Of a stretch of DNA of 55,143 bases, positions 1-55,143 are shown one piece after another. The stretch comes from Rhodospirillaceae bacterium (GTDB lineage Bacteria > Pseudomonadota > Alphaproteobacteria > TMED109). Positions within the stretch are counted from its first letter, which is position 1. Each line of letters opens with the position of its first letter. Both the position numbers and the translations under genes were made by a program. The notes beneath the pieces were generated by a model. The model was given only the letters and a program-made list of their open reading frames with translations. It had not been told where the DNA came from and ran no database searches. The DNA is taken from positions 1 to 55,143 of the forward strand of contig CACMQH010000005.1 of the NCBI GenBank assembly GCA_902615805.1, given 5' to 3'.

Positions 1-91
1 CCCTTTTACATTAAAAAACAATATGATAAAACTAATCCTTTTTATATACTAAAAAAGTTGCAATAAATTTCAAAATATATATATAAATTTT

Positions 92-550
92 ATGTTCAAG
101 TCATTTTTTAAAAAAAAAGCTAGCAATGAGTTAAAAAAAACATCTCCTATAGATGATAATGTATTCACTATTGTTTGTGTTTTAGTTGAGGCGGCATTAG
201 TTGACAACAATTTTGGAGATGAAGAAAAAAACATAATAATTAAACTACTACAAAAACAATATAAAATTAAAAATATTGAGGATATTAATGGTATTTTAGA
301 TAAAGCAGTTAAAGCCTGTAATGAATCCTCAGATTTAATTACTTACACAAAAAAAATAAAGCAAAACTGGGACATAGAAAAAAGGATAGAAGTTATTGAA
401 ATGCTCTGGAAAGTATGTTTAGTTGATGGTGTATTAGAGTCTTATGAAGATATGCTAATAAGAAGAATATCTGGATTAATTTATGTTGATGATAAAAATA
501 GAAATTTAGCTAAAAAAAATGCTATTAAAAAATTAGATAATTATAAATAG
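92..550 (+). CDS. TerB-family (COG4103-like) protein
   Basis: A 152-residue, mostly helical cytoplasmic protein of the tellurite-resistance TerB superfamily, COG4103-like branch. Acidic helix-start motifs typical of the fold are seen twice: VDNNFGDEEK near residue 37 and VDGVLESYED near residue 110. This branch is common next to housekeeping genes in proteobacteria, and its biochemical role is not established; tellurite resistance should not be assumed. The N-terminus is a short basic segment (MFKSFFKKK). FdxA follows 12 bases downstream, so the two are probably co-transcribed. A TTGCAA at 58-63 and TATA-rich bases at about 76-87 could be the promoter, which would leave almost no leader. Family call is good; function unknown. 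Confidence 0.75.
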   Translation: MFKSFFKKKASNELKKTSPIDDNVFTIVCVLVEAALVDNNFGDEEKNIIIKLLQKQYKIKNIEDINGILDKAVKACNESSDLITYTKKIKQNWDIEKRIEVIEMLWKVCLVDGVLESYEDMLIRRISGLIYVDDKNRNLAKKNAIKKLDNYK

Positions 551-562
551 AAAGGAAAATTT

Positions 563-907
563 ATGCCGTATGTTGTAACTGAGTCATGTATAAAATGTAA
601 ATATATGGACTGCTGTGAAGTTTGCCCCGTTGATTGTTTTTATGAAGGTGAAAATATGTTAGTAATAAATCCAGATGAATGTATTGATTGTGGTGTTTGC
701 GAGCCTGAATGTCCTGCAGAGGCAATTATTCCTGATAGTGACAGTAATTCAGAGAAATGGTTATCATTAAATGAAGAGTTTTCTTCTAAGTGGCCAAATA
801 TAGTTAGAAAAGGATCTCCACCAGAGGATGGAGAAAAGTTTCAAAATGAAAGTGATAAGTTTAAAAAATATTTTTCAGAAAAACCTGGAACAAGTTCAGA
901 AGAGTAA
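563..907 (+). CDS. fdxA: 7Fe ferredoxin FdxA ([3Fe-4S][4Fe-4S])
   Basis: Small cytoplasmic electron carrier of the bacterial seven-iron ferredoxin family, 114 residues, the usual length. The N-terminal half carries two cysteine clusters: [14 protein letters not shown] at about residues 9-22, and [12 protein letters not shown] at about residues 40-51, arranged as in FdxA proteins with one 3Fe-4S and one 4Fe-4S centre. The C-terminal half is the polar extension seen in alphaproteobacterial FdxA ([10 protein letters not shown], then WP). An AGAAAGGA-type ribosome site precedes the ATG. It follows the TerB-like gene closely. The redox partner cannot be read from this sequence. Confidence 0.93.
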
Positions 908-943
908 TAATAAAAATCACAAATAAACTTTTTCCAAGACAAC

Positions 944-971
944 TTGCTTTCTTTAGTAATTAAATTATGCT
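944..971 (+). promoter_or_regulatory. Possible promoter for acnB
   Basis: In the 104-base gap between fdxA and acnB, TTGCTT (944-949) is followed after 16 bases by TATGCT (966-971), about 40 bases before the acnB ATG. Both hexamers are imperfect, and in such AT-rich DNA chance matches are common, so this is weak. Confidence 0.25.
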
Positions 972-1011
972 AATTTTTTCTTTTATTTACTCAATTTTTG
1001 TATGGTAAACT

Positions 1012-3789
1012 ATGAGTTTATATGAAGCATATCTAAAAAATATAAAAGAAAGAGAGAAAATAGGATTAAGTCCAAAACCTATTGATAGCGGTGATTTAAT
1101 TAATGAAATAATCACCAATATTGTTGACAAAAAAAGTATACACAGAAATAAAAGCCTTGAGTTTCTTATATATAATACACTACCCGGCACAACTGAAGCA
1201 GCATTAAATAAGGCTAACTTTTTAAAAGATATTATCCTAGAAAAAATTAAAATTGATGAAATTACACAATCGTTTGCTTTCGAACTTTTATCGCATATGA
1301 AGGGCGGACCTTCAATTAAAGTATTAATTGACTTAGCTTTAAGTAATAGAAGTAATGCTGTGAAAAAAGCTGCAAATGTATTAAAAAAACAAGTCTTTCT
1401 ATATGACTCAGACTTAGAGCGTTTACAAAAAGCTTATAAAAACAGTAATACAACTGCTAAAGATATACTCACCAGCTATTCTAAGGCTGAATTTTTTTCT
1501 AATCTTCCAGATATTGAAAGAGAAATAAAAGTAGTAACATATATTGCTGGTGAAGGGGATATATCTACAGACTTATTGTCTCCAGGGAATCAAGCACATT
1601 CAAGAGCTGACCGTGAACTTCACGCTAAATGTATGATTTCAGAAAAAGCACAATCTGAAATTAAAGAGCTTCAGAATAAAAATTCTGATAAAAGAGTTAT
1701 GCTTATTGCTGAAAAAGGTACTATGGGAGTGGGTTCCTCTAGGATGTCTGGTATAAATAATGTAGCTTTGTTAACAGGAAAAAAAATCAGCCCTTATATT
1801 CCCTTCGTTAACTATGCACCTATTGTGGCAGGAACTAATGGTATATCTCCTATTTTTCTTACTACAGTAAGTGTAACTGGAGGAATTGGTATTAATCTAA
1901 AAAATTGGTCTAAAAAATTAGACTCCGAAGGAAAAATAATTCTTAATAATGATGGCAACCCTATACTGGAACAAAACTATTCTGTTGAAACTGGAACAGT
2001 ATTAATAATTAATACAGAAAAAAAGAAACTTTATGATGAAAAAACAGGAAAAGAACTAATAGATTTATCTGATACTTTTACTCCACAAAATCTTGAATTT
2101 ATTAGAGCAGGAGGTTCTTACGCAGTCGTATTTGGAAAAAAGTTGCAAAGTCAAGCGTGTAGTATTTTAAATATACCACTAACTAAAATTTATGCTGATT
2201 CAAAAGAAGTAGTATTATCCAAAAGAGGGCTTACCGCAGTTGAAAAAATATTTAATTATAATTTAATACATAAAAAAAATAAAAACTTGTATGCAGGTTC
2301 TGATGTAAGAGTTAAGGTAAACATTGTAGGCTCTCAAGACACCACAGGACTTATGACTGCGCAAGAGCTTGAGGCTATGGCTGCAACAAAAATTTCAGCT
2401 AAAATTGATGGCGCTTACCAATCTGGTTGTCACACTGCTTCTGTATGGGATAAAAAAGCTCAAGAAAATACCCCTAAACTAATGAAGTTTATGCAGAACT
2501 TTGGCTTAATAACTGGCAGAGATCCAAAAAATAGATATGCTCCTTTAACTGATGTTATACACAAGGTTTTAAATGATATAACGGTAGATGATTGGTCTAT
2601 TATCATTGGAGGAGACTCACACACTAGAATGTCAAAGGGAGTGGCATTTGGTGCAGACTCTGGGACGGTTGCACTTGCATTAGCTACTGGAGAGGCTAAT
2701 ATGCCTATTCCCGAGTCGGTAAAAGTAACTTTTAAAGGAAGTATGGTTGATCACTTAGATTTTAGAGATATAGTTCATGCCACTCAAGCTCAAATGCTAA
2801 AAAAATATGGAGATAATATTTTTCAAGGTAAAGTCATTGAAGTTCATTTAGGAACTTTATTAGCTGATCAAGCATTTACTTTTACAGATTGGACTGCAGA
2901 GATGAAAGCTAAGGCTTCGATTTGTATCTCTAATGATGATATGTTAGCTAAATCATTAGAAATATCTATATCTCGTATTAAGAAAATGATTAATGATGGA
3001 ATGGATAACGATGTTAAAATGCTACATAAACTTATTAGAATAGCTAAAAAAAGAATTGATGAAATTAATTCTGGAAAAAAATGTGCTCTCTATCCAGATG
3101 AAAATGCTAAATATTTTGAAACACTAACCGTGGATTTAGATCAAATAGATGAACCTATGATCGCTGACCCTGATGTTAACAATATTGATATTTCTAAACG
3201 ATATACACATGACACTATTCGCCCTCTTTCTTATTATGATAAGGAAAAAAAAGTAGACCTTGGTTTTGTTGGATCATGTATGGTACATAAAGGTGATATA
3301 AAAATAGTAGCACAAATTCTTAAAAACTTAGAAAAAGAAACAGGAGATGTAAAGTTTAAAGCACCTTTAGTAATTGCACCTCCTACATATAATATTGTTG
3401 AAGAACTAAAAGCTGAAGGAGACTGGGAAATATTACAAAAATATTCTGGTTTTGAATTTGATGATTTAAAGCCTAAAACATTAGCTAGAGAAAAATATGA
3501 AAATGTTCTTTATCTTGAAAGACCTGGCTGTAATCTATGTATGGGAAACCAAGAAAAAGCGGCTAAGGGTGATACAGTTATGGCAACATCAACAAGATTA
3601 TTTAAAGGAAGAGTTGTTGAAGACTCTAAAGAAAAAAAGGGAGAGTCTTTACTGTCATCTACACCTGTAGTTGTACTATCAACAATTTTGGGGAGAGTAC
3701 CCAAAATAGAAGAGTATAAAAAAGCTACTAATGGTATTAAACTAACTAACTTTGTACCCTCTTCTGCTAAGCCTATGACCTTTGAGTAG
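1012..3789 (+). CDS. acnB: Aconitate hydratase B (AcnB), Bacteroidota-type long form
   Basis: Citrate-isocitrate isomerase of the TCA cycle, possibly also acting on 2-methylisocitrate as AcnB enzymes do. Length is 925 residues, against about 865 for E. coli AcnB. An N-terminal helical HEAT-like domain (about 1-160, starting MSLYEAYLKNIKEREKIGLSPKP at the AcnB position) precedes the swivelling domain and the catalytic core, the order that separates AcnB from AcnA. Cluster-ligating cysteines are visible at C756 (GSCMVHKGD) and C840/C843 (PGCNLCMGNQ). Substrate motifs GSQDTTG, QSGCHTASVWDKKAQ and GGDSHTR are present. Wording such as LLSPGNQAHSRADREL and EKGTMGVGSSRMSG resembles, from memory, the Bacteroidota AcnB group more than proteobacterial AcnB, which suggests transfer. 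Convergent with rpoH. The ATG lacks an obvious Shine-Dalgarno. Confidence 0.95.
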   Translation: MSLYEAYLKNIKEREKIGLSPKPIDSGDLINEIITNIVDKKSIHRNKSLEFLIYNTLPGTTEAALNKANFLKDIILEKIKIDEITQSFAFELLSHMKGGPSIKVLIDLALSNRSNAVKKAANVLKKQVFLYDSDLERLQKAYKNSNTTAKDILTSYSKAEFFSNLPDIEREIKVVTYIAGEGDISTDLLSPGNQAHSRADRELHAKCMISEKAQSEIKELQNKNSDKRVMLIAEKGTMGVGSSRMSGINNVALLTGKKISPYIPFVNYAPIVAGTNGISPIFLTTVSVTGGIGINLKNWSKKLDSEGKIILNNDGNPILEQNYSVETGTVLIINTEKKKLYDEKTGKELIDLSDTFTPQNLEFIRAGGSYAVVFGKKLQSQACSILNIPLTKIYADSKEVVLSKRGLTAVEKIFNYNLIHKKNKNLYAGSDVRVKVNIVGSQDTTGLMTAQELEAMAATKISAKIDGAYQSGCHTASVWDKKAQENTPKLMKFMQNFGLITGRDPKNRYAPLTDVIHKVLNDITVDDWSIIIGGDSHTRMSKGVAFGADSGTVALALATGEANMPIPESVKVTFKGSMVDHLDFRDIVHATQAQMLKKYGDNIFQGKVIEVHLGTLLADQAFTFTDWTAEMKAKASICISNDDMLAKSLEISISRIKKMINDGMDNDVKMLHKLIRIAKKRIDEINSGKKCALYPDENAKYFETLTVDLDQIDEPMIADPDVNNIDISKRYTHDTIRPLSYYDKEKKVDLGFVGSCMVHKGDIKIVAQILKNLEKETGDVKFKAPLVIAPPTYNIVEELKAEGDWEILQKYSGFEFDDLKPKTLAREKYENVLYLERPGCNLCMGNQEKAAKGDTVMATSTRLFKGRVVEDSKEKKGESLLSSTPVVVLSTILGRVPKIEEYKKATNGIKLTNFVPSSAKPMTFE

Positions 3790-3843
3790 TATTATCGTTT
3801 GGTATTCTTAGCAGACCTTTTACGCTCTAAAAAATTAATTACC

Positions 3844-4722
3844 TTATTTTATTTTTAACATACGAGACTCTTTTGAAGACAATTTTCTAACTAAAGCTTT
3901 AAGCTTTTTTATTGCCCTGTTCTCTATTTGTCTAACGCGTTCCTTACTGATCTTAAATAATTGTCCCAACTTTTCTAAAGTTAATGGATCGTCACTAAGA
4001 TGTCTTAAAGCAATAATTTGGCTTTCACGTATTCCTAGTTCTCTCATAGCTTTCTTAAACCAAGATCTTTTTCTCGCAAGGTCTAATCTATTGACTATAT
4101 CTAACTCATCTAAAGAGTTTTCGTCTACTATAAAATTACCAAATTCTTGATTATAGTCATCTGATACCTTTGCATTTAAGGATTTATCTTCGTGTATAAA
4201 TCTATTTTCCATATTTTCTACGTCAACCACTTTAATATTTAATTTTTTTGCAACCTTGCTTCTAACCTCTTCTTCATTTTTTGAGTATTTGCTTAATTCT
4301 AATTTTAATCTTCTTAAACTAAAAAATAATGCTTTTTGTGAAGCAGTAGTTCCTGTTCTAACTATAGACCAATTCTTTAAGACATAATCTTGGATAGCTG
4401 ACCTTATCCACCAAGAAGCATATGTTGAAAACCTTATATCTCTGCCTGGCTCAAATTTTGCCATAGCTTGCATCAATCCAATATGTCCCTCTTGAACTAA
4501 ATCGTTAACGGGCAATCCATAATTTTTAAATTTCATAGAGAAAGCTATTACTAACTTTGAGTATGCTTTTATTATTTTATGCATAGCTTTTTTATCATTT
4601 TTAAAAACCCAAGCTTCTGCAAGCTTTCTTTCTTCATCTCTAGAAAGCATAGGTTCCTTCATTGAATCGTTCAAAAACTTTCTGTCTAACTTATTTAAAT
4701 GAATGTTTTTTGCTATAGCCAT
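3844..4722 (-). CDS. rpoH: RNA polymerase heat-shock sigma factor RpoH (sigma-32)
   Basis: Alternative sigma factor directing heat-shock transcription. At 292 residues it has the standard RpoH architecture: region 1.2 (LSRDEERKLAEAW), region 2 with FSTYASWWIRSAIQDYVLKN, then the RpoH box beginning RTGTTASQKALFFSLRRLK at about residue 122, which separates it from RpoD, and region 4 with LEKLGQLFKISKERVRQIE near the C-terminus. It stands alone, convergent with acnB and divergent from the porin. Its likely targets lie in this window: matching promoters precede grpE and dnaK (38306 and 40023). No second sigma factor is seen. Confidence 0.96.
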   Translation of the reverse strand: MAIAKNIHLNKLDRKFLNDSMKEPMLSRDEERKLAEAWVFKNDKKAMHKIIKAYSKLVIAFSMKFKNYGLPVNDLVQEGHIGLMQAMAKFEPGRDIRFSTYASWWIRSAIQDYVLKNWSIVRTGTTASQKALFFSLRRLKLELSKYSKNEEEVRSKVAKKLNIKVVDVENMENRFIHEDKSLNAKVSDDYNQEFGNFIVDENSLDELDIVNRLDLARKRSWFKKAMRELGIRESQIIALRHLSDDPLTLEKLGQLFKISKERVRQIENRAIKKLKALVRKLSSKESRMLKIK

Positions 4723-4850
4723 ACTTATTGTACGCTAAAAGTATTTTTTTTAGATCATAAGTAAATACTAAATGTTAAAATTTTTAAAAATATAAGCGTG
4801 TTGCATAATTACAACAATTAAAAGTTTTTTATTCTTTTATTACAAATTGG

Positions 4851-4881
4851 TTGCAATAAGCATAGTAGGTATTATTATAAT
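4851..4881 (+). promoter_or_regulatory. Probable porin promoter (TTGCAA-19-TATAAT)
   Basis: TTGCAA at 4851-4856 and a perfect TATAAT at 4876-4881 are separated by 19 bases, slightly long. They sit 54 bases before the porin start in the 212-base gap between the divergent rpoH and porin genes. The predicted transcript starts near 4888, just before the palindrome at 4891. More TTGCA motifs lie at 4801 and 4894. The gap shows nothing else I can name. Confidence 0.45.
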
Positions 4882-4890
4882 TATTGTCGT

Positions 4891-4907
4891 GATTGCAAAT
4901 TGCAATC
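4891..4907. promoter_or_regulatory. Perfect palindrome in porin leader
   Basis: GATTGCAAATTGCAATC is a perfect 8+1+8 inverted repeat lying between the TATAAT and the GGGAG ribosome site (4922-4926). It could be an operator overlapping the transcription start, or a short 5' hairpin in the porin mRNA. No known regulator is assigned to it. Confidence 0.45.
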
Positions 4908-4934
4908 AGTAATTTATTAACGGGAGTTTATTTT

Positions 4935-6056
4935 ATGAAAAAAACTATAATTTTAAGCATTATGGCTTTAGTATTTGCTTTCACAAGCGCTGTTAAAGCT
5001 GAAATGTCTTTATCTGGTTATACAGAATTCTTTGCGGGTTCTGCTGACCAATCAACAGCATATGGTATTGATAATGCAACTGGTATTGATAAAGCTGGAT
5101 TAGATAACGGTAACTATTCAAGAGTTACTGCTAACTACTCTACTACTTTAGATAGTGGTATTGATGTAGGTGGTACAATGAATTTAACAACTAGAGATTG
5201 TCAAGGTGATAAAACAGGAAACTGTAATGTTGTTAATTTCAACATGGTTAACTTTTCAGGCAACTTCGGTACTATAAGTATTGGAGAAAGATTTGCTGCA
5301 GGTGCTGCAATGCTTTCAAGAATGACTGCGACTGTACCAACTGCTGAGCCTGATGGTGGAAACTTAGGTAAGTTTTATACTGGTGACGGTGATAATGTTT
5401 ATGGTTCTGCTAACGAGCAAGATTATGCAAACAATTCAATGAAAATCTTTTATATGTCAAATGTATACTCTGGTTTTTCATTTGCAGTAAGTTATGATCC
5501 TGCTACATCAAACACTGGCGGTGTTACAGATGGACAAGCTACTAGCGTAACTAATGGTAAGTGGACAAGTTTCAATGATGTATTATCAGTTTTCGGAAAG
5601 TATTCAATGGAAATGGATGGTATTGGTCTAGAATTAGTTTACGGTCAACAAACAGGTAATGCTGGTCAAGTTAATGGTAGTAACTACAATGACTTAGAAG
5701 AAAGTGCATATTCAGCAAAAATTACTTATGGTAATTTTGCAGTTGACTACAGAAAAAATGAAGCTGATAATTCAGGTTTAATCAAGAATGGTCAAGACGG
5801 AAATGACGAAGGTACTTCTATTTGTGCTCAGTATACAATGGGCAATATGGCTGCAGCTGCTTGTCAAGTAGAGACAAGTTATACAGATACTAGTAACTTA
5901 TCAAATAATTCAGAAACAAGAACTTATTCTGCTAACTATGCATTAGGTGGCGGCGTAACTATTGGTGCTGTATATTTTGACATTGAGCAGACAGCAAACA
6001 GCTTAACTAGAACAGACGTTGACGGAGTGATGACTAAGCTTTCTGTTGGCTTCTAA
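4935..6056 (+). CDS. Outer-membrane porin
   Basis: A 373-residue trimeric-type Gram-negative porin, the likely main general-diffusion channel. The ATG at 4935 is chosen over an upstream TTG (4893) because GGGAG lies 8 bases before it and it opens a clean 22-residue signal peptide (MKKTIILSIMALVFAF..., cut after VKA). The mature protein begins EMSLSGYTEFF, shows alternating beta-strand patterns with G/N/D-rich turns, and ends in an aromatic C-terminal strand (LSVGF), the BAM recognition signature. A short loop (DCQGDKTGNC) could form a disulfide. Base composition is less extreme than its neighbours, as expected for a strongly expressed gene. It is flanked by its own promoter, palindrome and terminator. 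Substrate specificity cannot be read. Confidence 0.88.
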   Translation: MKKTIILSIMALVFAFTSAVKAEMSLSGYTEFFAGSADQSTAYGIDNATGIDKAGLDNGNYSRVTANYSTTLDSGIDVGGTMNLTTRDCQGDKTGNCNVVNFNMVNFSGNFGTISIGERFAAGAAMLSRMTATVPTAEPDGGNLGKFYTGDGDNVYGSANEQDYANNSMKIFYMSNVYSGFSFAVSYDPATSNTGGVTDGQATSVTNGKWTSFNDVLSVFGKYSMEMDGIGLELVYGQQTGNAGQVNGSNYNDLEESAYSAKITYGNFAVDYRKNEADNSGLIKNGQDGNDEGTSICAQYTMGNMAAAACQVETSYTDTSNLSNNSETRTYSANYALGGGVTIGAVYFDIEQTANSLTRTDVDGVMTKLSVGF

Positions 6057-6077
6057 GTAAGTTTTAATACTTAAATT

Positions 6078-6114
6078 AAAAGGAGAATCTTTTATTGATT
6101 CTCCTTTTTTTTTT
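6078..6114 (+). terminator. Intrinsic terminator of the porin gene
   Basis: A perfect 12-bp stem, AAAAGGAGAATC (6078-6089) with GATTCTCCTTTT (6097-6108), a 7-base loop and a ten-base T run (6105-6114). It lies 22 bases after the porin stop and is the clearest intrinsic terminator in the window. Confidence 0.93.
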
Positions 6115-6132
6115 GTGTTATAAATAATAATT

Positions 6133-6684
6133 ATGTCCTCATTTTTAAAGTTTAATATCTCTAAATTTATAATCATCACAATTAGTTTTTCAGTTTTATA
6201 TTCATGCTCTTCTATTAAAACTGAAACTAAAAGAGGAGATATAAATGATGTTATTTACCTACCTAGACAGCAAGCAGAAAGAGAAATAGCTGAACAAGGT
6301 GGTGGATCATTTATAAGAGATTTATTTGGAAATAATTCTAATAATAACAGAGGAGATAGTTTACAACTTCCAGTAAACCCTCACTTATGGCAGGCCTCTT
6401 TGGATATTATATCCTCTACTATGCCCCTGGCAAGTGTGGATAGTAACAGTGGTATTATAATATCAGATTGGTACAATATAAAAGGTAATCAGAATGAAAG
6501 AGTAAAAATATCTGTATTAATCAATACACAGGAATTAAGGGCAGACGGAGTGAAGGTTTCTATTTTTAAACAAAAACTAACATCAAACTCATGGAGTAAT
6601 ATTAAAGTTGATCCTGTAATTATTCAAAAGTTAGAAAGAAAGATTATAAGAAAAGCAGGCGCTCTTGCAAACTCTAGCAATTAA
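6133..6684 (+). CDS. DUF3576 lipoprotein
   Basis: A 183-residue envelope lipoprotein of the alphaproteobacterial DUF3576 family, function unknown. The lipobox LYSC (cysteine 25) ends a hydrophobic signal segment. After a polar linker (GGGSFIRDLFGNN followed by an N-rich stretch), the conserved domain begins near NPHLWQASLDIIS and includes SNSGIIISDWY. Its position directly before leuS and the LPS gene lptE is the usual one in this class and hints at an outer-membrane role, which is inference. LeuS begins 19 bases downstream. Confidence 0.82.
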   Translation: MSSFLKFNISKFIIITISFSVLYSCSSIKTETKRGDINDVIYLPRQQAEREIAEQGGGSFIRDLFGNNSNNNRGDSLQLPVNPHLWQASLDIISSTMPLASVDSNSGIIISDWYNIKGNQNERVKISVLINTQELRADGVKVSIFKQKLTSNSWSNIKVDPVIIQKLERKIIRKAGALANSSN

Positions 6685-6703
6685 AATACATAAGGATTAG
6701 GTT

Positions 6704-9265
6704 TTGAGTGAAATACATTTAATCTATGAACATAAAAAAATAGAATCATATTGGCAAGAAAAGTGGAGCCAGAAAAACTTATTTTCTACAAATAATATCA
6801 AAAACCCGTATTATGTGTTAGAAATGTTTCCGTATCCTTCCGGTAGAATTCATATGGGGCATGTTAGAGTCTATACATTAGGTGACGTGCTTGCTAGATA
6901 CAAGAGAGCTCAAGGCTTTGATGTTCTACATCCTATGGGATGGGATTCTTTTGGTATGCCTGCAGAAAATGCTGCAATAGAGAATAATATACACCCAAGA
7001 GAATGGACTAAAAAAAATATTCAAAATATGAAGACACAGCTAAAATCTATGGGTATTTCTTATGATTGGAACAGAGAAATAAGCACATGTGAACCTGAAT
7101 ATATAAAAGAACAACAAAAAATTTTCATTAAACTTTTTAATGCTAATTTAATTTATAAAAAGGAAAGCTGGGCAAATTGGGATCCCGTAGAAGGGTCAGT
7201 CTTAGCAAATGAACAGGTGATTGATGGAAAAGGTTGGAGGTCAGGAGCACCAGTTGAAAAAAAACTGCTTAATCAATGGTTTCTTGCAATAACAAAGTTT
7301 GCTCTTCCTCTATTAGATAATTTATCAGAATTAAATGAATGGCCTGAAAATGTAAAGGTAATGCAAAAAAATTGGATTGGTCAGTCTATAGGAGCAAAAT
7401 TAAGTTTAAAAATTAAAACCAATAAAATTGTCACAAATACGGATATGATTGAAGTTTTCACTACTAGACCTGATACAATATTTGGAGCTTCATTTGTTGC
7501 TATCGCGCCAGACCATAATTTATCTAAGCAGCTAGCTGAGCAATCAGCAGAGATATCTAATTTTATAAAAGAATGGAAAAAATCCTTTATAAGTGAAGAA
7601 GACTTAGATAAAGCTCCCAAAAATGGATTGTTTACAAAACTGTATGTTTTACATCCTTTCACTAATAAGGCCTTACCTATTTATATTGCTAACTTTGTGT
7701 TATCTTCTTATGGAACTGGTGCTGTAATAGGTGTTCCTGCTCATGATCAAAGAGACTATGAGTTCGCTAAAAAATATAATTTAAAAATAAATGAAGTTAT
7801 TCAGAATACTAAAGAAAAACAAAATACAATATTACAAAAAGCTTACACTGGTGATGGTAAATTAATTAATTCCGATTTTCTTAATAATATGACAGTAAAT
7901 GAAGCAAAAGTAGAAATAGTAAAAAGATTTGAGCAAAAAGGTATTGGAAAAAAAGATATCAAATTTAGATTGCGAGATTGGTGTGCATCTAGGCAGAGAT
8001 ATTGGGGATGTCCTATTCCCATCATTTATAGAGAAGATGGAAAAGTTTTACCAGTTGAGCAGAGTGAGCTTCCTATAGAGTTACCCGAAGATGTTGATTT
8101 TTCTAAGGGAGGAAACCCATTAGAAAACCATCCTACCTGGAAATTTACAAGATGTAAAAAAACTGGTTTAAAAGCAATTAGGGAAACTGATACTCTTGAT
8201 ACATTTTTTGACTCATCATGGTATTACTTAAAATTTTTAAGCCCTAAATCAGATACAAATCTAAAATCTAAATTAATTGAAAGATGGTGTCCTGTTCATC
8301 AATATGTAGGTGGAATTGAACACGCTGTGTTGCATTTATTATATTCTAGATTTATTGTAAAAGCACTAAACAGTATTAATGAAATTGATATTAACGAACC
8401 TTTTAAGGGATTGTTTTGTCAGGGTATGGTTTGTCATAAAACTTATAAAGATGAAACTGGAAAGTGGGTTTTTCCTGAGGATGTTGTAAAAAATAATAAT
8501 CAATTAATACATAAATCTACAGGCAAAAAAGTTTTCGCTATAAAATCTGAAAAAATGTCAAAGTCAAAAAAAAATATAGTAGACCCGGTTTCTATTATAG
8601 AAAATTATGGAGCTGATACTGCGAGAATCTTTATGCTTTCTGATAGCCCCCCTGAAAGAAACCTAGATTGGAGTAATAGTGGAATAGAAGGTTCTAGAAA
8701 ATTTATAGTAAAAGTTTGGAGCTATTTTAATAAGCTAAAACTTAATGATCAAGATATAGAAAAAACTGCCTCTCCTGAAAATAATAATAGTTCAGATTTA
8801 AGGAAGCAGTTACATCTTTGTATTGAAAAAGTAACAAAAAGCTTAGATAACTTTCAATATAATGTTGCAGTTGCCTCATTAAGAGAGTTTGCTAATTACT
8901 TTTTTACTCTTACACTTAAGGATAATAATATATTACATGAAGCCTTATCCAAGTGGGTAATTATGATGAGTCCTTTAGCCCCTCATTTGGCTGAAGAACT
9001 TTGGCAATTGTTGGGGTATAAAAACTTAGTTTCTGAACAAAAATGGCCAAGATATGAAAATAAATTTTTAACAGAAGAAAATATAAATTTAATTGTACAA
9101 ATTAATGGAAAGAAAAAGTTGATAATCAATATAAAAAAAGGTTTAACAAAAGAGCAAACTGAAAGAATTGTTTTAGAAAATAGGGCCATAATAAAAATCA
9201 TAGAAAGTAATAATTACAAAAAAATTATTGTAGTTCCTGATAGAGTGGTTAACTTAGTTATTTAA
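6704..9265 (+). CDS. leuS: Leucyl-tRNA synthetase
   Basis: Class I aminoacyl-tRNA synthetase charging tRNA-Leu, 853 residues, normal length. The HIGH-type motif is PSGRIHMGH (about residues 46-54), and the KMSKS motif is EKMSKSKKN (about residues 615-623). Between them is the editing (CP1) domain, with TTRPDTIFGASF and GTGAVIGVPAHDQRD, which hydrolyses mischarged tRNA. The C-terminal anticodon-binding region ends normally. The start is TTG (6704), giving MSEIHLIYEHKKIE, with AAGGA at 6692-6696. It leads into lptE with only one base between stop and next start, so the two are probably coupled. Confidence 0.96.
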   Translation: MSEIHLIYEHKKIESYWQEKWSQKNLFSTNNIKNPYYVLEMFPYPSGRIHMGHVRVYTLGDVLARYKRAQGFDVLHPMGWDSFGMPAENAAIENNIHPREWTKKNIQNMKTQLKSMGISYDWNREISTCEPEYIKEQQKIFIKLFNANLIYKKESWANWDPVEGSVLANEQVIDGKGWRSGAPVEKKLLNQWFLAITKFALPLLDNLSELNEWPENVKVMQKNWIGQSIGAKLSLKIKTNKIVTNTDMIEVFTTRPDTIFGASFVAIAPDHNLSKQLAEQSAEISNFIKEWKKSFISEEDLDKAPKNGLFTKLYVLHPFTNKALPIYIANFVLSSYGTGAVIGVPAHDQRDYEFAKKYNLKINEVIQNTKEKQNTILQKAYTGDGKLINSDFLNNMTVNEAKVEIVKRFEQKGIGKKDIKFRLRDWCASRQRYWGCPIPIIYREDGKVLPVEQSELPIELPEDVDFSKGGNPLENHPTWKFTRCKKTGLKAIRETDTLDTFFDSSWYYLKFLSPKSDTNLKSKLIERWCPVHQYVGGIEHAVLHLLYSRFIVKALNSINEIDINEPFKGLFCQGMVCHKTYKDETGKWVFPEDVVKNNNQLIHKSTGKKVFAIKSEKMSKSKKNIVDPVSIIENYGADTARIFMLSDSPPERNLDWSNSGIEGSRKFIVKVWSYFNKLKLNDQDIEKTASPENNNSSDLRKQLHLCIEKVTKSLDNFQYNVAVASLREFANYFFTLTLKDNNILHEALSKWVIMMSPLAPHLAEELWQLLGYKNLVSEQKWPRYENKFLTEENINLIVQINGKKKLIINIKKGLTKEQTERIVLENRAIIKIIESNNYKKIIVVPDRVVNLVI

Positions 9266-9266
9266 T

Positions 9267-9764
9267 GTGCTTGCAATAAAAAAAATTTTTACAATAACTA
9301 TTTTTTTCTTTTTTTTAAATAGTTGCTCAAATTTTAAACCTTTATATAAAAATAACTTAATAAGCCTTTATGCTCTACAAGAGATATCTATAATTACAGA
9401 TAAAAAAAGAATATCAGAAAATATAAAAAAAAATCTAGTGGAACTATTCCCTACTAATAAGAAAACAAAGTATATATTAAAAATTGAAGGCTTATCGGAA
9501 ACTACTGGAACTGTATCTGATTCGACAAGGAAAATATCAAGATATAAAAACCAGGTATCGGCAAATGTAAAAATCTATTATAGACAAAGAAAATATGATA
9601 AATTAATTTATGAATTTTATGAAAAAAGAGATGCTTCATTTAGCTTAATTTCAAATAATGTAAGATCAGCAATAGCAAGTAAAAAAAATGCAGAACTAAC
9701 AAGTACAAGGCTGTTATCTGAAGAAATATATAAGAGAGTATTGATCTTTCTTTCTAAAAATTAG
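9267..9764 (+). CDS. lptE: LPS-assembly lipoprotein LptE
   Basis: Outer-membrane lipoprotein that plugs LptD and helps deliver lipopolysaccharide to the cell surface. At 165 residues it has a basic start, a very hydrophobic stretch and lipobox LNSC (cysteine 20), followed by SNFKPLYKNN, the usual start of alphaproteobacterial LptE/RlpB. The GTG start follows the leuS stop by one base. The leuS-lptE-holA order supports the call, since the sequence itself is poorly conserved. Its presence implies an LPS-bearing outer membrane. Confidence 0.82.
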   Translation: MLAIKKIFTITIFFFFLNSCSNFKPLYKNNLISLYALQEISIITDKKRISENIKKNLVELFPTNKKTKYILKIEGLSETTGTVSDSTRKISRYKNQVSANVKIYYRQRKYDKLIYEFYEKRDASFSLISNNVRSAIASKKNAELTSTRLLSEEIYKRVLIFLSKN

Positions 9765-9772
9765 ATTTAAAA

Positions 9773-10759
9773 ATGTTAATAAATGAGAGAGAATATAATA
9801 AATTTATAGAAAATATTTCAACATATAAGTTTATTCTAATACACGGTCAAGATAGAGGAAAAGTAAACGAAAAATCTCTTGAAATAACAAAGAAACTGAA
9901 TTTCTTAAACCAAAATTCTCTAGAAATCATAAACTTTGACTCTGATGAATTTTATAAATCAGAAAATTACTTCTACGATTTAGTTTATCAAAAGTCTTTT
10001 TTTAGCAAACTTACCTTAATAAGAATAAACCTTGATTTATTAAAAGCAGAAAAAGATATCCTTAAAGCCTTAGAAAATTTAGATATAAATAAAGCTAATT
10101 ATATTATTATTGAATCTAAATACTTAGCAAAAAACTCTTTAATAGCAGGTTTGTTTAAAAAAAATAATACGTATGCTTTAATTACTTGTTACCAAGAAGC
10201 TAATGTGAAGCAATCTATTATTAAATATATAAAACTTTACTCGCTAAATTTAGATAACTACAGCTTAAGTTATTTAATTGAGAAATTTGGTAATGATACT
10301 TTAATCACAAAAAATGAAATAAAAAAGTTAGCGCTGTATTCTAATGGAGAGCAAGTAAACTATACTACTATTTTAGAAGCTATAGGTGATAATTCTCTTA
10401 TTTCATTGTATGAACTAACAGACTCTATTGGCATAGTGAAAAAGGTAAAAATTGATTATTTATATGAAAAAACTTTAAATCTAGGACTAAATTATATTGT
10501 TTTCTTAAGAAGCATAAGCCGTCATTTAAGAATAATATTAGAAGCTAAATCAAATAATCTTAAAAATGCTAAAAATATCAAACCTTTAATACATTTCTCT
10601 AGACATACAAAAATTAATCAACAAATACAAAATATTAGCATAATGCAATTAAAAAAATATTTAGTACAGATATATGAGTTAGAAATTGCTTGTAAAAATA
10701 ATTATGATATTCGCCAACTATTAATTAAAAAGTTTATTATAGGTATGTCTAGTTATTAA
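9773..10759 (+). CDS. holA: DNA polymerase III delta subunit
   Basis: Clamp-loader subunit that opens the beta clamp, 328 residues, close to family length. The N-terminal Rossmann-like part contains KFILIHGQDRGKVNEKS and IIIESKYLAK; the C-terminal helical collar contains LIEKFGNDTLITKNEIKKL and VFLRSISRHLR. Sequence conservation is low but the position after lptE is standard. It starts 8 bases after lptE. Its 3' end overlaps the convergent parB by 11 bases, leaving no space for an intrinsic terminator. Confidence 0.87.
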   Translation: MLINEREYNKFIENISTYKFILIHGQDRGKVNEKSLEITKKLNFLNQNSLEIINFDSDEFYKSENYFYDLVYQKSFFSKLTLIRINLDLLKAEKDILKALENLDINKANYIIIESKYLAKNSLIAGLFKKNNTYALITCYQEANVKQSIIKYIKLYSLNLDNYSLSYLIEKFGNDTLITKNEIKKLALYSNGEQVNYTTILEAIGDNSLISLYELTDSIGIVKKVKIDYLYEKTLNLGLNYIVFLRSISRHLRIILEAKSNNLKNAKNIKPLIHFSRHTKINQQIQNISIMQLKKYLVQIYELEIACKNNYDIRQLLIKKFIIGMSSY

Positions 10760-11639
10760 ATAAATCAATAATAGTATCTAATTGTTCTAGACTTTTATAT
10801 CTTACTAGAAGATATCCTTTTCCTTCTTTATCTTTAATCTCTACTTTGTAACCTAATTTAAGAGATAAATACTTTTCATAATCAACAATATTTGCATCTT
10901 TTAAATTTAATCTCTTTTCAGGAAGAGTATTTTTTTTATCTTTATGTACTCCTGCCCTTAAAAATTCCTCTAATTGTCTTACACTCATATTATCTGTAAT
11001 TACCTTATTGGCTAAAACTAATTGATTTGGAGCATTTAACAAAGCTCTAGCATGTCCAAAAGAGATTTTTTTTTCATTAAGAAGCTTTTTTACACCTTCG
11101 TTTAAACTTAGTATTCTTAAAAGGTTTGTAATATAACTTCTTGATTTTCCTGTGCTTTTAGCTATTTCTTCGTGCTTCATTTTATAGTTTTTTATAAGCT
11201 TGTCATAAGCTATTGCTTCTTCTAATACTGAGAGGTTTTCTCTTTGTACATTTTCAATAATGGCAGCCAAAGCATCTGACTTTTCACTTGTATTTTCAAT
11301 GACTATTGCATTTATTGTTTTCATTTTCAAACTTTTACAAGCTCTCCATCTTCTTTCTCCAGCTATAATTATAAATTTTTTACTATTTGTGCTATTATCT
11401 TTTTTAACCAAAATGGGCATTAAGAGGCCTTGTGCTTTTATAGAGTTAGCTAGCTCATTAATAGAATTCTCATCAAAATAGGTTCTTGGCTGGTGTTGGT
11501 TAGGTTTTATATTATTAATATTTAATGCAAGCCCTGCCTCATTTTTTTCATATTTTCTCTTGGAAATTTCTCTGTTTTCTGCTCCTAATAATATATCTAA
11601 GCCTGTCTTTAATCTCTTTTTTTTAATATTATCAACCAT
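10749..11639 (-). CDS. parB: Chromosome partitioning protein ParB
   Basis: CTP-dependent DNA clamp that loads at parS and spreads, guiding origin segregation. It is 296 residues long. Box motifs are present: QHQPRTYFDE near residue 50, IAGERRWRA (CTP pocket) at about residue 96, and ENVQRENLSVLEEA near residue 130. The HTH that reads parS follows (EEIAKSTGKSRSYITNLLRI), then a C-terminal dimer domain. Two matching parS sites lie 3.3 kb away, at 14963 and 15001. The start codon region meets the parA stop at 11639, so translation is probably coupled. Confidence 0.96.
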   Translation of the reverse strand: MVDNIKKKRLKTGLDILLGAENREISKRKYEKNEAGLALNINNIKPNQHQPRTYFDENSINELANSIKAQGLLMPILVKKDNSTNSKKFIIIAGERRWRACKSLKMKTINAIVIENTSEKSDALAAIIENVQRENLSVLEEAIAYDKLIKNYKMKHEEIAKSTGKSRSYITNLLRILSLNEGVKKLLNEKKISFGHARALLNAPNQLVLANKVITDNMSVRQLEEFLRAGVHKDKKNTLPEKRLNLKDANIVDYEKYLSLKLGYKVEIKDKEGKGYLLVRYKSLEQLDTIIDLFNN

Positions 11640-12418
11640 TAAACTACCTCTACTCTTTTTATAAACTCTTTAGCGAGTTCAATATACGCCTCGGAACCCA
11701 TACATTTTCTATCATATAAAATTGCTGGCAGTCCATGACTTGGAGCCTCTGATAGCCTTACGTTTCTTGGAATAATAGTATTGAATACCTTATTTCCTAA
11801 GTGCTTTTTTGCATCATTAATAACATCTTCAGATAATCTATTTCTGCTATCATACATTGTTAAAACTATTCCTTCTAACTCTAAGTTTGGGTTGAGGTTG
11901 CTTTTTACGGCTTCAACGGTTTTCAATAATTGGGCTAGACCTTCTAATGCATAAAATTCACACTGTAAAGGAACCAGCAATAATTCTGATGCAACCAAAG
12001 AATTAATAGTGAGTATACCAAGAGAGGGAGGACAATCGATAATAATAAAATCATATTCGCTTTCTATATTATTGATTTTGTTATATAGTTTTTTATTTCT
12101 GTTTTCATCATCACTTAGCTCAAACTCTATTCCTGACAAATTTATGCCAGAAGGAATTATATTTAAATAGGGAATTTTAGTTTTTATAGAAGCTTTTTCG
12201 ATTGATATTTTTTCTACCATTATCAAGTCATAAACATTAATTTTTCTATCTTCACTCTTAATACCTAGTCCAGTCGACAAGTTACCCTGTGGATCTAAAT
12301 CTATTAATAGAACTTTTTTATTAATTGCCGCAAGCGCTGTGCTAAGGTTTACCGCTGTAGTTGTTTTTCCTACCCCTCCTTTCTGATTTACGACTGATAT
12401 GATCTTAGTTTTGTTCAT
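11639..12418 (-). CDS. parA: Chromosome partitioning ATPase ParA (Soj)
   Basis: Nucleoid-bound Walker ATPase that moves ParB-parS complexes. It is 259 residues, typical for chromosomal ParA. Deviant Walker A is NQKGGVGKTTTAVN (about residues 11-24) with the signature lysine; Walker A' and B are LLIDLDPQGNLSTGLG and YDFIIIDCPPSLG. The C-terminus (PRNVRLSEAPSHGLP) is the usual chromosomal type. It overlaps rsmG by 4 bases upstream and parB by 1 base downstream, within the mnmE-mnmG-rsmG-parA-parB run. Confidence 0.97.
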   Translation of the reverse strand: MNKTKIISVVNQKGGVGKTTTAVNLSTALAAINKKVLLIDLDPQGNLSTGLGIKSEDRKINVYDLIMVEKISIEKASIKTKIPYLNIIPSGINLSGIEFELSDDENRNKKLYNKINNIESEYDFIIIDCPPSLGILTINSLVASELLLVPLQCEFYALEGLAQLLKTVEAVKSNLNPNLELEGIVLTMYDSRNRLSEDVINDAKKHLGNKVFNTIIPRNVRLSEAPSHGLPAILYDRKCMGSEAYIELAKEFIKRVEVV

Positions 12419-13047
12419 TTTTTTTCTTTAATATTATCTATTTTAAGAATTTTAGAATCGGAATTAGTGGCACTATCATAACACTTATAATTAAAATAAA
12501 ATAAACTTTTAGCTTCAATAATTTCTTTCATATATGTCCTTCCTTTATGTAAAACCAGGGTTGTATCGTAACATAAACAATGCCTTACTTTTAAAATAAA
12601 GCTTTTTAAAGGAGAAAATGCTCTGGAAATAATAGTTTTAATATTTGAAGCCCTTAAATTTTCAATTCTATTATTATACATTTTAACTTTTAAGTTGCAT
12701 TCTTTAGCTACAGCATTTAAAAAAATATATTTTTTTTTACTTTTTTCACATAACACTAAGTCTTTTCTTCCCATAGCGGCTAAAACCATTCCTGGAAACC
12801 CTGCCCCAGTCCCAACATCAACAGTGATATAGTTATTATTTTCTTCAGGCAAAAGTTTTTCTATTTGAGCAGAATCTAGAATATGCCTTGTCCAAATAGT
12901 AGGCATAGTGCTTTTACCAATTAAATTCAAGTTTTTTTGATGATCTCCAAGCATACTTACAAATTTTTTTAACTTATAAAGAGTGTCCTCGTCTGGATTG
13001 ATTTGATTTTTAAAAAAATAAAAATCATTTTTATTAACTTCAAACAA
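12415..13047 (-). CDS. rsmG: 16S rRNA (guanine-527-N7)-methyltransferase RsmG
   Basis: SAM-dependent methyltransferase modifying G527 of 16S rRNA, 210 residues. The SAM loop VDVGTGAGFPGMVLA is at about residues 76-90, with LIGKSTMPTIWTRHILDS before it, both diagnostic. The start is TTG at 13047, overlapping the end of mnmG by 8 bases; no ATG occurs in frame until well inside the fold. The C-terminus is slightly reduced but complete. The neighbours are the classical gid locus. Confidence 0.93.
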   Translation of the reverse strand: MFEVNKNDFYFFKNQINPDEDTLYKLKKFVSMLGDHQKNLNLIGKSTMPTIWTRHILDSAQIEKLLPEENNNYITVDVGTGAGFPGMVLAAMGRKDLVLCEKSKKKYIFLNAVAKECNLKVKMYNNRIENLRASNIKTIISRAFSPLKSFILKVRHCLCYDTTLVLHKGRTYMKEIIEAKSLFYFNYKCYDSATNSDSKILKIDNIKEKK

Positions 13048-14911
13048 CTTTTTTTACTTTCTTTTTTGTGTATAAAAGAACAGATGAAAGCGCTGCCGCT
13101 GTAACCCCTGGAATCTTTGCTGCTGAAGCTAAATCAGTAGGCCTTGCAAGCTCTAATGCCTGACAGGACTCACTTGATAACCCTCCTATTTCTTTATAGT
13201 TTATATTTTTAGGAATTTTAACTCGCTGATCTTGCTTATAAGAAAAAATACTTGCTTTTTGTTTAATTAAATGGGTTTCATATTTTGATTGTATTGCTAA
13301 TTGATTAAAAACACGGCTGTCATACTTATTAAAAAATATATACTTATTAACTAATTTATTTTTATCAAGATTTTCAAACCCTAATAATTCATATAGCGTT
13401 CGTCTTTTTCCATCAGCACTTAAGTTCAGATTTAATTTTTTAGATTCATTATGGGTAATTGCAACCTTCTTACATTGATTTTTTAAGTTATTTATATCTT
13501 GCTTATATTTCAAAAATTTTTCTTTTCTCTCTTTTGGTAAAATGTTAAATTTTTCAGCTTTATCAGATAGCCTTAAATCTGCATTATCTGCCCTCAAATA
13601 AAGCCTATATTCTGCTCTTGAAGTAAACATTCTGTAAGGCTCAGGAGCTCCTCTTGTAATTAAATCATCAATCATAACGCCTATGTAAGACTCTGTTCTA
13701 TCTAACTCGCACTCCTTGCCAAAGCTATCTAATTTCAATGCAGCATTTAATCCTGCAATCAGACCTTGCCCTGCAGCTTCTTCGTACCCTGTCGTGCCAT
13801 TAATTTGCCCCGCGAAAAACAAGTTATCAATATTTTTAAGCTCCAGGGTCTTTTTCAAGGCTCTAGGGTCTATATGATCATACTCAATTGCATATCCTGC
13901 TTGAGCTATCTTAACATTCTCCAAGCCCTTGATAGACTTTAAAAATCGCTCTTGTATTTCTACAGGCAAAGAAGTTGAAATTCCATTTGGATAAATTATG
14001 TCAGAATTTAGACCTTCTGGTTCTAACATTATCCTATGCCTGTCTCTATCATAAAACCTTTTAATTTTATCTTCAATTGAGGGACAATACCTTGGCCCTC
14101 TTGAGGCAATGGCTCCGTTATATAAAGGACTTTTGCTTAGAGATTTTTTTATAATTTTATGAGTTTCCCTATTAGTCCAAGCCATATGACAAGGTAACTG
14201 TTCATTATAAGCCTTAGTGCTATCTATAGAAAAAAACTCTGGCACAATGTCACCATAATCTCTCTCTAAAAAATCAAAACTGATAGAATTTTTTTTTAAC
14301 CTAGGTGGCGTTCCTGTCTTTAACCTTGCCATAGGTAGACCTAAAGACTTCAAAAATGCGCCTAGCCCAACAGAGGAACTTTCATTAATGCGGCCCGATG
14401 AAATTTTTTTACTTCCTATATGAATAATGCCATTTAAAAATGTCCCCGTAGTAAGGACAATAGACTTTGAGGCTATAAAACCCCCATCATTTAACTCTAC
14501 ACCCTTACAAAGCCCTCTTTCAATTTTTATGCTTTCTACTAAACCATTTAAAATTTTAATATTTTTATGTCTTGCTATTTCTTTATTGATCGCCTTTTTA
14601 TATAAACTTCTATCAGCCTGACACCTTGGCCCTCTAACCGCAGGCCCTTTGCTAGCATTTAAAACCTTAAACTGAATGCTTGCCCTATCTGCACATCTTG
14701 CCATTATGCCGCCCATCGCATCAATTTCTCTTACTATATGACCCTTTCCTATTCCTCCTATTGCAGGGTTGCATGACATTGATCCTATATTATTTTTATC
14801 CATAGTAATTAATAGCACTTGGGCGCCCGTTCTAGCAGCTGCGCTTGCCGCCTCCACTCCTGCATGCCCGCCACCTATAACAATTATATCAGCAAGTTTT
14901 ATCATATTCAT
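13040..14911 (-). CDS. mnmG: tRNA uridine-5-carboxymethylaminomethyl modification enzyme MnmG (GidA)
   Basis: FAD-dependent partner of MnmE that modifies U34 of certain tRNAs, 623 residues. The Rossmann FAD motif IIVIGGGHAGVEAASAAAR is at the N-terminus; SMSCNPAIGGIGKGH and LKTGTPPRL follow, and the C-terminal tRNA-binding part contains GLSSESCQALELARP. Start could be M1 or M3 (MNM). parS sites lie in its 5' flank, between it and mnmE. Confidence 0.97.
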   Translation of the reverse strand: MNMIKLADIIVIGGGHAGVEAASAAARTGAQVLLITMDKNNIGSMSCNPAIGGIGKGHIVREIDAMGGIMARCADRASIQFKVLNASKGPAVRGPRCQADRSLYKKAINKEIARHKNIKILNGLVESIKIERGLCKGVELNDGGFIASKSIVLTTGTFLNGIIHIGSKKISSGRINESSSVGLGAFLKSLGLPMARLKTGTPPRLKKNSISFDFLERDYGDIVPEFFSIDSTKAYNEQLPCHMAWTNRETHKIIKKSLSKSPLYNGAIASRGPRYCPSIEDKIKRFYDRDRHRIMLEPEGLNSDIIYPNGISTSLPVEIQERFLKSIKGLENVKIAQAGYAIEYDHIDPRALKKTLELKNIDNLFFAGQINGTTGYEEAAGQGLIAGLNAALKLDSFGKECELDRTESYIGVMIDDLITRGAPEPYRMFTSRAEYRLYLRADNADLRLSDKAEKFNILPKERKEKFLKYKQDINNLKNQCKKVAITHNESKKLNLNLSADGKRRTLYELLGFENLDKNKLVNKYIFFNKYDSRVFNQLAIQSKYETHLIKQKASIFSYKQDQRVKIPKNINYKEIGGLSSESCQALELARPTDLASAAKIPGVTAAALSSVLLYTKKKVKKVV

Positions 14912-14962
14912 AACTAGTTAAATATATAGATGCCATCAAAATAGTCTACAAAAACTTATAGG

Positions 14963-14978
14963 TGTTTCACGTGAAACA
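14963..14978. promoter_or_regulatory. parS: parS site 1 (perfect consensus)
   Basis: TGTTTCACGTGAAACA is identical to the canonical 16-bp chromosomal parS palindrome bound by ParB. It lies in the 105-base gap between mnmG and mnmE, 3.3 kb from parB and about 6.5 kb from the proposed origin. Confidence 0.95.
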
Positions 14979-15000
14979 ATATAATCAGCTTTTGCCTTAA

Positions 15001-15016
15001 AGTTTCACGTGAAACT
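15001..15016. promoter_or_regulatory. parS: parS site 2 (outer base pair changed)
   Basis: AGTTTCACGTGAAACT keeps the 14-bp core GTTTCACGTGAAAC and full symmetry; only the outermost base pair differs from the consensus. It starts 38 bases after the start of site 1 and directly abuts the mnmE stop codon (15017-15019). Confidence 0.9.
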
Positions 15017-16330
15017 TTATTTTCCTATACAAAAACTGGAAAAAATATTGCCTAACACTTCCTCTACATCTATGTTTCCTATTATTCTTTCTAGGCTTCT
15101 GTTGGCTTGCCTTAAATGCTCGCTTATGATTTCCTCTGACTTTTCCTCTAATGCTTTAGTAAGGCTAAGCTTTGCCTCTTCCAGTTCTTTTGCTTGTCTT
15201 AGATTCAAAATTATGTTTTTTGAATCATTGAACTTTTTAGTTTTTTTTATTATTTCTTTGTGAATTTTTTGTAAAATATCTTTTAGGCCTTCTCCTGTTT
15301 TTGCACTGACTAATATAGCCTTGCCATCTAAGTTTTTTTTAATTTTTTTACTTTTATCTATTTTATTCAAAACAAGCCATTCCTTTTTACCGTGGCTTTT
15401 TGGTAAGTAATTTTCATCTTCTGTAATATTTAAAATAATATCTGCTTCCTTCAATAGCTTTCTTGTTCTTCTTATTCCTTCTCTTTCAATATTGTCTTTG
15501 GTTTTTGTAATTCCTGCTGTGTCATAAAAAATTATAGCGTGCCCTTTAAAATTGATTTGCCCTTCAATAAAATCTCTGGTGGTGCCTGGTGTATTGCTAA
15601 CTATAGCCTTTTGTTTTTTTAAAATACTGTTAAATATGCTTGATTTTCCTGCATTGGGTTTGCCCTTAAATACAACCTTTATCCCTTTATTTACTAATTC
15701 ATAATAATCTTTATTTTTTATAGCGCCTTTAATTTGTTCTCTTAATATAGAAAGCTCTTGAGTTATATTTACGCTTTCTGGGGTGTCGCTTTCATCTGAA
15801 AAGTCAATGCTTGCCTCTACTAGTGACATACACTTTATAATTTCTTTTCTCCACTTCATTATGGGAATAGATAGACCACTATTAAACTGACTTATTGCTA
15901 GCTCTCTTTGTTTTTCAGTAAGAGCATTTATTAAATCATTAACAGCCTCTGCTTTTACTAAGTCTGTTTTTCCATTAATTATTGCTCTTTTAGAAAACTC
16001 TCCTTGTTCAGCATAACGCACGTTAGGAAATGAAGTTAAGGCAGAAAAAAAGCCTTGGAATACAGCATCTCCTCCATGCGAATAAATTTCTATGCTGTCC
16101 TCTCCAGTGTAAGAGCGTGGTGCCGGCATCCAAACAACTAAACATCTATCTATTAATTTTTTATTGCTTTTTGGGAAATAAAAATTTCTTAAAGTTAAAA
16201 GTCTTTCAGTGGGTGTACTTTTTAATGTTAGCTTTTTTAAAATTCTCTCACTATCTTCTCCCGATACTCTGATTACAGAGAGTGCTGCTATTTGATTGCC
16301 TGTTGCTAGTGCAAATATTGTATTTTGCAT
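15017..16330 (-). CDS. mnmE: tRNA modification GTPase MnmE (TrmE)
   Basis: GTPase that works with MnmG on tRNA wobble uridines, 437 residues. The N-terminal formyl-THF-binding domain begins MQNTIFALATGNQIAALSVI. The GTPase domain shows FKGKPNAGKSSIFNSIL (P-loop), NTPGTTRDFIEG, FYDTAGI and LNKIDKS. The protein ends in the invariant CIGK motif with its catalytic cysteine (FCIGK). A parS site touches the stop codon. The start is only one base from the end of the ferredoxin-like gene, suggesting co-transcription. Confidence 0.97.
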   Translation of the reverse strand: MQNTIFALATGNQIAALSVIRVSGEDSERILKKLTLKSTPTERLLTLRNFYFPKSNKKLIDRCLVVWMPAPRSYTGEDSIEIYSHGGDAVFQGFFSALTSFPNVRYAEQGEFSKRAIINGKTDLVKAEAVNDLINALTEKQRELAISQFNSGLSIPIMKWRKEIIKCMSLVEASIDFSDESDTPESVNITQELSILREQIKGAIKNKDYYELVNKGIKVVFKGKPNAGKSSIFNSILKKQKAIVSNTPGTTRDFIEGQINFKGHAIIFYDTAGITKTKDNIEREGIRRTRKLLKEADIILNITEDENYLPKSHGKKEWLVLNKIDKSKKIKKNLDGKAILVSAKTGEGLKDILQKIHKEIIKKTKKFNDSKNIILNLRQAKELEEAKLSLTKALEEKSEEIISEHLRQANRSLERIIGNIDVEEVLGNIFSSFCIGK

Positions 16331-16642
16331 TTAGTTTTCTATTAAGTTTTTCTTAAAAGTTTTTCTTTTAATTAACAGCTCTTCTATAAACAAATCAACA
16401 TCTTCTTTGCTTGATATTTTATACCAGTTGCCTTCAGGGTATGAAACCACTATTGGGCCTAGTTTGCATCTATTCAAACATCCTGATGAATTTACCCTAA
16501 CTTTTTTAATCGCTAATTCCTTAACTCTCTTCTTCATATAATTTCTTAGTTCTTGGCTTTTATGCCTTCCGCAAGAAATTTTTTCTTTTTCTTTCCTCAA
16601 ATTAGTGCAAAAAAATATATGCTTTTCATAAAATAATTTCAT
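16331..16642 (-). CDS. Thioredoxin-like [2Fe-2S] ferredoxin (COG3411-like)
   Basis: Small protein of the (2Fe-2S) ferredoxin-like family with a thioredoxin fold. The cluster cysteines are FFC and ISCG near the N-terminus, then GCLNRCKLGP, a spacing typical of this family; VVSYPEGNWY follows. The ATG at 16642 (MKLFYEKHIFF) is preferred to a GTG four codons earlier (16654), because it gives the usual start just before the first strand. It precedes mnmE by one base. The electron-transfer partner is unknown. Confidence 0.83.
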   Translation of the reverse strand: MKLFYEKHIFFCTNLRKEKEKISCGRHKSQELRNYMKKRVKELAIKKVRVNSSGCLNRCKLGPIVVSYPEGNWYKISSKEDVDLFIEELLIKRKTFKKNLIEN

Positions 16643-16711
16643 ATTTACTATCACAGATTTGCTATTATAATATTAATATACTATTTTGTATTTTAAAAGC
16701 AGTTAAATAAA

Positions 16712-17689
16712 TTGATAAAAGAAGTAGAAATAAAAACAAATGGTGGGCCTGAAAGAATTTTATGGAAAGAGCGTGAGCTTGAAAAATTGAAACCAGGGCA
16801 GGTAACAATAGAACATACATTTGTTGGACTTAATTTTATAGATACTTACCATAGGTCCGGGTTATACCCCCTTCCTCTTCCTACTAAACTTGGAATGGAG
16901 GGTGCTGGCATAGTGGTTGACAAGTCCTCAGATGTAAACGAATGCGAAATTGGTGATAGAGTTGCATACGTTATGGCTTTAGGCAGCTATTCCACAAAAA
17001 GAAATATTGAAGCAAGCAAGTTAGTTAAAATACCTGATTCTATTTCGGATCAACAGGCTGCAGCAGTATTATTAAAAGGAATGACTGTAGAATATTTAGT
17101 AGAAAGACTTTTTAAAGTGAATAATACTCATACGGTTCTTTTTCATGCTGTAGCAGGTGGGGTTGGTCTGTTGGCCTGTCAGTGGCTAAAGCACTTAGGG
17201 GCAAAAATAATCGGCACAGCAGGAACTGAAGAAAAGGCTGCCCTAGCTAAACAAAATGGGTGTGATGAAGTTATCTTGTATAAAAGTGAAAACTTTGTTG
17301 AAAAAGTAAAATATTTAACAAATGATGTAGGTGTAGACGTAGTTTATGATGGAGTAGGAAAAGACACAGCAATATTAGGTTTAGATTGTCTAAAGCCTCT
17401 AGGCACTATGGTTGTTTTTGGAAATTCATCTGGAAATTGTCCACCTATAGACCCAGGTCTTTTAGCATCTAAAGGAAGTTTATTTTTTACTCGGCCCACT
17501 CTTATGACCTATGGTACTAAAAAAAAGGACCTTTTACATAGTTCTGCAAGAGTATTTGAAATGCTTTCTAGCAATAAAATTAAATTAGAAATAAATACCT
17601 CTTACAACCTTTCAGATGTTTCTAAAGCACATATTGATTTAGAATCAAGAAAAACCTTTGGTTCAATTGTAATGAAAAATGACTATTGA
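16712..17689 (+). CDS. qor: Zinc-free quinone oxidoreductase (Qor, MDR family)
   Basis: NADPH:quinone reductase of the medium-chain dehydrogenase/reductase family, 325 residues. Family motifs are [17 protein letters not shown] (about residues 37-53), the nucleotide loop [20 protein letters not shown], and [21 protein letters not shown]. The structural and catalytic zinc ligands of alcohol dehydrogenases are missing, as in Qor. The start is TTG at 16712. The physiological substrate is uncertain. Its 3' end overlaps the convergent rho gene by 7 bases. Confidence 0.9.
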
Positions 17690-18951
17690 TTCATTGCTGA
17701 AAAGAAGTCTTCGTTATTTTTAGAAGACTTAAGCTTATCTAATAAAAACTCCATCGCGTCTGTAGTTCCCATTGGAGATAGAATTTTTCTTAGAACCCAC
17801 ATTTTTGATAATACTCCTTTATCAACAAGAAGTTCTTCTTTTCTTGTTCCAGATTTAGCAATATCAATTGCTGGGAAAGTTCTTTTATCGGCTAATTTCC
17901 TATCTAAAACAATCTCTGCATTACCAGTCCCCTTAAACTCTTCAAAAATTACTTCGTCCATTCTAGAGCCTGTTTCTATAAGAGCTGTAGCTATTATAGT
18001 TAGACTTCCTCCTTCTTCTATGTTTCTTGCTGCCCCAAAAAACCTTTTTGGCCTTTGCAGTGCATTAGCATCTACACCTCCTGTTAATACCTTGCCTGAT
18101 GAAGGCACAACAGTATTATATGCTCTTGCTAGTCTAGTTATTGAGTCTAGTAATATTACTACATCTCTGCCACTCTCTACCAATCTTTTAGCCTTTTGAA
18201 TGACCATCTCTGCTACTTGAACATGTCTGCTTGCAGGCTCATCAAAAGTAGAAGACACTACTTCTCCTTTAACAGTTCTTTGCATATCTGTAACTTCCTC
18301 TGGCCTCTCATCTATTAGTAAAACTAACAAGTATACTTCCTCGTGATTCATCTCAATAGAGTGTGCTATGCTTTGCAAAAAAACTGTTTTTCCTGTTCTA
18401 GGAGGAGATACGATAAGGGCTCTTTGGCCTTTACCTATGGGAGAAACTAATTCCATTATTCTAGTAGACATATTCTTCTTTTTTATAGCTGGGTCTGAAG
18501 AATCCATTTCTAATTGAATTTTATCATTTGGATATAAGGGCGTAAGGTTATCAAAATTTATTTTATTTCTTATTTTATCCGGAGTTTCAAAATTTATAGT
18601 AGTAACCTTTAGTAAAGCAAAATATCTTTCACTGTCTTTTGGTTGTCTTATCTCACCTTCAACAGTATCTCCGTTTCTAAGCCCAAACCTTCTAATTTGA
18701 CTAGGGCTAACATATATATCGTCCGGACCTGGTAGATAATTAGATTCAGGAGCTCTCAAGAATCCAAAACCATCTTGTAAAATGTCTATTACTCCGTCTC
18801 CGTGAATAGAGGCCCCTTTGTCTGCAACAGACTTTAAGATACTAAACATAATATCTTGCCTTCTCATATTAGCTGCATTTTCTATTTCGTGCTCTGCTGC
18901 TAATTCCAAAAGTTCATGAGTTTTCTTTTTTTTTAAATCTTGTAAATGCAT
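17683..18951 (-). CDS. rho: Transcription termination factor Rho
   Basis: Hexameric RNA helicase ending transcription of untranslated RNA, 422 residues. Order of parts: N-terminal helical domain ([18 protein letters not shown]), RNA-binding cold-shock-like fold with [20 protein letters not shown], and the ATPase core with P-loop [19 protein letters not shown], Walker [14 protein letters not shown] and Q-loop [21 protein letters not shown]. With intrinsic terminators scarce here and several convergent genes overlapping, Rho may carry much of the termination load (inference). Confidence 0.98.
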
Positions 18952-19031
18952 TTTAATTGAGATAATAAGTGAAGTATTAGTAAAGTAAATTATAATAAAA
19001 TTTTATATAAGTCAATAAAGTAGTAAAATTA

Positions 19032-20045
19032 ATGGTAATAAAAAAAACTTCCTCTCATCCTAAAGTTAACTTCGGAAAAAACGCTGTTTTATTAATAAAC
19101 CTAGGCACCCCCACTTCTACCTCAAAAAAAGATATTAAAAAATATTTGAAGGAATTTTTATCAGACAATAGAATTATAGAAGTAAATAAGTTTTTATGGT
19201 GGTTTATTTTAAACATAATAATTTTAAATATTAGACCTGCAAAAACTGCAAAGACATATAAAGAAATTTGGATGCATGAATTAAATCAATCTCCCTTAAG
19301 ATATTATACTATTCAACAAAAAGAGAAATTAGCTAAAAAGCTCTCAAAAAAAAACTTAATAGTTGATTATGCTATGAGATACGGAGAACCAAGTATTAAA
19401 AAAAAAATTTTAGACCTTAAAAATAAGGGTTGTGAAAATATAATCATACTACCCCTCTATCCTCAATATTCATCCGCTACTATAGGGTCTGTATCTGATG
19501 CTGTATTTAAAACCTTAATAGAAATGCGCTGGCAGCCTAGTATACAAATAGTACCTCATTATGAATCAAATCCTTTTTATATTGATGCATTAAACAAAAG
19601 TTTGGAAAAGAGTATATCTTCTATTAAGTGGCGCCCCGAATTAATAATTGCTTCTTATCATGGCATTCCTAAAAGGTACTTTATTAAAGGTGATCCTTAT
19701 CACTGTCATTGTCATAAAACTACTAGGTTATTAAAGGAAAAGTTTAAAAAAAGAATTCCATTTTTAACTACTTTTCAATCTAGATTTGGACCTGAAGAAT
19801 GGCTAACCCCTTATACTGAAGAGACTCTAATAAATTTGGCTAAAAACAAAACAAAAAATGTAGTTGTAATGTGCCCTGGATTTGCATCAGATTGTATAGA
19901 AACCTTAGAGGAAATTAATTTAAGAGCAAAAGAAGTGTTTCTTAAAAATGGAGGAAAAAATTTTTTAATGGTGCCCTGTCTTAATGATAGTTCTAATCAC
20001 ATTATGTTGCTTTTTAATTTGGTAAAAAGATATATTTATGACTAA
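19032..20045 (+). CDS. hemH: Ferrochelatase
   Basis: Inserts Fe2+ into protoporphyrin IX, the last step of haem synthesis, 337 residues. It opens with VLLINLGTPTSTSKKDIKKY. The metal-site region SYHGIPKRYFIKGDPYHCHC contains the invariant histidine, and FQSRFGPEEWLTPYT and CPGFASDCIETLEEI follow. The start overlaps nothing; rho is divergent 80 bases away. It overlaps hemJ by 8 bases, so the two are co-translated. HemE lies convergent just beyond. Confidence 0.96.
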   Translation: MVIKKTSSHPKVNFGKNAVLLINLGTPTSTSKKDIKKYLKEFLSDNRIIEVNKFLWWFILNIIILNIRPAKTAKTYKEIWMHELNQSPLRYYTIQQKEKLAKKLSKKNLIVDYAMRYGEPSIKKKILDLKNKGCENIIILPLYPQYSSATIGSVSDAVFKTLIEMRWQPSIQIVPHYESNPFYIDALNKSLEKSISSIKWRPELIIASYHGIPKRYFIKGDPYHCHCHKTTRLLKEKFKKRIPFLTTFQSRFGPEEWLTPYTEETLINLAKNKTKNVVVMCPGFASDCIETLEEINLRAKEVFLKNGGKNFLMVPCLNDSSNHIMLLFNLVKRYIYD

Positions 20046-20469
20046 CATGTATCTATTTATAAAAGCAATACATATAATTTCATTTACTGCTTGGATGGCT
20101 GGTATGTTTTATTTGCCTCGTATTTTTGTATATCATAGTGAAAAAAAATTAGACATTAAAACTTATAATAAATTTTTAATTATGGAAAAGAAATTAATTA
20201 AAATAATTATGACACCAGCTATGTTAGCTACCTGGTTTCTTGGTTTAGCGCTAATACTAATTAATAATAGCATAGAGTTTTGGATATTGATAAAAATATT
20301 CTTCGTTATTTTAATGTCTGCAAGTCACGGTTTTTTTATAAAATGTTACAAAGACTTTTATAATAAAAAAAACAAATATGGTAATAAATTCTTCAGAATA
20401 ATAAATGAGGTTCCTACTTTTTTACTACTAGTTATTGTATTTTTAGCTGTTTTTAAACCTTCTTTTTAA
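20038..20469 (+). CDS. hemJ: Protoporphyrinogen oxidase HemJ
   Basis: Membrane protoporphyrinogen IX oxidase of the HemJ type, 143 residues with four predicted membrane helices. The diagnostic start is IKAIHIISFTAWMAGMFYLP, carrying the functional histidine, followed by RIFVYHSEKK; MASH-type SASHGFFIKCYK lies near helix three. It overlaps hemH by 8 bases and its 3' end overlaps the convergent hemE by 17 bases. No HemG or HemY is seen here, so HemJ probably supplies this step. Confidence 0.92.
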   Translation: MTNMYLFIKAIHIISFTAWMAGMFYLPRIFVYHSEKKLDIKTYNKFLIMEKKLIKIIMTPAMLATWFLGLALILINNSIEFWILIKIFFVILMSASHGFFIKCYKDFYNKKNKYGNKFFRIINEVPTFLLLVIVFLAVFKPSF

Positions 20470-21481
20470 AATTTCTTACTGTTTCTACTAACTTAAATAC
20501 ATTTTCAATTGGTGTTTGAGGCAAAATACCATGTCCTAAATTAAAAATAAAATAATTACTTTCCATTTCTAACAAAATGTTCTTAATTTCTTTAATCATA
20601 TATTCTCCTCCTTCTACTAATAAGTAGGGATCTAAATTACCTTGCAAACAAATATTCCCATTAAAATATTTTTTTTGTTCTTTTAAACTAATATTTGAAT
20701 TTAAACTTAAACAATTTAAATAATTATTTGCCTCTTTATCTAAAAACTGAAAAGTTTTACTATAGTAAATAATAGGTATATTGGGATATTTTTTTCTAAC
20801 TAACTTTGCTATTTTTTTAACTTGTATATTAGAATACTTATAATGCATATAATAATCCATTTGATAAGCATGCGTATCAAATATTTGTATTAAATCTACT
20901 CCTGCCTCTATTTGATTAATCAAATGTTGTGAAATTAAGTAAGAGAATAACTCAATTATAAAATCCATTTCTTTTGAGTTTTTATAACTAAAGCTTTTTA
21001 TTCTAGATAAATCTTTTGTTATATTACCTTCAATATAATATGTTGCTAATGTCCAAGGGGCTGCCGAAAAACCAATTAAAGGTTTATTAATTAATTCCTT
21101 TTTTACATTTCTAATTGCCTCATAACAAGGTTTTACTTTGTTACTATTCAGTTTTCTTGATAATAATTTTATATTTTTTAAACTTTCTAAATTCTCAACA
21201 ACTGGCCCTTTACCAGCTATAAACTCCACATTTATATCAATAGCATCTAAAATCAACAATATATCAGAAAAGATAATAGCAGCATCAAAATCAAATTTTT
21301 TAATTGGCTGAAGTGTTATTTCAGTTACTGCATCTGAATTTTTACACATTTCCATAAAGCTGTTAAACTTATTTTTAACTATATGATATTCTTTCATATA
21401 TCTTCCTGCTTGACGCATAAGCCATACAGGAACTTTTTCTGTTTTTTTATAATTGAGATTGTCTAGTATAATTTTATTCAT
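20453..21481 (-). CDS. hemE: Uroporphyrinogen decarboxylase
   Basis: Decarboxylates uroporphyrinogen III to coproporphyrinogen III, 342 residues. The signature VPVWLMRQAGRYMKEY is near residue 18, and FSDILLILDAI, GFSAAPWTLATYYIEG and NLGHGILPQTPIENV are present. It points away from the intergenic region 21482-21725. In Caulobacter and Rickettsia the chromosomal origin lies next to hemE in this same arrangement. Confidence 0.97.
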   Translation of the reverse strand: MNKIILDNLNYKKTEKVPVWLMRQAGRYMKEYHIVKNKFNSFMEMCKNSDAVTEITLQPIKKFDFDAAIIFSDILLILDAIDINVEFIAGKGPVVENLESLKNIKLLSRKLNSNKVKPCYEAIRNVKKELINKPLIGFSAAPWTLATYYIEGNITKDLSRIKSFSYKNSKEMDFIIELFSYLISQHLINQIEAGVDLIQIFDTHAYQMDYYMHYKYSNIQVKKIAKLVRKKYPNIPIIYYSKTFQFLDKEANNYLNCLSLNSNISLKEQKKYFNGNICLQGNLDPYLLVEGGEYMIKEIKNILLEMESNYFIFNLGHGILPQTPIENVFKLVETVRNFKKKV

Positions 21482-21725
21482 TTTATAACTAATAATATAT
21501 ATATATATTTATATACTAGTAATAGTAATGAATATAATTACAAGGATAAAATTATATTAACATAAATATCAACATTTACTAATTCTAATAATCATTAAAA
21601 ACAAAACAAAATTAAAGTTATTCACAAAAAAATTATATTTAGTAAAAGTTTATTATATTGTTAATAGATTTATTAAATTCACTCAAAATCTGATATATTT
21701 TCTTAAAAGCTACTTTTAAATTAAA
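21482..21725. other. oriC: Probable chromosomal replication origin (oriC) between hemE and ppsR
   Basis: A 244-base non-coding gap of extreme AT content between divergent hemE and ppsR, the location of oriC in Caulobacter and Rickettsia. Seen here: one perfect DnaA box TTATTCACA (21618-21626), a one-mismatch box TAATCCACA (21737-21745, just inside ppsR), and a TA-repeat tract (about 21494-21516) suitable as an unwinding element. Supporting context: parAB/parS nearby, and an unbroken plus-strand gene run to the right up to 31909. Only one perfect box was found, so box clustering is weak. Promoters for hemE and ppsR must also lie here. Confidence 0.68.
21618..21626 (+). promoter_or_regulatory. 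DnaA box (TTATTCACA)
   Basis: Exact match to the TTATNCACA consensus within the hemE-ppsR gap, about 100 bases before ppsR. It is the only exact match I found in that gap. Confidence 0.6.
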
Positions 21726-22556
21726 ATGTTAAATAATAATCCACATATATATTTAATATCTGACTCTACAGGAGAAACAGTTTCAATTGTAGCAAGATCA
21801 GTGTATGCAAGATTTGAAAATATTAATTTTAATGAAAGTAGGTGGGCACTTATAAGATCTAACAAGCAAATAGACAATATTATTAAGGTAGTGAAAGAAA
21901 AGCCAGGAATGATTTTATATACAATGATTAATAAAAAATTAGAAAAATATTTACAGAAAAAGTGTGTGGAAATAAATATTAATGCTCATCCTATCTTAGA
22001 TAGTACCATTATTGCTTTAAAAGAGGGGTTTGAGTTGAAAACAAAAAACGAGCAAATTCCAGGTAAGCAGCACAGTTTATCTGATGATTATTTTGAAAGA
22101 ATAGAAGCTTTACAATATGCTATAGCGAATGATGATGGTCAGGTAATGGAACAGAATAAAGCAGACATAATTTTATTTGGAGTATCTCGTACATCAAAAA
22201 CACCAACTTCTATTTATCTAGCAAATAAAGGAATTAAAGTAGCAAACATACCTTTCGTTTTAAATCAAAAGCCAAATCTTTCTAATGTTTCAAAAAATTC
22301 ATTAGTAGTCGGTTTGTTTGCTAGTCCTGAAAGATTACAACAAATAAGAATTTCTAGATTAAAATCTTTAAAAGAGAAAAGTAAAACAGAATATATAAAT
22401 ATTGAGCTTTTAGAAAAAGAGGTAATAGAAGCAAAAAAAATATGTCAAAAAAACAAATGGGTTATTATAGATGTAACAAAAAAATCAATTGAAGAGATAG
22501 CGGCTACTGTTTTAGAATATTATAAAATTTTTAAAAGAAGAAATAATGATAAATAA
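21726..22556 (+). CDS. ppsR: PEP synthase / PPDK regulatory protein (DUF299)
   Basis: Bifunctional ADP/Pi-dependent kinase and pyrophosphorylase that switches phosphoenolpyruvate synthase or pyruvate phosphate dikinase off and on, 276 residues. Motifs are YLISDSTGETVSIVARSV at the N-terminus and the P-loop FGVSRTSKTPTSIYLANKG at about residues 152-170, followed by KVANIPFVLN. This is the RP001-type gene that borders the origin in alphaproteobacteria. It overlaps aroE by 11 bases. Whether the target is PpsA or PpdK cannot be told from the window. Confidence 0.93.
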   Translation: MLNNNPHIYLISDSTGETVSIVARSVYARFENINFNESRWALIRSNKQIDNIIKVVKEKPGMILYTMINKKLEKYLQKKCVEININAHPILDSTIIALKEGFELKTKNEQIPGKQHSLSDDYFERIEALQYAIANDDGQVMEQNKADIILFGVSRTSKTPTSIYLANKGIKVANIPFVLNQKPNLSNVSKNSLVVGLFASPERLQQIRISRLKSLKEKSKTEYINIELLEKEVIEAKKICQKNKWVIIDVTKKSIEEIAATVLEYYKIFKRRNNDK

Positions 22557-23370
22557 TGAAAGATTTAAAGCTGTAGGAATTATAGGAAAACCCTTAAAGC
22601 AATCTCTTTCTCCATATTTGCATAATTATTGGATAAAAAAATATGGATTGCCATCTTATTACTTGCCAATTCCTATAGACAATATCAATCATCTAAAGGT
22701 TGCAATAAAAAAACTTAATTTTTTAGGATTAAATATAACTATTCCATATAAAAAAAGTATAATTAATCAATTAGATGCAATAGAAGCGAGCGCGAGAGAA
22801 ATAAGAGCTGTAAACACACTAGTTTGTGTTAACAATAAGTTAAAAGGATTTAATACGGACATTATTGGTTTTAAAAAGGGATTACTTAAAAAAAAGTGGA
22901 ATAAAAAAAGACCAGTAATTATTTTTGGAGCAGGAGGCGCTGCAGAAGCAATACTTTATTTTCTTAAATTAGAAAATATAAAGCATATTACCGTTATTAA
23001 TAGAACAAAAAAAAGAGTAAAAGAAGTAGCGAAAAAATATAAAAATATCAGATTCTCTTCAGATATAAATTCAGACATTAAAGAGGCCGGACTAATAATA
23101 AATACGAGTAGTCTAGGTATGATAGGTTATCCAGAATTAAAAATTAAACTGAATAAAATAAATAAAGAAGCTGTAATATATGATATTGTTTACAATCCAA
23201 TTAATACTTACCTTATTAATGAAGCTAAAAAGCAAAAATTAGAATTTGTTACAGGGTTAGATATGTTTTTAGAACAAGCAAGAGCTAGTTTTGAAATATG
23301 GTTTAAAATTAAACCAGATATTAATACAAGCTTAGTAAATAATATAAAAAAAAAAATTAGCAAGAGATGA
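22546..23370 (+). CDS. aroE: Shikimate dehydrogenase
   Basis: NADPH-dependent reduction of 3-dehydroshikimate in the aromatic amino acid pathway, 274 residues. Substrate-binding motifs are GIIGKPLKQSLSPYLHNYW and LNITIPYKKSI (catalytic lysine), then ASAREIRAVNTLV and GFNTDIIGF. The nucleotide loop is IIFGAGGAAEAILYFL, followed by the NRT motif (INRTKKR) characteristic of AroE. It overlaps ppsR by 11 bases and coaE by 4, indicating a coupled operon. Confidence 0.96.
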   Translation: MINNERFKAVGIIGKPLKQSLSPYLHNYWIKKYGLPSYYLPIPIDNINHLKVAIKKLNFLGLNITIPYKKSIINQLDAIEASAREIRAVNTLVCVNNKLKGFNTDIIGFKKGLLKKKWNKKRPVIIFGAGGAAEAILYFLKLENIKHITVINRTKKRVKEVAKKYKNIRFSSDINSDIKEAGLIINTSSLGMIGYPELKIKLNKINKEAVIYDIVYNPINTYLINEAKKQKLEFVTGLDMFLEQARASFEIWFKIKPDINTSLVNNIKKKISKR

Positions 23371-23990
23371 TAATATTAGGACTTACTGGTTCTGTAGGAA
23401 TGGGCAAAACAGAAGCAGGGAAATACTTTATAAAAAACAAAATAGATGTTTTTGATTGCGATAAAGAGATAGCAATTTTTTATAAAAGAAATGATATTAT
23501 AATTAAAATAAAAAAAATTTTCCCAAGCGCTGTTTACAATAACAAAGTTGATAAAAATGCTCTAGCAAACATAGTCTTTAATGATAAAAAAAAATTAAAC
23601 TTTTTAGAAGAATTAATTTATAAAAAACTGCAGGCAAAACAATCTTTTTGGCTTAGAAAGAAAATAAGAGAAAAAAAAAAATTATTAGTTTTTGATGTGC
23701 CTTTGCTTTTTGAAAAAGATAATATAAAAAAATATGATATTGTTTTAGTAATATCTTGTAATAAAGCTATTCAAAGAAGAAGAGTTTTAAAAAGACAAGG
23801 TTGGAATGAAGAAAGATATGAAAAAATCTTGAGGGAACAAATTTCTGATTACATTAAGCAATCATTGGCAGATATAATAATTAAGTCAGATAGAGGAAAA
23901 AGATACTTAAATCAAGAGATTATTAAAATAATTAAAGAAGTAAAAAATAAAAGAAATAGAAAAACAAATGAGATTTTAAAGGAGTTTTAA
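23367..23990 (+). CDS. coaE: Dephospho-CoA kinase
   Basis: Last step of coenzyme A synthesis, phosphorylating dephospho-CoA, 207 residues. P-loop GLTGSVGMGKTEAGKYF lies at residues 4-20, then FDCDKEIA, the substrate region FDVPLLFEK, and RRRVLKRQGWNEERYEKIL. Strong lysine enrichment reflects the base composition. ATG overlaps the aroE stop by 4 bases; dnaQ follows one base after the stop. The maf gene often found in this cluster is not present here. Confidence 0.95.
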   Translation: MIILGLTGSVGMGKTEAGKYFIKNKIDVFDCDKEIAIFYKRNDIIIKIKKIFPSAVYNNKVDKNALANIVFNDKKKLNFLEELIYKKLQAKQSFWLRKKIREKKKLLVFDVPLLFEKDNIKKYDIVLVISCNKAIQRRRVLKRQGWNEERYEKILREQISDYIKQSLADIIIKSDRGKRYLNQEIIKIIKEVKNKRNRKTNEILKEF

Positions 23991-23991
23991 T

Positions 23992-24654
23992 TTGAGAAGT
24001 ATTACATTAGATATTGAGACTACGGGATTAAGTTTTTTAGAAGGGCATAAAATTGTTGAAATAGGGTGTGTAGAACTATTAAACAATTTTCCAACAGGCA
24101 AGACCTGGCAAAGATATATTAATCCTGAAAGATCAATTCCAGAAGAGGCCTTTAAAATTCATGGGTTATCTAACGAGTTTCTATCCAATAAACCAGTTTT
24201 TTTTGATATTATTAATGATTTTTTAAATTTTATAAAAGACTCTGATTTGATAATACACAATTCTAGGTTTGATCTACCCTTTATAAATTATGAGTTAGAG
24301 ATAAATAATAGTAAAGCACTAGACCCTAAAAAAAATAACGTTATTGATACTTTAAATCTAGCTAGGAAAATGCACCCTGGCCAATCTGTTAGCTTGGACG
24401 CATTAAGTAGAAGATACAAGGTAAATTTAGAGAGAGAAAACCACGGAGCATTATTAGATGCACAAATATTAGCAGAGGTTTATTTAGAAATGAACGGGGG
24501 AAGACAGCAAAATATAAATTTAATTGAAAGTGTTAATAAAACAAAAAAAAATACACGTGCAGAAATATATAACTATTCAAGAAAATTATATGAGGTCACT
24601 GATCAAGAAAAAAAAAATCACCAAGAATTGCTTGATTTCATAAATAATTTTTAA
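23992..24654 (+). CDS. dnaQ: DNA polymerase III epsilon subunit (proofreading exonuclease)
   Basis: 3'-5' exonuclease of the replicative polymerase, 220 residues. ExoI motif is LDIETTGLSFLEGHKIVEIG (residues 5-24), ExoII lies around IIHNSRFDLPFINYE, and ExoIII around NHGALLDAQILAEVY with the catalytic His and Asp. The C-terminal part that would contact the alpha subunit is present. The start is TTG (23992) directly after coaE, with AAGGAG overlapping the coaE end. A 63-base gap follows, where alphaproteobacteria often carry secB. Confidence 0.93.
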   Translation: MRSITLDIETTGLSFLEGHKIVEIGCVELLNNFPTGKTWQRYINPERSIPEEAFKIHGLSNEFLSNKPVFFDIINDFLNFIKDSDLIIHNSRFDLPFINYELEINNSKALDPKKNNVIDTLNLARKMHPGQSVSLDALSRRYKVNLERENHGALLDAQILAEVYLEMNGGRQQNINLIESVNKTKKNTRAEIYNYSRKLYEVTDQEKKNHQELLDFINNF

Positions 24655-24717
24655 ACAAGTATTGTAATACTTAATAATCAGGTATATGTATATATATATA
24701 AGTAAAAGGAGAATATT

Positions 24718-25287
24718 CTGTATATTGATATAATATTATTTGCTGTTATAGCTGCTGTCTTAGCAACAAATCTCTATAGAGTGTTGGGAAAAAGAACAGT
24801 TTCTCAGAAAAAACCTTTTAAGAATAAAGTTATGGAAAATGAAATTAAAGATAGCATTTTCTCTGAGCAAGTAATGGAATATTCACAGAAGCAGATTTTG
24901 GATTTAGATAAGAATTTTAGCTTTCATAATTTTATTCAGGGAGCAAAAGAAGCATTTAAAATAATTGTTGAAGCATTCAATAATAAAAAGGTTGATGAAA
25001 TTAAGCATTTAGTTAGCACAGAAGTTTATGATAACTTTCAAAAAGCAATAAATATTAAATATAATAATTATGAAACGTTTAATATTAGCTCTGTTAAGGC
25101 ATCTATATTAAATATTGAAGTAGTTAAAAACTATGCAAACATAAAGGTAAAATTTTTATCTAGTCAAAAAGTAACATTAAATAATAAAATTAAAAACTTA
25201 GAGAACATCAAAGATATTTGGACCTTTAAAAAGGATATGACAACTAATAGTCTGGTTTGGAAATTAGTAGAAGTAGGAACAGATTGA
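24718..25287 (+). CDS. Tim44-like membrane-anchored protein, non-ATG start
   Basis: Tim44/TimA-like domain protein, an inner-membrane-anchored family of alphaproteobacteria related to the mitochondrial import factor. The first GTG (24781) would remove the anchor, but the frame is open upstream and reads a textbook N-terminus (LFAVIAAVLATNLYRVLGKRT). In that frame there is no ATG, GTG or TTG before it; an in-frame TAA lies at 24703. AAGGAG (24706-24711) is placed 6 bases before CTG (24718) and 3 bases before ATT (24715), so CTG is the favoured start. The C-terminal domain (FIQGAKEAFKIIVEAF onward) matches Tim44-like proteins. Its stop overlaps the start region of mltA, the usual neighbour. Confidence 0.75.
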   Translation: MYIDIILFAVIAAVLATNLYRVLGKRTVSQKKPFKNKVMENEIKDSIFSEQVMEYSQKQILDLDKNFSFHNFIQGAKEAFKIIVEAFNNKKVDEIKHLVSTEVYDNFQKAINIKYNNYETFNISSVKASILNIEVVKNYANIKVKFLSSQKVTLNNKIKNLENIKDIWTFKKDMTTNSLVWKLVEVGTD

Positions 25288-26299
25288 AAATTTTTTTTTT
25301 TTTATTTTTTTAACTAGTTGTCAACTGTCTAATGAAGCTAGAAAAAAACTAGATCCAGAAATTAATGCTTTAGACAAATTAGGAAATATTCTTAGTATCG
25401 AAATATATGATGCTTATATAAGAACCTGTGAAACCTTAATCATTAAAAAAAACTTGAACAAGGCTAACGAAAAAAACTGTCAGTTAGCTTTAAAAAATAA
25501 AGACCCCAAACCTATGGAAGTTACAAAATTTTTCAAAGAAAATTTTTTCTTTGATAAAGAACAGCAAATTAATAATAATGGCATTATGACTGGTTATTAT
25601 GAGCCTGAGATTAAAGCCTACAAATATCAAAAAAAAAACACATACCCTTTATATAAAATAGACATTAATAAATACGGAGAAACTATTTTTAAAAGAACGA
25701 GAAAAGAAATTAATAAAGGATTATTGACAAATAAAGGTCTAGAGTTAGCTTGGGTAGAAAATGAAATAGAGGCTTTTTTTTTTCATATTCAGGGATCAGG
25801 CAGACTACGATTTCCCAATGGAGAAATCAAAAGAGTTAAGTTTTCAGGGAGTAATAATAAAAAATATACCTCAATAGGAAAAATATTACTTAAAAGAAAT
25901 AAAATAAAAAAAGAAAATATGTCAATGTATTCTATAAAGGATTGGTTGTATAAAAACAAAGATGAAGCTTTAGAAGTTATGGAACAAAATGAAAGATATA
26001 TATTCTTTGAAGAATACGTAGGAGAAATTAAAGGAAGTTCGGGGGTTGATTTGCAACCTATGATAAGCATAGCAGTTGATACTAATTATCATAATTTAGG
26101 TGACATTTTATTAATAAATGACATAAAAAATAAAAAATACTTTTTAGGTATAGCGCATGATACTGGGGCAGCTATAAAGGGGTCATCAAGAATAGATTTG
26201 TTTACTGGATTCGGGCATCAAGCAGAAATGATAGCATCAGGCTTAAATAATAAGATTAGTATAAAAAAATTAAAGCCAAAAAATAAAATAAACTTCTAG
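25283..26299 (+). CDS. mltA: Membrane-bound lytic transglycosylase A (MltA), start out of frame or ATT
   Basis: Cleaves peptidoglycan glycan strands with formation of anhydromuropeptides. The MltA domain (NGIMTGYYEPEIKAYKY, IQGSGRLRFPNGEIKRV) and the 3D domain with catalytic Asp (HDTGAAIKGSSRIDLFTG) are complete. The frame is open upstream of the first TTG (25454) and encodes a lipoprotein signal: hydrophobic run, lipobox LTSC, then QLSNEARKKLDPE. At the extreme 5' end, either ATT (25283) starts the gene giving an acidic M-E-N start, or TTG (25284) gives the expected M-K-I start but needs one extra T in the T13 run at 25291-25303. As sequenced, the TTG frame stops at 25311-25313. Probably functional. 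Confidence 0.85.
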   Translation: MENFFFFIFLTSCQLSNEARKKLDPEINALDKLGNILSIEIYDAYIRTCETLIIKKNLNKANEKNCQLALKNKDPKPMEVTKFFKENFFFDKEQQINNNGIMTGYYEPEIKAYKYQKKNTYPLYKIDINKYGETIFKRTRKEINKGLLTNKGLELAWVENEIEAFFFHIQGSGRLRFPNGEIKRVKFSGSNNKKYTSIGKILLKRNKIKKENMSMYSIKDWLYKNKDEALEVMEQNERYIFFEEYVGEIKGSSGVDLQPMISIAVDTNYHNLGDILLINDIKNKKYFLGIAHDTGAAIKGSSRIDLFTGFGHQAEMIASGLNNKISIKKLKPKNKINF

Positions 26300-26336
26300 G
26301 TTTGACTATCTAAGTAAGGAGTGCAAAAATAACAAA

Positions 26337-27470
26337 ATGAAAAAAGTATTAGAAATTGATGACCTCAAAATACTGGCAAAGAAAAAGTTGCCTAAGATGT
26401 TTTATGATTATGTTGACTCAGGATCTTACACCGAAAGCACTTATATAGAAAATGAAACAGACTTTAATAAAATAAAAATAAGGCAAAGAGTAGGAAGAGA
26501 TATAAGTGCTTCAAGGCTAAGTAAAAAGTTTTTAGAAAAGGAATACAAACTTCCGTTTGGCTTTGCTCCATGTGGTATGGGAGGAATGCTATACCCTAAT
26601 GGTGAAATACTAGTTGCTAAGGCCTGCGAAAAAAACAAAATTCCATATATTTTATCAACAATGAGCATTTGTTCGATTGAGCAGGTAGCAGAAAATACTA
26701 ATGAACAATTTTGGTTTCAACTATATGTAATGAGAGACAAGACGTTTGTTGAGAATGTAATTAAAAGAGCACAAGATGCTAAATGTTATGCTCTTGTTTT
26801 AACTATGGATCTGCCAATTTTGGCACAAAGACACAATGATATTAGAAATGGACTGTCTGCACCTCCAAAGCTTACTTTAAATAGTATTTTGCAAATTATA
26901 AAAAAACCTCAGTGGTGTCTAAAAATGTTAAGTACTTCAAATAGAAGCTTTGGTAATATTTTAGGGCACGTGGAGGGAGTTGATGATTTATCTTCTATAG
27001 TAAAATGGGCAGATGGACAGTTTGATCCAGGGCTCTCATGGGACTACGTAAAATGGATAAGAAAACTTTGGAAAGGTCCTCTTATCCTAAAAGGTATTTT
27101 AGATGAAGATGATATTAAAATTGCTAATGAGCTTGATATACAGGGTATAATAATTTCTAATCATGGAGGGAGACAATTAGATGGAACCATTTCATCAATT
27201 ATGGCATTAAAAAATGTAATTAATGATGTACGGACCAATTTAGAAGTTTTTTTTGATGGAGGCATCAGGTCAGGAAAAGATATAGTAAAGGCGCTTGCAT
27301 TAGGAGCTAAAGGTGTATTTATGGGGAGGCCTTATCTATATGGATTAGGGGCTATGGGGCAGCTGGGAGTAGAAAAGGTTATAGAAATTTTAGTTAAAGA
27401 ACTTAATACAACTTTGTTATTAGCAGGGGAAACAGACGTTAATGATTTAGACAATGGTAATTTATATTAA
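26337..27470 (+). CDS. lldD: FMN-dependent alpha-hydroxy-acid dehydrogenase (LldD-like)
   Basis: Oxidises an L-2-hydroxy acid, probably L-lactate, passing electrons to the respiratory chain; 377 residues. The TIM-barrel family motifs are present: FYDYVDSGSYTE at the N-terminus, PFGFAPCGMGGMLYPNGE, FWFQLYVM, and the active-site ISNHGGRQLDG with catalytic His276, followed by FFDGGIRSGKDIVKALALGA for FMN binding. Substrate (lactate, glycolate or other) cannot be fixed by eye. It lies between mltA and smr, two genes normally adjacent in this class, so it looks inserted. It overlaps the next start by one base. Confidence 0.88.
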   Translation: MKKVLEIDDLKILAKKKLPKMFYDYVDSGSYTESTYIENETDFNKIKIRQRVGRDISASRLSKKFLEKEYKLPFGFAPCGMGGMLYPNGEILVAKACEKNKIPYILSTMSICSIEQVAENTNEQFWFQLYVMRDKTFVENVIKRAQDAKCYALVLTMDLPILAQRHNDIRNGLSAPPKLTLNSILQIIKKPQWCLKMLSTSNRSFGNILGHVEGVDDLSSIVKWADGQFDPGLSWDYVKWIRKLWKGPLILKGILDEDDIKIANELDIQGIIISNHGGRQLDGTISSIMALKNVINDVRTNLEVFFDGGIRSGKDIVKALALGAKGVFMGRPYLYGLGAMGQLGVEKVIEILVKELNTTLLLAGETDVNDLDNGNLY

Positions 27471-28012
27471 TGCAAACAAAAAATAGAAAAATTAAAAAAG
27501 AAGAACTAGAGTTATGGAAAAAAGTAACTGAGCATGATAAAATGATAGGACAATATACTACTTCAGTTGAAGAAAATATAATTCAGAAAAAACCCCCCGT
27601 AATTTCAAAGATGAATAAAGATAATTTAAAAGTGAAAGATAAAAAAAGTAGTTTCTTTGAACAAGACTACCAGATTAATAAAAGAATGAAATTAAAGTTA
27701 GAAAGGGGTTTGATTAGACCAGAAATAAAACTAGATCTCCATGGCAAAACTTTATCGGAAGCAAAAAAATCGCTCTCGCAATTTATAAAGACTAGCATAA
27801 ATAATAATATTAGATGCATTTTAGTAATAACAGGAAAGAAAAAAACTTTGAATGGTTCTAGGGGACTTATTAGAGAAAATTTGCCATTATGGCTAAAAGA
27901 AAATGAATTACTTCATTATATTTTGTTTCATTGTTACGCTATAAAAAAAGATGGTGATGATGGAGCTAGATATATTTTATTAAGAAAAAAGGATAAGGTG
28001 TTTTATGAGTAG
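27470..28012 (+). CDS. Smr-domain protein
   Basis: A 180-residue protein with a C-terminal Smr domain, a putative nuclease or nucleic-acid-binding module related to MutS2 tails. The domain begins [17 protein letters not shown] near residue 85 (LDLHG signature), and ends with the usual ITGKKK...[12 protein letters not shown] and [10 protein letters not shown] motifs. The N-terminal half is charged and probably disordered. It follows lldD with a one-base overlap and overlaps hisB by 8 bases. Biological role in bacteria is uncertain. Confidence 0.88.
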
Positions 28013-28607
28013 GAAGTCTTACTTAGAAAGAGTTACTAAGGAAACAGACATAAAAGTAAATATTAATATTGACGGAAAAAATAATTATAAAATAAATTCT
28101 GGCATTGGGTTTTTGGATCATATGTTAGAGCAACTTTCTAAACATAGCTTTATAGACATTGATTTAATAGCTAAGGGTGATCTACATATTGACTACCATC
28201 ATACTACTGAAGACTCAGGTTATGCTATTGGTAAAGCAATAGATGAAGCCATAGGAGATAGAAGGGGCATAACTAGGTTTGCCCATGCATATGTTCCTAT
28301 GGATGAGACTCTAACTAGAGTTGCAATTGATTTTTCAGGAAGGCCTTACTTGATATGGAAAGTATTTTTTACTCAAAGCAAATTAGGGGATATGGATACA
28401 GAGTTGTTTAAGGAATGGTTTCAAGCATTTACACAGGCAGTAGGGGCTAATATTCATGTTGAAAATATTTATGGGGTAAACAATCATCATATTATAGAAT
28501 CTTGTTTCAAAGGCCTAGCTATAGCACTGAGAAAAGCACTTTATATTACTTCATCTAATACTATACCTTCGACAAAAGGAAAAATATTAAATGATGGTAA
28601 AAAATGA
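28005..28607 (+). CDS. hisB: Imidazoleglycerol-phosphate dehydratase
   Basis: Sixth step of histidine synthesis, a monofunctional dehydratase of 200 residues. Metal-binding histidine motifs [23 protein letters not shown], and [15 protein letters not shown] are all present, and [15 protein letters not shown] lies between. It overlaps smr by 8 bases and hisH by 4. It opens the compact hisB-hisH-GNAT-hisA-hisF-hisE block. hisG, hisD, hisC and hisI are not in this window. Confidence 0.97.
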
Positions 28608-29251
28608 ATATAGCTATAATTGATTACAATTCAGGAAACTTAGCGTCTTTGCAAAATTCTTTGGAAAGCGCTGTAAAAAACAATAAGCAAGCTTTTGAAG
28701 TTAAGATAACAGCAGTACCTGAGGAAGTTATCAAAGCAGATAAAGTAATTTTGCCAGGAGTAGGAGATTTTTTTTACTGTAAAAATGAACTACTTAAAAT
28801 AAATGGAATGGTAGATGCAATAAATTATTTTATCAAAGAAAAGGAAAAGCCTTTTTTAGGAATATGTATAGGAATGCAACTGATGGCAAAGGTTAGTTAT
28901 GAAAGAAAAAAAAATAAAGGCTTAGAGTTTATAGATTCTGAAGTCATTATAATAGAAAGTGAATCTAAAGAAATTAGAGTTCCTCATATGGGGTGGAATA
29001 ATGTTTATTTAGAAAACAAAAGCAAAGAAAAAGACTTTCCTTCTTTAAAAAATAACGATTTTTATTTTGTTCACAGCTATCATATGAAATGTAAGAATAA
29101 AAATGAAGTGCTAGCATCTACTAATTATGGAAAAAAAATAGTTTCAGCTGTAATTAAAGATAATTTATTAGGAGTTCAATTTCACCCTGAAAAAAGTCAA
29201 GAAAAAGGTAAAAAATTTTTAGAAGAATTCCTTGATTGGAAACCTGAATGA
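28604..29251 (+). CDS. hisH: Imidazole glycerol phosphate synthase glutaminase subunit
   Basis: Class I glutaminase that feeds ammonia to HisF, 215 residues. It opens [19 protein letters not shown]. The catalytic cysteine lies in [12 protein letters not shown] (about residues 84-95), and the His-Glu pair is in [13 protein letters not shown] near the C-terminus. It overlaps hisB and the GNAT gene by 4 bases each, showing tight coupling. Its partner HisF is three genes downstream. Confidence 0.97.
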
Positions 29252-29769
29252 TTGAAGTTAAAAAAATTAAAAATTTTGAAAAAGGAGAGCTTGAAGAGCT
29301 AACATCAGCTACTGTAAATGCTATTAAGGAAGGTATAGGTTTTGGTTGGATTAAAAAACCGGCAAAAAATAAAATTATTGAGTATTGGAAAGGGGTAATT
29401 TTAGTTCCTAATAGATGGCTTTTTGTTGGTAAATATAAAGGAATAATTTCAGGGTCAATACAAGTTGTTACTTTTTCCTCAACAAATGAGGCTGCTATAT
29501 TTAGAGTTTTTATTGACACTCATTTTGTTGCAACATGGGCTAGAGGATATGGCTTAGCTAAGCTATTATTAGAAGCAGCCCAACAAGAGTGCAAAAAAAA
29601 AAATTATACACACGTTATTTTAGATGTTAGAGAAACTCAGAAGAGAGCAATTAATTTATACGAACAGTTGGGTTTTAAACTTTGGGGAAAGCTTCCCGTT
29701 TACCATAAATTATCAAATGGTAGTATGGTCTCAGGAAATTATTACTATAAAGAACTAACAAGAGTATGA
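29248..29769 (+). CDS. GNAT-family N-acetyltransferase inside the his block
   Basis: A 173-residue single-domain GNAT acetyltransferase. The acetyl-CoA loop (R/Q-x-x-G-x-G/A) is WARGYGLAKLLLEAAQ near residues 97-112, preceded by the beta-4 strand AIFRVFIDTHFV and followed by ILDVRETQKRAINLYEQLGF. The substrate cannot be read. Four-base overlaps with hisH and hisA make it an integral part of the histidine transcript, so a link to histidine metabolism or to a small-molecule by-product is possible but unproven. Confidence 0.85.
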   Translation: MIEVKKIKNFEKGELEELTSATVNAIKEGIGFGWIKKPAKNKIIEYWKGVILVPNRWLFVGKYKGIISGSIQVVTFSSTNEAAIFRVFIDTHFVATWARGYGLAKLLLEAAQQECKKKNYTHVILDVRETQKRAINLYEQLGFKLWGKLPVYHKLSNGSMVSGNYYYKELTRV

Positions 29770-30494
29770 TTGTTTATCCAGCTATAGACATATCTAAGGG
29801 AGAAATAGTTCGGCTTACCAAAGGAGACTTTAGTAAAAAGAAAGTATATAAGAAAAATATAGTAGAACAAGTTCAAAGTTTCCAAGAAAGTGGGGCTACC
29901 TGGATCCATGTTGTAGATTTAGATGGAGCATTATCAGGAGAGAATAAAAATGAATACTCAATAAAGAAAGTTATAGAAAACACGAATTGTAAAGTACAAT
30001 TGGGTGGAGGCATAAGAACAATTAAAGATATAGAGAAATGGATTTCTTTAGGTATCAACAGGGTAATAATAGGAACATCTGCAATTATAAATGAAGGTTT
30101 GGTAGAAGAAGCTGTAAAAAATTTTCCAAAAAAAGTATCAGTTGGATTAGATCTAATAGGAGAGTTTGTAGCAATTAAAGGGTGGACTGAGGTATTCCAT
30201 GAAAGGGAGGCGGTTTACTTCTTTAGAAAGTTTTCAGATTTAGGAGTAGAGAGTATTATATATACCGATATAAATAATGATGGAGTATTAAAAGGGCCTA
30301 ATTTTATCAATATTTTAAAATATAAAAATATAGTTAAAGTTCCTCTCATTGCATCAGGAGGCGTTTCTAACTTTCAGGATATTAAAAAACTGTATTCTTT
30401 TAATGTTGATGGAGTTATAGTAGGTAAGGCTATTTATGATAATAAAATAAATCTTGATGAACTATTTAGTTTAAAAAAAAATGTTAAAAATTAG
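29766..30494 (+). CDS. hisA: ProFAR isomerase HisA
   Basis: Amadori rearrangement of ProFAR in histidine synthesis, 242 residues, TIM barrel. It starts [20 protein letters not shown] with catalytic Asp near residue 8. [16 protein letters not shown] and the second half with [14 protein letters not shown] and [13 protein letters not shown] give the phosphate-binding loops. It overlaps the GNAT gene by 4 bases and hisF by 14. Confidence 0.96.
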
Positions 30495-31251
30495 AGTAAT
30501 ACCCTGTTTAGATGTTAAAGAAGGTAGAGTAGTAAAAGGCATAAATTTTATAGATCTTAAAGATGCTGGTGACCCAGTTGAACAAGCAAAAATTTATGAT
30601 GAACAAGGTGCTGACGAACTTTGTTTTTTAGATATAACAGCTAGCATAGAAAAAAGAGATATTTTGCTTGATATAGTAAATAAAACAGCAAAAAAGTGTT
30701 TTATGCCCCTCACAGTAGGTGGAGGTGTTAGAAAAGTAGAAGATATTAGAAAACTTCTTTATTCAGGGGCCGATAAAGTTTCCATAAACTCTGCCGCCAT
30801 ATATGACCCACAGCTTATCAAAGATGCTTCAAATAGATTTGGCAAGCAATGTATAGTTATAGCAATCGATGCAAAAAAAACTAGTAAAAACTCCTGCAAA
30901 AGTGGTTATGAAGTATTTTCACATGGTGGTACAAAAGAGACCAACTTAGATGTAGTTGATTGGGCAAAACAGTGTACTGATTTTGGAGCAGGTGAAGTCT
31001 TATTAACTTCAATGGATAATGATGGAACTAAGAGGGGTTTTAATATTGAACTGACGAATAAAGTAACTAAGAGCATTAAAGTTCCAGTGATTGCATCTGG
31101 AGGCGTTGGAGAATTAAAGCATTTTACTGAGGGAGCATGTGAAACTGAAGCATCTGGTTTATTAGCTGCTTCAGTTTTTCATTTTGGTAAATTTACTATT
31201 AATGAAGTAAAAAAAGAATTAAATAAAAATGGAGTCGCGGTAAGGTTATGA
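30481..31251 (+). CDS. hisF: Imidazole glycerol phosphate synthase cyclase subunit
   Basis: Cyclase half of IGP synthase, 256 residues, paralogue of HisA. It opens [19 protein letters not shown] with catalytic Asp; [17 protein letters not shown] and the second catalytic Asp in [15 protein letters not shown] are present, then [12 protein letters not shown]. Overlaps hisA by 14 bases and hisE by 4. It partners HisH encoded upstream. Confidence 0.97.
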
Positions 31252-31547
31252 TCAGAAATGAAGATAAACTAAGTGAGGTTTTGAGTTATCTAGAAAAAGT
31301 CATCGAAGATAGAAAAAAATCAAAAAATAAATCTTATACGTCAGATTTATTATCTCAAGGAATAGATAGAATTTCTCAAAAAGTTGGCGAAGAGGCTATA
31401 GAAGTCGTTATAGCTTCAAATAATAAAAAAAAGAAACAAGTTATTTATGAAAGTGCAGATTTAGTTTTTCATTTATTATTGCTTTGGAAAAAGTTAAATA
31501 TTAAAAAAAATGATATAGCAAAAGAATTATTAAGAAGAAAAAAATGA
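31248..31547 (+). CDS. hisE: Phosphoribosyl-ATP pyrophosphatase
   Basis: Second step of histidine synthesis, a small helical MazG-like pyrophosphatase of 99 residues. The family signature is [13 protein letters not shown] at about residues 44-56, followed by [13 protein letters not shown] with the metal-binding acidic residues. It is separate from HisI, as in other alphaproteobacteria. Four-base overlaps with hisF and the HIT gene show coupling. Confidence 0.94.
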
Positions 31548-31909
31548 CAAATTCTAATTACGACAAAAATAATATTTTTGCCAAGATAATAAGAAAAGAA
31601 GCCAAGGCAAACATTGTTTTTGAAAATAAACATATTCTTTGTTTTAAAGATATATTTCCAAAAGCACCCGTTCATATTTTAATAATACCCAAAGGTCAGT
31701 TTAAAGACATATTTGATTTTTCGATAAATGCAACTTCAGAAGAAAAAAAAGCAATTTATGATGGATTTGCTGAAGTTATTAAGATATTTGGTTTAGAATT
31801 AGATGGTTGTAGAATAATTAATAATTTCGGAAACGATGGCAGACAAGAAGTTCCTCATTTACATTTTCATTTATTAGGAGGCAAAGATATTGGCTCTATG
31901 ATTTCTTAG
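31544..31909 (+). CDS. HIT-family (HinT-like) nucleotide hydrolase
   Basis: Histidine-triad protein of 121 residues, probably a purine-nucleoside phosphoramidase. Motifs: IFAKIIRKEAKANIVFENK at the N-terminus, FPKAPVHILIIPKG, and the histidine triad HLHFHLLGG near the C-terminus. It closes the his transcript, overlapping hisE by 4 bases. Its last 36 bases overlap the convergent gshB, the longest convergent overlap in the window. Confidence 0.92.
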   Translation: MTNSNYDKNNIFAKIIRKEAKANIVFENKHILCFKDIFPKAPVHILIIPKGQFKDIFDFSINATSEEKKAIYDGFAEVIKIFGLELDGCRIINNFGNDGRQEVPHLHFHLLGGKDIGSMIS

Positions 31910-32851
31910 TTGTAGTGCCTTTTCCCAATAGATATAGGATATATTTACTTTATTCAAAGTATCAATTTCTCTAATACATGTAGGAGAAGTAACGTTAATT
32001 TCAGTTAAATAGCCATCTATGACGTCAATACCAGTGAAAAATAAACCTTTTTCCTGAAGCTTAGATTTAATCTGGTTACATATGAATTTTTCCCTTTTAG
32101 TTAAGTTTGTTTTTTTTGCTCTTCCTCCTATATGTAAATTAGCTCTAATTTCATTGTTCACAGGAATTCTATTAACGGCTCCTACAGGCAAACCATTAAT
32201 TAGTAAAATTCTTTTATCACCCTTTTTTACATTTTTAATAAATTTTTGAACTATAACATGCTCTGTTTCTGATATTAGGCTATCAATTATTATGTTTAAA
32301 TTTGGATCTTTTTCATTGAGATAAAAAACATTTGATCCACCATTTCCATATATTGGTTTTATAACAACTTTTTTAAACTTCTTTACAAATTTAATAATAT
32401 TACTTTTTTGTTTGCTTATTAATGTCGGGGGCATTAGATTAAAAAAGTCCATAACAAAAAGCTTTTCTGGGCAATCTCTAATGGAATTCGGTTTATTTAA
32501 AACCATACAAGTCTTAGGAAGTCTTTCTAGTAAGTAAGTAGCTGTTATATATTGCATATTAAAGGGAGGGTCTTGTCTAATTAATACAAACTCGAAGCTT
32601 TGTAAATTTATTACATATGGCGTATCTAAAGTTAAAAAGTTTTCTTTTTCGATATTAATTGATAACACTTCATTAGCGATAGCTTTTAATTCATTATTTT
32701 CAAAATATAAATTATCTACATTATATATGAAAACAGAGAATCTTCTTTTGATTGCTTCTTGAATTAATGCCAAAGTGCTATCCGTATCTTTATTTATTTT
32801 ATTTAGCTTATCCATTTGAACAGCTACTTTAACTTTTTTTTCTTTACTCAT
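31874..32851 (-). CDS. gshB: Glutathione synthetase
   Basis: ATP-grasp ligase joining gamma-glutamylcysteine and glycine, 325 residues, standard GshB length. It opens VKVAVQMDKLNKINKDTDST. FVLIRQDPPFNMQYITATYLL is recognisable, as are the ATP-grasp motifs KPIYGNGGSNVFYL, GDKRILLINGLPVGAVNRIP and NVTSPTCIREI. It overlaps the BON lipoprotein gene upstream by 8 bases. The rsmI-BON-gshB order facing lpoA resembles the conserved alphaproteobacterial cluster. Confidence 0.96.
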   Translation of the reverse strand: MSKEKKVKVAVQMDKLNKINKDTDSTLALIQEAIKRRFSVFIYNVDNLYFENNELKAIANEVLSINIEKENFLTLDTPYVINLQSFEFVLIRQDPPFNMQYITATYLLERLPKTCMVLNKPNSIRDCPEKLFVMDFFNLMPPTLISKQKSNIIKFVKKFKKVVIKPIYGNGGSNVFYLNEKDPNLNIIIDSLISETEHVIVQKFIKNVKKGDKRILLINGLPVGAVNRIPVNNEIRANLHIGGRAKKTNLTKREKFICNQIKSKLQEKGLFFTGIDVIDGYLTEINVTSPTCIREIDTLNKVNISYIYWEKALQLRNHRANIFAS

Positions 32852-33446
32852 CTTTTAAATCTTTTAACTCAATTAAGTTTACAATTTTCTTTACGCCAGC
32901 AATATTAGATGCATGCTCTATCACTTTATTTAGCTCTTTATTATTTTGAGCAACACCAACAAGATAAAGAATTCTATTTTCAGTAGTGACGCTGAAATTT
33001 ACTTCTGATACTTTTTTATCAGCAAGCATCTTTGCTCTAAGTTCTAAAGAGATTCTAGTATCTTTAAAATAGTCTATTAAGTCATTTTTTCCGATTGTTA
33101 TATAGTTTGCAACTTCTTTGACATTTTTTGTGTTCCAAGATATTTGATTAGCTGTTTCTTTTATGCTTTCTTCTATTACAGTCCCTACTAATAATACTCT
33201 TCCTTCATAAACAATCACTCTTACTTTTGAGAAAAGTTTATCATAATCATTGGAAAACATTGCTTCTTCTATTTTAGCTTTAATTAAGATATCTATAGCT
33301 GCTTGTTTAGAAGATCTTTCCTGTACTATAACCATACTAGTAGATGTTGCTCCTCCAACAATGACCTGGGAGCATGATGCCAGAAAACATAGAGCAGATA
33401 CTACGATAAAAAAGGAAGCTATTTTATTTTTTAAGAAATTTTTCAT
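32844..33446 (-). CDS. Double BON-domain lipoprotein (DolP/YraP-like)
   Basis: Envelope lipoprotein of 200 residues. The N-terminal signal ends in lipobox LASC (cysteine 25), followed by a short G/A/S linker. Two BON domains follow, the first around FSKVRVIVYEGRVLLVGTV and the second around VNFSVTTENRILYLVGVA, each with the conserved central glycine. DolP-like proteins bind anionic phospholipid at the outer membrane and help maintain its integrity. It overlaps rsmI by 23 bases and gshB by 8. Confidence 0.85.
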   Translation of the reverse strand: MKNFLKNKIASFFIVVSALCFLASCSQVIVGGATSTSMVIVQERSSKQAAIDILIKAKIEEAMFSNDYDKLFSKVRVIVYEGRVLLVGTVIEESIKETANQISWNTKNVKEVANYITIGKNDLIDYFKDTRISLELRAKMLADKKVSEVNFSVTTENRILYLVGVAQNNKELNKVIEHASNIAGVKKIVNLIELKDLKDE

Positions 33447-34314
33447 TTAATAAACCCATACATCTTTTATATAAAATATCTCTATTTTGTGAAGAACTTT
33501 TGGACAGCATAGCAGAAACTTGAGATGGTTTTAACTTTTTTAATTCATTAATAATTTCTTGGTCACTATAAATTTTTTCATTAGAACTATAAAGTTCAGC
33601 AATAATAGTTAATTCACCGCGAATTTTTTTAGGTGATTTTAAGAAACTATCAATATTTTCCTCTGTAATAAAAAAAAAGTCTTCGTACAACTTACTGAGC
33701 TCTTTAACGATAGCTAATTTAAAACATTTAAAGTTTTCTTTTATTACTTCTAAAAAAAATTTTAGTCTTTTAGCCTTCTCATAAATTATCAAAGAACAAT
33801 TTAATTTAGTATAATCTCTAATGGTGCCAATATAATCATTTTTATTTTTAGGTAGAAAGCCTAAAAAGCAAAACTTATCTGTTTTTAAACCTGATATTAT
33901 AAGACTTGCTATTGCAGAGTTTGGACCTGGTAAGGAAAAAACATTATGCCTACTTTGTCTAATGCGTTTTAGTAATTTATATCCAGGGTCAGATATTAAT
34001 GGCGTACCTGCATCAGAAATAAGTGATATTACTTTTTCTTTATCAAGTTCATTTAAAATTTTAATTATGTCTTTATCACTGCTATGATCATTATACACTA
34101 ACCAATTTTTTGTTTTTATTGAAAGCCCTAAATGAGAAAACAATTTTTTTGAAACTCTTGTGTCTTCGCATACTATAGTATCCGATCTATTAAGTATTTT
34201 TATAGCTCTAATAGTTATATCATTAATATTGCCAATAGGAGTGGCAACTAAATATATCCCCTTTTCAATGACAATATTTTTAGAAAAAATATTAGATATA
34301 ATATCTTGGCACAT
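33424..34314 (-). CDS. rsmI: 16S rRNA 2'-O-ribose C1402 methyltransferase RsmI
   Basis: SAM-dependent methyltransferase for C1402 of 16S rRNA, 296 residues, tetrapyrrole-methylase fold. Signatures are GIYLVATPIGNINDITIRAI at about residues 18-37, VCEDTRVSKKLFSHL, and ISDAGTPLISDPGYKLL, then SLPGPNSAIASLIISGL. It is divergent from the LpoA-like gene, 43 bases away. yraN, often next to rsmI, is not seen here. Confidence 0.96.
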   Translation of the reverse strand: MCQDIISNIFSKNIVIEKGIYLVATPIGNINDITIRAIKILNRSDTIVCEDTRVSKKLFSHLGLSIKTKNWLVYNDHSSDKDIIKILNELDKEKVISLISDAGTPLISDPGYKLLKRIRQSRHNVFSLPGPNSAIASLIISGLKTDKFCFLGFLPKNKNDYIGTIRDYTKLNCSLIIYEKAKRLKFFLEVIKENFKCFKLAIVKELSKLYEDFFFITEENIDSFLKSPKKIRGELTIIAELYSSNEKIYSDQEIINELKKLKPSQVSAMLSKSSSQNRDILYKRCMGLLNEKFLKK

Positions 34315-34357
34315 CTATTTTTAATTACTTTTTTTATATTTAATCTATAATAATAGC

Positions 34358-35860
34358 ATGTTTTCATTTGTTAAAATTTTTTTTATTTTAATAATTTTTT
34401 TATTTATCACATCTTGTCATGAGAAGGATTATGATATTATTAGAGACTTTATAATGAAAGATCAACAGGCTAAAAGTTCGAAAAAGTTAGACACATTGGA
34501 AACAGATAAGACTATTAAAGCTAATGTAGAAAATAAAAAAAAAGAAGCAGGTAATTTAGAAAAAAAAGATAAACAAGTAGATAGTTTAGTAACAAAAAAA
34601 TCAAAGAAAAAAAAATTTCATAGAGTAGACAAGGGTGAAGCTGATAAAGAATTAAAGGTTGATAAAAATACTTCCAGAGTTTTAGAAGTTCTAGAAAGTC
34701 AAAAAGAAAAAATAGTAGAAGCTCAAAGCCAAACAAATAAAAAAGTAGAATCTACTTTTAATAATATAATAAAGGTGGGAGTTATGCTTCCTTTATCAGG
34801 AGAACATAGTGAGATAGGCAATTTAATATTAAATGCTATAGAGATGGCAGTTTTTCAGACAGAGGAAAATAAACTGGAACTGCATATTAAGGATACAGAG
34901 GCTAAAAGTGATAAAGCAAAAAAAGTTTTATCTGAATTAATTGATGAAGGAGTTAAAGTTGTCATAGGCCCTCTTTTTTCGAAATCTTTAGCGGCGATAC
35001 AAAGCGAAGTTGTTAGTAAAAATATTAATATTTTTGCTCTTACAAACAATATAAATTTAAGAAATAAAGGCATATGGATTTTTGGTGTAGACCCCCAAGC
35101 TCAAACTGAAAAAGTGCTTCGATATGCATTAGAAAAAGGCTCTAAAAATATTGCAGCTTTATTGCCTCAAAATGCTTACGGATTACTTTTATTTGATACA
35201 ATTACAAGTTTTACGCAAGAAAATTTAATGAAAATAGAAAAAATAGAATTCTATAATTTTTCTCTTGAAAGTCAGAGAAAAACTGCTCAAAAAATTTCTG
35301 AAGGCTTTAAAGAATACAAACTTTACTTAGATAAAATCAAAGAACAAGATAATGAAGAAGAGAAGGTTAATGAGGTTTTGTTTATGGAAAAGCCATTTGA
35401 TAGTGTATTTATAGCTGCTGCTGGACAAAATTTAACAGTATTATCTTCTCAATTACAATATAACAATGTGGATCCTAAAATAGTACAGTATCTCGGTATA
35501 TCTTCTTGGGAAGATAGCAGTATACTGAATGAACCAGCTTTAGAAGGAGGGATTTTTGTAACAACAAGTGAAATGTATCAAAAAAAAATTAAACTTATAT
35601 ACAAAAACTCATTTAATAAAGAAATGCCAAAAATTGCTATGATTGCTTATGATATTGTTGCATTATTAGGGTCACTAAATAATTTAGGAAGTAATTTTAA
35701 CATTTACGATTTAGTAAATGATGAAGGCTATATAGGATTGAGAGGATTATTTAGATTAAAGAAAAATGGAGTGGTAGAGAGAGCTTTTCAATTAAAAAAA
35801 ATAAAAAATAAAAAATTTACTATTTTGAAAAAAGCTAATAATCAGTTTTCAGGTCTATAA
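34358..35860 (+). CDS. LpoA/LppC-like penicillin-binding protein activator lipoprotein
   Basis: A 500-residue lipoprotein (lipobox ITSC, cysteine 20). Residues about 30-130 form a charged K/E-rich, probably extended linker. From about 138 a periplasmic binding-protein fold of the LppC type begins (IKVGVMLPLSGEHSEIGNLI), with VVIGPLFSKSLAAIQSE and ISSWEDSSILNEPALEGGIF. In alphaproteobacteria this family is encoded divergent from rsmI and is taken to regulate peptidoglycan synthesis, by analogy with LpoA. Its 3' end overlaps rdgB by 6 bases. Confidence 0.85.
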   Translation: MFSFVKIFFILIIFLFITSCHEKDYDIIRDFIMKDQQAKSSKKLDTLETDKTIKANVENKKKEAGNLEKKDKQVDSLVTKKSKKKKFHRVDKGEADKELKVDKNTSRVLEVLESQKEKIVEAQSQTNKKVESTFNNIIKVGVMLPLSGEHSEIGNLILNAIEMAVFQTEENKLELHIKDTEAKSDKAKKVLSELIDEGVKVVIGPLFSKSLAAIQSEVVSKNINIFALTNNINLRNKGIWIFGVDPQAQTEKVLRYALEKGSKNIAALLPQNAYGLLLFDTITSFTQENLMKIEKIEFYNFSLESQRKTAQKISEGFKEYKLYLDKIKEQDNEEEKVNEVLFMEKPFDSVFIAAAGQNLTVLSSQLQYNNVDPKIVQYLGISSWEDSSILNEPALEGGIFVTTSEMYQKKIKLIYKNSFNKEMPKIAMIAYDIVALLGSLNNLGSNFNIYDLVNDEGYIGLRGLFRLKKNGVVERAFQLKKIKNKKFTILKKANNQFSGL

Positions 35861-36472
35861 AATATTCTTGATAGAAAGTTTCTTAAATAGATTATGTTTC
35901 AATAATTTGACTAAAGCTTTTTTTCTGTGACTTATTGAATTTTTAATAGAAGAGCTAGATTGAGCTAAAGTTTTGTTGAAATTTAAAGGAACAAATATAG
36001 GGTCATAACCAAAACCATTTTTACCTCTTGGAGGAAAGGCAATTTTTCCTTTCAAGGTACCTTTAAATAGAAACTCATTTTTTTTTTTATCAATTAAAGC
36101 CAAAACACAGATAAGCTTAGCATTTTGTCCATCTAAATTTAATCCTTTTTCATTTAAATGTCTTTTAATTTTTTCAAAAGCAAAATTATAATTGTTTTTA
36201 TATGCCCATCTAGCAGAGAATATTCCAGGGGCACCATCTAGATTGTCTATGCATATGCCACTATCATCAGCTATTGTTGTGTAACAATGCGATGTTAATT
36301 CTGATGCAAACCTTGCTTTTATTAGAGCATTATCCTTAAATGATTTACCATTTTCTACTGGTTCATTTTTGGTAAAATTTTTTAACGATAAAACTTCAAT
36401 ATTATTACCAACAAAAATCTTAGTAAACTCTTCAAGCTTATTTTGATTATGAGTTGCAATTAATAATTGAAT
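35855..36472 (-). CDS. rdgB: XTP/dITP diphosphatase RdgB, ATT start
   Basis: House-cleaning pyrophosphatase that removes deaminated purine nucleotides (ITP, dITP, XTP). The frame encodes a complete 205-residue protein: LLIATHNQNKLEEF at the N-terminus, IADDSGICIDNLDGAPGIFS with catalytic acids, SARWAYKN, and GFGYDPIFVPLNF. There is no ATG, GTG or TTG in frame before TTG 36103, which is far inside the enzyme. The frame opens just after a TAA (36475-36473) with ATT at 36472-36470. GGAAGGA, within the last codons of rph, lies 7 bases upstream. So ATT is the best start, in a Shine-Dalgarno context. rph-rdgB-like order is typical. It overlaps lpoA convergently. Confidence 0.9.
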   Translation of the reverse strand: MQLLIATHNQNKLEEFTKIFVGNNIEVLSLKNFTKNEPVENGKSFKDNALIKARFASELTSHCYTTIADDSGICIDNLDGAPGIFSARWAYKNNYNFAFEKIKRHLNEKGLNLDGQNAKLICVLALIDKKKNEFLFKGTLKGKIAFPPRGKNGFGYDPIFVPLNFNKTLAQSSSSIKNSISHRKKALVKLLKHNLFKKLSIKNIL

Positions 36473-36476
36473 TTAT

Positions 36477-37187
36477 TTATCCTTCCACATTAGTTTGTAT
36501 CTGATATATTTTATGAATTGATTTTTTAGCTAAATTATACATAGATGTAAAATTTTTTTCTGATATGACAGTTTTTTCACCTGTACATTGTATTTCAATT
36601 ATATTTCCAAGGCTATCAAATACAAAGTTTGCATCAGCTTCAGCAGAAGAGTCTTCTTCATAATCTAAGTCAACAAATGGATTACCCGCAATGATACCAC
36701 AGGAAATGGCAGATACCCCATATTTAATAGGGTTTTTTTTCAGAACTTTTGTTTGAACTAGTTTTTTTATCGCAAGGTTAAGTGCTATCCAGGAACCATT
36801 AATAGATGTTGTCCTGGTTCCTCCATCTGCTGATAGTACATCGCAGTCAATTTTTATAAGCTTATCAGATAAAAGAGATAAGTTCAGGCAGTTTCTTAAA
36901 CTTCTTCCTATTAACCTTTGTATTTCTTGAGTTCTACCTGACAGTTTTCCTCTTATAGATTCTCTATCATTTCTAGTATTTGTTGATGTAGGTAACATAG
37001 AGTACTCTGCTGTAAGCCATCCTTGATTAGTGCCCTTCAACCACCTAGGAGTTTTTTCTTCTACAGTAACACTGCATATAACTTTTGTAAGACCAAATTC
37101 TATGAGACATGAAGAAAATGCATTTTTCATAAAGTTTATTTCAACTTTTATATTTCTTAATTCATTAAACTTTCTATTGCTTCTCAT
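36477..37187 (-). CDS. rph: Ribonuclease PH
   Basis: Phosphorolytic 3' exoribonuclease for tRNA 3'-end processing, 236 residues. It opens MRSNRKFNELRNIKVEINF. Conserved parts include VICSVTVEEKTPRWLKG, GWLTAEYSMLPTSTNTRNDRE and RTQEIQRLIGRSLR (phosphate site), then DCDVLSADGGTRTTSINGSW. Its final codons contain the ribosome site for rdgB. It is divergent from hrcA, the usual alphaproteobacterial arrangement. Confidence 0.97.
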   Translation of the reverse strand: MRSNRKFNELRNIKVEINFMKNAFSSCLIEFGLTKVICSVTVEEKTPRWLKGTNQGWLTAEYSMLPTSTNTRNDRESIRGKLSGRTQEIQRLIGRSLRNCLNLSLLSDKLIKIDCDVLSADGGTRTTSINGSWIALNLAIKKLVQTKVLKKNPIKYGVSAISCGIIAGNPFVDLDYEEDSSAEADANFVFDSLGNIIEIQCTGEKTVISEKNFTSMYNLAKKSIHKIYQIQTNVEG

Positions 37188-37236
37188 TGTATTATACTTT
37201 TACTATAATAATAAATTAATTTTGAAGAATTAAAAG

Positions 37237-38304
37237 ATGAAAAACAAAAGTAAAGATGTCTCTGAAATTGGTAATAGAGCTAAAACCATCCTAGCCGAAG
37301 TCATAGAAGTTTACTTAAGACAAGGAACACCCGTATCTTCGAAATTAATATCTGAAAAACTGAGTTCTCCTTTATCTCCCTCAAGCATAAGATCAGTAAT
37401 GGCTAGATTAGAAGAACAAGGGTATTTACACTCTCCCCATACATCCTCAGGCAGAATTCCAACTGATAGTGGGTTGAAATTATTTGTTGATGGACTGTTA
37501 GAGCTGGGTGACTTAACAATTGAAGAAAGAAAAAATATTGAAGCTAGGTGTTCTGTAGCAGGAAAAACTTTGCTTGAAGTTTTAGACCATTCTTCTAAAG
37601 AGTTAGCAGGATTATCAAATTGTACTTCTTTAGTTTTTGCACCAAATAATATTGATAGACCTTTGAAGCATATTGAATTTGTCGCATTAGATCAAGAAAG
37701 GGCTCTGGTAATTACTATTGATATTAATGGTTTAGTTGAAAATAAAATTATGACAGTGCCTTCAGGAATAACTGCAGCTGCATTAATAGAAGCAACCAAT
37801 TATATTAATTCTAAAGTTTATGGTAAAACATTATCTGAACTTAAATTGAATATTTCTAAAGAGTTAGAAACACAGAATAAGCATATTGACAAGCTATCAG
37901 AACAACTTGTATCAGAGGGACTAGCTATTAGAAGCAAAGAAAAAGGAGAAGATCATTTTTTAATAAATAGAAGAGATTTCATATATGGAAAATTAGACAA
38001 GAAAGAAGAACTACTTAAGTTAGACAAATTATTAAACGAATTACAAAATAAAAAGAACTTTATTAATATTTTAAAAAACACATCTGAAGGCACAGGAGTT
38101 CATGTTTTTATTGGTTCAAATACTCAAATGTTTAATTTATCAGGCTGCTCAATGATTGTTGCCCCATTGAAGCAGAGATTTAAAAATAAAAATGTTTCTA
38201 CATTAGGAGCAATAGGAGTTATAGGGCCATCTAGATTAAATTATTCCAGAATAATTCCTATGGTAGATTTTACAGCGAAAGTATTGAATAAATTTTTAAA
38301 TTAA
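37237..38304 (+). CDS. hrcA: Heat-inducible transcription repressor HrcA
   Basis: Repressor of class I heat-shock genes, 355 residues. The N-terminal winged helix covers about 13-80 (EVIEVYLRQGTPVSSKLISE, SPSSIRSVMARLEEQGYLHSP), followed by HTSSGRIPTDSGLKLFVD, and then a GAF-like domain ending GVIGPSRLNYSRIIPMVDF. It is divergent from rph and starts the hrcA-grpE run. I found no CIRCE inverted repeat upstream of hrcA, grpE or dnaK, so its operator here is unclear. Confidence 0.96.
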   Translation: MKNKSKDVSEIGNRAKTILAEVIEVYLRQGTPVSSKLISEKLSSPLSPSSIRSVMARLEEQGYLHSPHTSSGRIPTDSGLKLFVDGLLELGDLTIEERKNIEARCSVAGKTLLEVLDHSSKELAGLSNCTSLVFAPNNIDRPLKHIEFVALDQERALVITIDINGLVENKIMTVPSGITAAALIEATNYINSKVYGKTLSELKLNISKELETQNKHIDKLSEQLVSEGLAIRSKEKGEDHFLINRRDFIYGKLDKKEELLKLDKLLNELQNKKNFINILKNTSEGTGVHVFIGSNTQMFNLSGCSMIVAPLKQRFKNKNVSTLGAIGVIGPSRLNYSRIIPMVDFTAKVLNKFLN

Positions 38305-38305
38305 T

Positions 38306-38333
38306 CTTGTAGATTAAAAAGAATAACCCACAT
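38306..38333 (+). promoter_or_regulatory. Candidate RpoH (sigma-32) promoter for grpE
   Basis: CTTG (38306-38309), 17 bases, then CCCACAT (38327-38333), 26 bases before the grpE ATG. This matches the alphaproteobacterial sigma-32 pattern and has the same 17-base spacing as the dnaK site. Confidence 0.65.
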
Positions 38334-38358
38334 ATAGTATTAATCAAGGGGGTATAGA

Positions 38359-39066
38359 ATGAATGAGAAGACAAATGATAAGTTAGGACAAAATAACTCT
38401 ATGGAACAACAGGAAAATATAGATGAGAAATTAAGGCAAGAAAAAGGAAAAGATAATAAAATTTTAGATGAGGATGTTTTAGAAAAAAATGAATGCTCTG
38501 GTGATGAGGATATTTCAGAAAACAATGAAACCTCTAGCGAAGGGGATAATTTAGAAACTATTGATTCTCTCAAGAAAGAATTGTCAGAGAACAAAGACAA
38601 ATTACTAAGATCTCTTGCAGAAAGTGAAAATACTAGAAAGCAAATCGAAAAAATAAGAATAGAAACAAATAAATATGGAGTACAGCCTCTTGCAAGGGAA
38701 ATCTTGAATGTTGTAGATAATTTTAATAGAGCCTTAAATTTAAAAGATGATAATAATGAAAAGGGACTTGAGGAAGGACTTAACCTTATTCAGAAAGAAA
38801 TATTAAGTATTTTAGACAAATTTAATGTTAAAAAAATAGAAGCCTTAGGTGAAGACTTTAACGCTAACTTTCATCAAGCGATGTTTGAGAAAGAGACTAA
38901 TGAATTTGAAGATGGAAAAGTTTGTGAAATTGTCCAGGATGGTTATACTTTTCATGACAGGTTGTTGAGACCCGTTCTAGTTGGTGTTGCAAAAAAATCA
39001 AATGAAAATAATAGTGATAAAAATATTGAAGTTGACGATAACACAGAAAATGAAGAAAAAAACTAA
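38359..39066 (+). CDS. grpE: Nucleotide exchange factor GrpE
   Basis: Releases ADP from DnaK, 235 residues. The first 75 residues are acidic, low-complexity and probably disordered. A long coiled coil follows (LKKELSENKDKLLRSLAESENTRKQ), then the GrpE core with REILNVVDNFNRAL and the beta-wing VCEIVQDGYTFHDRLLRPVLVGVAK. An acidic tail ends it. It has its own candidate heat-shock promoter and overlaps the next gene by a single base. Confidence 0.95.
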   Translation: MNEKTNDKLGQNNSMEQQENIDEKLRQEKGKDNKILDEDVLEKNECSGDEDISENNETSSEGDNLETIDSLKKELSENKDKLLRSLAESENTRKQIEKIRIETNKYGVQPLAREILNVVDNFNRALNLKDDNNEKGLEEGLNLIQKEILSILDKFNVKKIEALGEDFNANFHQAMFEKETNEFEDGKVCEIVQDGYTFHDRLLRPVLVGVAKKSNENNSDKNIEVDDNTENEEKN

Positions 39067-40019
39067 TGAAATTTAAAGAGTATTCTTTTTTAGACAACAG
39101 TATACTCATAAGATTTCCTGATAGTTGGACAGTAAAAGAACAAGATGATAATCTAATAAAAGTTAGTTTCCCATTAGGTCCTTACCCGACTTTAGATTGT
39201 TATTTTAGCTGTTTTGATAATCCTAAGATAAATACAAATGATAAGATTAGAGAGTATCTATTAAATGGAATGGAAGCTGGTAAGGAAGTAAAAAATATTT
39301 TAGATAACGTATACGTTTTGAAACATAAACTTAAATCAGAGGGAGATAACTTATTATTAATTAAAGTTGTTAGCATATTAAAACCGAGAACATTTAGAGA
39401 GGTAAGATTTTCCCTTGCTTGGCCAGATAACGAAGAAGCAAATAAAATTGTAAACAAAATAGCTAGAACATTAGATGACGTGGTAGGTAAAATAAAATTT
39501 AGCGAAATAAAAACTGCGTTTGATGAACTAGGTATTATTAAGAATAAATTAGATAATTTAATTTTACAAAAAAATGTATTTTGGGAAAAATTAGAAATTT
39601 CATTACCTAAAAGATGGATAATTAATAATAAAAGTGAAGAGAATTTTGTCAATTTAGAGCTAGATAAGGTTTATCAGCTAAGTTTGCTTTTTGAATACTT
39701 CGAAATAAAAATTAGCAAAAATGATAAAAAGCAGGATGAAATAGTAACTAGCTTTTTAAATGAAATTACAAAAGATGTCGCAGTTAATAATCAAAATTTA
39801 GTAAAAGCAGGAGAACACAGTTTTTTATTTTCATTTTTTTCAATTGAAAATATTGAAGGTACTCAATTTAAAAATCAAATTTGGTATAGAATTTGTGTCA
39901 AAGACTCAAAGATTTTAATAGTTAGTTTCGTTTTTAGTTATAAATTGACGATAAAAAAAATAGGAGAAATTTACTACAACAAAATTAATGAATTAATAAA
40001 GAGTTCAGAATTAAATTAA
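39066..40019 (+). CDS. Unknown protein with two similar domains (PsbP/Mog1-like by eye)
   Basis: I do not recognise a named family. The 317-residue protein has no signal peptide or membrane helix. It seems to be two copies of one domain. The first (about 1-145) contains ILIRFPDSWTVKEQDDNLIK and FSLAWPDNEEANKIVNKIA; the second (about 173-317) contains LEISLPKRWIINNKSEENFV and FVFSYKLTIKKIGEIYYNKI. The order is strand, P-x-x-W turn, strands, then a final amphipathic helix, recalling PsbP/Mog1/DUF1795 folds. It starts on the last base of grpE and ends just before the dnaK heat-shock promoter, so it is probably transcribed with grpE. Confidence 0.7.
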   Translation: MKFKEYSFLDNSILIRFPDSWTVKEQDDNLIKVSFPLGPYPTLDCYFSCFDNPKINTNDKIREYLLNGMEAGKEVKNILDNVYVLKHKLKSEGDNLLLIKVVSILKPRTFREVRFSLAWPDNEEANKIVNKIARTLDDVVGKIKFSEIKTAFDELGIIKNKLDNLILQKNVFWEKLEISLPKRWIINNKSEENFVNLELDKVYQLSLLFEYFEIKISKNDKKQDEIVTSFLNEITKDVAVNNQNLVKAGEHSFLFSFFSIENIEGTQFKNQIWYRICVKDSKILIVSFVFSYKLTIKKIGEIYYNKINELIKSSELN

Positions 40020-40022
40020 CTA

Positions 40023-40050
40023 CTTGTATTTCTACTTTTAAATCCCATAT
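40023..40050 (+). promoter_or_regulatory. Candidate RpoH (sigma-32) promoter for dnaK
   Basis: CTTG (40023-40026), 17 bases, then CCCATAT (40044-40050), 31 bases before the dnaK ATG. It has the same spacing as the grpE site and closely resembles the alphaproteobacterial heat-shock promoter pattern. An AAGGAG ribosome site follows at about 40069-40074. Confidence 0.75.
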
Positions 40051-40081
40051 GTAAAGGACTAATAAATAAAGGAGTTTTTAT

Positions 40082-42037
40082 ATGAGTAAAGTTATAGGTA
40101 TTGATTTAGGAACCACAAACTCTTGTGTGGCCGTAATGGAAGGGTCAAGTGCTCAAGTAATAGAAAATAGTGAAGGAGCTAGAACTACGCCTTCTATGGT
40201 AGGTTTTACTAATGAAGGTGAAACTTTAGTAGGACAACCTGCAAAACGACAAGCAGTTACAAATCCTACTAACACTCTATATGCAATAAAAAGACTTATA
40301 GGTAGATCATTTGAGGACGATAAAGTTGTAAAAGAAATTGAAACGGCTCCTTATTCTATAGTAAAGGCAGATAATGGTGATGCTTGGGTAGAGGTAAATG
40401 AAAAGAAATATGCTCCAAGCCAGATTTCTGCTTATATACTACAAAAAATGAAAGAGACTGCAGAGAAACATGTAGGAGGTAAGGTAGAAAAAGCCGTAAT
40501 TACTGTACCTGCTTATTTCAATGATGCTCAAAGACAAGCAACGAAAGATGCTGGAAAAATAGCGGGTCTAGAAGTGCTTAGAATAATAAATGAACCAACA
40601 GCAGCAGCATTAGCCTACGGATTAGATAAAAAGCAATCAGGTACAATCGTGGTTTATGACTTAGGTGGAGGAACATTTGATGTATCAATTTTGGAAATAG
40701 GTGATGGTGTCTTTGAAGTTAAAGCTACAAATGGAGATACATTTTTGGGTGGAGAGGATTTTGACACAAGAATAGTAGAACATTTAGTTGATACCTTTAA
40801 AAAAGAAAATGGAATTGACCTTAAAGCAGACAAGCTTGCCTTACAAAGGCTTAAAGAGGCAGCAGAAAAAGCTAAAATTGAACTTTCTAGCGCAAGTTCA
40901 ACAGACATAAACTTGCCTTTCATAACTGCTGATGCTACTGGTCCCAAACATTTGACTTTAAAAATGACAAGGGCAGATTTAGAAAAGCTTGTAGATGATT
41001 TAATAAAAAGAACGATTGATCCTTGCAGAGCAGCTTTAAAGGATGCGGGACTTGAAGCTAATGAAGTTAGTGAAGTAGTTCTTGTTGGAGGAATGACAAG
41101 AATGCCTAAGATAGTTGAAACAGTTAAAGATTTTTTTGGCAAAGAGCCAAATAAAGGAGTAAACCCTGATGAAGTTGTTGGTATAGGTGCGGCTATACAA
41201 GGAGCAGTATTAGCAGGAGATGTTAAAGATGTCCTATTACTGGATGTCACACCTTTATCACTTGGAATTGAAACATTAGGTGGAGTTTTTACAAAGCTTA
41301 TAGAAAGAAACACAACAATTCCAACTAGAAAAAGCCAGACATTCTCAACTGCAGAAGACAACCAACCTGCAGTTACTATAAGAGTATTTCAGGGAGAAAG
41401 GGAGATGGCAAAAGATAATAAAGCTCTAGGACAGTTTGACTTGGTTGGTATTCCGCCTGCTCCAAGAGGAGTTCCTCAAATTGAAGTTACCTTTGATATA
41501 GATGCTAATGGTATAGTAAATGTATCAGCTAAAGATAAAGGTACTGGCAAGGAGCAACAAATACAGATTCAAGCATCTGGAGGGTTATCTGACTCTGACA
41601 TAGAAAAAATGGTGGATGAAGCTAAAACTCATGCGGAAGAAGATAAAAGTAAAAAAGAAGCAGTAGAAACTAGAAACCAGGCTGATAGTATGGTTTATTC
41701 TACAGAAAAAAGCTTAAAAGAACATGGAGATAAGTTAGATGCTAAGGATAAAGATAATATTCAAAAATCTATAGATGACCTTAAAGGTTTACTTAAAGAT
41801 GAGAGTGCTAGCGCAGAAAGCCTCAAAAGCAAACTTGATGCTTTAAATACTGCAGCAATGAAACTAGGAGAGATTATGTATAAAGAAAATCAGCAAGCGG
41901 CTCCTGGTGACCAGCCTAAAGAAGAAAAGACATCTAATAAAGATGCTAAGGGAAAAGATAGTAAAGATGACAATGAAGATGTCGTTGATGCAGATTTTGA
42001 AGAAGTAAAAGAAGACAAAGAAAAAAAAAGTAATTAA
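40082..42037 (+). CDS. dnaK: Molecular chaperone DnaK (Hsp70)
   Basis: ATP-driven chaperone, 651 residues. The nucleotide-binding domain opens [37 protein letters not shown] and [13 protein letters not shown] are present. The substrate domain contains [20 protein letters not shown], and the protein ends in an acidic lysine-rich tail with [15 protein letters not shown] sigma-32 promoter sits directly upstream. dnaJ follows within about 20 bases. Confidence 0.99.
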
Positions 42038-42057
42038 CAGCAGACTTGGATAGTCAG

Positions 42058-43173
42058 ATGAGGGATTACTATGATATTTTAGGAGTAAGTAAGAGTGCTG
42101 ATGAAAGTACTCTGAAAAAAGCCTATAGAGATCTGGCAATGAAGTATCATCCAGATAGAAATCCAGACAACCAAGAGGCAGCTGATAAGTTTAAAGAAGC
42201 TAGCCAGGCTTATGAAGTTCTTAAGGATAGAGAAAAAAGAGCTGCTTATGATCAATTTGGTCATTCAGCCTTTGAGTCTGGAGGAACAGGAGCCGGAGGC
42301 TTTTCTGGCTTTCAGGGAGCGGGTGGCTTCTCTGATATTTTTGATGACCTTTTTAGTGAATTTACTGGAGGAGGAAGTAGATCGCAAAGAACTAGTAATA
42401 GAGGTTCTGATTTAAAATATAATTTGCAAGTAAATCTTGAAGAAGCTTACTCGGGTTTAGAAAAGACTATAAAAATTAAAGCACCTGCTAAGTGCACTTA
42501 CTGCGATGGATCAGGAGCAGAAGGTGGAAGTTCAAACATTCAAACCTGTACAACTTGCGGAGGAAGTGGAAAAGTAAGAAGTAGTCAAGGTTTTTTCACT
42601 ATAGAGAGAACCTGTGGTACATGTAATGGAACAGGAAGAATAATAGCTAATCCTTGTAGACATTGTTCTGGAACAGGAGTTATTAATAAAGAAAAATCAT
42701 TATCTGTAAAAATACCAGCTGGTGTGGATGAAGGCACTCGTATCCGAGTTGCGGGGGAAGGTGAGGCTGGTAGAAATGGAGGAACTGCGGGAGACTTATA
42801 TTTATACATTAGTATGATAGAAAATAATATATTTAATAGAGAAGGAGAACATTTGTTTATCAGTGCTCCTGTAGATTTTTATACTGCAACAAATGGCGGA
42901 AGCATAGAAGTTCCATCTCCTGGAGGTGGTAAAATTAGAATTAGCGTCTCATCAGGCACTCAAAATGGAAAGAGATTTAGATTAAAAGGTAAAGGTATGC
43001 CAATCCTTCAAGGTCGTGGTTATGGTGATTTATATATAGAAGCTGAAGTAGAAACTCCAGTAAATTTATCAAATAAACAAAAAAAAATGCTTGCGGAGTT
43101 TTATGATTCTTTATCAGATTCTAATAGTCCAAAATCAAGTAAGTTTAAAAAATTTATAGAGAAGAATTACTAA
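42058..43173 (+). CDS. dnaJ: Co-chaperone DnaJ (Hsp40)
   Basis: Stimulates DnaK ATP hydrolysis and delivers substrates, 371 residues. The J domain ([19 protein letters not shown] motif in KYHPDRNPD) is followed by a G/F-rich region. The zinc domain has four CxxCxGxG repeats ([32 protein letters not shown]). C-terminal substrate-binding domains complete it. ATG at 42058 is preferred over TTG 42046 because it gives the normal DnaJ start. dapB begins 2 bases after the stop. Confidence 0.97.
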
Positions 43174-43175
43174 CT

Positions 43176-43946
43176 ATGAAAAAAAAAGAAAGAATTAGAG
43201 TAGGCATAGTTGGCATTTCTGGAAGAATGGGAAGATCAATTGCAATGGCAATTAGTAAAAGCCCCGATGTTATACTTACTGCAGGTTGTGAACATAAAAA
43301 GCACAAAGACATAGGAAAAGATATAGGCATAGTTCTAGGTAATAAACCTATAGGGGAGTTAGTTACCTCTAGCCATAAAGAATTTTGCAAAAATATAGAT
43401 GTAATAATTGAATTTGGATTAGAAAAAGCCACAAAAGAATATTTGTCTGTAGCAAAGAAAAATAGGATAGCTTTTATATCTGGTAGCACGGCATTAAGCA
43501 AGAACACATTAAAAGATATGCAGCTAGCATCAAAGCATATAGCAGTCTTTTGGGCGCCCAATATGAGCTTAGGTGCTAATTTAATAAATTTATTATCAAA
43601 ATTTACTACAACAAAGTTAGGTAAAGATTTTGATATAGACATTACAGATTTGCATCACAAACATAAAAAAGACACACCTTCAGGAACAGCAAAATTTATT
43701 CAAGAAGAAATTCAAGACTCATTAAAGAAAATAAAAGTTAAAAAGAAAGTAAATATTTCAGCGCTTAGATCAGGAGACTCAACAGGTGAACATAGTATAA
43801 TCTTTTCTGGTGAAGGTGAAAGAGTTATAATAAAACATATATCTTCTTCTAGAAATATTTTTGCTAATGGAGCAGTAAGAGTTGCGGCTTGGTTATATAA
43901 GAAAAGGCCAGGCTTTTATAATATGAGTGACTTTTTAAAAATTTAA
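43176..43946 (+). CDS. dapB: 4-hydroxy-tetrahydrodipicolinate reductase
   Basis: Step in lysine and diaminopimelate synthesis, 256 residues. NAD(P) loop RVGIVGISGRMGRSIAMAI is at the N-terminus. The catalytic-region motif is ITDLHHKHKKDTPSGTAKF with the conserved His and Lys, and SLGANLINLL and FANGAVRVAAWL are also typical. The dnaJ-dapB order is common in alphaproteobacteria. Its 3' end overlaps the convergent DUF2244 gene by 12 bases. Confidence 0.96.
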   Translation: MKKKERIRVGIVGISGRMGRSIAMAISKSPDVILTAGCEHKKHKDIGKDIGIVLGNKPIGELVTSSHKEFCKNIDVIIEFGLEKATKEYLSVAKKNRIAFISGSTALSKNTLKDMQLASKHIAVFWAPNMSLGANLINLLSKFTTTKLGKDFDIDITDLHHKHKKDTPSGTAKFIQEEIQDSLKKIKVKKKVNISALRSGDSTGEHSIIFSGEGERVIIKHISSSRNIFANGAVRVAAWLYKKRPGFYNMSDFLKI

Positions 43947-44414
43947 AGATAGTTCTCTTTCTCTTGTAATTAGAGCTTTTTTAATTTCTTTAGCTAGTTT
44001 TTTGAGTTCTCCTACGTTTAAATAATTTCCAATAATTTGTGATTTTCCTTTAGATATTATTTCTAAGTGCCCACTATTATTCTTGCATTTTACTTTTAAT
44101 CTTAGCCAAGAGGGTTCTATTTTTATAGTTTCTTCTATACCTTTAAAATTAATTTTTTTAATAAAGAGCTTTTCATTAAGAATTATTCGCTCACATTTTC
44201 TTGAATTATTATAATTAATTTTAAATGCTAATAGTATTATAAATAAATCTAAAAAAAGAAAGGCACCTACGGGCCAGGCACCATTATTTATAAAATACAA
44301 TGATATTAAAAAACTTAGCACTACAAAAATTGATGATAAAAAGAGCATGCTAGTTAAACTAAGTGATTTATTAGGGTATAAAACTAGATCTAAATAATTT
44401 TTTTTCTTTTTCAT
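43935..44414 (-). CDS. DUF2244 membrane protein
   Basis: A 159-residue protein with two adjacent membrane helices (about 20-40 and 45-65) followed by a basic cytoplasmic beta domain (PSWLRLKVKCK...LNVGELKKLAKEIKKAL). This matches the DUF2244 family of alphaproteobacteria, often encoded near EI24 and respiratory or envelope genes. Function is unknown. It lies 23 bases downstream of the EI24 gene on the same strand. Confidence 0.8.
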   Translation of the reverse strand: MKKKKNYLDLVLYPNKSLSLTSMLFLSSIFVVLSFLISLYFINNGAWPVGAFLFLDLFIILLAFKINYNNSRKCERIILNEKLFIKKINFKGIEETIKIEPSWLRLKVKCKNNSGHLEIISKGKSQIIGNYLNVGELKKLAKEIKKALITRERELSLNF

Positions 44415-44437
44415 AATACTAATATAGTTTAAAAATA

Positions 44438-45142
44438 TTATTTTTTAACAGAATAATTTTTATTTAATCTATCTACAAATGAGGTAATTATTATTATTGA
44501 TAAAATAGGCGCTATTAGATTTAAAAAAGGTATCATAAACAAAAGAGAACAAAAGCAACCTATAATATTTATTGCTAAAAAGTTTTTTTTTCTAAACAAG
44601 GATATCTTTTCATATGTAAATATTTTTAATGCAACTATTTCGTAATATTCTTTTCCTATGATGAATCCTGATGCTAAAAATTGTAGAAATATAACTAAAT
44701 ATATATTTGAGATGAGTGTCCACTTTAACAATAAAATTAATATAAAAATAAGAGTTGAAAGCCCAAGTATTCTAATACCTGCTATTATGCCAGAGATATG
44801 ACTGGAGTTATCCTTATATTTGTTTCCTAAAAGTAAATTTGTTTTATGTGATATTGGGTCTAAGTAAAAACCACTGATAATAGTAGATAATGGGGGGTAT
44901 AGTAATATAAAGAGAGTTGATATTATAAAAATCCATATTGAATTTAATATATCATCAAAAACTCCCCAAAAAATAACTTTTATCCACTGTATAGAAGGAA
45001 ATGCATTCCAAAATGCAAAAAGAACACAAGATAAAATTACAAATGATAATAATAAAGAAATAACAGAAAGTTTAAGAATGCTTTTATGAAATAAAGCTTT
45101 AACAGAAAAAATAATAGTTTCTTTATACTCGAATATTTTCAT
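44438..45142 (-). CDS. EI24/CysZ-like membrane protein
   Basis: A 234-residue inner-membrane protein with about five or six hydrophobic helices. The EI24 signature region GFYLDPISHKTNLLLGNKY is present near residue 90, and FLASGFIIGKEYYEIVALK matches the conserved inner part. In other bacteria this fold includes the sulfate permease CysZ, but transport here is unproven because there are no sulfur-assimilation genes nearby. It overlaps the amidase 3' end by 20 bases. Confidence 0.8.
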   Translation of the reverse strand: MKIFEYKETIIFSVKALFHKSILKLSVISLLLSFVILSCVLFAFWNAFPSIQWIKVIFWGVFDDILNSIWIFIISTLFILLYPPLSTIISGFYLDPISHKTNLLLGNKYKDNSSHISGIIAGIRILGLSTLIFILILLLKWTLISNIYLVIFLQFLASGFIIGKEYYEIVALKIFTYEKISLFRKKNFLAINIIGCFCSLLFMIPFLNLIAPILSIIIITSFVDRLNKNYSVKK

Positions 45143-46556
45143 TATTTATATTTATAGGAACCATATCAGAAATATTTATATTTTCTTCTAAAGATTTAGC
45201 AAAGTTAATTAGTTTTTGCTCTTCGTGCGGAGGAGCAACAATTTGTATTCCAAAAGGAGCATTGTCTTTAGAAAAACTTGTAGCTAAAGCTATACTAGGA
45301 CAGTTAGTAAGAGAAATAGAAGCAGCTATCATTAACCAAGAAACATAATTATCAAAGGTTGTATCTTCAACTTTTTTTACCCACTTATTTTGAGAGTTAA
45401 ATGGAGGAACTACAGAGCTAGGTACTATGAGAAAATCAAATTTATCAAAAAATTTCATAGTATCATTATAAATATCAGCTCTTGCTTTTTCTGCTTCACG
45501 CAAATCATCAATAGTTATAGCCTTAGCCCTGTTAATGTTCCAAATAACTTCTTCTTTAATAAGACTTTTATCTTTTTTTAATAATGATTTATAAGTGCAA
45601 TAAAACATATAAGCCCGCAACGTTTGAAAGCAATATTCTGACTTACTCATGTCGGGATAAGTATTACTTATTTCATGTCCTAAATTTTGTACTAGTTTCA
45701 TAGTGTTATGCATCATACTTCTAACTTCTTTGTCACAAGGAAATATTCCGAAGTCATCTGTAAAGCCTATAAGATATTTAGCTTCTTCTCTTTTAAGTAA
45801 ATTTTTGAAATAAGAATTACTAGCGCCTTTAGAAGATAGAGGGTCATTTTTGTTATGACCTACCATTGCATCAAGAAAAATTGATAAATCTTCTACATTT
45901 CTGGCCATTGGGCCATCTACAGATAAATTAAAAAATGGAAAATTAGAAGGACCATGAGGAATCAAGCCTGATGTTGGTCTTAACCCTACAACTCCACACC
46001 AACTAGCAGGATTTCTTAAACTCCCACCTAAGTCCGACCCCGAGGCAAACCAACTCATTCCCGTAGCTAAGGAAGCAGCAGCTCCTCCTGAACTTCCTCC
46101 AGCAGATAATGATGTATTCCAGGGATTTTTAGTAAGGCCAAATACACTGTTGTAAGTGTGTGAGCCTGCAGCAAACTCTGGTATATTTGTTTTACCTATA
46201 ATTAAACCACCATTCTTCTCAATTGTTTGGACTACAATATCTGATTTTTTAGGAAAGTGATCAGCATAAAATTTTGAACCATAAGTGGTTCGCATATCTT
46301 TTACATCATTCATATCTTTAATCAATACAGGCATGCCTTTCAAGATGCTATCAGTACTATTATCAAAATTATTAATTAATCTTTTTTTTTCGTCGTCATT
46401 TATAAGAGTTACTACTGCATTTATATCAGGATTAATTTCTTTAATTCTATTCAAAGAGGATTCTAAAACTTCTTCTATTAAAATTTCTTTTTTATCTATA
46501 AGTGCTAAAATTTCACTAGCATTTTTTTTCCAAAGATTTTTTGTTTCAATATTCAT
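45123..46556 (-). CDS. Amidase (amidase signature family)
   Basis: A 477-residue hydrolase of the amidase signature family related to GatA. The Ser-Ser-Lys triad region is visible: MPVLIKDMNDVKD (Lys), then the glycine/serine-rich SAGGSSGGAAASLATGMSW, with SDLGGSLRNPASWCGVVGLRP. The C-terminal NAPFGIQIVAPPHEE is typical. The substrate is unknown; absence of gatB or gatC nearby argues against GatA. ATG 46556 (MNIETKNLWKK) is preferred to a start 20 codons earlier. It is divergent from the PfkB kinase. Confidence 0.87.
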   Translation of the reverse strand: MNIETKNLWKKNASEILALIDKKEILIEEVLESSLNRIKEINPDINAVVTLINDDEKKRLINNFDNSTDSILKGMPVLIKDMNDVKDMRTTYGSKFYADHFPKKSDIVVQTIEKNGGLIIGKTNIPEFAAGSHTYNSVFGLTKNPWNTSLSAGGSSGGAAASLATGMSWFASGSDLGGSLRNPASWCGVVGLRPTSGLIPHGPSNFPFFNLSVDGPMARNVEDLSIFLDAMVGHNKNDPLSSKGASNSYFKNLLKREEAKYLIGFTDDFGIFPCDKEVRSMMHNTMKLVQNLGHEISNTYPDMSKSEYCFQTLRAYMFYCTYKSLLKKDKSLIKEEVIWNINRAKAITIDDLREAEKARADIYNDTMKFFDKFDFLIVPSSVVPPFNSQNKWVKKVEDTTFDNYVSWLMIAASISLTNCPSIALATSFSKDNAPFGIQIVAPPHEEQKLINFAKSLEENINISDMVPININNENIRV

Positions 46557-46610
46557 TTTAAAAAACCACTCTTTAATATATGATTGTATATCAAAAAAAG
46601 GGAGCAAAAA

Positions 46611-47606
46611 ATGCAAAAATATAATTACGATGTTTTAGGTATAGGTAATGCTGTTACTGATATTTTTGTTGAGGTTGAAGAATCCTTTTTAAAAAAAAAT
46701 AACTTAGTAGAAGGTACTATGAAATTAGTAGATGAAGTTTTTATAATGGAGTTATTAAAAGATCTAAATATTTCTAAAACCTATGCTGGTGGTTCAGTTG
46801 CTAATACTTTATCTACTATTTCTAAACTAGGAGGAAAGTGTGCTTTTATTGGAAGCAGAAAAAATGATAAGTACGGTAATCTTTTTAGTAATAGTATGGA
46901 AAAAGAAAAAATTGATCTGTTGAATAAAGAAAACGAAGAAGGAAAAGCATCTTCACTTTGCTTAGTTTTAGTTACACCTAATGGAGAAAGAACTATGTGC
47001 ACCTATCTAGGCGCCTCTACAAACCTAAATAATGATAATTTAGAATTAAGTAGTTTAACTAAGTCAAACATAATTTATTTAGAAGGTTATTTATTTGATT
47101 TGCCCGAGGCAAAAGATATTTTTTATAAGGTTGTAGATAAAGCTAAGGAAAATAAATATCAAGTAGCACTAAGCTTATCTGATCCATTTTGTGTAGAGAG
47201 ACACAGAACAGATTTTATAAAATTAATAAATAAAAAATTAAATATATTGTTTGCTAATGAAAATGAAATTAAGGCGTTATATGAATGTGATAAAAAAGAA
47301 GCATTAGAAAATGCAGGTGAAAATGTAAATATCGCAATAGCTACTTTAGGAGCTGAAGGCTCATTAATATATAATGAAAAACAATTTATAAAATCTGAGG
47401 CATTTAAAGTTGAAGCTATAGACACTACTGGGGCAGGAGATAATTATGCAGCTGGTTTTTTATATATGTATGGCATGGATGCCCCATTAATTGACTGTAT
47501 GAATGCTGGCTCTTTGTGTGCATCTGAGACTATAAAGTCTCTAGGTGCAAGGCCTACATCCAACTTAAAGGACCTTTTAATTGAAAATAATATTATAAAA
47601 AATTAG
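46611..47606 (+). CDS. PfkB-family sugar/nucleoside kinase (adenosine kinase-like)
   Basis: A 331-residue ribokinase-family kinase. The N-terminal part has GIGNAVTDIFVEVEESFL and AGGSVANTLSTISKLGG; the C-terminal catalytic motif is IDTTGAGDNYAAGFLYMYG, with catalytic Asp. Alphaproteobacterial homologues are usually annotated as adenosine kinase, but the substrate cannot be fixed by eye. ATG 46611, with GGGAG 6 bases upstream, is chosen over TTG 46584. The AmpG-like gene begins 4 bases after the stop. Confidence 0.9.
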   Translation: MQKYNYDVLGIGNAVTDIFVEVEESFLKKNNLVEGTMKLVDEVFIMELLKDLNISKTYAGGSVANTLSTISKLGGKCAFIGSRKNDKYGNLFSNSMEKEKIDLLNKENEEGKASSLCLVLVTPNGERTMCTYLGASTNLNNDNLELSSLTKSNIIYLEGYLFDLPEAKDIFYKVVDKAKENKYQVALSLSDPFCVERHRTDFIKLINKKLNILFANENEIKALYECDKKEALENAGENVNIAIATLGAEGSLIYNEKQFIKSEAFKVEAIDTTGAGDNYAAGFLYMYGMDAPLIDCMNAGSLCASETIKSLGARPTSNLKDLLIENNIIKN

Positions 47607-47610
47607 TATT

Positions 47611-48915
47611 TTGATAAGCGACCTTAAAAACTGTTTTAAAAAAAGATTACTAATTTTTCTGCCTGTAGGTTTTTTTTCAGGACTACCACTATTATTAACT
47701 TCAGCTACTCTAGGAACTTGGTTAGCAGATTTGGGTGTAAACAAAACAACTATAGGTCTATTTGCTTTAGTAGGTATGCCATACGCTCTTAAGTTTTTGT
47801 GGGCACCTTTGCTTGATATAAAAATTTTAAATTTTTTTTCTAATAGAGTTGGTATAAGAAGAGTCTGGATTATTATTATGCAAATATTAATTTGTATTAA
47901 TATATTTATTATAGGAAATATTAACCCAGTAGAAGATACAAAAATTCTTGCTTTCACTGCATTAACACTAGCATTTTTTTCAGCATCCCACGATGTAGCT
48001 ATAGACGCGTGGAGAATAGAGATACATAAGAAAAGTGAATATGGCCTAGGTGCAGCTATGTATGTAACAGGTTATAGAATTGCTTTACTAGTAGCAGGTG
48101 CTGGAGCTTTAATAATAGCTGAGATATTTTCTTGGAAAATTTCTTTTATTAGTTTATCAGCTTTGTTTCCATTAGGAATTTTATTAATAAGTTTTTGTAA
48201 CATTAAAACAAATGAAAACGATCAAGATAAAGCAGAAATTAATTATAAAAATTTTTTCAAAGATAGAGTAATAGAACCTTTTAAAGATTTTATGAATAAA
48301 AATAATTGGATTTTGATTTTAATATTTATAGCATTGTTTAAATGGGGAGATGCCTTGTTAGGAGTATTGGCTCAACCTTTTATGCTTGAAATAGGTTTTA
48401 CTAAATCTGAAATTGCTACAATATCAAAACTATATGGTTTAGGAGCAACTTTAGTAGGTTTATTTCTTGGAGGTTTAATAATATCAAGACTAGGAATTAT
48501 CCTTTCTTTATTTATAGCAGGTATTTTACAGTTACTATCGAATTTAGTTTTTATACTTCTAGCAATTAAAGGAAGTAGTATTTCTTTATTAGTAATTACC
48601 ATTACTATAGAAAATTTATCTGGTGGTATAGGGACTGCTACTTTTATTGCTTATTTATCTAGTTTATGTAACGTTCAGTTTTCTGCTTTTCAATACGCAC
48701 TATTATCTTCTTTTATGGCTTTTTCAAGAACATGGTTGGCAGCGCCTGCTGGCTGGTTTATAGATAATTTAAAATGGCAGAGATATTTTGAAAACTTTGG
48801 TATCAATCAAATTAATAATCCGGAGTGGGTAGGTTTTTTTATAATTACAGCTTTATTTTGTCTGCCTGCTATCATTTTGATATATTACATTGATAATAAA
48901 AGGAAGATAAATTGA
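47611..48915 (+). CDS. AmpG-like MFS permease
   Basis: A 434-residue integral membrane protein with about 12 helices. AmpG-type motifs are GFFSGLPLLLTSATLGTWLAD, GMPYALKFLWAPLLD and ASHDVAIDAWRIE. AmpG imports anhydro-muropeptides for cell-wall recycling, fitting with MltA at 25283, but related transporters carry other substrates. The start is TTG (47611). It overlaps selO by 4 bases, so the two are coupled. Confidence 0.85.
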   Translation: MISDLKNCFKKRLLIFLPVGFFSGLPLLLTSATLGTWLADLGVNKTTIGLFALVGMPYALKFLWAPLLDIKILNFFSNRVGIRRVWIIIMQILICINIFIIGNINPVEDTKILAFTALTLAFFSASHDVAIDAWRIEIHKKSEYGLGAAMYVTGYRIALLVAGAGALIIAEIFSWKISFISLSALFPLGILLISFCNIKTNENDQDKAEINYKNFFKDRVIEPFKDFMNKNNWILILIFIALFKWGDALLGVLAQPFMLEIGFTKSEIATISKLYGLGATLVGLFLGGLIISRLGIILSLFIAGILQLLSNLVFILLAIKGSSISLLVITITIENLSGGIGTATFIAYLSSLCNVQFSAFQYALLSSFMAFSRTWLAAPAGWFIDNLKWQRYFENFGINQINNPEWVGFFIITALFCLPAIILIYYIDNKRKIN

Positions 48916-50360
48916 GTTTAATTTTTAAAAACAGTTTTAATCAATTACCAAAGCAATTTTATAGTAAAATTGAACCAGAAAAAACAAATAAGCCAAAAAA
49001 AGTACTACTAAACAATAGCTTATGTAATGAATTGAATATTGATTATAATTATTTAGATACAGAAGAGGGTATAAATATTCTCTCAGGCAACTTAATTCAC
49101 AAGGACTCAGACCCATTAGCAATGGTATATGCTGGACATCAGTTTGGAAATTGGGTTCCTCAATTAGGAGACGGTAGAGCGCACTTGTTAGGAGAAGTAT
49201 TAGATAGAGAGGGAAATAAGTATGATCTTCAATTAAAAGGTTCAGGGCGTACACCTTACTCTAGGGGAGGAGATGGTAAAGCTTGGTTAGGACCAGTAAT
49301 AAGAGAGTATGTTGTAAGTGAGTATATGAATAATATACATATTCCTACTACTAGAAGTTTATCAGCTGTTTTAACAGGAGATAATGTTTACAGAGAAGAA
49401 ACGTATCCTGGTGCTGTTTTATGTAGAGTTGCAAGGTCACACATAAGAGTGGGAACGTTCCAATATTTTTATTCTAGAAAAGATACAAGATCTTTAAAAA
49501 TTTTGGCTGATTATTTTATAAAACATCATTTTCCTAATTTAGAAAAGAAAGAAAATAAATACTTTGAATTATTTAAAAACGTTGTAGACGGGCAAATAAA
49601 CTTGGTAACAAGCTGGATGAAGGTAGGTTTTATACATGGAGTAATGAATACTGATAATACGTCTATAAGTTGTGAGACAATAGACTATGGCCCTTGTGCT
49701 TTTATAGACAATTATAAAAGTGACAAAGTTTTTAGTTCTATTGATTCTATGGGAAGATATTGTTATAAAAACCAACCAAATATTTTAATGTGGAACATAG
49801 CCTGTTTCGCTTCTACTCTAGTACCTTTGTTAGAAGGAACTGAAGAAAAAAAAGTAGACATACTGCAAAAAGAAATTTCTAGCATTCCTGAAAAATATAA
49901 AAATAAATGGTTATTAGAGTTTAGTAAAAAAATAGGACTTAAAAAAAAATACCCAGAGAATGAAGTTTTAATTAATAGGTTTTTAGAAATATTAGAAAGT
50001 GAAAATTTAGATTTTACTAATTCTTTTAGAGCATTAATTAAAGAGGTAGAAAGTAGTAATGAATTAATATCTAAAACAGATACATTTAAAAGTTGGAAAA
50101 ATGATTGGAAAAATCTTATTAAAAATAAAAGCAACCAAAAAGAAGTTTGTAAAACTATTACCTCAAATAACCCAGCTTTTATAATGCGTAATCACTTAGT
50201 AGAACAAATTATACAAGAGTTATTAACTGATAAAAAAGATACATTAAACAAAGCTTTAGAATGTATAGAGAAGCCGTTTGAAAAAATAAAACATTACGAA
50301 AAAATGTATCTTGGTCCAACAAAAGAACAAGAGGTACTAAGAACATTCTGTGGAACCTGA
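48912..50360 (+). CDS. selO: SelO protein AMPylator
   Basis: Pseudokinase-fold enzyme that transfers AMP to Ser/Thr/Tyr residues, linked in other bacteria to oxidative stress. It is 482 residues long. Conserved blocks are MVYAGHQFGNWVPQLGDGRA, DLQLKGSGRTPYSRGGDGKA, PTTRSLSAVLTGDNVYRE and RVARSHIRVGTFQYF. The C-terminus ends RTFCGT, keeping the cysteine that is selenocysteine in vertebrate SelO. The start is TTG (48912), overlapping the permease by 4 bases. It is convergent with phoX across a 4-base gap. Confidence 0.95.
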   Translation: MSLIFKNSFNQLPKQFYSKIEPEKTNKPKKVLLNNSLCNELNIDYNYLDTEEGINILSGNLIHKDSDPLAMVYAGHQFGNWVPQLGDGRAHLLGEVLDREGNKYDLQLKGSGRTPYSRGGDGKAWLGPVIREYVVSEYMNNIHIPTTRSLSAVLTGDNVYREETYPGAVLCRVARSHIRVGTFQYFYSRKDTRSLKILADYFIKHHFPNLEKKENKYFELFKNVVDGQINLVTSWMKVGFIHGVMNTDNTSISCETIDYGPCAFIDNYKSDKVFSSIDSMGRYCYKNQPNILMWNIACFASTLVPLLEGTEEKKVDILQKEISSIPEKYKNKWLLEFSKKIGLKKKYPENEVLINRFLEILESENLDFTNSFRALIKEVESSNELISKTDTFKSWKNDWKNLIKNKSNQKEVCKTITSNNPAFIMRNHLVEQIIQELLTDKKDTLNKALECIEKPFEKIKHYEKMYLGPTKEQEVLRTFCGT

Positions 50361-50364
50361 ATAA

Positions 50365-52206
50365 CTAAGTTAAAATTTCAGATCCATCTTTTTTTTGAAT
50401 AGCAATTATACAAGATCGAGGCTTATTATTTCCGTTATCTGGAAAATTACTTCCTAACCTTTCTCCGGGGTGTTGAATACCTACAAAAACTGTTTTGTAA
50501 TCAGGTGCAAAGCTTAGTCCTGTAACTTCACATTCTTTTGGCCCAACCATAAATCTTTTAATTTTCCCAGTATTGGTATCGGCTATAAGCATTTGATTAT
50601 TCCCCATTCCTCTAAAGTCTCCTGAGTTGGAATAGTTTCCATCAGTTTGGATCCATAATCTTCCATATTTATCAAATTTTAACCCATCGGGTGAATTAAA
50701 CATGTTTTCCTTATCAATATTTTTAGACCCTCTATTGTTGTCATCATGAACATTAGGGTTTCCGGCTACAACAAATAAATCCCATTCAAAATAAACTGAA
50801 GAATGGTTATTGTCTCTAGGTTTCCACCTTACTATTTGTCCATATTTATTATTTTTTCTAGGATTAACTTTATCTACGTCTACTTTATCGCCACCTTTAT
50901 TAGTTTTTATACCTCTATTTTTATTATTTGTTAAACAACAACATACCTCATTTTTTTTTGGATTACTTGCAATCCATTCAGGTCTATCCATAGTAGTAGC
51001 TCCAACTTTTGATGCTGCTAGTCTAGTAAAAATACAAACCTCTGCTTTAGATGAAAGACCAGTTGTTTGGGTATCTAATAATAACCATTCTCCAGTGAAG
51101 TTATCATTAAATTTAGCTACATATAAATTTCCATTGCTGAGCAATGTACTTTTATCTTTTACCTTATTGATGCTTTCATTGCTCACATACTTATAGAGAT
51201 ATTCTCCTCTTTCATCATCTCCCATATACACAATTATTTTTCCATCTTTCGATATAACTAGTTCTGCATTTTCATGTTTAAACCTTCCTAAAGCTGTGTG
51301 TTTTTTTGGAGTAGAATTGGGGGTTAGCGGATCTATCTCAACAACGTAACCAACTTTATTTGGTTCATTTATTTCTTTAGATAAGTCAAACCTACTATCA
51401 GCTTTTGCCCAATTAAGACCAATCTCTCTAGTCCTAACTCCATATCGGTGAAGTTCATCAGTTGACTTAAAGTTTTTATCAGAAGAAGAAAAGTAGTTAT
51501 TAAAATTTTCTTCACAAGTTAGATAGGTTCCCCAAGGAGTTCTTCCACTACCACAATTGTTCCATGTTCCTTTTGCATAAATTCCATCTTTGTCTTCTTT
51601 GGTTTTCATAAGGCTATGACCTTTTGCAGGACCTGTGATTTCCATTTTAGTAAAAGGAGTAATTCTTCTATTATATTTAGAGTCTTTTACTAAATTCCAT
51701 TGATTATTTGAATTTTCAATTTCGAAAATTGAAACACCATGAGCATACATGCCTTTTAAAATATCCTCTTCATTTTCAGGAAGAAGACTTTTTCTATTAG
51801 AAAATATTATTTTATGATTTGTATATTCATTATTTACTGCTAATAAAGTTTTATTGTCTGAAGTAACAAAAAGCTCCATACCATCGTTATTATCACCTAC
51901 TGATTTCAATTGTGACTCATGAGAACCACATGATGTTTGATCAAACTCTTCAACGTCAGACCACATCGGGTCTCCCCATTTTGAAACAATATTCCAAGTA
52001 TATTGTTCTGGTAAAGTTATAGTATCATTATTATTACAATCAACTTTAGTAAAATTAAAAAAACTTTGTGATGAATATGCAGCAATGCTACCCAGTGTTG
52101 TACTCATTAATGCTAGACTTCCTATTGAAAAACTTTTTTTTAGAAAAGCTCTCCTACTTATTAAGGAATTAGTTAGTTCTTCAAATTTTGTAGCATTACT
52201 CATCAT
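50365..52206 (-). CDS. phoX: PhoX-family alkaline phosphatase (DUF839)
   Basis: A 613-residue Tat-exported protein of the PhoX family (Ca/Fe-dependent phosphomonoesterases common in marine bacteria). The twin-arginine motif SRRAFLKK is at residues 17-24, followed by a hydrophobic segment. The body contains FDQTSCGSHESQLKSVGDN, GTYLTCEENFNNYF, HENAELVISKDGKIIVYMGD and SPDGLKFDKYGRLWIQTDG. It would release phosphate from organic esters in the periplasm or outside. It is divergent from a lipid kinase; I saw no clear Pho box in the 68-base gap. Confidence 0.9.
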   Translation of the reverse strand: MMSNATKFEELTNSLISRRAFLKKSFSIGSLALMSTTLGSIAAYSSQSFFNFTKVDCNNNDTITLPEQYTWNIVSKWGDPMWSDVEEFDQTSCGSHESQLKSVGDNNDGMELFVTSDNKTLLAVNNEYTNHKIIFSNRKSLLPENEEDILKGMYAHGVSIFEIENSNNQWNLVKDSKYNRRITPFTKMEITGPAKGHSLMKTKEDKDGIYAKGTWNNCGSGRTPWGTYLTCEENFNNYFSSSDKNFKSTDELHRYGVRTREIGLNWAKADSRFDLSKEINEPNKVGYVVEIDPLTPNSTPKKHTALGRFKHENAELVISKDGKIIVYMGDDERGEYLYKYVSNESINKVKDKSTLLSNGNLYVAKFNDNFTGEWLLLDTQTTGLSSKAEVCIFTRLAASKVGATTMDRPEWIASNPKKNEVCCCLTNNKNRGIKTNKGGDKVDVDKVNPRKNNKYGQIVRWKPRDNNHSSVYFEWDLFVVAGNPNVHDDNNRGSKNIDKENMFNSPDGLKFDKYGRLWIQTDGNYSNSGDFRGMGNNQMLIADTNTGKIKRFMVGPKECEVTGLSFAPDYKTVFVGIQHPGERLGSNFPDNGNNKPRSCIIAIQKKDGSEILT

Positions 52207-52274
52207 TTATAATATAGTGGAAAATATTTCAAAAATATTACATTTTTAATTATTATTAAATTTTTAATTAGTAT

Positions 52275-53147
52275 ATGAATACAAAAATAGTAAAAATGAT
52301 TTATAATCCAGTGTCTGGACAGAGGCATCATAGGCGTTTTTCCAAAATAGTAAAATTGCTGAAAGCAAATTTTAAGAAATTAGAAATTTTAGAAACAAAT
52401 GGCAAAGGTCACGCTATAGCTCTAGCTCAAGGGCTTGAAAAAAATATAGATTTATTATTAATAGCAGGAGGAGATGGCACTATTAATGAAGTTCTCAATG
52501 GTATAAATAATAAAAAAATAGTTATAGGCATAATTCCTATAGGTACAGCAAATGTTTTTGCGAATGAATTAGGGATACCTAAAAATCCTAACCATTTAAT
52601 TACTACATTAATGCAAGGAAAAATAGAGCAACTATCAATAGGAAATGTAAATAATAAAAAATTTATTCAAATGGCTGGACTAGGCTTTGATGCTCATGTA
52701 GTGAGACATGTAAGTAAGTCGCTTAAAAATAAAATAGGAAAGCTTGCTTATGTTTATGAGTCAGTCAGAGAGATAATGAGGCATAAAAAGGTAAAATATG
52801 AAGTAAGTGTAGGGAAAAAAAAGTATCAAGCTTCATCGGTTATTATAGCAAACGGACATTATTATGGCGGTAGGTTTATTTGTGCACCAGACGCATCACC
52901 AAAAGATCCTTTTTTACACATATGTCTTTTCCAGCATTTTGGAAGGTTAAACTGTCTCAAATACTCTATAGCGTTAATCTTAGGCCTAATACCAAAATTA
53001 AAAAGTGTTAAAATAATTAAGGTAAAAAATTTTAAGGTATCTGACCCTCTAGGGGAGCCAATTCAAGCAGATGGAGATATCTTAGAAAGTTTGCCAGCAA
53101 TATTTTCAATATCAAAAAATAAATTTAATTTTTTAACTGCTTATTAG
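52275..53147 (+). CDS. Diacylglycerol/lipid kinase (DagK/YegS family)
   Basis: A 290-residue lipid kinase of the DAGK catalytic family. Nucleotide motifs: IYNPVSGQRHHRRFSKIVK at the N-terminus, LLIAGGDGTINEVLNGINN at about residues 55-73, and GIIPIGTANVFANELGIP. A C-terminal region with QADGDILESLPAIFSI completes the fold. The lipid substrate is unknown. The gene is divergent from phoX. The 130 bases that follow, to 53277, contain nothing I recognise. Confidence 0.88.
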   Translation: MNTKIVKMIYNPVSGQRHHRRFSKIVKLLKANFKKLEILETNGKGHAIALAQGLEKNIDLLLIAGGDGTINEVLNGINNKKIVIGIIPIGTANVFANELGIPKNPNHLITTLMQGKIEQLSIGNVNNKKFIQMAGLGFDAHVVRHVSKSLKNKIGKLAYVYESVREIMRHKKVKYEVSVGKKKYQASSVIIANGHYYGGRFICAPDASPKDPFLHICLFQHFGRLNCLKYSIALILGLIPKLKSVKIIKVKNFKVSDPLGEPIQADGDILESLPAIFSISKNKFNFLTAY

Positions 53148-53277
53148 TTTCAGAAATAAAAAATTATTTAATATCATCACTAATGATTTTGACCCATCAA
53201 TAATAAATTTCAAAAAATTTTCACTAGCTGTATTTAACAGAGTTATTATTTGTTAAACCTCTGAAATCTAATGAAGG

Positions 53278-53505
53278 TTATTCCTGGATAAGCTGAAAAA
53301 AACCTACTACAAATAGTGGTATTTGCAAACCAAAGTTTGTTAAGATTGCTTTATCTTTAATTAAAAAACCGACGCAGGTCCATACTAATACTCCTGTACC
53401 ATGAAAAAATAAATTTAAAGGATAAATATTTAGGTTTGTCAATAATATACCTGTAAGAACTAAAATGGTTGCAAGCCATTTCAAATTTTTCTTTAAAAAT
53501 TTCAA
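53278..53505 (-). CDS. Small two-helix membrane protein of unknown function
   Basis: I do not recognise the family. The 75-residue product has a basic N-terminus (MKFLKKNLKW), a first hydrophobic helix (about 11-30), a short NIYPLNLFFHGTG segment and a second hydrophobic part (about 38-48 and 58-72). The start is TTG (53505) with a strong AGGAGG 6 bases upstream (53517-53512), good evidence that it is translated. It is divergent from the XRE gene, sharing a 151-base gap. A role cannot be assigned. Confidence 0.6.
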   Translation of the reverse strand: MKFLKKNLKWLATILVLTGILLTNLNIYPLNLFFHGTGVLVWTCVGFLIKDKAILTNFGLQIPLFVVGFFQLIQE

Positions 53506-53597
53506 AACTAGCCTCCTGAATGTTATAAATGTATAACTAAATATTAAAGTTTTTTATAGAAAAAGCTAATTGAAGATAAATAAGTTTAATAAACTTT

Positions 53598-53649
53598 TTG
53601 CAAAAAGTGCATATTTATTTGCAAATTATGCATAAGTTGCATATATAAT
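53598..53649 (+). promoter_or_regulatory. Repeated TTGCAA...TGCATA boxes before the XRE gene
   Basis: Two similar 16-base boxes, at 53598-53613 and 53619-53634, start 21 bases apart. The second contains the palindromes ATTTGCAAAT (53617-53626) and TATGCATA (53627-53634). TTGCATA recurs at 53637-53643 and TATAAT lies at 53644-53649. This looks like a promoter (TTGCAA-19-TATAAT) overlapped by operators. The leader would be very short. Confidence 0.5.
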
Positions 53650-53656
53650 AATAATT

Positions 53657-53857
53657 ATGAAACCTGAAGAATTTAAAAAATGGCGAAAATCCCTTGGATT
53701 ATCTCAAAAAAAAGCTGCAGAAATGCTTGGCTTAAAAATTAGAATTATTCAATATTATGAAAAAGGTAAAAAAGGGAAAAAGACTATAAATATACCTAAA
53801 TATATACAGTTAGCGTGCTTAGCTCTAGAAGTACAAAATAAAATTAATAAAATATAG
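53657..53857 (+). CDS. Small XRE-family HTH regulator
   Basis: A 66-residue protein made almost entirely of one Cro/CI-type helix-turn-helix: EEFKKWRKSLGLSQKKAAEM, then LGLKIRIIQYYEKGKKGKK, then NIPKYIQLACLALEVQNK. This is a DNA-binding module without a sensor domain, so probably a local or autoregulator. The upstream boxes are its likely operators. The next gene encodes a protein with a similar N-terminus, and TGCATA motifs occur before both. Confidence 0.85.
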   Translation: MKPEEFKKWRKSLGLSQKKAAEMLGLKIRIIQYYEKGKKGKKTINIPKYIQLACLALEVQNKINKI

Positions 53858-53908
53858 TTGACAATATTTAAAGAATGCATAATATGCATATTACGCAACT
53901 ATTGCGTA
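53858..53908 (+). promoter_or_regulatory. Promoter and perfect palindrome before the lysine-rich gene
   Basis: TTGACA (53858-53863) directly follows the XRE stop codon; TAATAT (53880-53885) lies 16 bases on. Two ATGCAT motifs overlap the -10 region. A perfect 17-base inverted repeat, TACGCAACTATTGCGTA (53892-53908), sits at the expected transcription start. AGGAGG follows at 53917-53922. Together they suggest a repressed or autoregulated promoter. Confidence 0.55.
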
Positions 53909-53927
53909 CAATAAACAGGAGGATGAA

Positions 53928-54572
53928 ATGCAACTAAATGTAGAAAAACCAAAACAATTTAAAAGCTGGCTCAAAAGTAATAAAATGAGTTCAAAGAAAT
54001 TTGCTAAAATATCTGGTATTAAGCAACAAGCTTTGAAAAAGGCTACTAAAAAAAAGAGTTTACCCAAGATAATAGGATTAACTTGTTCAACTGTTGATTT
54101 AGAAAAAAAAACTAAGTCCTTAAAAAAATCAAATAACTCAAATAAAAAGCTTTTAAATAAACTTAAATCAGTAAAAAAAGATAATGCTAAATTAAGTAAA
54201 TTGGCTAAAAAAGCTAAAAGCAGCAACAAAAATAGTACTAAAAAATTAGCTAGCAAACTTAAATCAGTAAAAAAAGATAACGCTAAATTAAGTAAATTGG
54301 CTAAAAAAGCTAAAAGTATTAAAAAACAAAACTCAAAGCTTAAAAATAATAATAAGGCTTTAAAAGCAAAGTTAAAAAAATCAACTAAATTAGGTGCTAA
54401 GAAGACAAGTAAAACTAAGGCTAAAGCAAAAAAGACAGTTACAGTAAAAGCACCAGTTAAAAAAAATAACATTGCTTTAAATAAAGATGATACTAGCACT
54501 AAAAGTAATATTAAAGAACAAAGTGGTAGTACTGAACCTAGAAAAATAGAAGTTAATATTGATAATAATTAA
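53928..54572 (+). CDS. Lysine-rich protein with degenerate HTH N-terminus and repeats
   Basis: No named family recognised. The 214-residue, very basic protein starts with about 58 residues that parallel the neighbouring XRE protein: FKSWLKSNKMSSKKFAKISG here against FKKWRKSLGLSQKKAAEMLG there, and later LPKIIGLTC against IPKYIQLAC, with the recognition-helix part altered. Then come lysine-rich heptad-like repeats, including KLKSVKKDNAKLSKLAKKAK twice (about residues 78 and 110), and an A/K/T-rich segment like a histone H1 tail. The last 30 residues are polar. It resembles a nucleoid-binding or DNA-bridging protein (inference). AGGAGG 5 bases upstream fixes the ATG. Confidence 0.75.
   Translation: MQLNVEKPKQFKSWLKSNKMSSKKFAKISGIKQQALKKATKKKSLPKIIGLTCSTVDLEKKTKSLKKSNNSNKKLLNKLKSVKKDNAKLSKLAKKAKSSNKNSTKKLASKLKSVKKDNAKLSKLAKKAKSIKKQNSKLKNNNKALKAKLKKSTKLGAKKTSKTKAKAKKTVTVKAPVKKNNIALNKDDTSTKSNIKEQSGSTEPRKIEVNIDNN
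54159..54316 (+). repeat. 62-bp direct repeat inside the lysine-rich gene
   Basis: Copies at 54159-54220 and 54255-54316 are identical except for one T/C difference. They are 96 bases apart, a multiple of three, so each copy encodes the same 20-residue basic unit. The near-identity suggests a recent duplication or selection on DNA. Confidence 0.9.
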
Positions 54573-54580
54573 GGTATATA

Positions 54581-54604
54581 TGCTAGGGAGTAAACTCCCT
54601 AGCA
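54581..54604 (+). terminator. Hairpin after the lysine-rich gene
   Basis: A perfect 10-bp stem, TGCTAGGGAG (54581-54590) with CTCCCTAGCA (54595-54604), and a TAAA loop, 9 bases after the stop codon. No real T run follows, so it may be a Rho-assisted end or an RNA-stabilising hairpin rather than a classical terminator. Confidence 0.6.
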
Positions 54605-54703
54605 CTTCTAGTATTTGTGTCTCTTAAACTAATATCTCAATTAGTTTTTATGGCCTTAAAAAAAGTAAAATTTATTTATAAATTATTCATTTAATATGTT
54701 ATT

Positions 54704-54792
54704 CGTTTAAATAGTCTTCTATTTGCATTAAGAAAGTAAATTTTACTCCGCTTAAATAGTCTTTTATTTGTATTAAGAAAGTAAATTTTACG
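54704..54792. repeat. Two 45-bp tandem repeats with a small palindrome
   Basis: Copies at 54704-54747 and 54749-54792 differ at only three internal positions, all C/T. Each contains the 11-base inverted repeat GTAAATTTTAC. The repeats lie in the 211-base gap between the hairpin and the ParA-like gene; the rest of that gap shows nothing else clear. Confidence 0.85.
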
Positions 54793-54815
54793 TTGCATAT
54801 ACCAAATTTTTTTAA

Positions 54816-55143
54816 TCATTTTACCTTTAAAAAGTGTAATAAGGGCACCCACTCATTTTTGAGGTTATATATAGGTTTATGGTTCACATCAAAAATTGAT
54901 TTTCCTTCTGATGCTAATAATTGGTATGCTATTCTGTCTGACAATTTGCATAAAGGTTTTATCTTTTTGCTAAGTAAAAATGTATTTAATTTTTTAAATA
55001 TTTGTGCCCTTTTTTTATATCTGTTTATCACAAAAACTAAATCTGTTTTTCCTTTTCTAATTCTACTTAATTTTTTTATTAATTCTAAAAAAAGATTTGT
55101 GGCTGTTTGATCAAAGATTGAAGCTTGTATTGGAATAATTAAA
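54816..55143 (-). CDS. ParA-like ATPase, C-terminal part (cut by window edge)
   Basis: The minus-strand frame is open to the window end, extending past the GTG at 55031. The 108 visible residues look like the C-terminal third of a ParA/MinD-type ATPase of the type found as orphans in alphaproteobacteria: IPIQASIFDQTATNLFLELI, then KTDLVFVINRYKKRAQIFKK and LSDRIAYQLLASEGKSIFD. The Walker A and B regions would lie beyond the edge and cannot be checked. It differs clearly from the chromosomal ParA at 11639. It is convergent with the lysine-rich gene, with the 45-bp repeats between them. Confidence 0.65.
   Translation of the reverse strand, partial: LIIPIQASIFDQTATNLFLELIKKLSRIRKGKTDLVFVINRYKKRAQIFKKLNTFLLSKKIKPLCKLSDRIAYQLLASEGKSIFDVNHKPIYNLKNEWVPLLHFLKVK

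Follow-up and report, generated by a model that had tools for sequence, protein, structure and literature searches.

The stretch of DNA analysed here (the window) is one contig of 55,143 b with a G+C content of 29%, taken from the genome (G000; 1.18 Mb, 76% complete) of a small ocean bacterium. Two adjacent genes, P1 and P2, are followed in it by a convergent gene for a small ParA-type ATPase, which is cut off here by the contig end and complete in two relatives, G002 and G017 (Table 1). An earlier note, made from the letters alone, had picked out P1 and P2 as a regulator and its lysine-rich paralogue, and both open reading frames were confirmed.

Table 1. Features of the P1-P2 locus and its surroundings, in window coordinates.
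Feature	Position	Strand	Basis or remark
P1 promoter operator, TTGCAA-AAA-GTGCAT	53598..53612	.	fits the palindrome of distant P1 homologues; conserved in G001, G002 and G017
P1 promoter half-site array, TTGCAA-ATT-ATGCAT-AAG-TTGCAT	53619..53642	.	
P1, 66 aa, Aca1-fold HTH repressor	53657..53857	+	Pfam HTH_3, AlphaFold model, Foldseek
P2 promoter, sigma70-type, TTGACA-N16-TAATAT	53858..53885	+	TAnTAT kept in G001, G002 and G017
P2 operator array, ATGCAT-AAT-ATGCAT-ATT-ACGCAA-CTA-TTGCGT	53875..53907	.	four half-sites, 9-bp period
P2 Shine-Dalgarno, AGGAGG, strong	53917..53922	+	sequence
P2, 214 aa: HTH core aa 8-41, basic coiled coil ~58-151, disordered basic ~152-184, conserved non-basic C-terminus 185-214	53928..54572	+	
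Two tandem 96-nt (32-aa) coiled-coil units of P2	54147..54338	+	three units in G017
Perfect inverted repeat GCTAGGGAGTAAACTCCCTAGC, 3' of P2 between the convergent genes	54582..54603	.	sequence
Small ParA-type ATPase, 3' part (full 208 aa), cut by contig end	54816..55142	-	98% identical to the full G002 gene

P1 is one of a family of Aca1-fold proteins that is widespread in Alphaproteobacteria. It matched Pfam HTH_3 (E 7.6e-8; 32.7 bits against a cut-off of 23), and its AlphaFold model (pLDDT 95.6) has helices at residues 3-12, 17-24 and 28-36. The first Foldseek match was the Aca1-DNA complex 7c0g (probability 1.0), a profile search of the PDB also found Aca1 (E 3e-4), and VIA structure comparison gave Z scores of 7.9 for Aca1 and 9.4-10.0 for Aca2 and NE0471; by these measures the HTH core belongs with the HTH_3/Aca1-fold repressors. 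R29 of P1 aligned to R44 of Aca1, and R29, Q32, Y33, Y34 and E35 are invariant across 37 members of the family. In Aca2, R30 is required for autoregulation (PMC8434428), and R30, Q33 and Y34 are reported to be important for promoter recognition (PMC9410881); on our own reading these three correspond to R29, Q32 and Y33 of P1. P1 does not qualify as an Aca protein, that is, one encoded in an operon with acr and usually on a mobile element, as its neighbours are housekeeping and phosphate genes and P2 is its paralogue and no known acr.

Homologues of P1 were drawn from 80 named loci. The closest named matches came from 'Rhodospirillaceae bacterium' isolates AG-896-G13, AG-390-K05 and AG-430-C17, which look like single-cell genomes from a group that resembles SAR116. 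Neither P2 nor a ParA of the window type was found near any of the 77 distant homologues. Approximately 30 of these 77 have carA on one side and carB on the other (median offsets ~-2.0 kb and +0.4 kb), a placement that was checked with Pfam at locus L058; such loci show 2-4 operators ~30 bp apart. With tblastn, P1-like genes were also found in Casadabanvirus phages, each the third in a row of three small genes that separate capsid/scaffold from a Mu-like I protein.

At the level of sequence, P1 and P2 are almost certainly paralogues. Their N-termini are 38-39% identical and share the three motifs that the earlier note had recognised (FKKWRKS, SQKKAA and PKYIQLAC in P1; FKSWLKS, SSKKFA and PKIIGLTC in P2). 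Because the Smith-Waterman score of 101 stood far outside 5000 shuffles (mean 28.2, sd 5.4, maximum 62; Z 13.5), tblastn inside the same genome recovered the match (E 6e-5), and profile-profile comparison gave a probability of 91% over 52 columns, the resemblance exceeds what composition would produce. P2 also reads as a genuine gene, with a Shine-Dalgarno (AGGAGG), a promoter (TTGACA-N16-TAATAT), zero frameshifts across three genomes, and dN/dS values, given below for its two parts, that agree with this.

P2 had zero matches in Pfam. Its AlphaFold model, built on three close sequences and with a mean pLDDT of 69, places helices at residues 8-17, 22-29 and 33-41, equal in length and spacing to the three of P1, which agrees with the structural similarity of the N-termini that had been expected. 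Matches of this HTH to Aca1 in the VIA comparison were modest (Z 4.6-4.9). The earlier statement that P2 had lost part of its HTH therefore needs to be divided: P2 keeps the homologous three-helix core of a P1-like HTH domain, and what is missing is a segment of six residues after the recognition helix, together with the family invariants R29/Q32/Y33/Y34/E35, which are replaced by Q34/K37/K38/A39/T40. The base-contact residues R29/Q32/Y33 are thus absent from P2 (Q34/K37/K38). Several database matches of P2 were set aside. A match of its N-terminus to the 'Chloroplast PsbY' chain 9hd7 (E 2.5e-5) was judged compositional because the query is lysine-rich and the single matched stretches were all below the limit; the top VIA match, a MutS2 model (Z 5.6, rmsd 8.7), is a meaningless long-helix match, and weak NCBIfam matches (ProA, Rad50) reflect coiled-coil composition.

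The long basic repeat tail described earlier is indeed present: the tail has a net charge of +57 and is 31% lysine, rising to 40% in the coil segment, and the ~32-aa repeat occurs twice in G000 and G002 and three times in G017, with 25/32 residues identical between the copies in the window. Its comparison to histone H1 has to be narrowed. Because hydrophobic residues between ~58 and 151 recur with a period of 3.5, which 0 of 2000 shuffles reached, this segment is a predicted coiled coil, and the fourth helix extends to residue ~151. The character of a disordered basic tail is limited to residues ~152-184, where there is one proline; in place of the long disordered K/A/P-rich repeats of AlgP or H1-like tails, P2 has a heptad coil and zero KPAA repeats. 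The C-terminal 30 residues carry almost no net charge (-1) and are mostly conserved. Compared with G017, dN/dS was 0.027 for residues 1-86 and 0.35 for the tail, so the tail is constrained, less strongly than the N-terminus.

We then consider the promoters of the two genes. In k-mer counts upstream of distant P1 homologues, TGCGCAC/GTGCGCA words stood out, and a palindrome resembling RYGCAC-N3-GTGCRY was present within 250 bp upstream of 56 of 76 of them (background segments, 0.6%; shuffle mean, 1.2), often in 2-4 copies ~30 bp apart. The pattern was written, with relaxed letters, after inspection of the distant upstream regions and the window. Since the relaxed letters admit the AT-rich form found in the window, the independent evidence is the enrichment in distant genomes, and the scan of the window is evidence for specificity of location: across the full 55 kb there are five sites, between 53598 and 53907, all of them in the P1 and P2 promoters. 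P1 therefore has, by sequence, a palindromic operator in its own promoter, where the site at 53628-53642 is spaced 30 bp from the first operator. Arrays of three half-sites occur in the whole genome at the P1 promoter, the P2 promoter and one other place. The DNA bound by Aca1 contains GGCACACTGTGCC and GGCACAATGTGCC, two GGCAC-N3-GTGCC palindromes (PMC9410881), and thus the published Aca1 site and the palindrome of the P1 family have a GCAC-N3-GTGC core in common. Because family palindromes occur in both promoters and the P2 array overlaps the -10 element, P1 likely represses both genes.

A second perfect ATGCATAATATGCAT in the genome falls within a carotenoid-cyclase-like coding region (L039, 1501-1515) and hence was attributed to chance; this gene, which holds the only other perfect copy, is followed by one whose product, a membrane protein, resembles a retinal-forming dioxygenase. 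A TGCAT palindrome was also seen in three relatives that lack P1, intergenic and beside an aminopeptidase-like gene (G006, G009 and G013; loci L028, L032 and L033), exact in G009 and G013 and with one mismatch in G006. Downstream of P2, the stem of GCTAGGGAGTAAACTCCCTAGC is largely kept in G002 and G017, and the scan did not call it a terminator because a T-run is missing. Two 43-bp direct repeats, 45 bp apart, lie between P2 and ParA (window 54704-54791); in this form they were not found in G017.

P1 and P2 occur together in G000, G002 and G017, which are 3 of 28 family genomes and represent two genera; the pair is therefore not confined to the window, as the earlier reading required, and is accessory within the family. 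A fourth family genome, G001, has P1 at 56 nt from a contig end. P1 is absent from ten family genomes that are >90% complete, and those with the pair are 55-76% complete. The genes flanking the pair keep the same order among the carriers. The locus is chromosomal, because the contig also carries chromosomal ParA and ParB and origin-region genes; the canonical ParA/ParB (window 10749-12418) lie ~42 kb from the module, beside gidB/gidA/mnmE-like genes. Phage origin was considered and rejected: viral contigs yielded no relatives of P2 or ParA, and six weak ones of P1 (40-51% identity). Plasmid relatives of the P2 N-terminus were not found either.

The pair sits in a phosphate-stress island. Around the module are genes for PhoX, a DAGK-type lipid kinase, a SixA-like phosphatase, ArsJ with its GAPDH, and PhoB, as well as a metallophosphoesterase-glycosyltransferase pair that is taken to be PlcP-Agt-like from its Pfam domains, its gene order and the account given in PMC4796936. 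A search for a Pho box at P1 or P2 found none; in G002, a candidate with 3 mismatches precedes the PlcP-like gene by 32 nt, which is within chance. PPK1 is encoded in all four genomes with P1 and also in relatives without the module (G010 and G014). Polyhydroxyalkanoate (PHA) granules were discarded as a cargo, since PhaC was not found in the seven genomes searched.

At a threshold of E 1e-10, the family genomes found to have this ParA gene are the three that carry P1-P2. The full protein matched Pfam AAA_31/CbiA, and NF041546 below its cut-off (E 7e-35). Its gene begins 3 nt beyond the Agt-like gene and runs in the same direction as the Agt/PlcP-like genes, opposite to P2. We searched for relatives among 385 alphaproteobacterial genomes and examined the 15 closest: in 9 of the 15, and also in Indioceanicola, a CYTH-CHAD gene lies directly ahead of ParA (four of these neighbours verified by Pfam), and in the other 6 of the 15 a neighbouring CHAD gene is missing. 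At L193, L194, L198, L200, L202-L206 and L214, a chromosomal small ParA follows a same-strand CYTH-CHAD gene at 6-55 nt (aligned ends); at these ten alphaproteobacterial loci, CYTH-CHAD and ParA are a candidate positioning pair for polyphosphate granules. In the tree, the window ParA grouped with the CHAD-linked chromosomal ParAs, separated from plasmid ParF/ParG by a split of 96/94, with long branches and skewed composition. By sequence grouping it thus belongs to the CHAD-linked family; no CYTH-CHAD gene was found next door, in the island or near ppk1, where these regions were searched, and neither ParF grouping nor an adjacent ParG was found. CHAD domains bind polyphosphate (PMC6537752), and a conserved folD-ppk-parA-CHAD cluster is described in Acidithiobacillus, with no positioning role proposed in that part of the source (PMC10892726).

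Taken as a mechanism, P1 would be an autorepressor of the Aca1 fold that binds as a dimer to RYGCAN-N3-NTGCRY palindromes, both in the promoter of its own gene and over the -10 element of P2. P2 would be a duplicate of P1 that keeps the HTH core and no longer reads sequence, with its fourth helix running on as a lysine-rich coiled coil; because the base contacts are replaced and the coil is lysine-rich, P2 would dimerise and bind DNA or polyanions without sequence preference, a property we consider probable. This agrees with the earlier proposal that a regulator was duplicated and became a nucleoid-binding or DNA-bridging protein as far as N-terminal homology, matching helices, loss of base contacts and a cationic tail go; nucleoid binding itself we infer. 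P2 would then serve the convergent ParA as a tether or adaptor that keeps a polyanionic cargo, of which polyphosphate granules are the likeliest, on the nucleoid, and ParA would space the cargo during phosphate stress. We infer partnership with ParA and a polyphosphate cargo as the most economical reading of the neighbourhood. The partnership, drawn from three syntenic genomes and the association of the ParA family, is tentative, and polyphosphate as the cargo is somewhat more doubtful still; during phosphate shortage, the tethered cargo may instead be the chromosome rather than a granule. P2 is homologous neither to CHAD nor to any known ParA partner. Altogether, we assign the account in which P1 is a repressor and P2 a nucleoid or polyanion tether for ParA, perhaps with polyphosphate as its cargo, a probability of about 0.37.

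Much of the evidence would also be accommodated if P2, controlled by P1, simply bridged DNA as a nucleoid-associated protein and ParA were an unrelated part of the Agt/PlcP-like operon. The charge, HTH core and coil of P2 suit DNA bridging, ParA is transcribed with the Agt-like gene (3 nt gap) and opposite to P2, and the sequence evidence for the pair is explained without ParA. However, ParA and P1-P2 have one distribution in the family and relatives of this ParA are associated with a polyanion-binding protein, although, with only three genomes that are all closely syntenic, co-occurrence of P1, P2 and ParA may reflect shared ancestry of the island. We regard simple bridging as a reasonable minority reading. 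Partition by a relic cassette, with ParA as motor, P2 as centromere-binding protein and the TGCA arrays as centromere, would account for the iteration of these arrays, and ParF-type ATPases do pair with a small DNA-binding partner (ParG is annotated beside ParA). This is improbable, as the ParA groups with chromosomal CHAD-linked ParAs away from ParF, the arrays match the operators of P1 homologues in whose vicinity ParA is absent, and the neighbours are all chromosomal in a genome that has its own ParAB.

The common fold core, the adjacency of the genes and the same operators in both promoters could also indicate a two-gene switch, in which P2 antagonises P1 in transcription through heterodimers or by coating operators, and arrays with a 9-bp period could hold mixed oligomers. 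A polycationic extension of 150 residues would be superfluous for such an antagonist, and P2 has lost its base-contact residues and shortened the segment after the recognition helix; we think this unlikely. Least credible, and barely worth entertaining, is a counter-defence locus like those of anti-CRISPRs, with P1 as an Aca1-like regulator and P2 as its effector. It is suggested by the Aca1 fold of P1, an Aca1-like operator core and the Casadabanvirus genes, but phage genes are absent around the locus, P1 homologues are chromosomal, and P2 is a paralogue of P1 with no PHROG or PADLOC matches and no relatives on viral contigs.

Compared with known systems, P1 resembles Aca1 (PDB 7c0g, 7fa3 and 7vjm) in fold, recognition-helix arginine and paired promoter sites, and its family has a dyad operator with the same core; it differs in being chromosomal and without an acr gene, and the window operators have the AT-rich form YGCAN-N3-NTGCR. 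In Pseudomonas, polyphosphate granules are spaced by AlgP, which binds DNA and has an H1-like tail (PMC9239181); a 2025 review lists AlgP both as the scaffold and as the binder of the organelle, enters 'AlgP/?' for the spacing component and gives ATP dependence as 'Unknown' (PMC13052382). P2 would act in an AlgP-like manner, and like the granule tethers AlgP and PhaF it has a basic repeat tail of variable copy number. Unlike them, it lacks KPAA repeats and a phasin domain, and has an Aca1-like HTH, a heptad coiled coil and ParA next door. The window ParA falls in the subfamily of the alphaproteobacterial ParA-CHAD pairs, with P2 in place of the adjacent CHAD gene; a parA-CHAD pairing is also reported for Acidithiobacillus (PMC10892726). 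Positioning of carboxysomes by McdA/McdB is similar in the proposed mechanism, through a ParA-type ATPase and a small charged partner, and carboxysome genes were not noticed in the island. As in ParF-ParG (type Ib plasmid partition), the ATPase is small and without its own HTH, whereas it groups apart from ParF and P2 is an HTH plus coil where ParG is a ribbon-helix-helix protein.

The helical core of P2, its coiled coil, the family operators at both promoters and the co-distributed convergent ParA all go beyond the earlier note. A speculative extension, and an unlikely one, is that P2, as a repressor paralogue, has replaced CHAD as cargo adaptor of a dedicated polyphosphate-granule ParA while the parent repressor sets its dose. 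A ParA subfamily found behind CYTH-CHAD in several Alphaproteobacteria, and here beside a polycationic coiled-coil protein, is a direct candidate for the missing motor of polyphosphate granules. P1 and P2 would also illustrate how a repressor may become a bridging protein while its parent retains control, and the palindrome provides an operator that can be tested for a large family of alphaproteobacterial repressors that is apparently uncharacterised.
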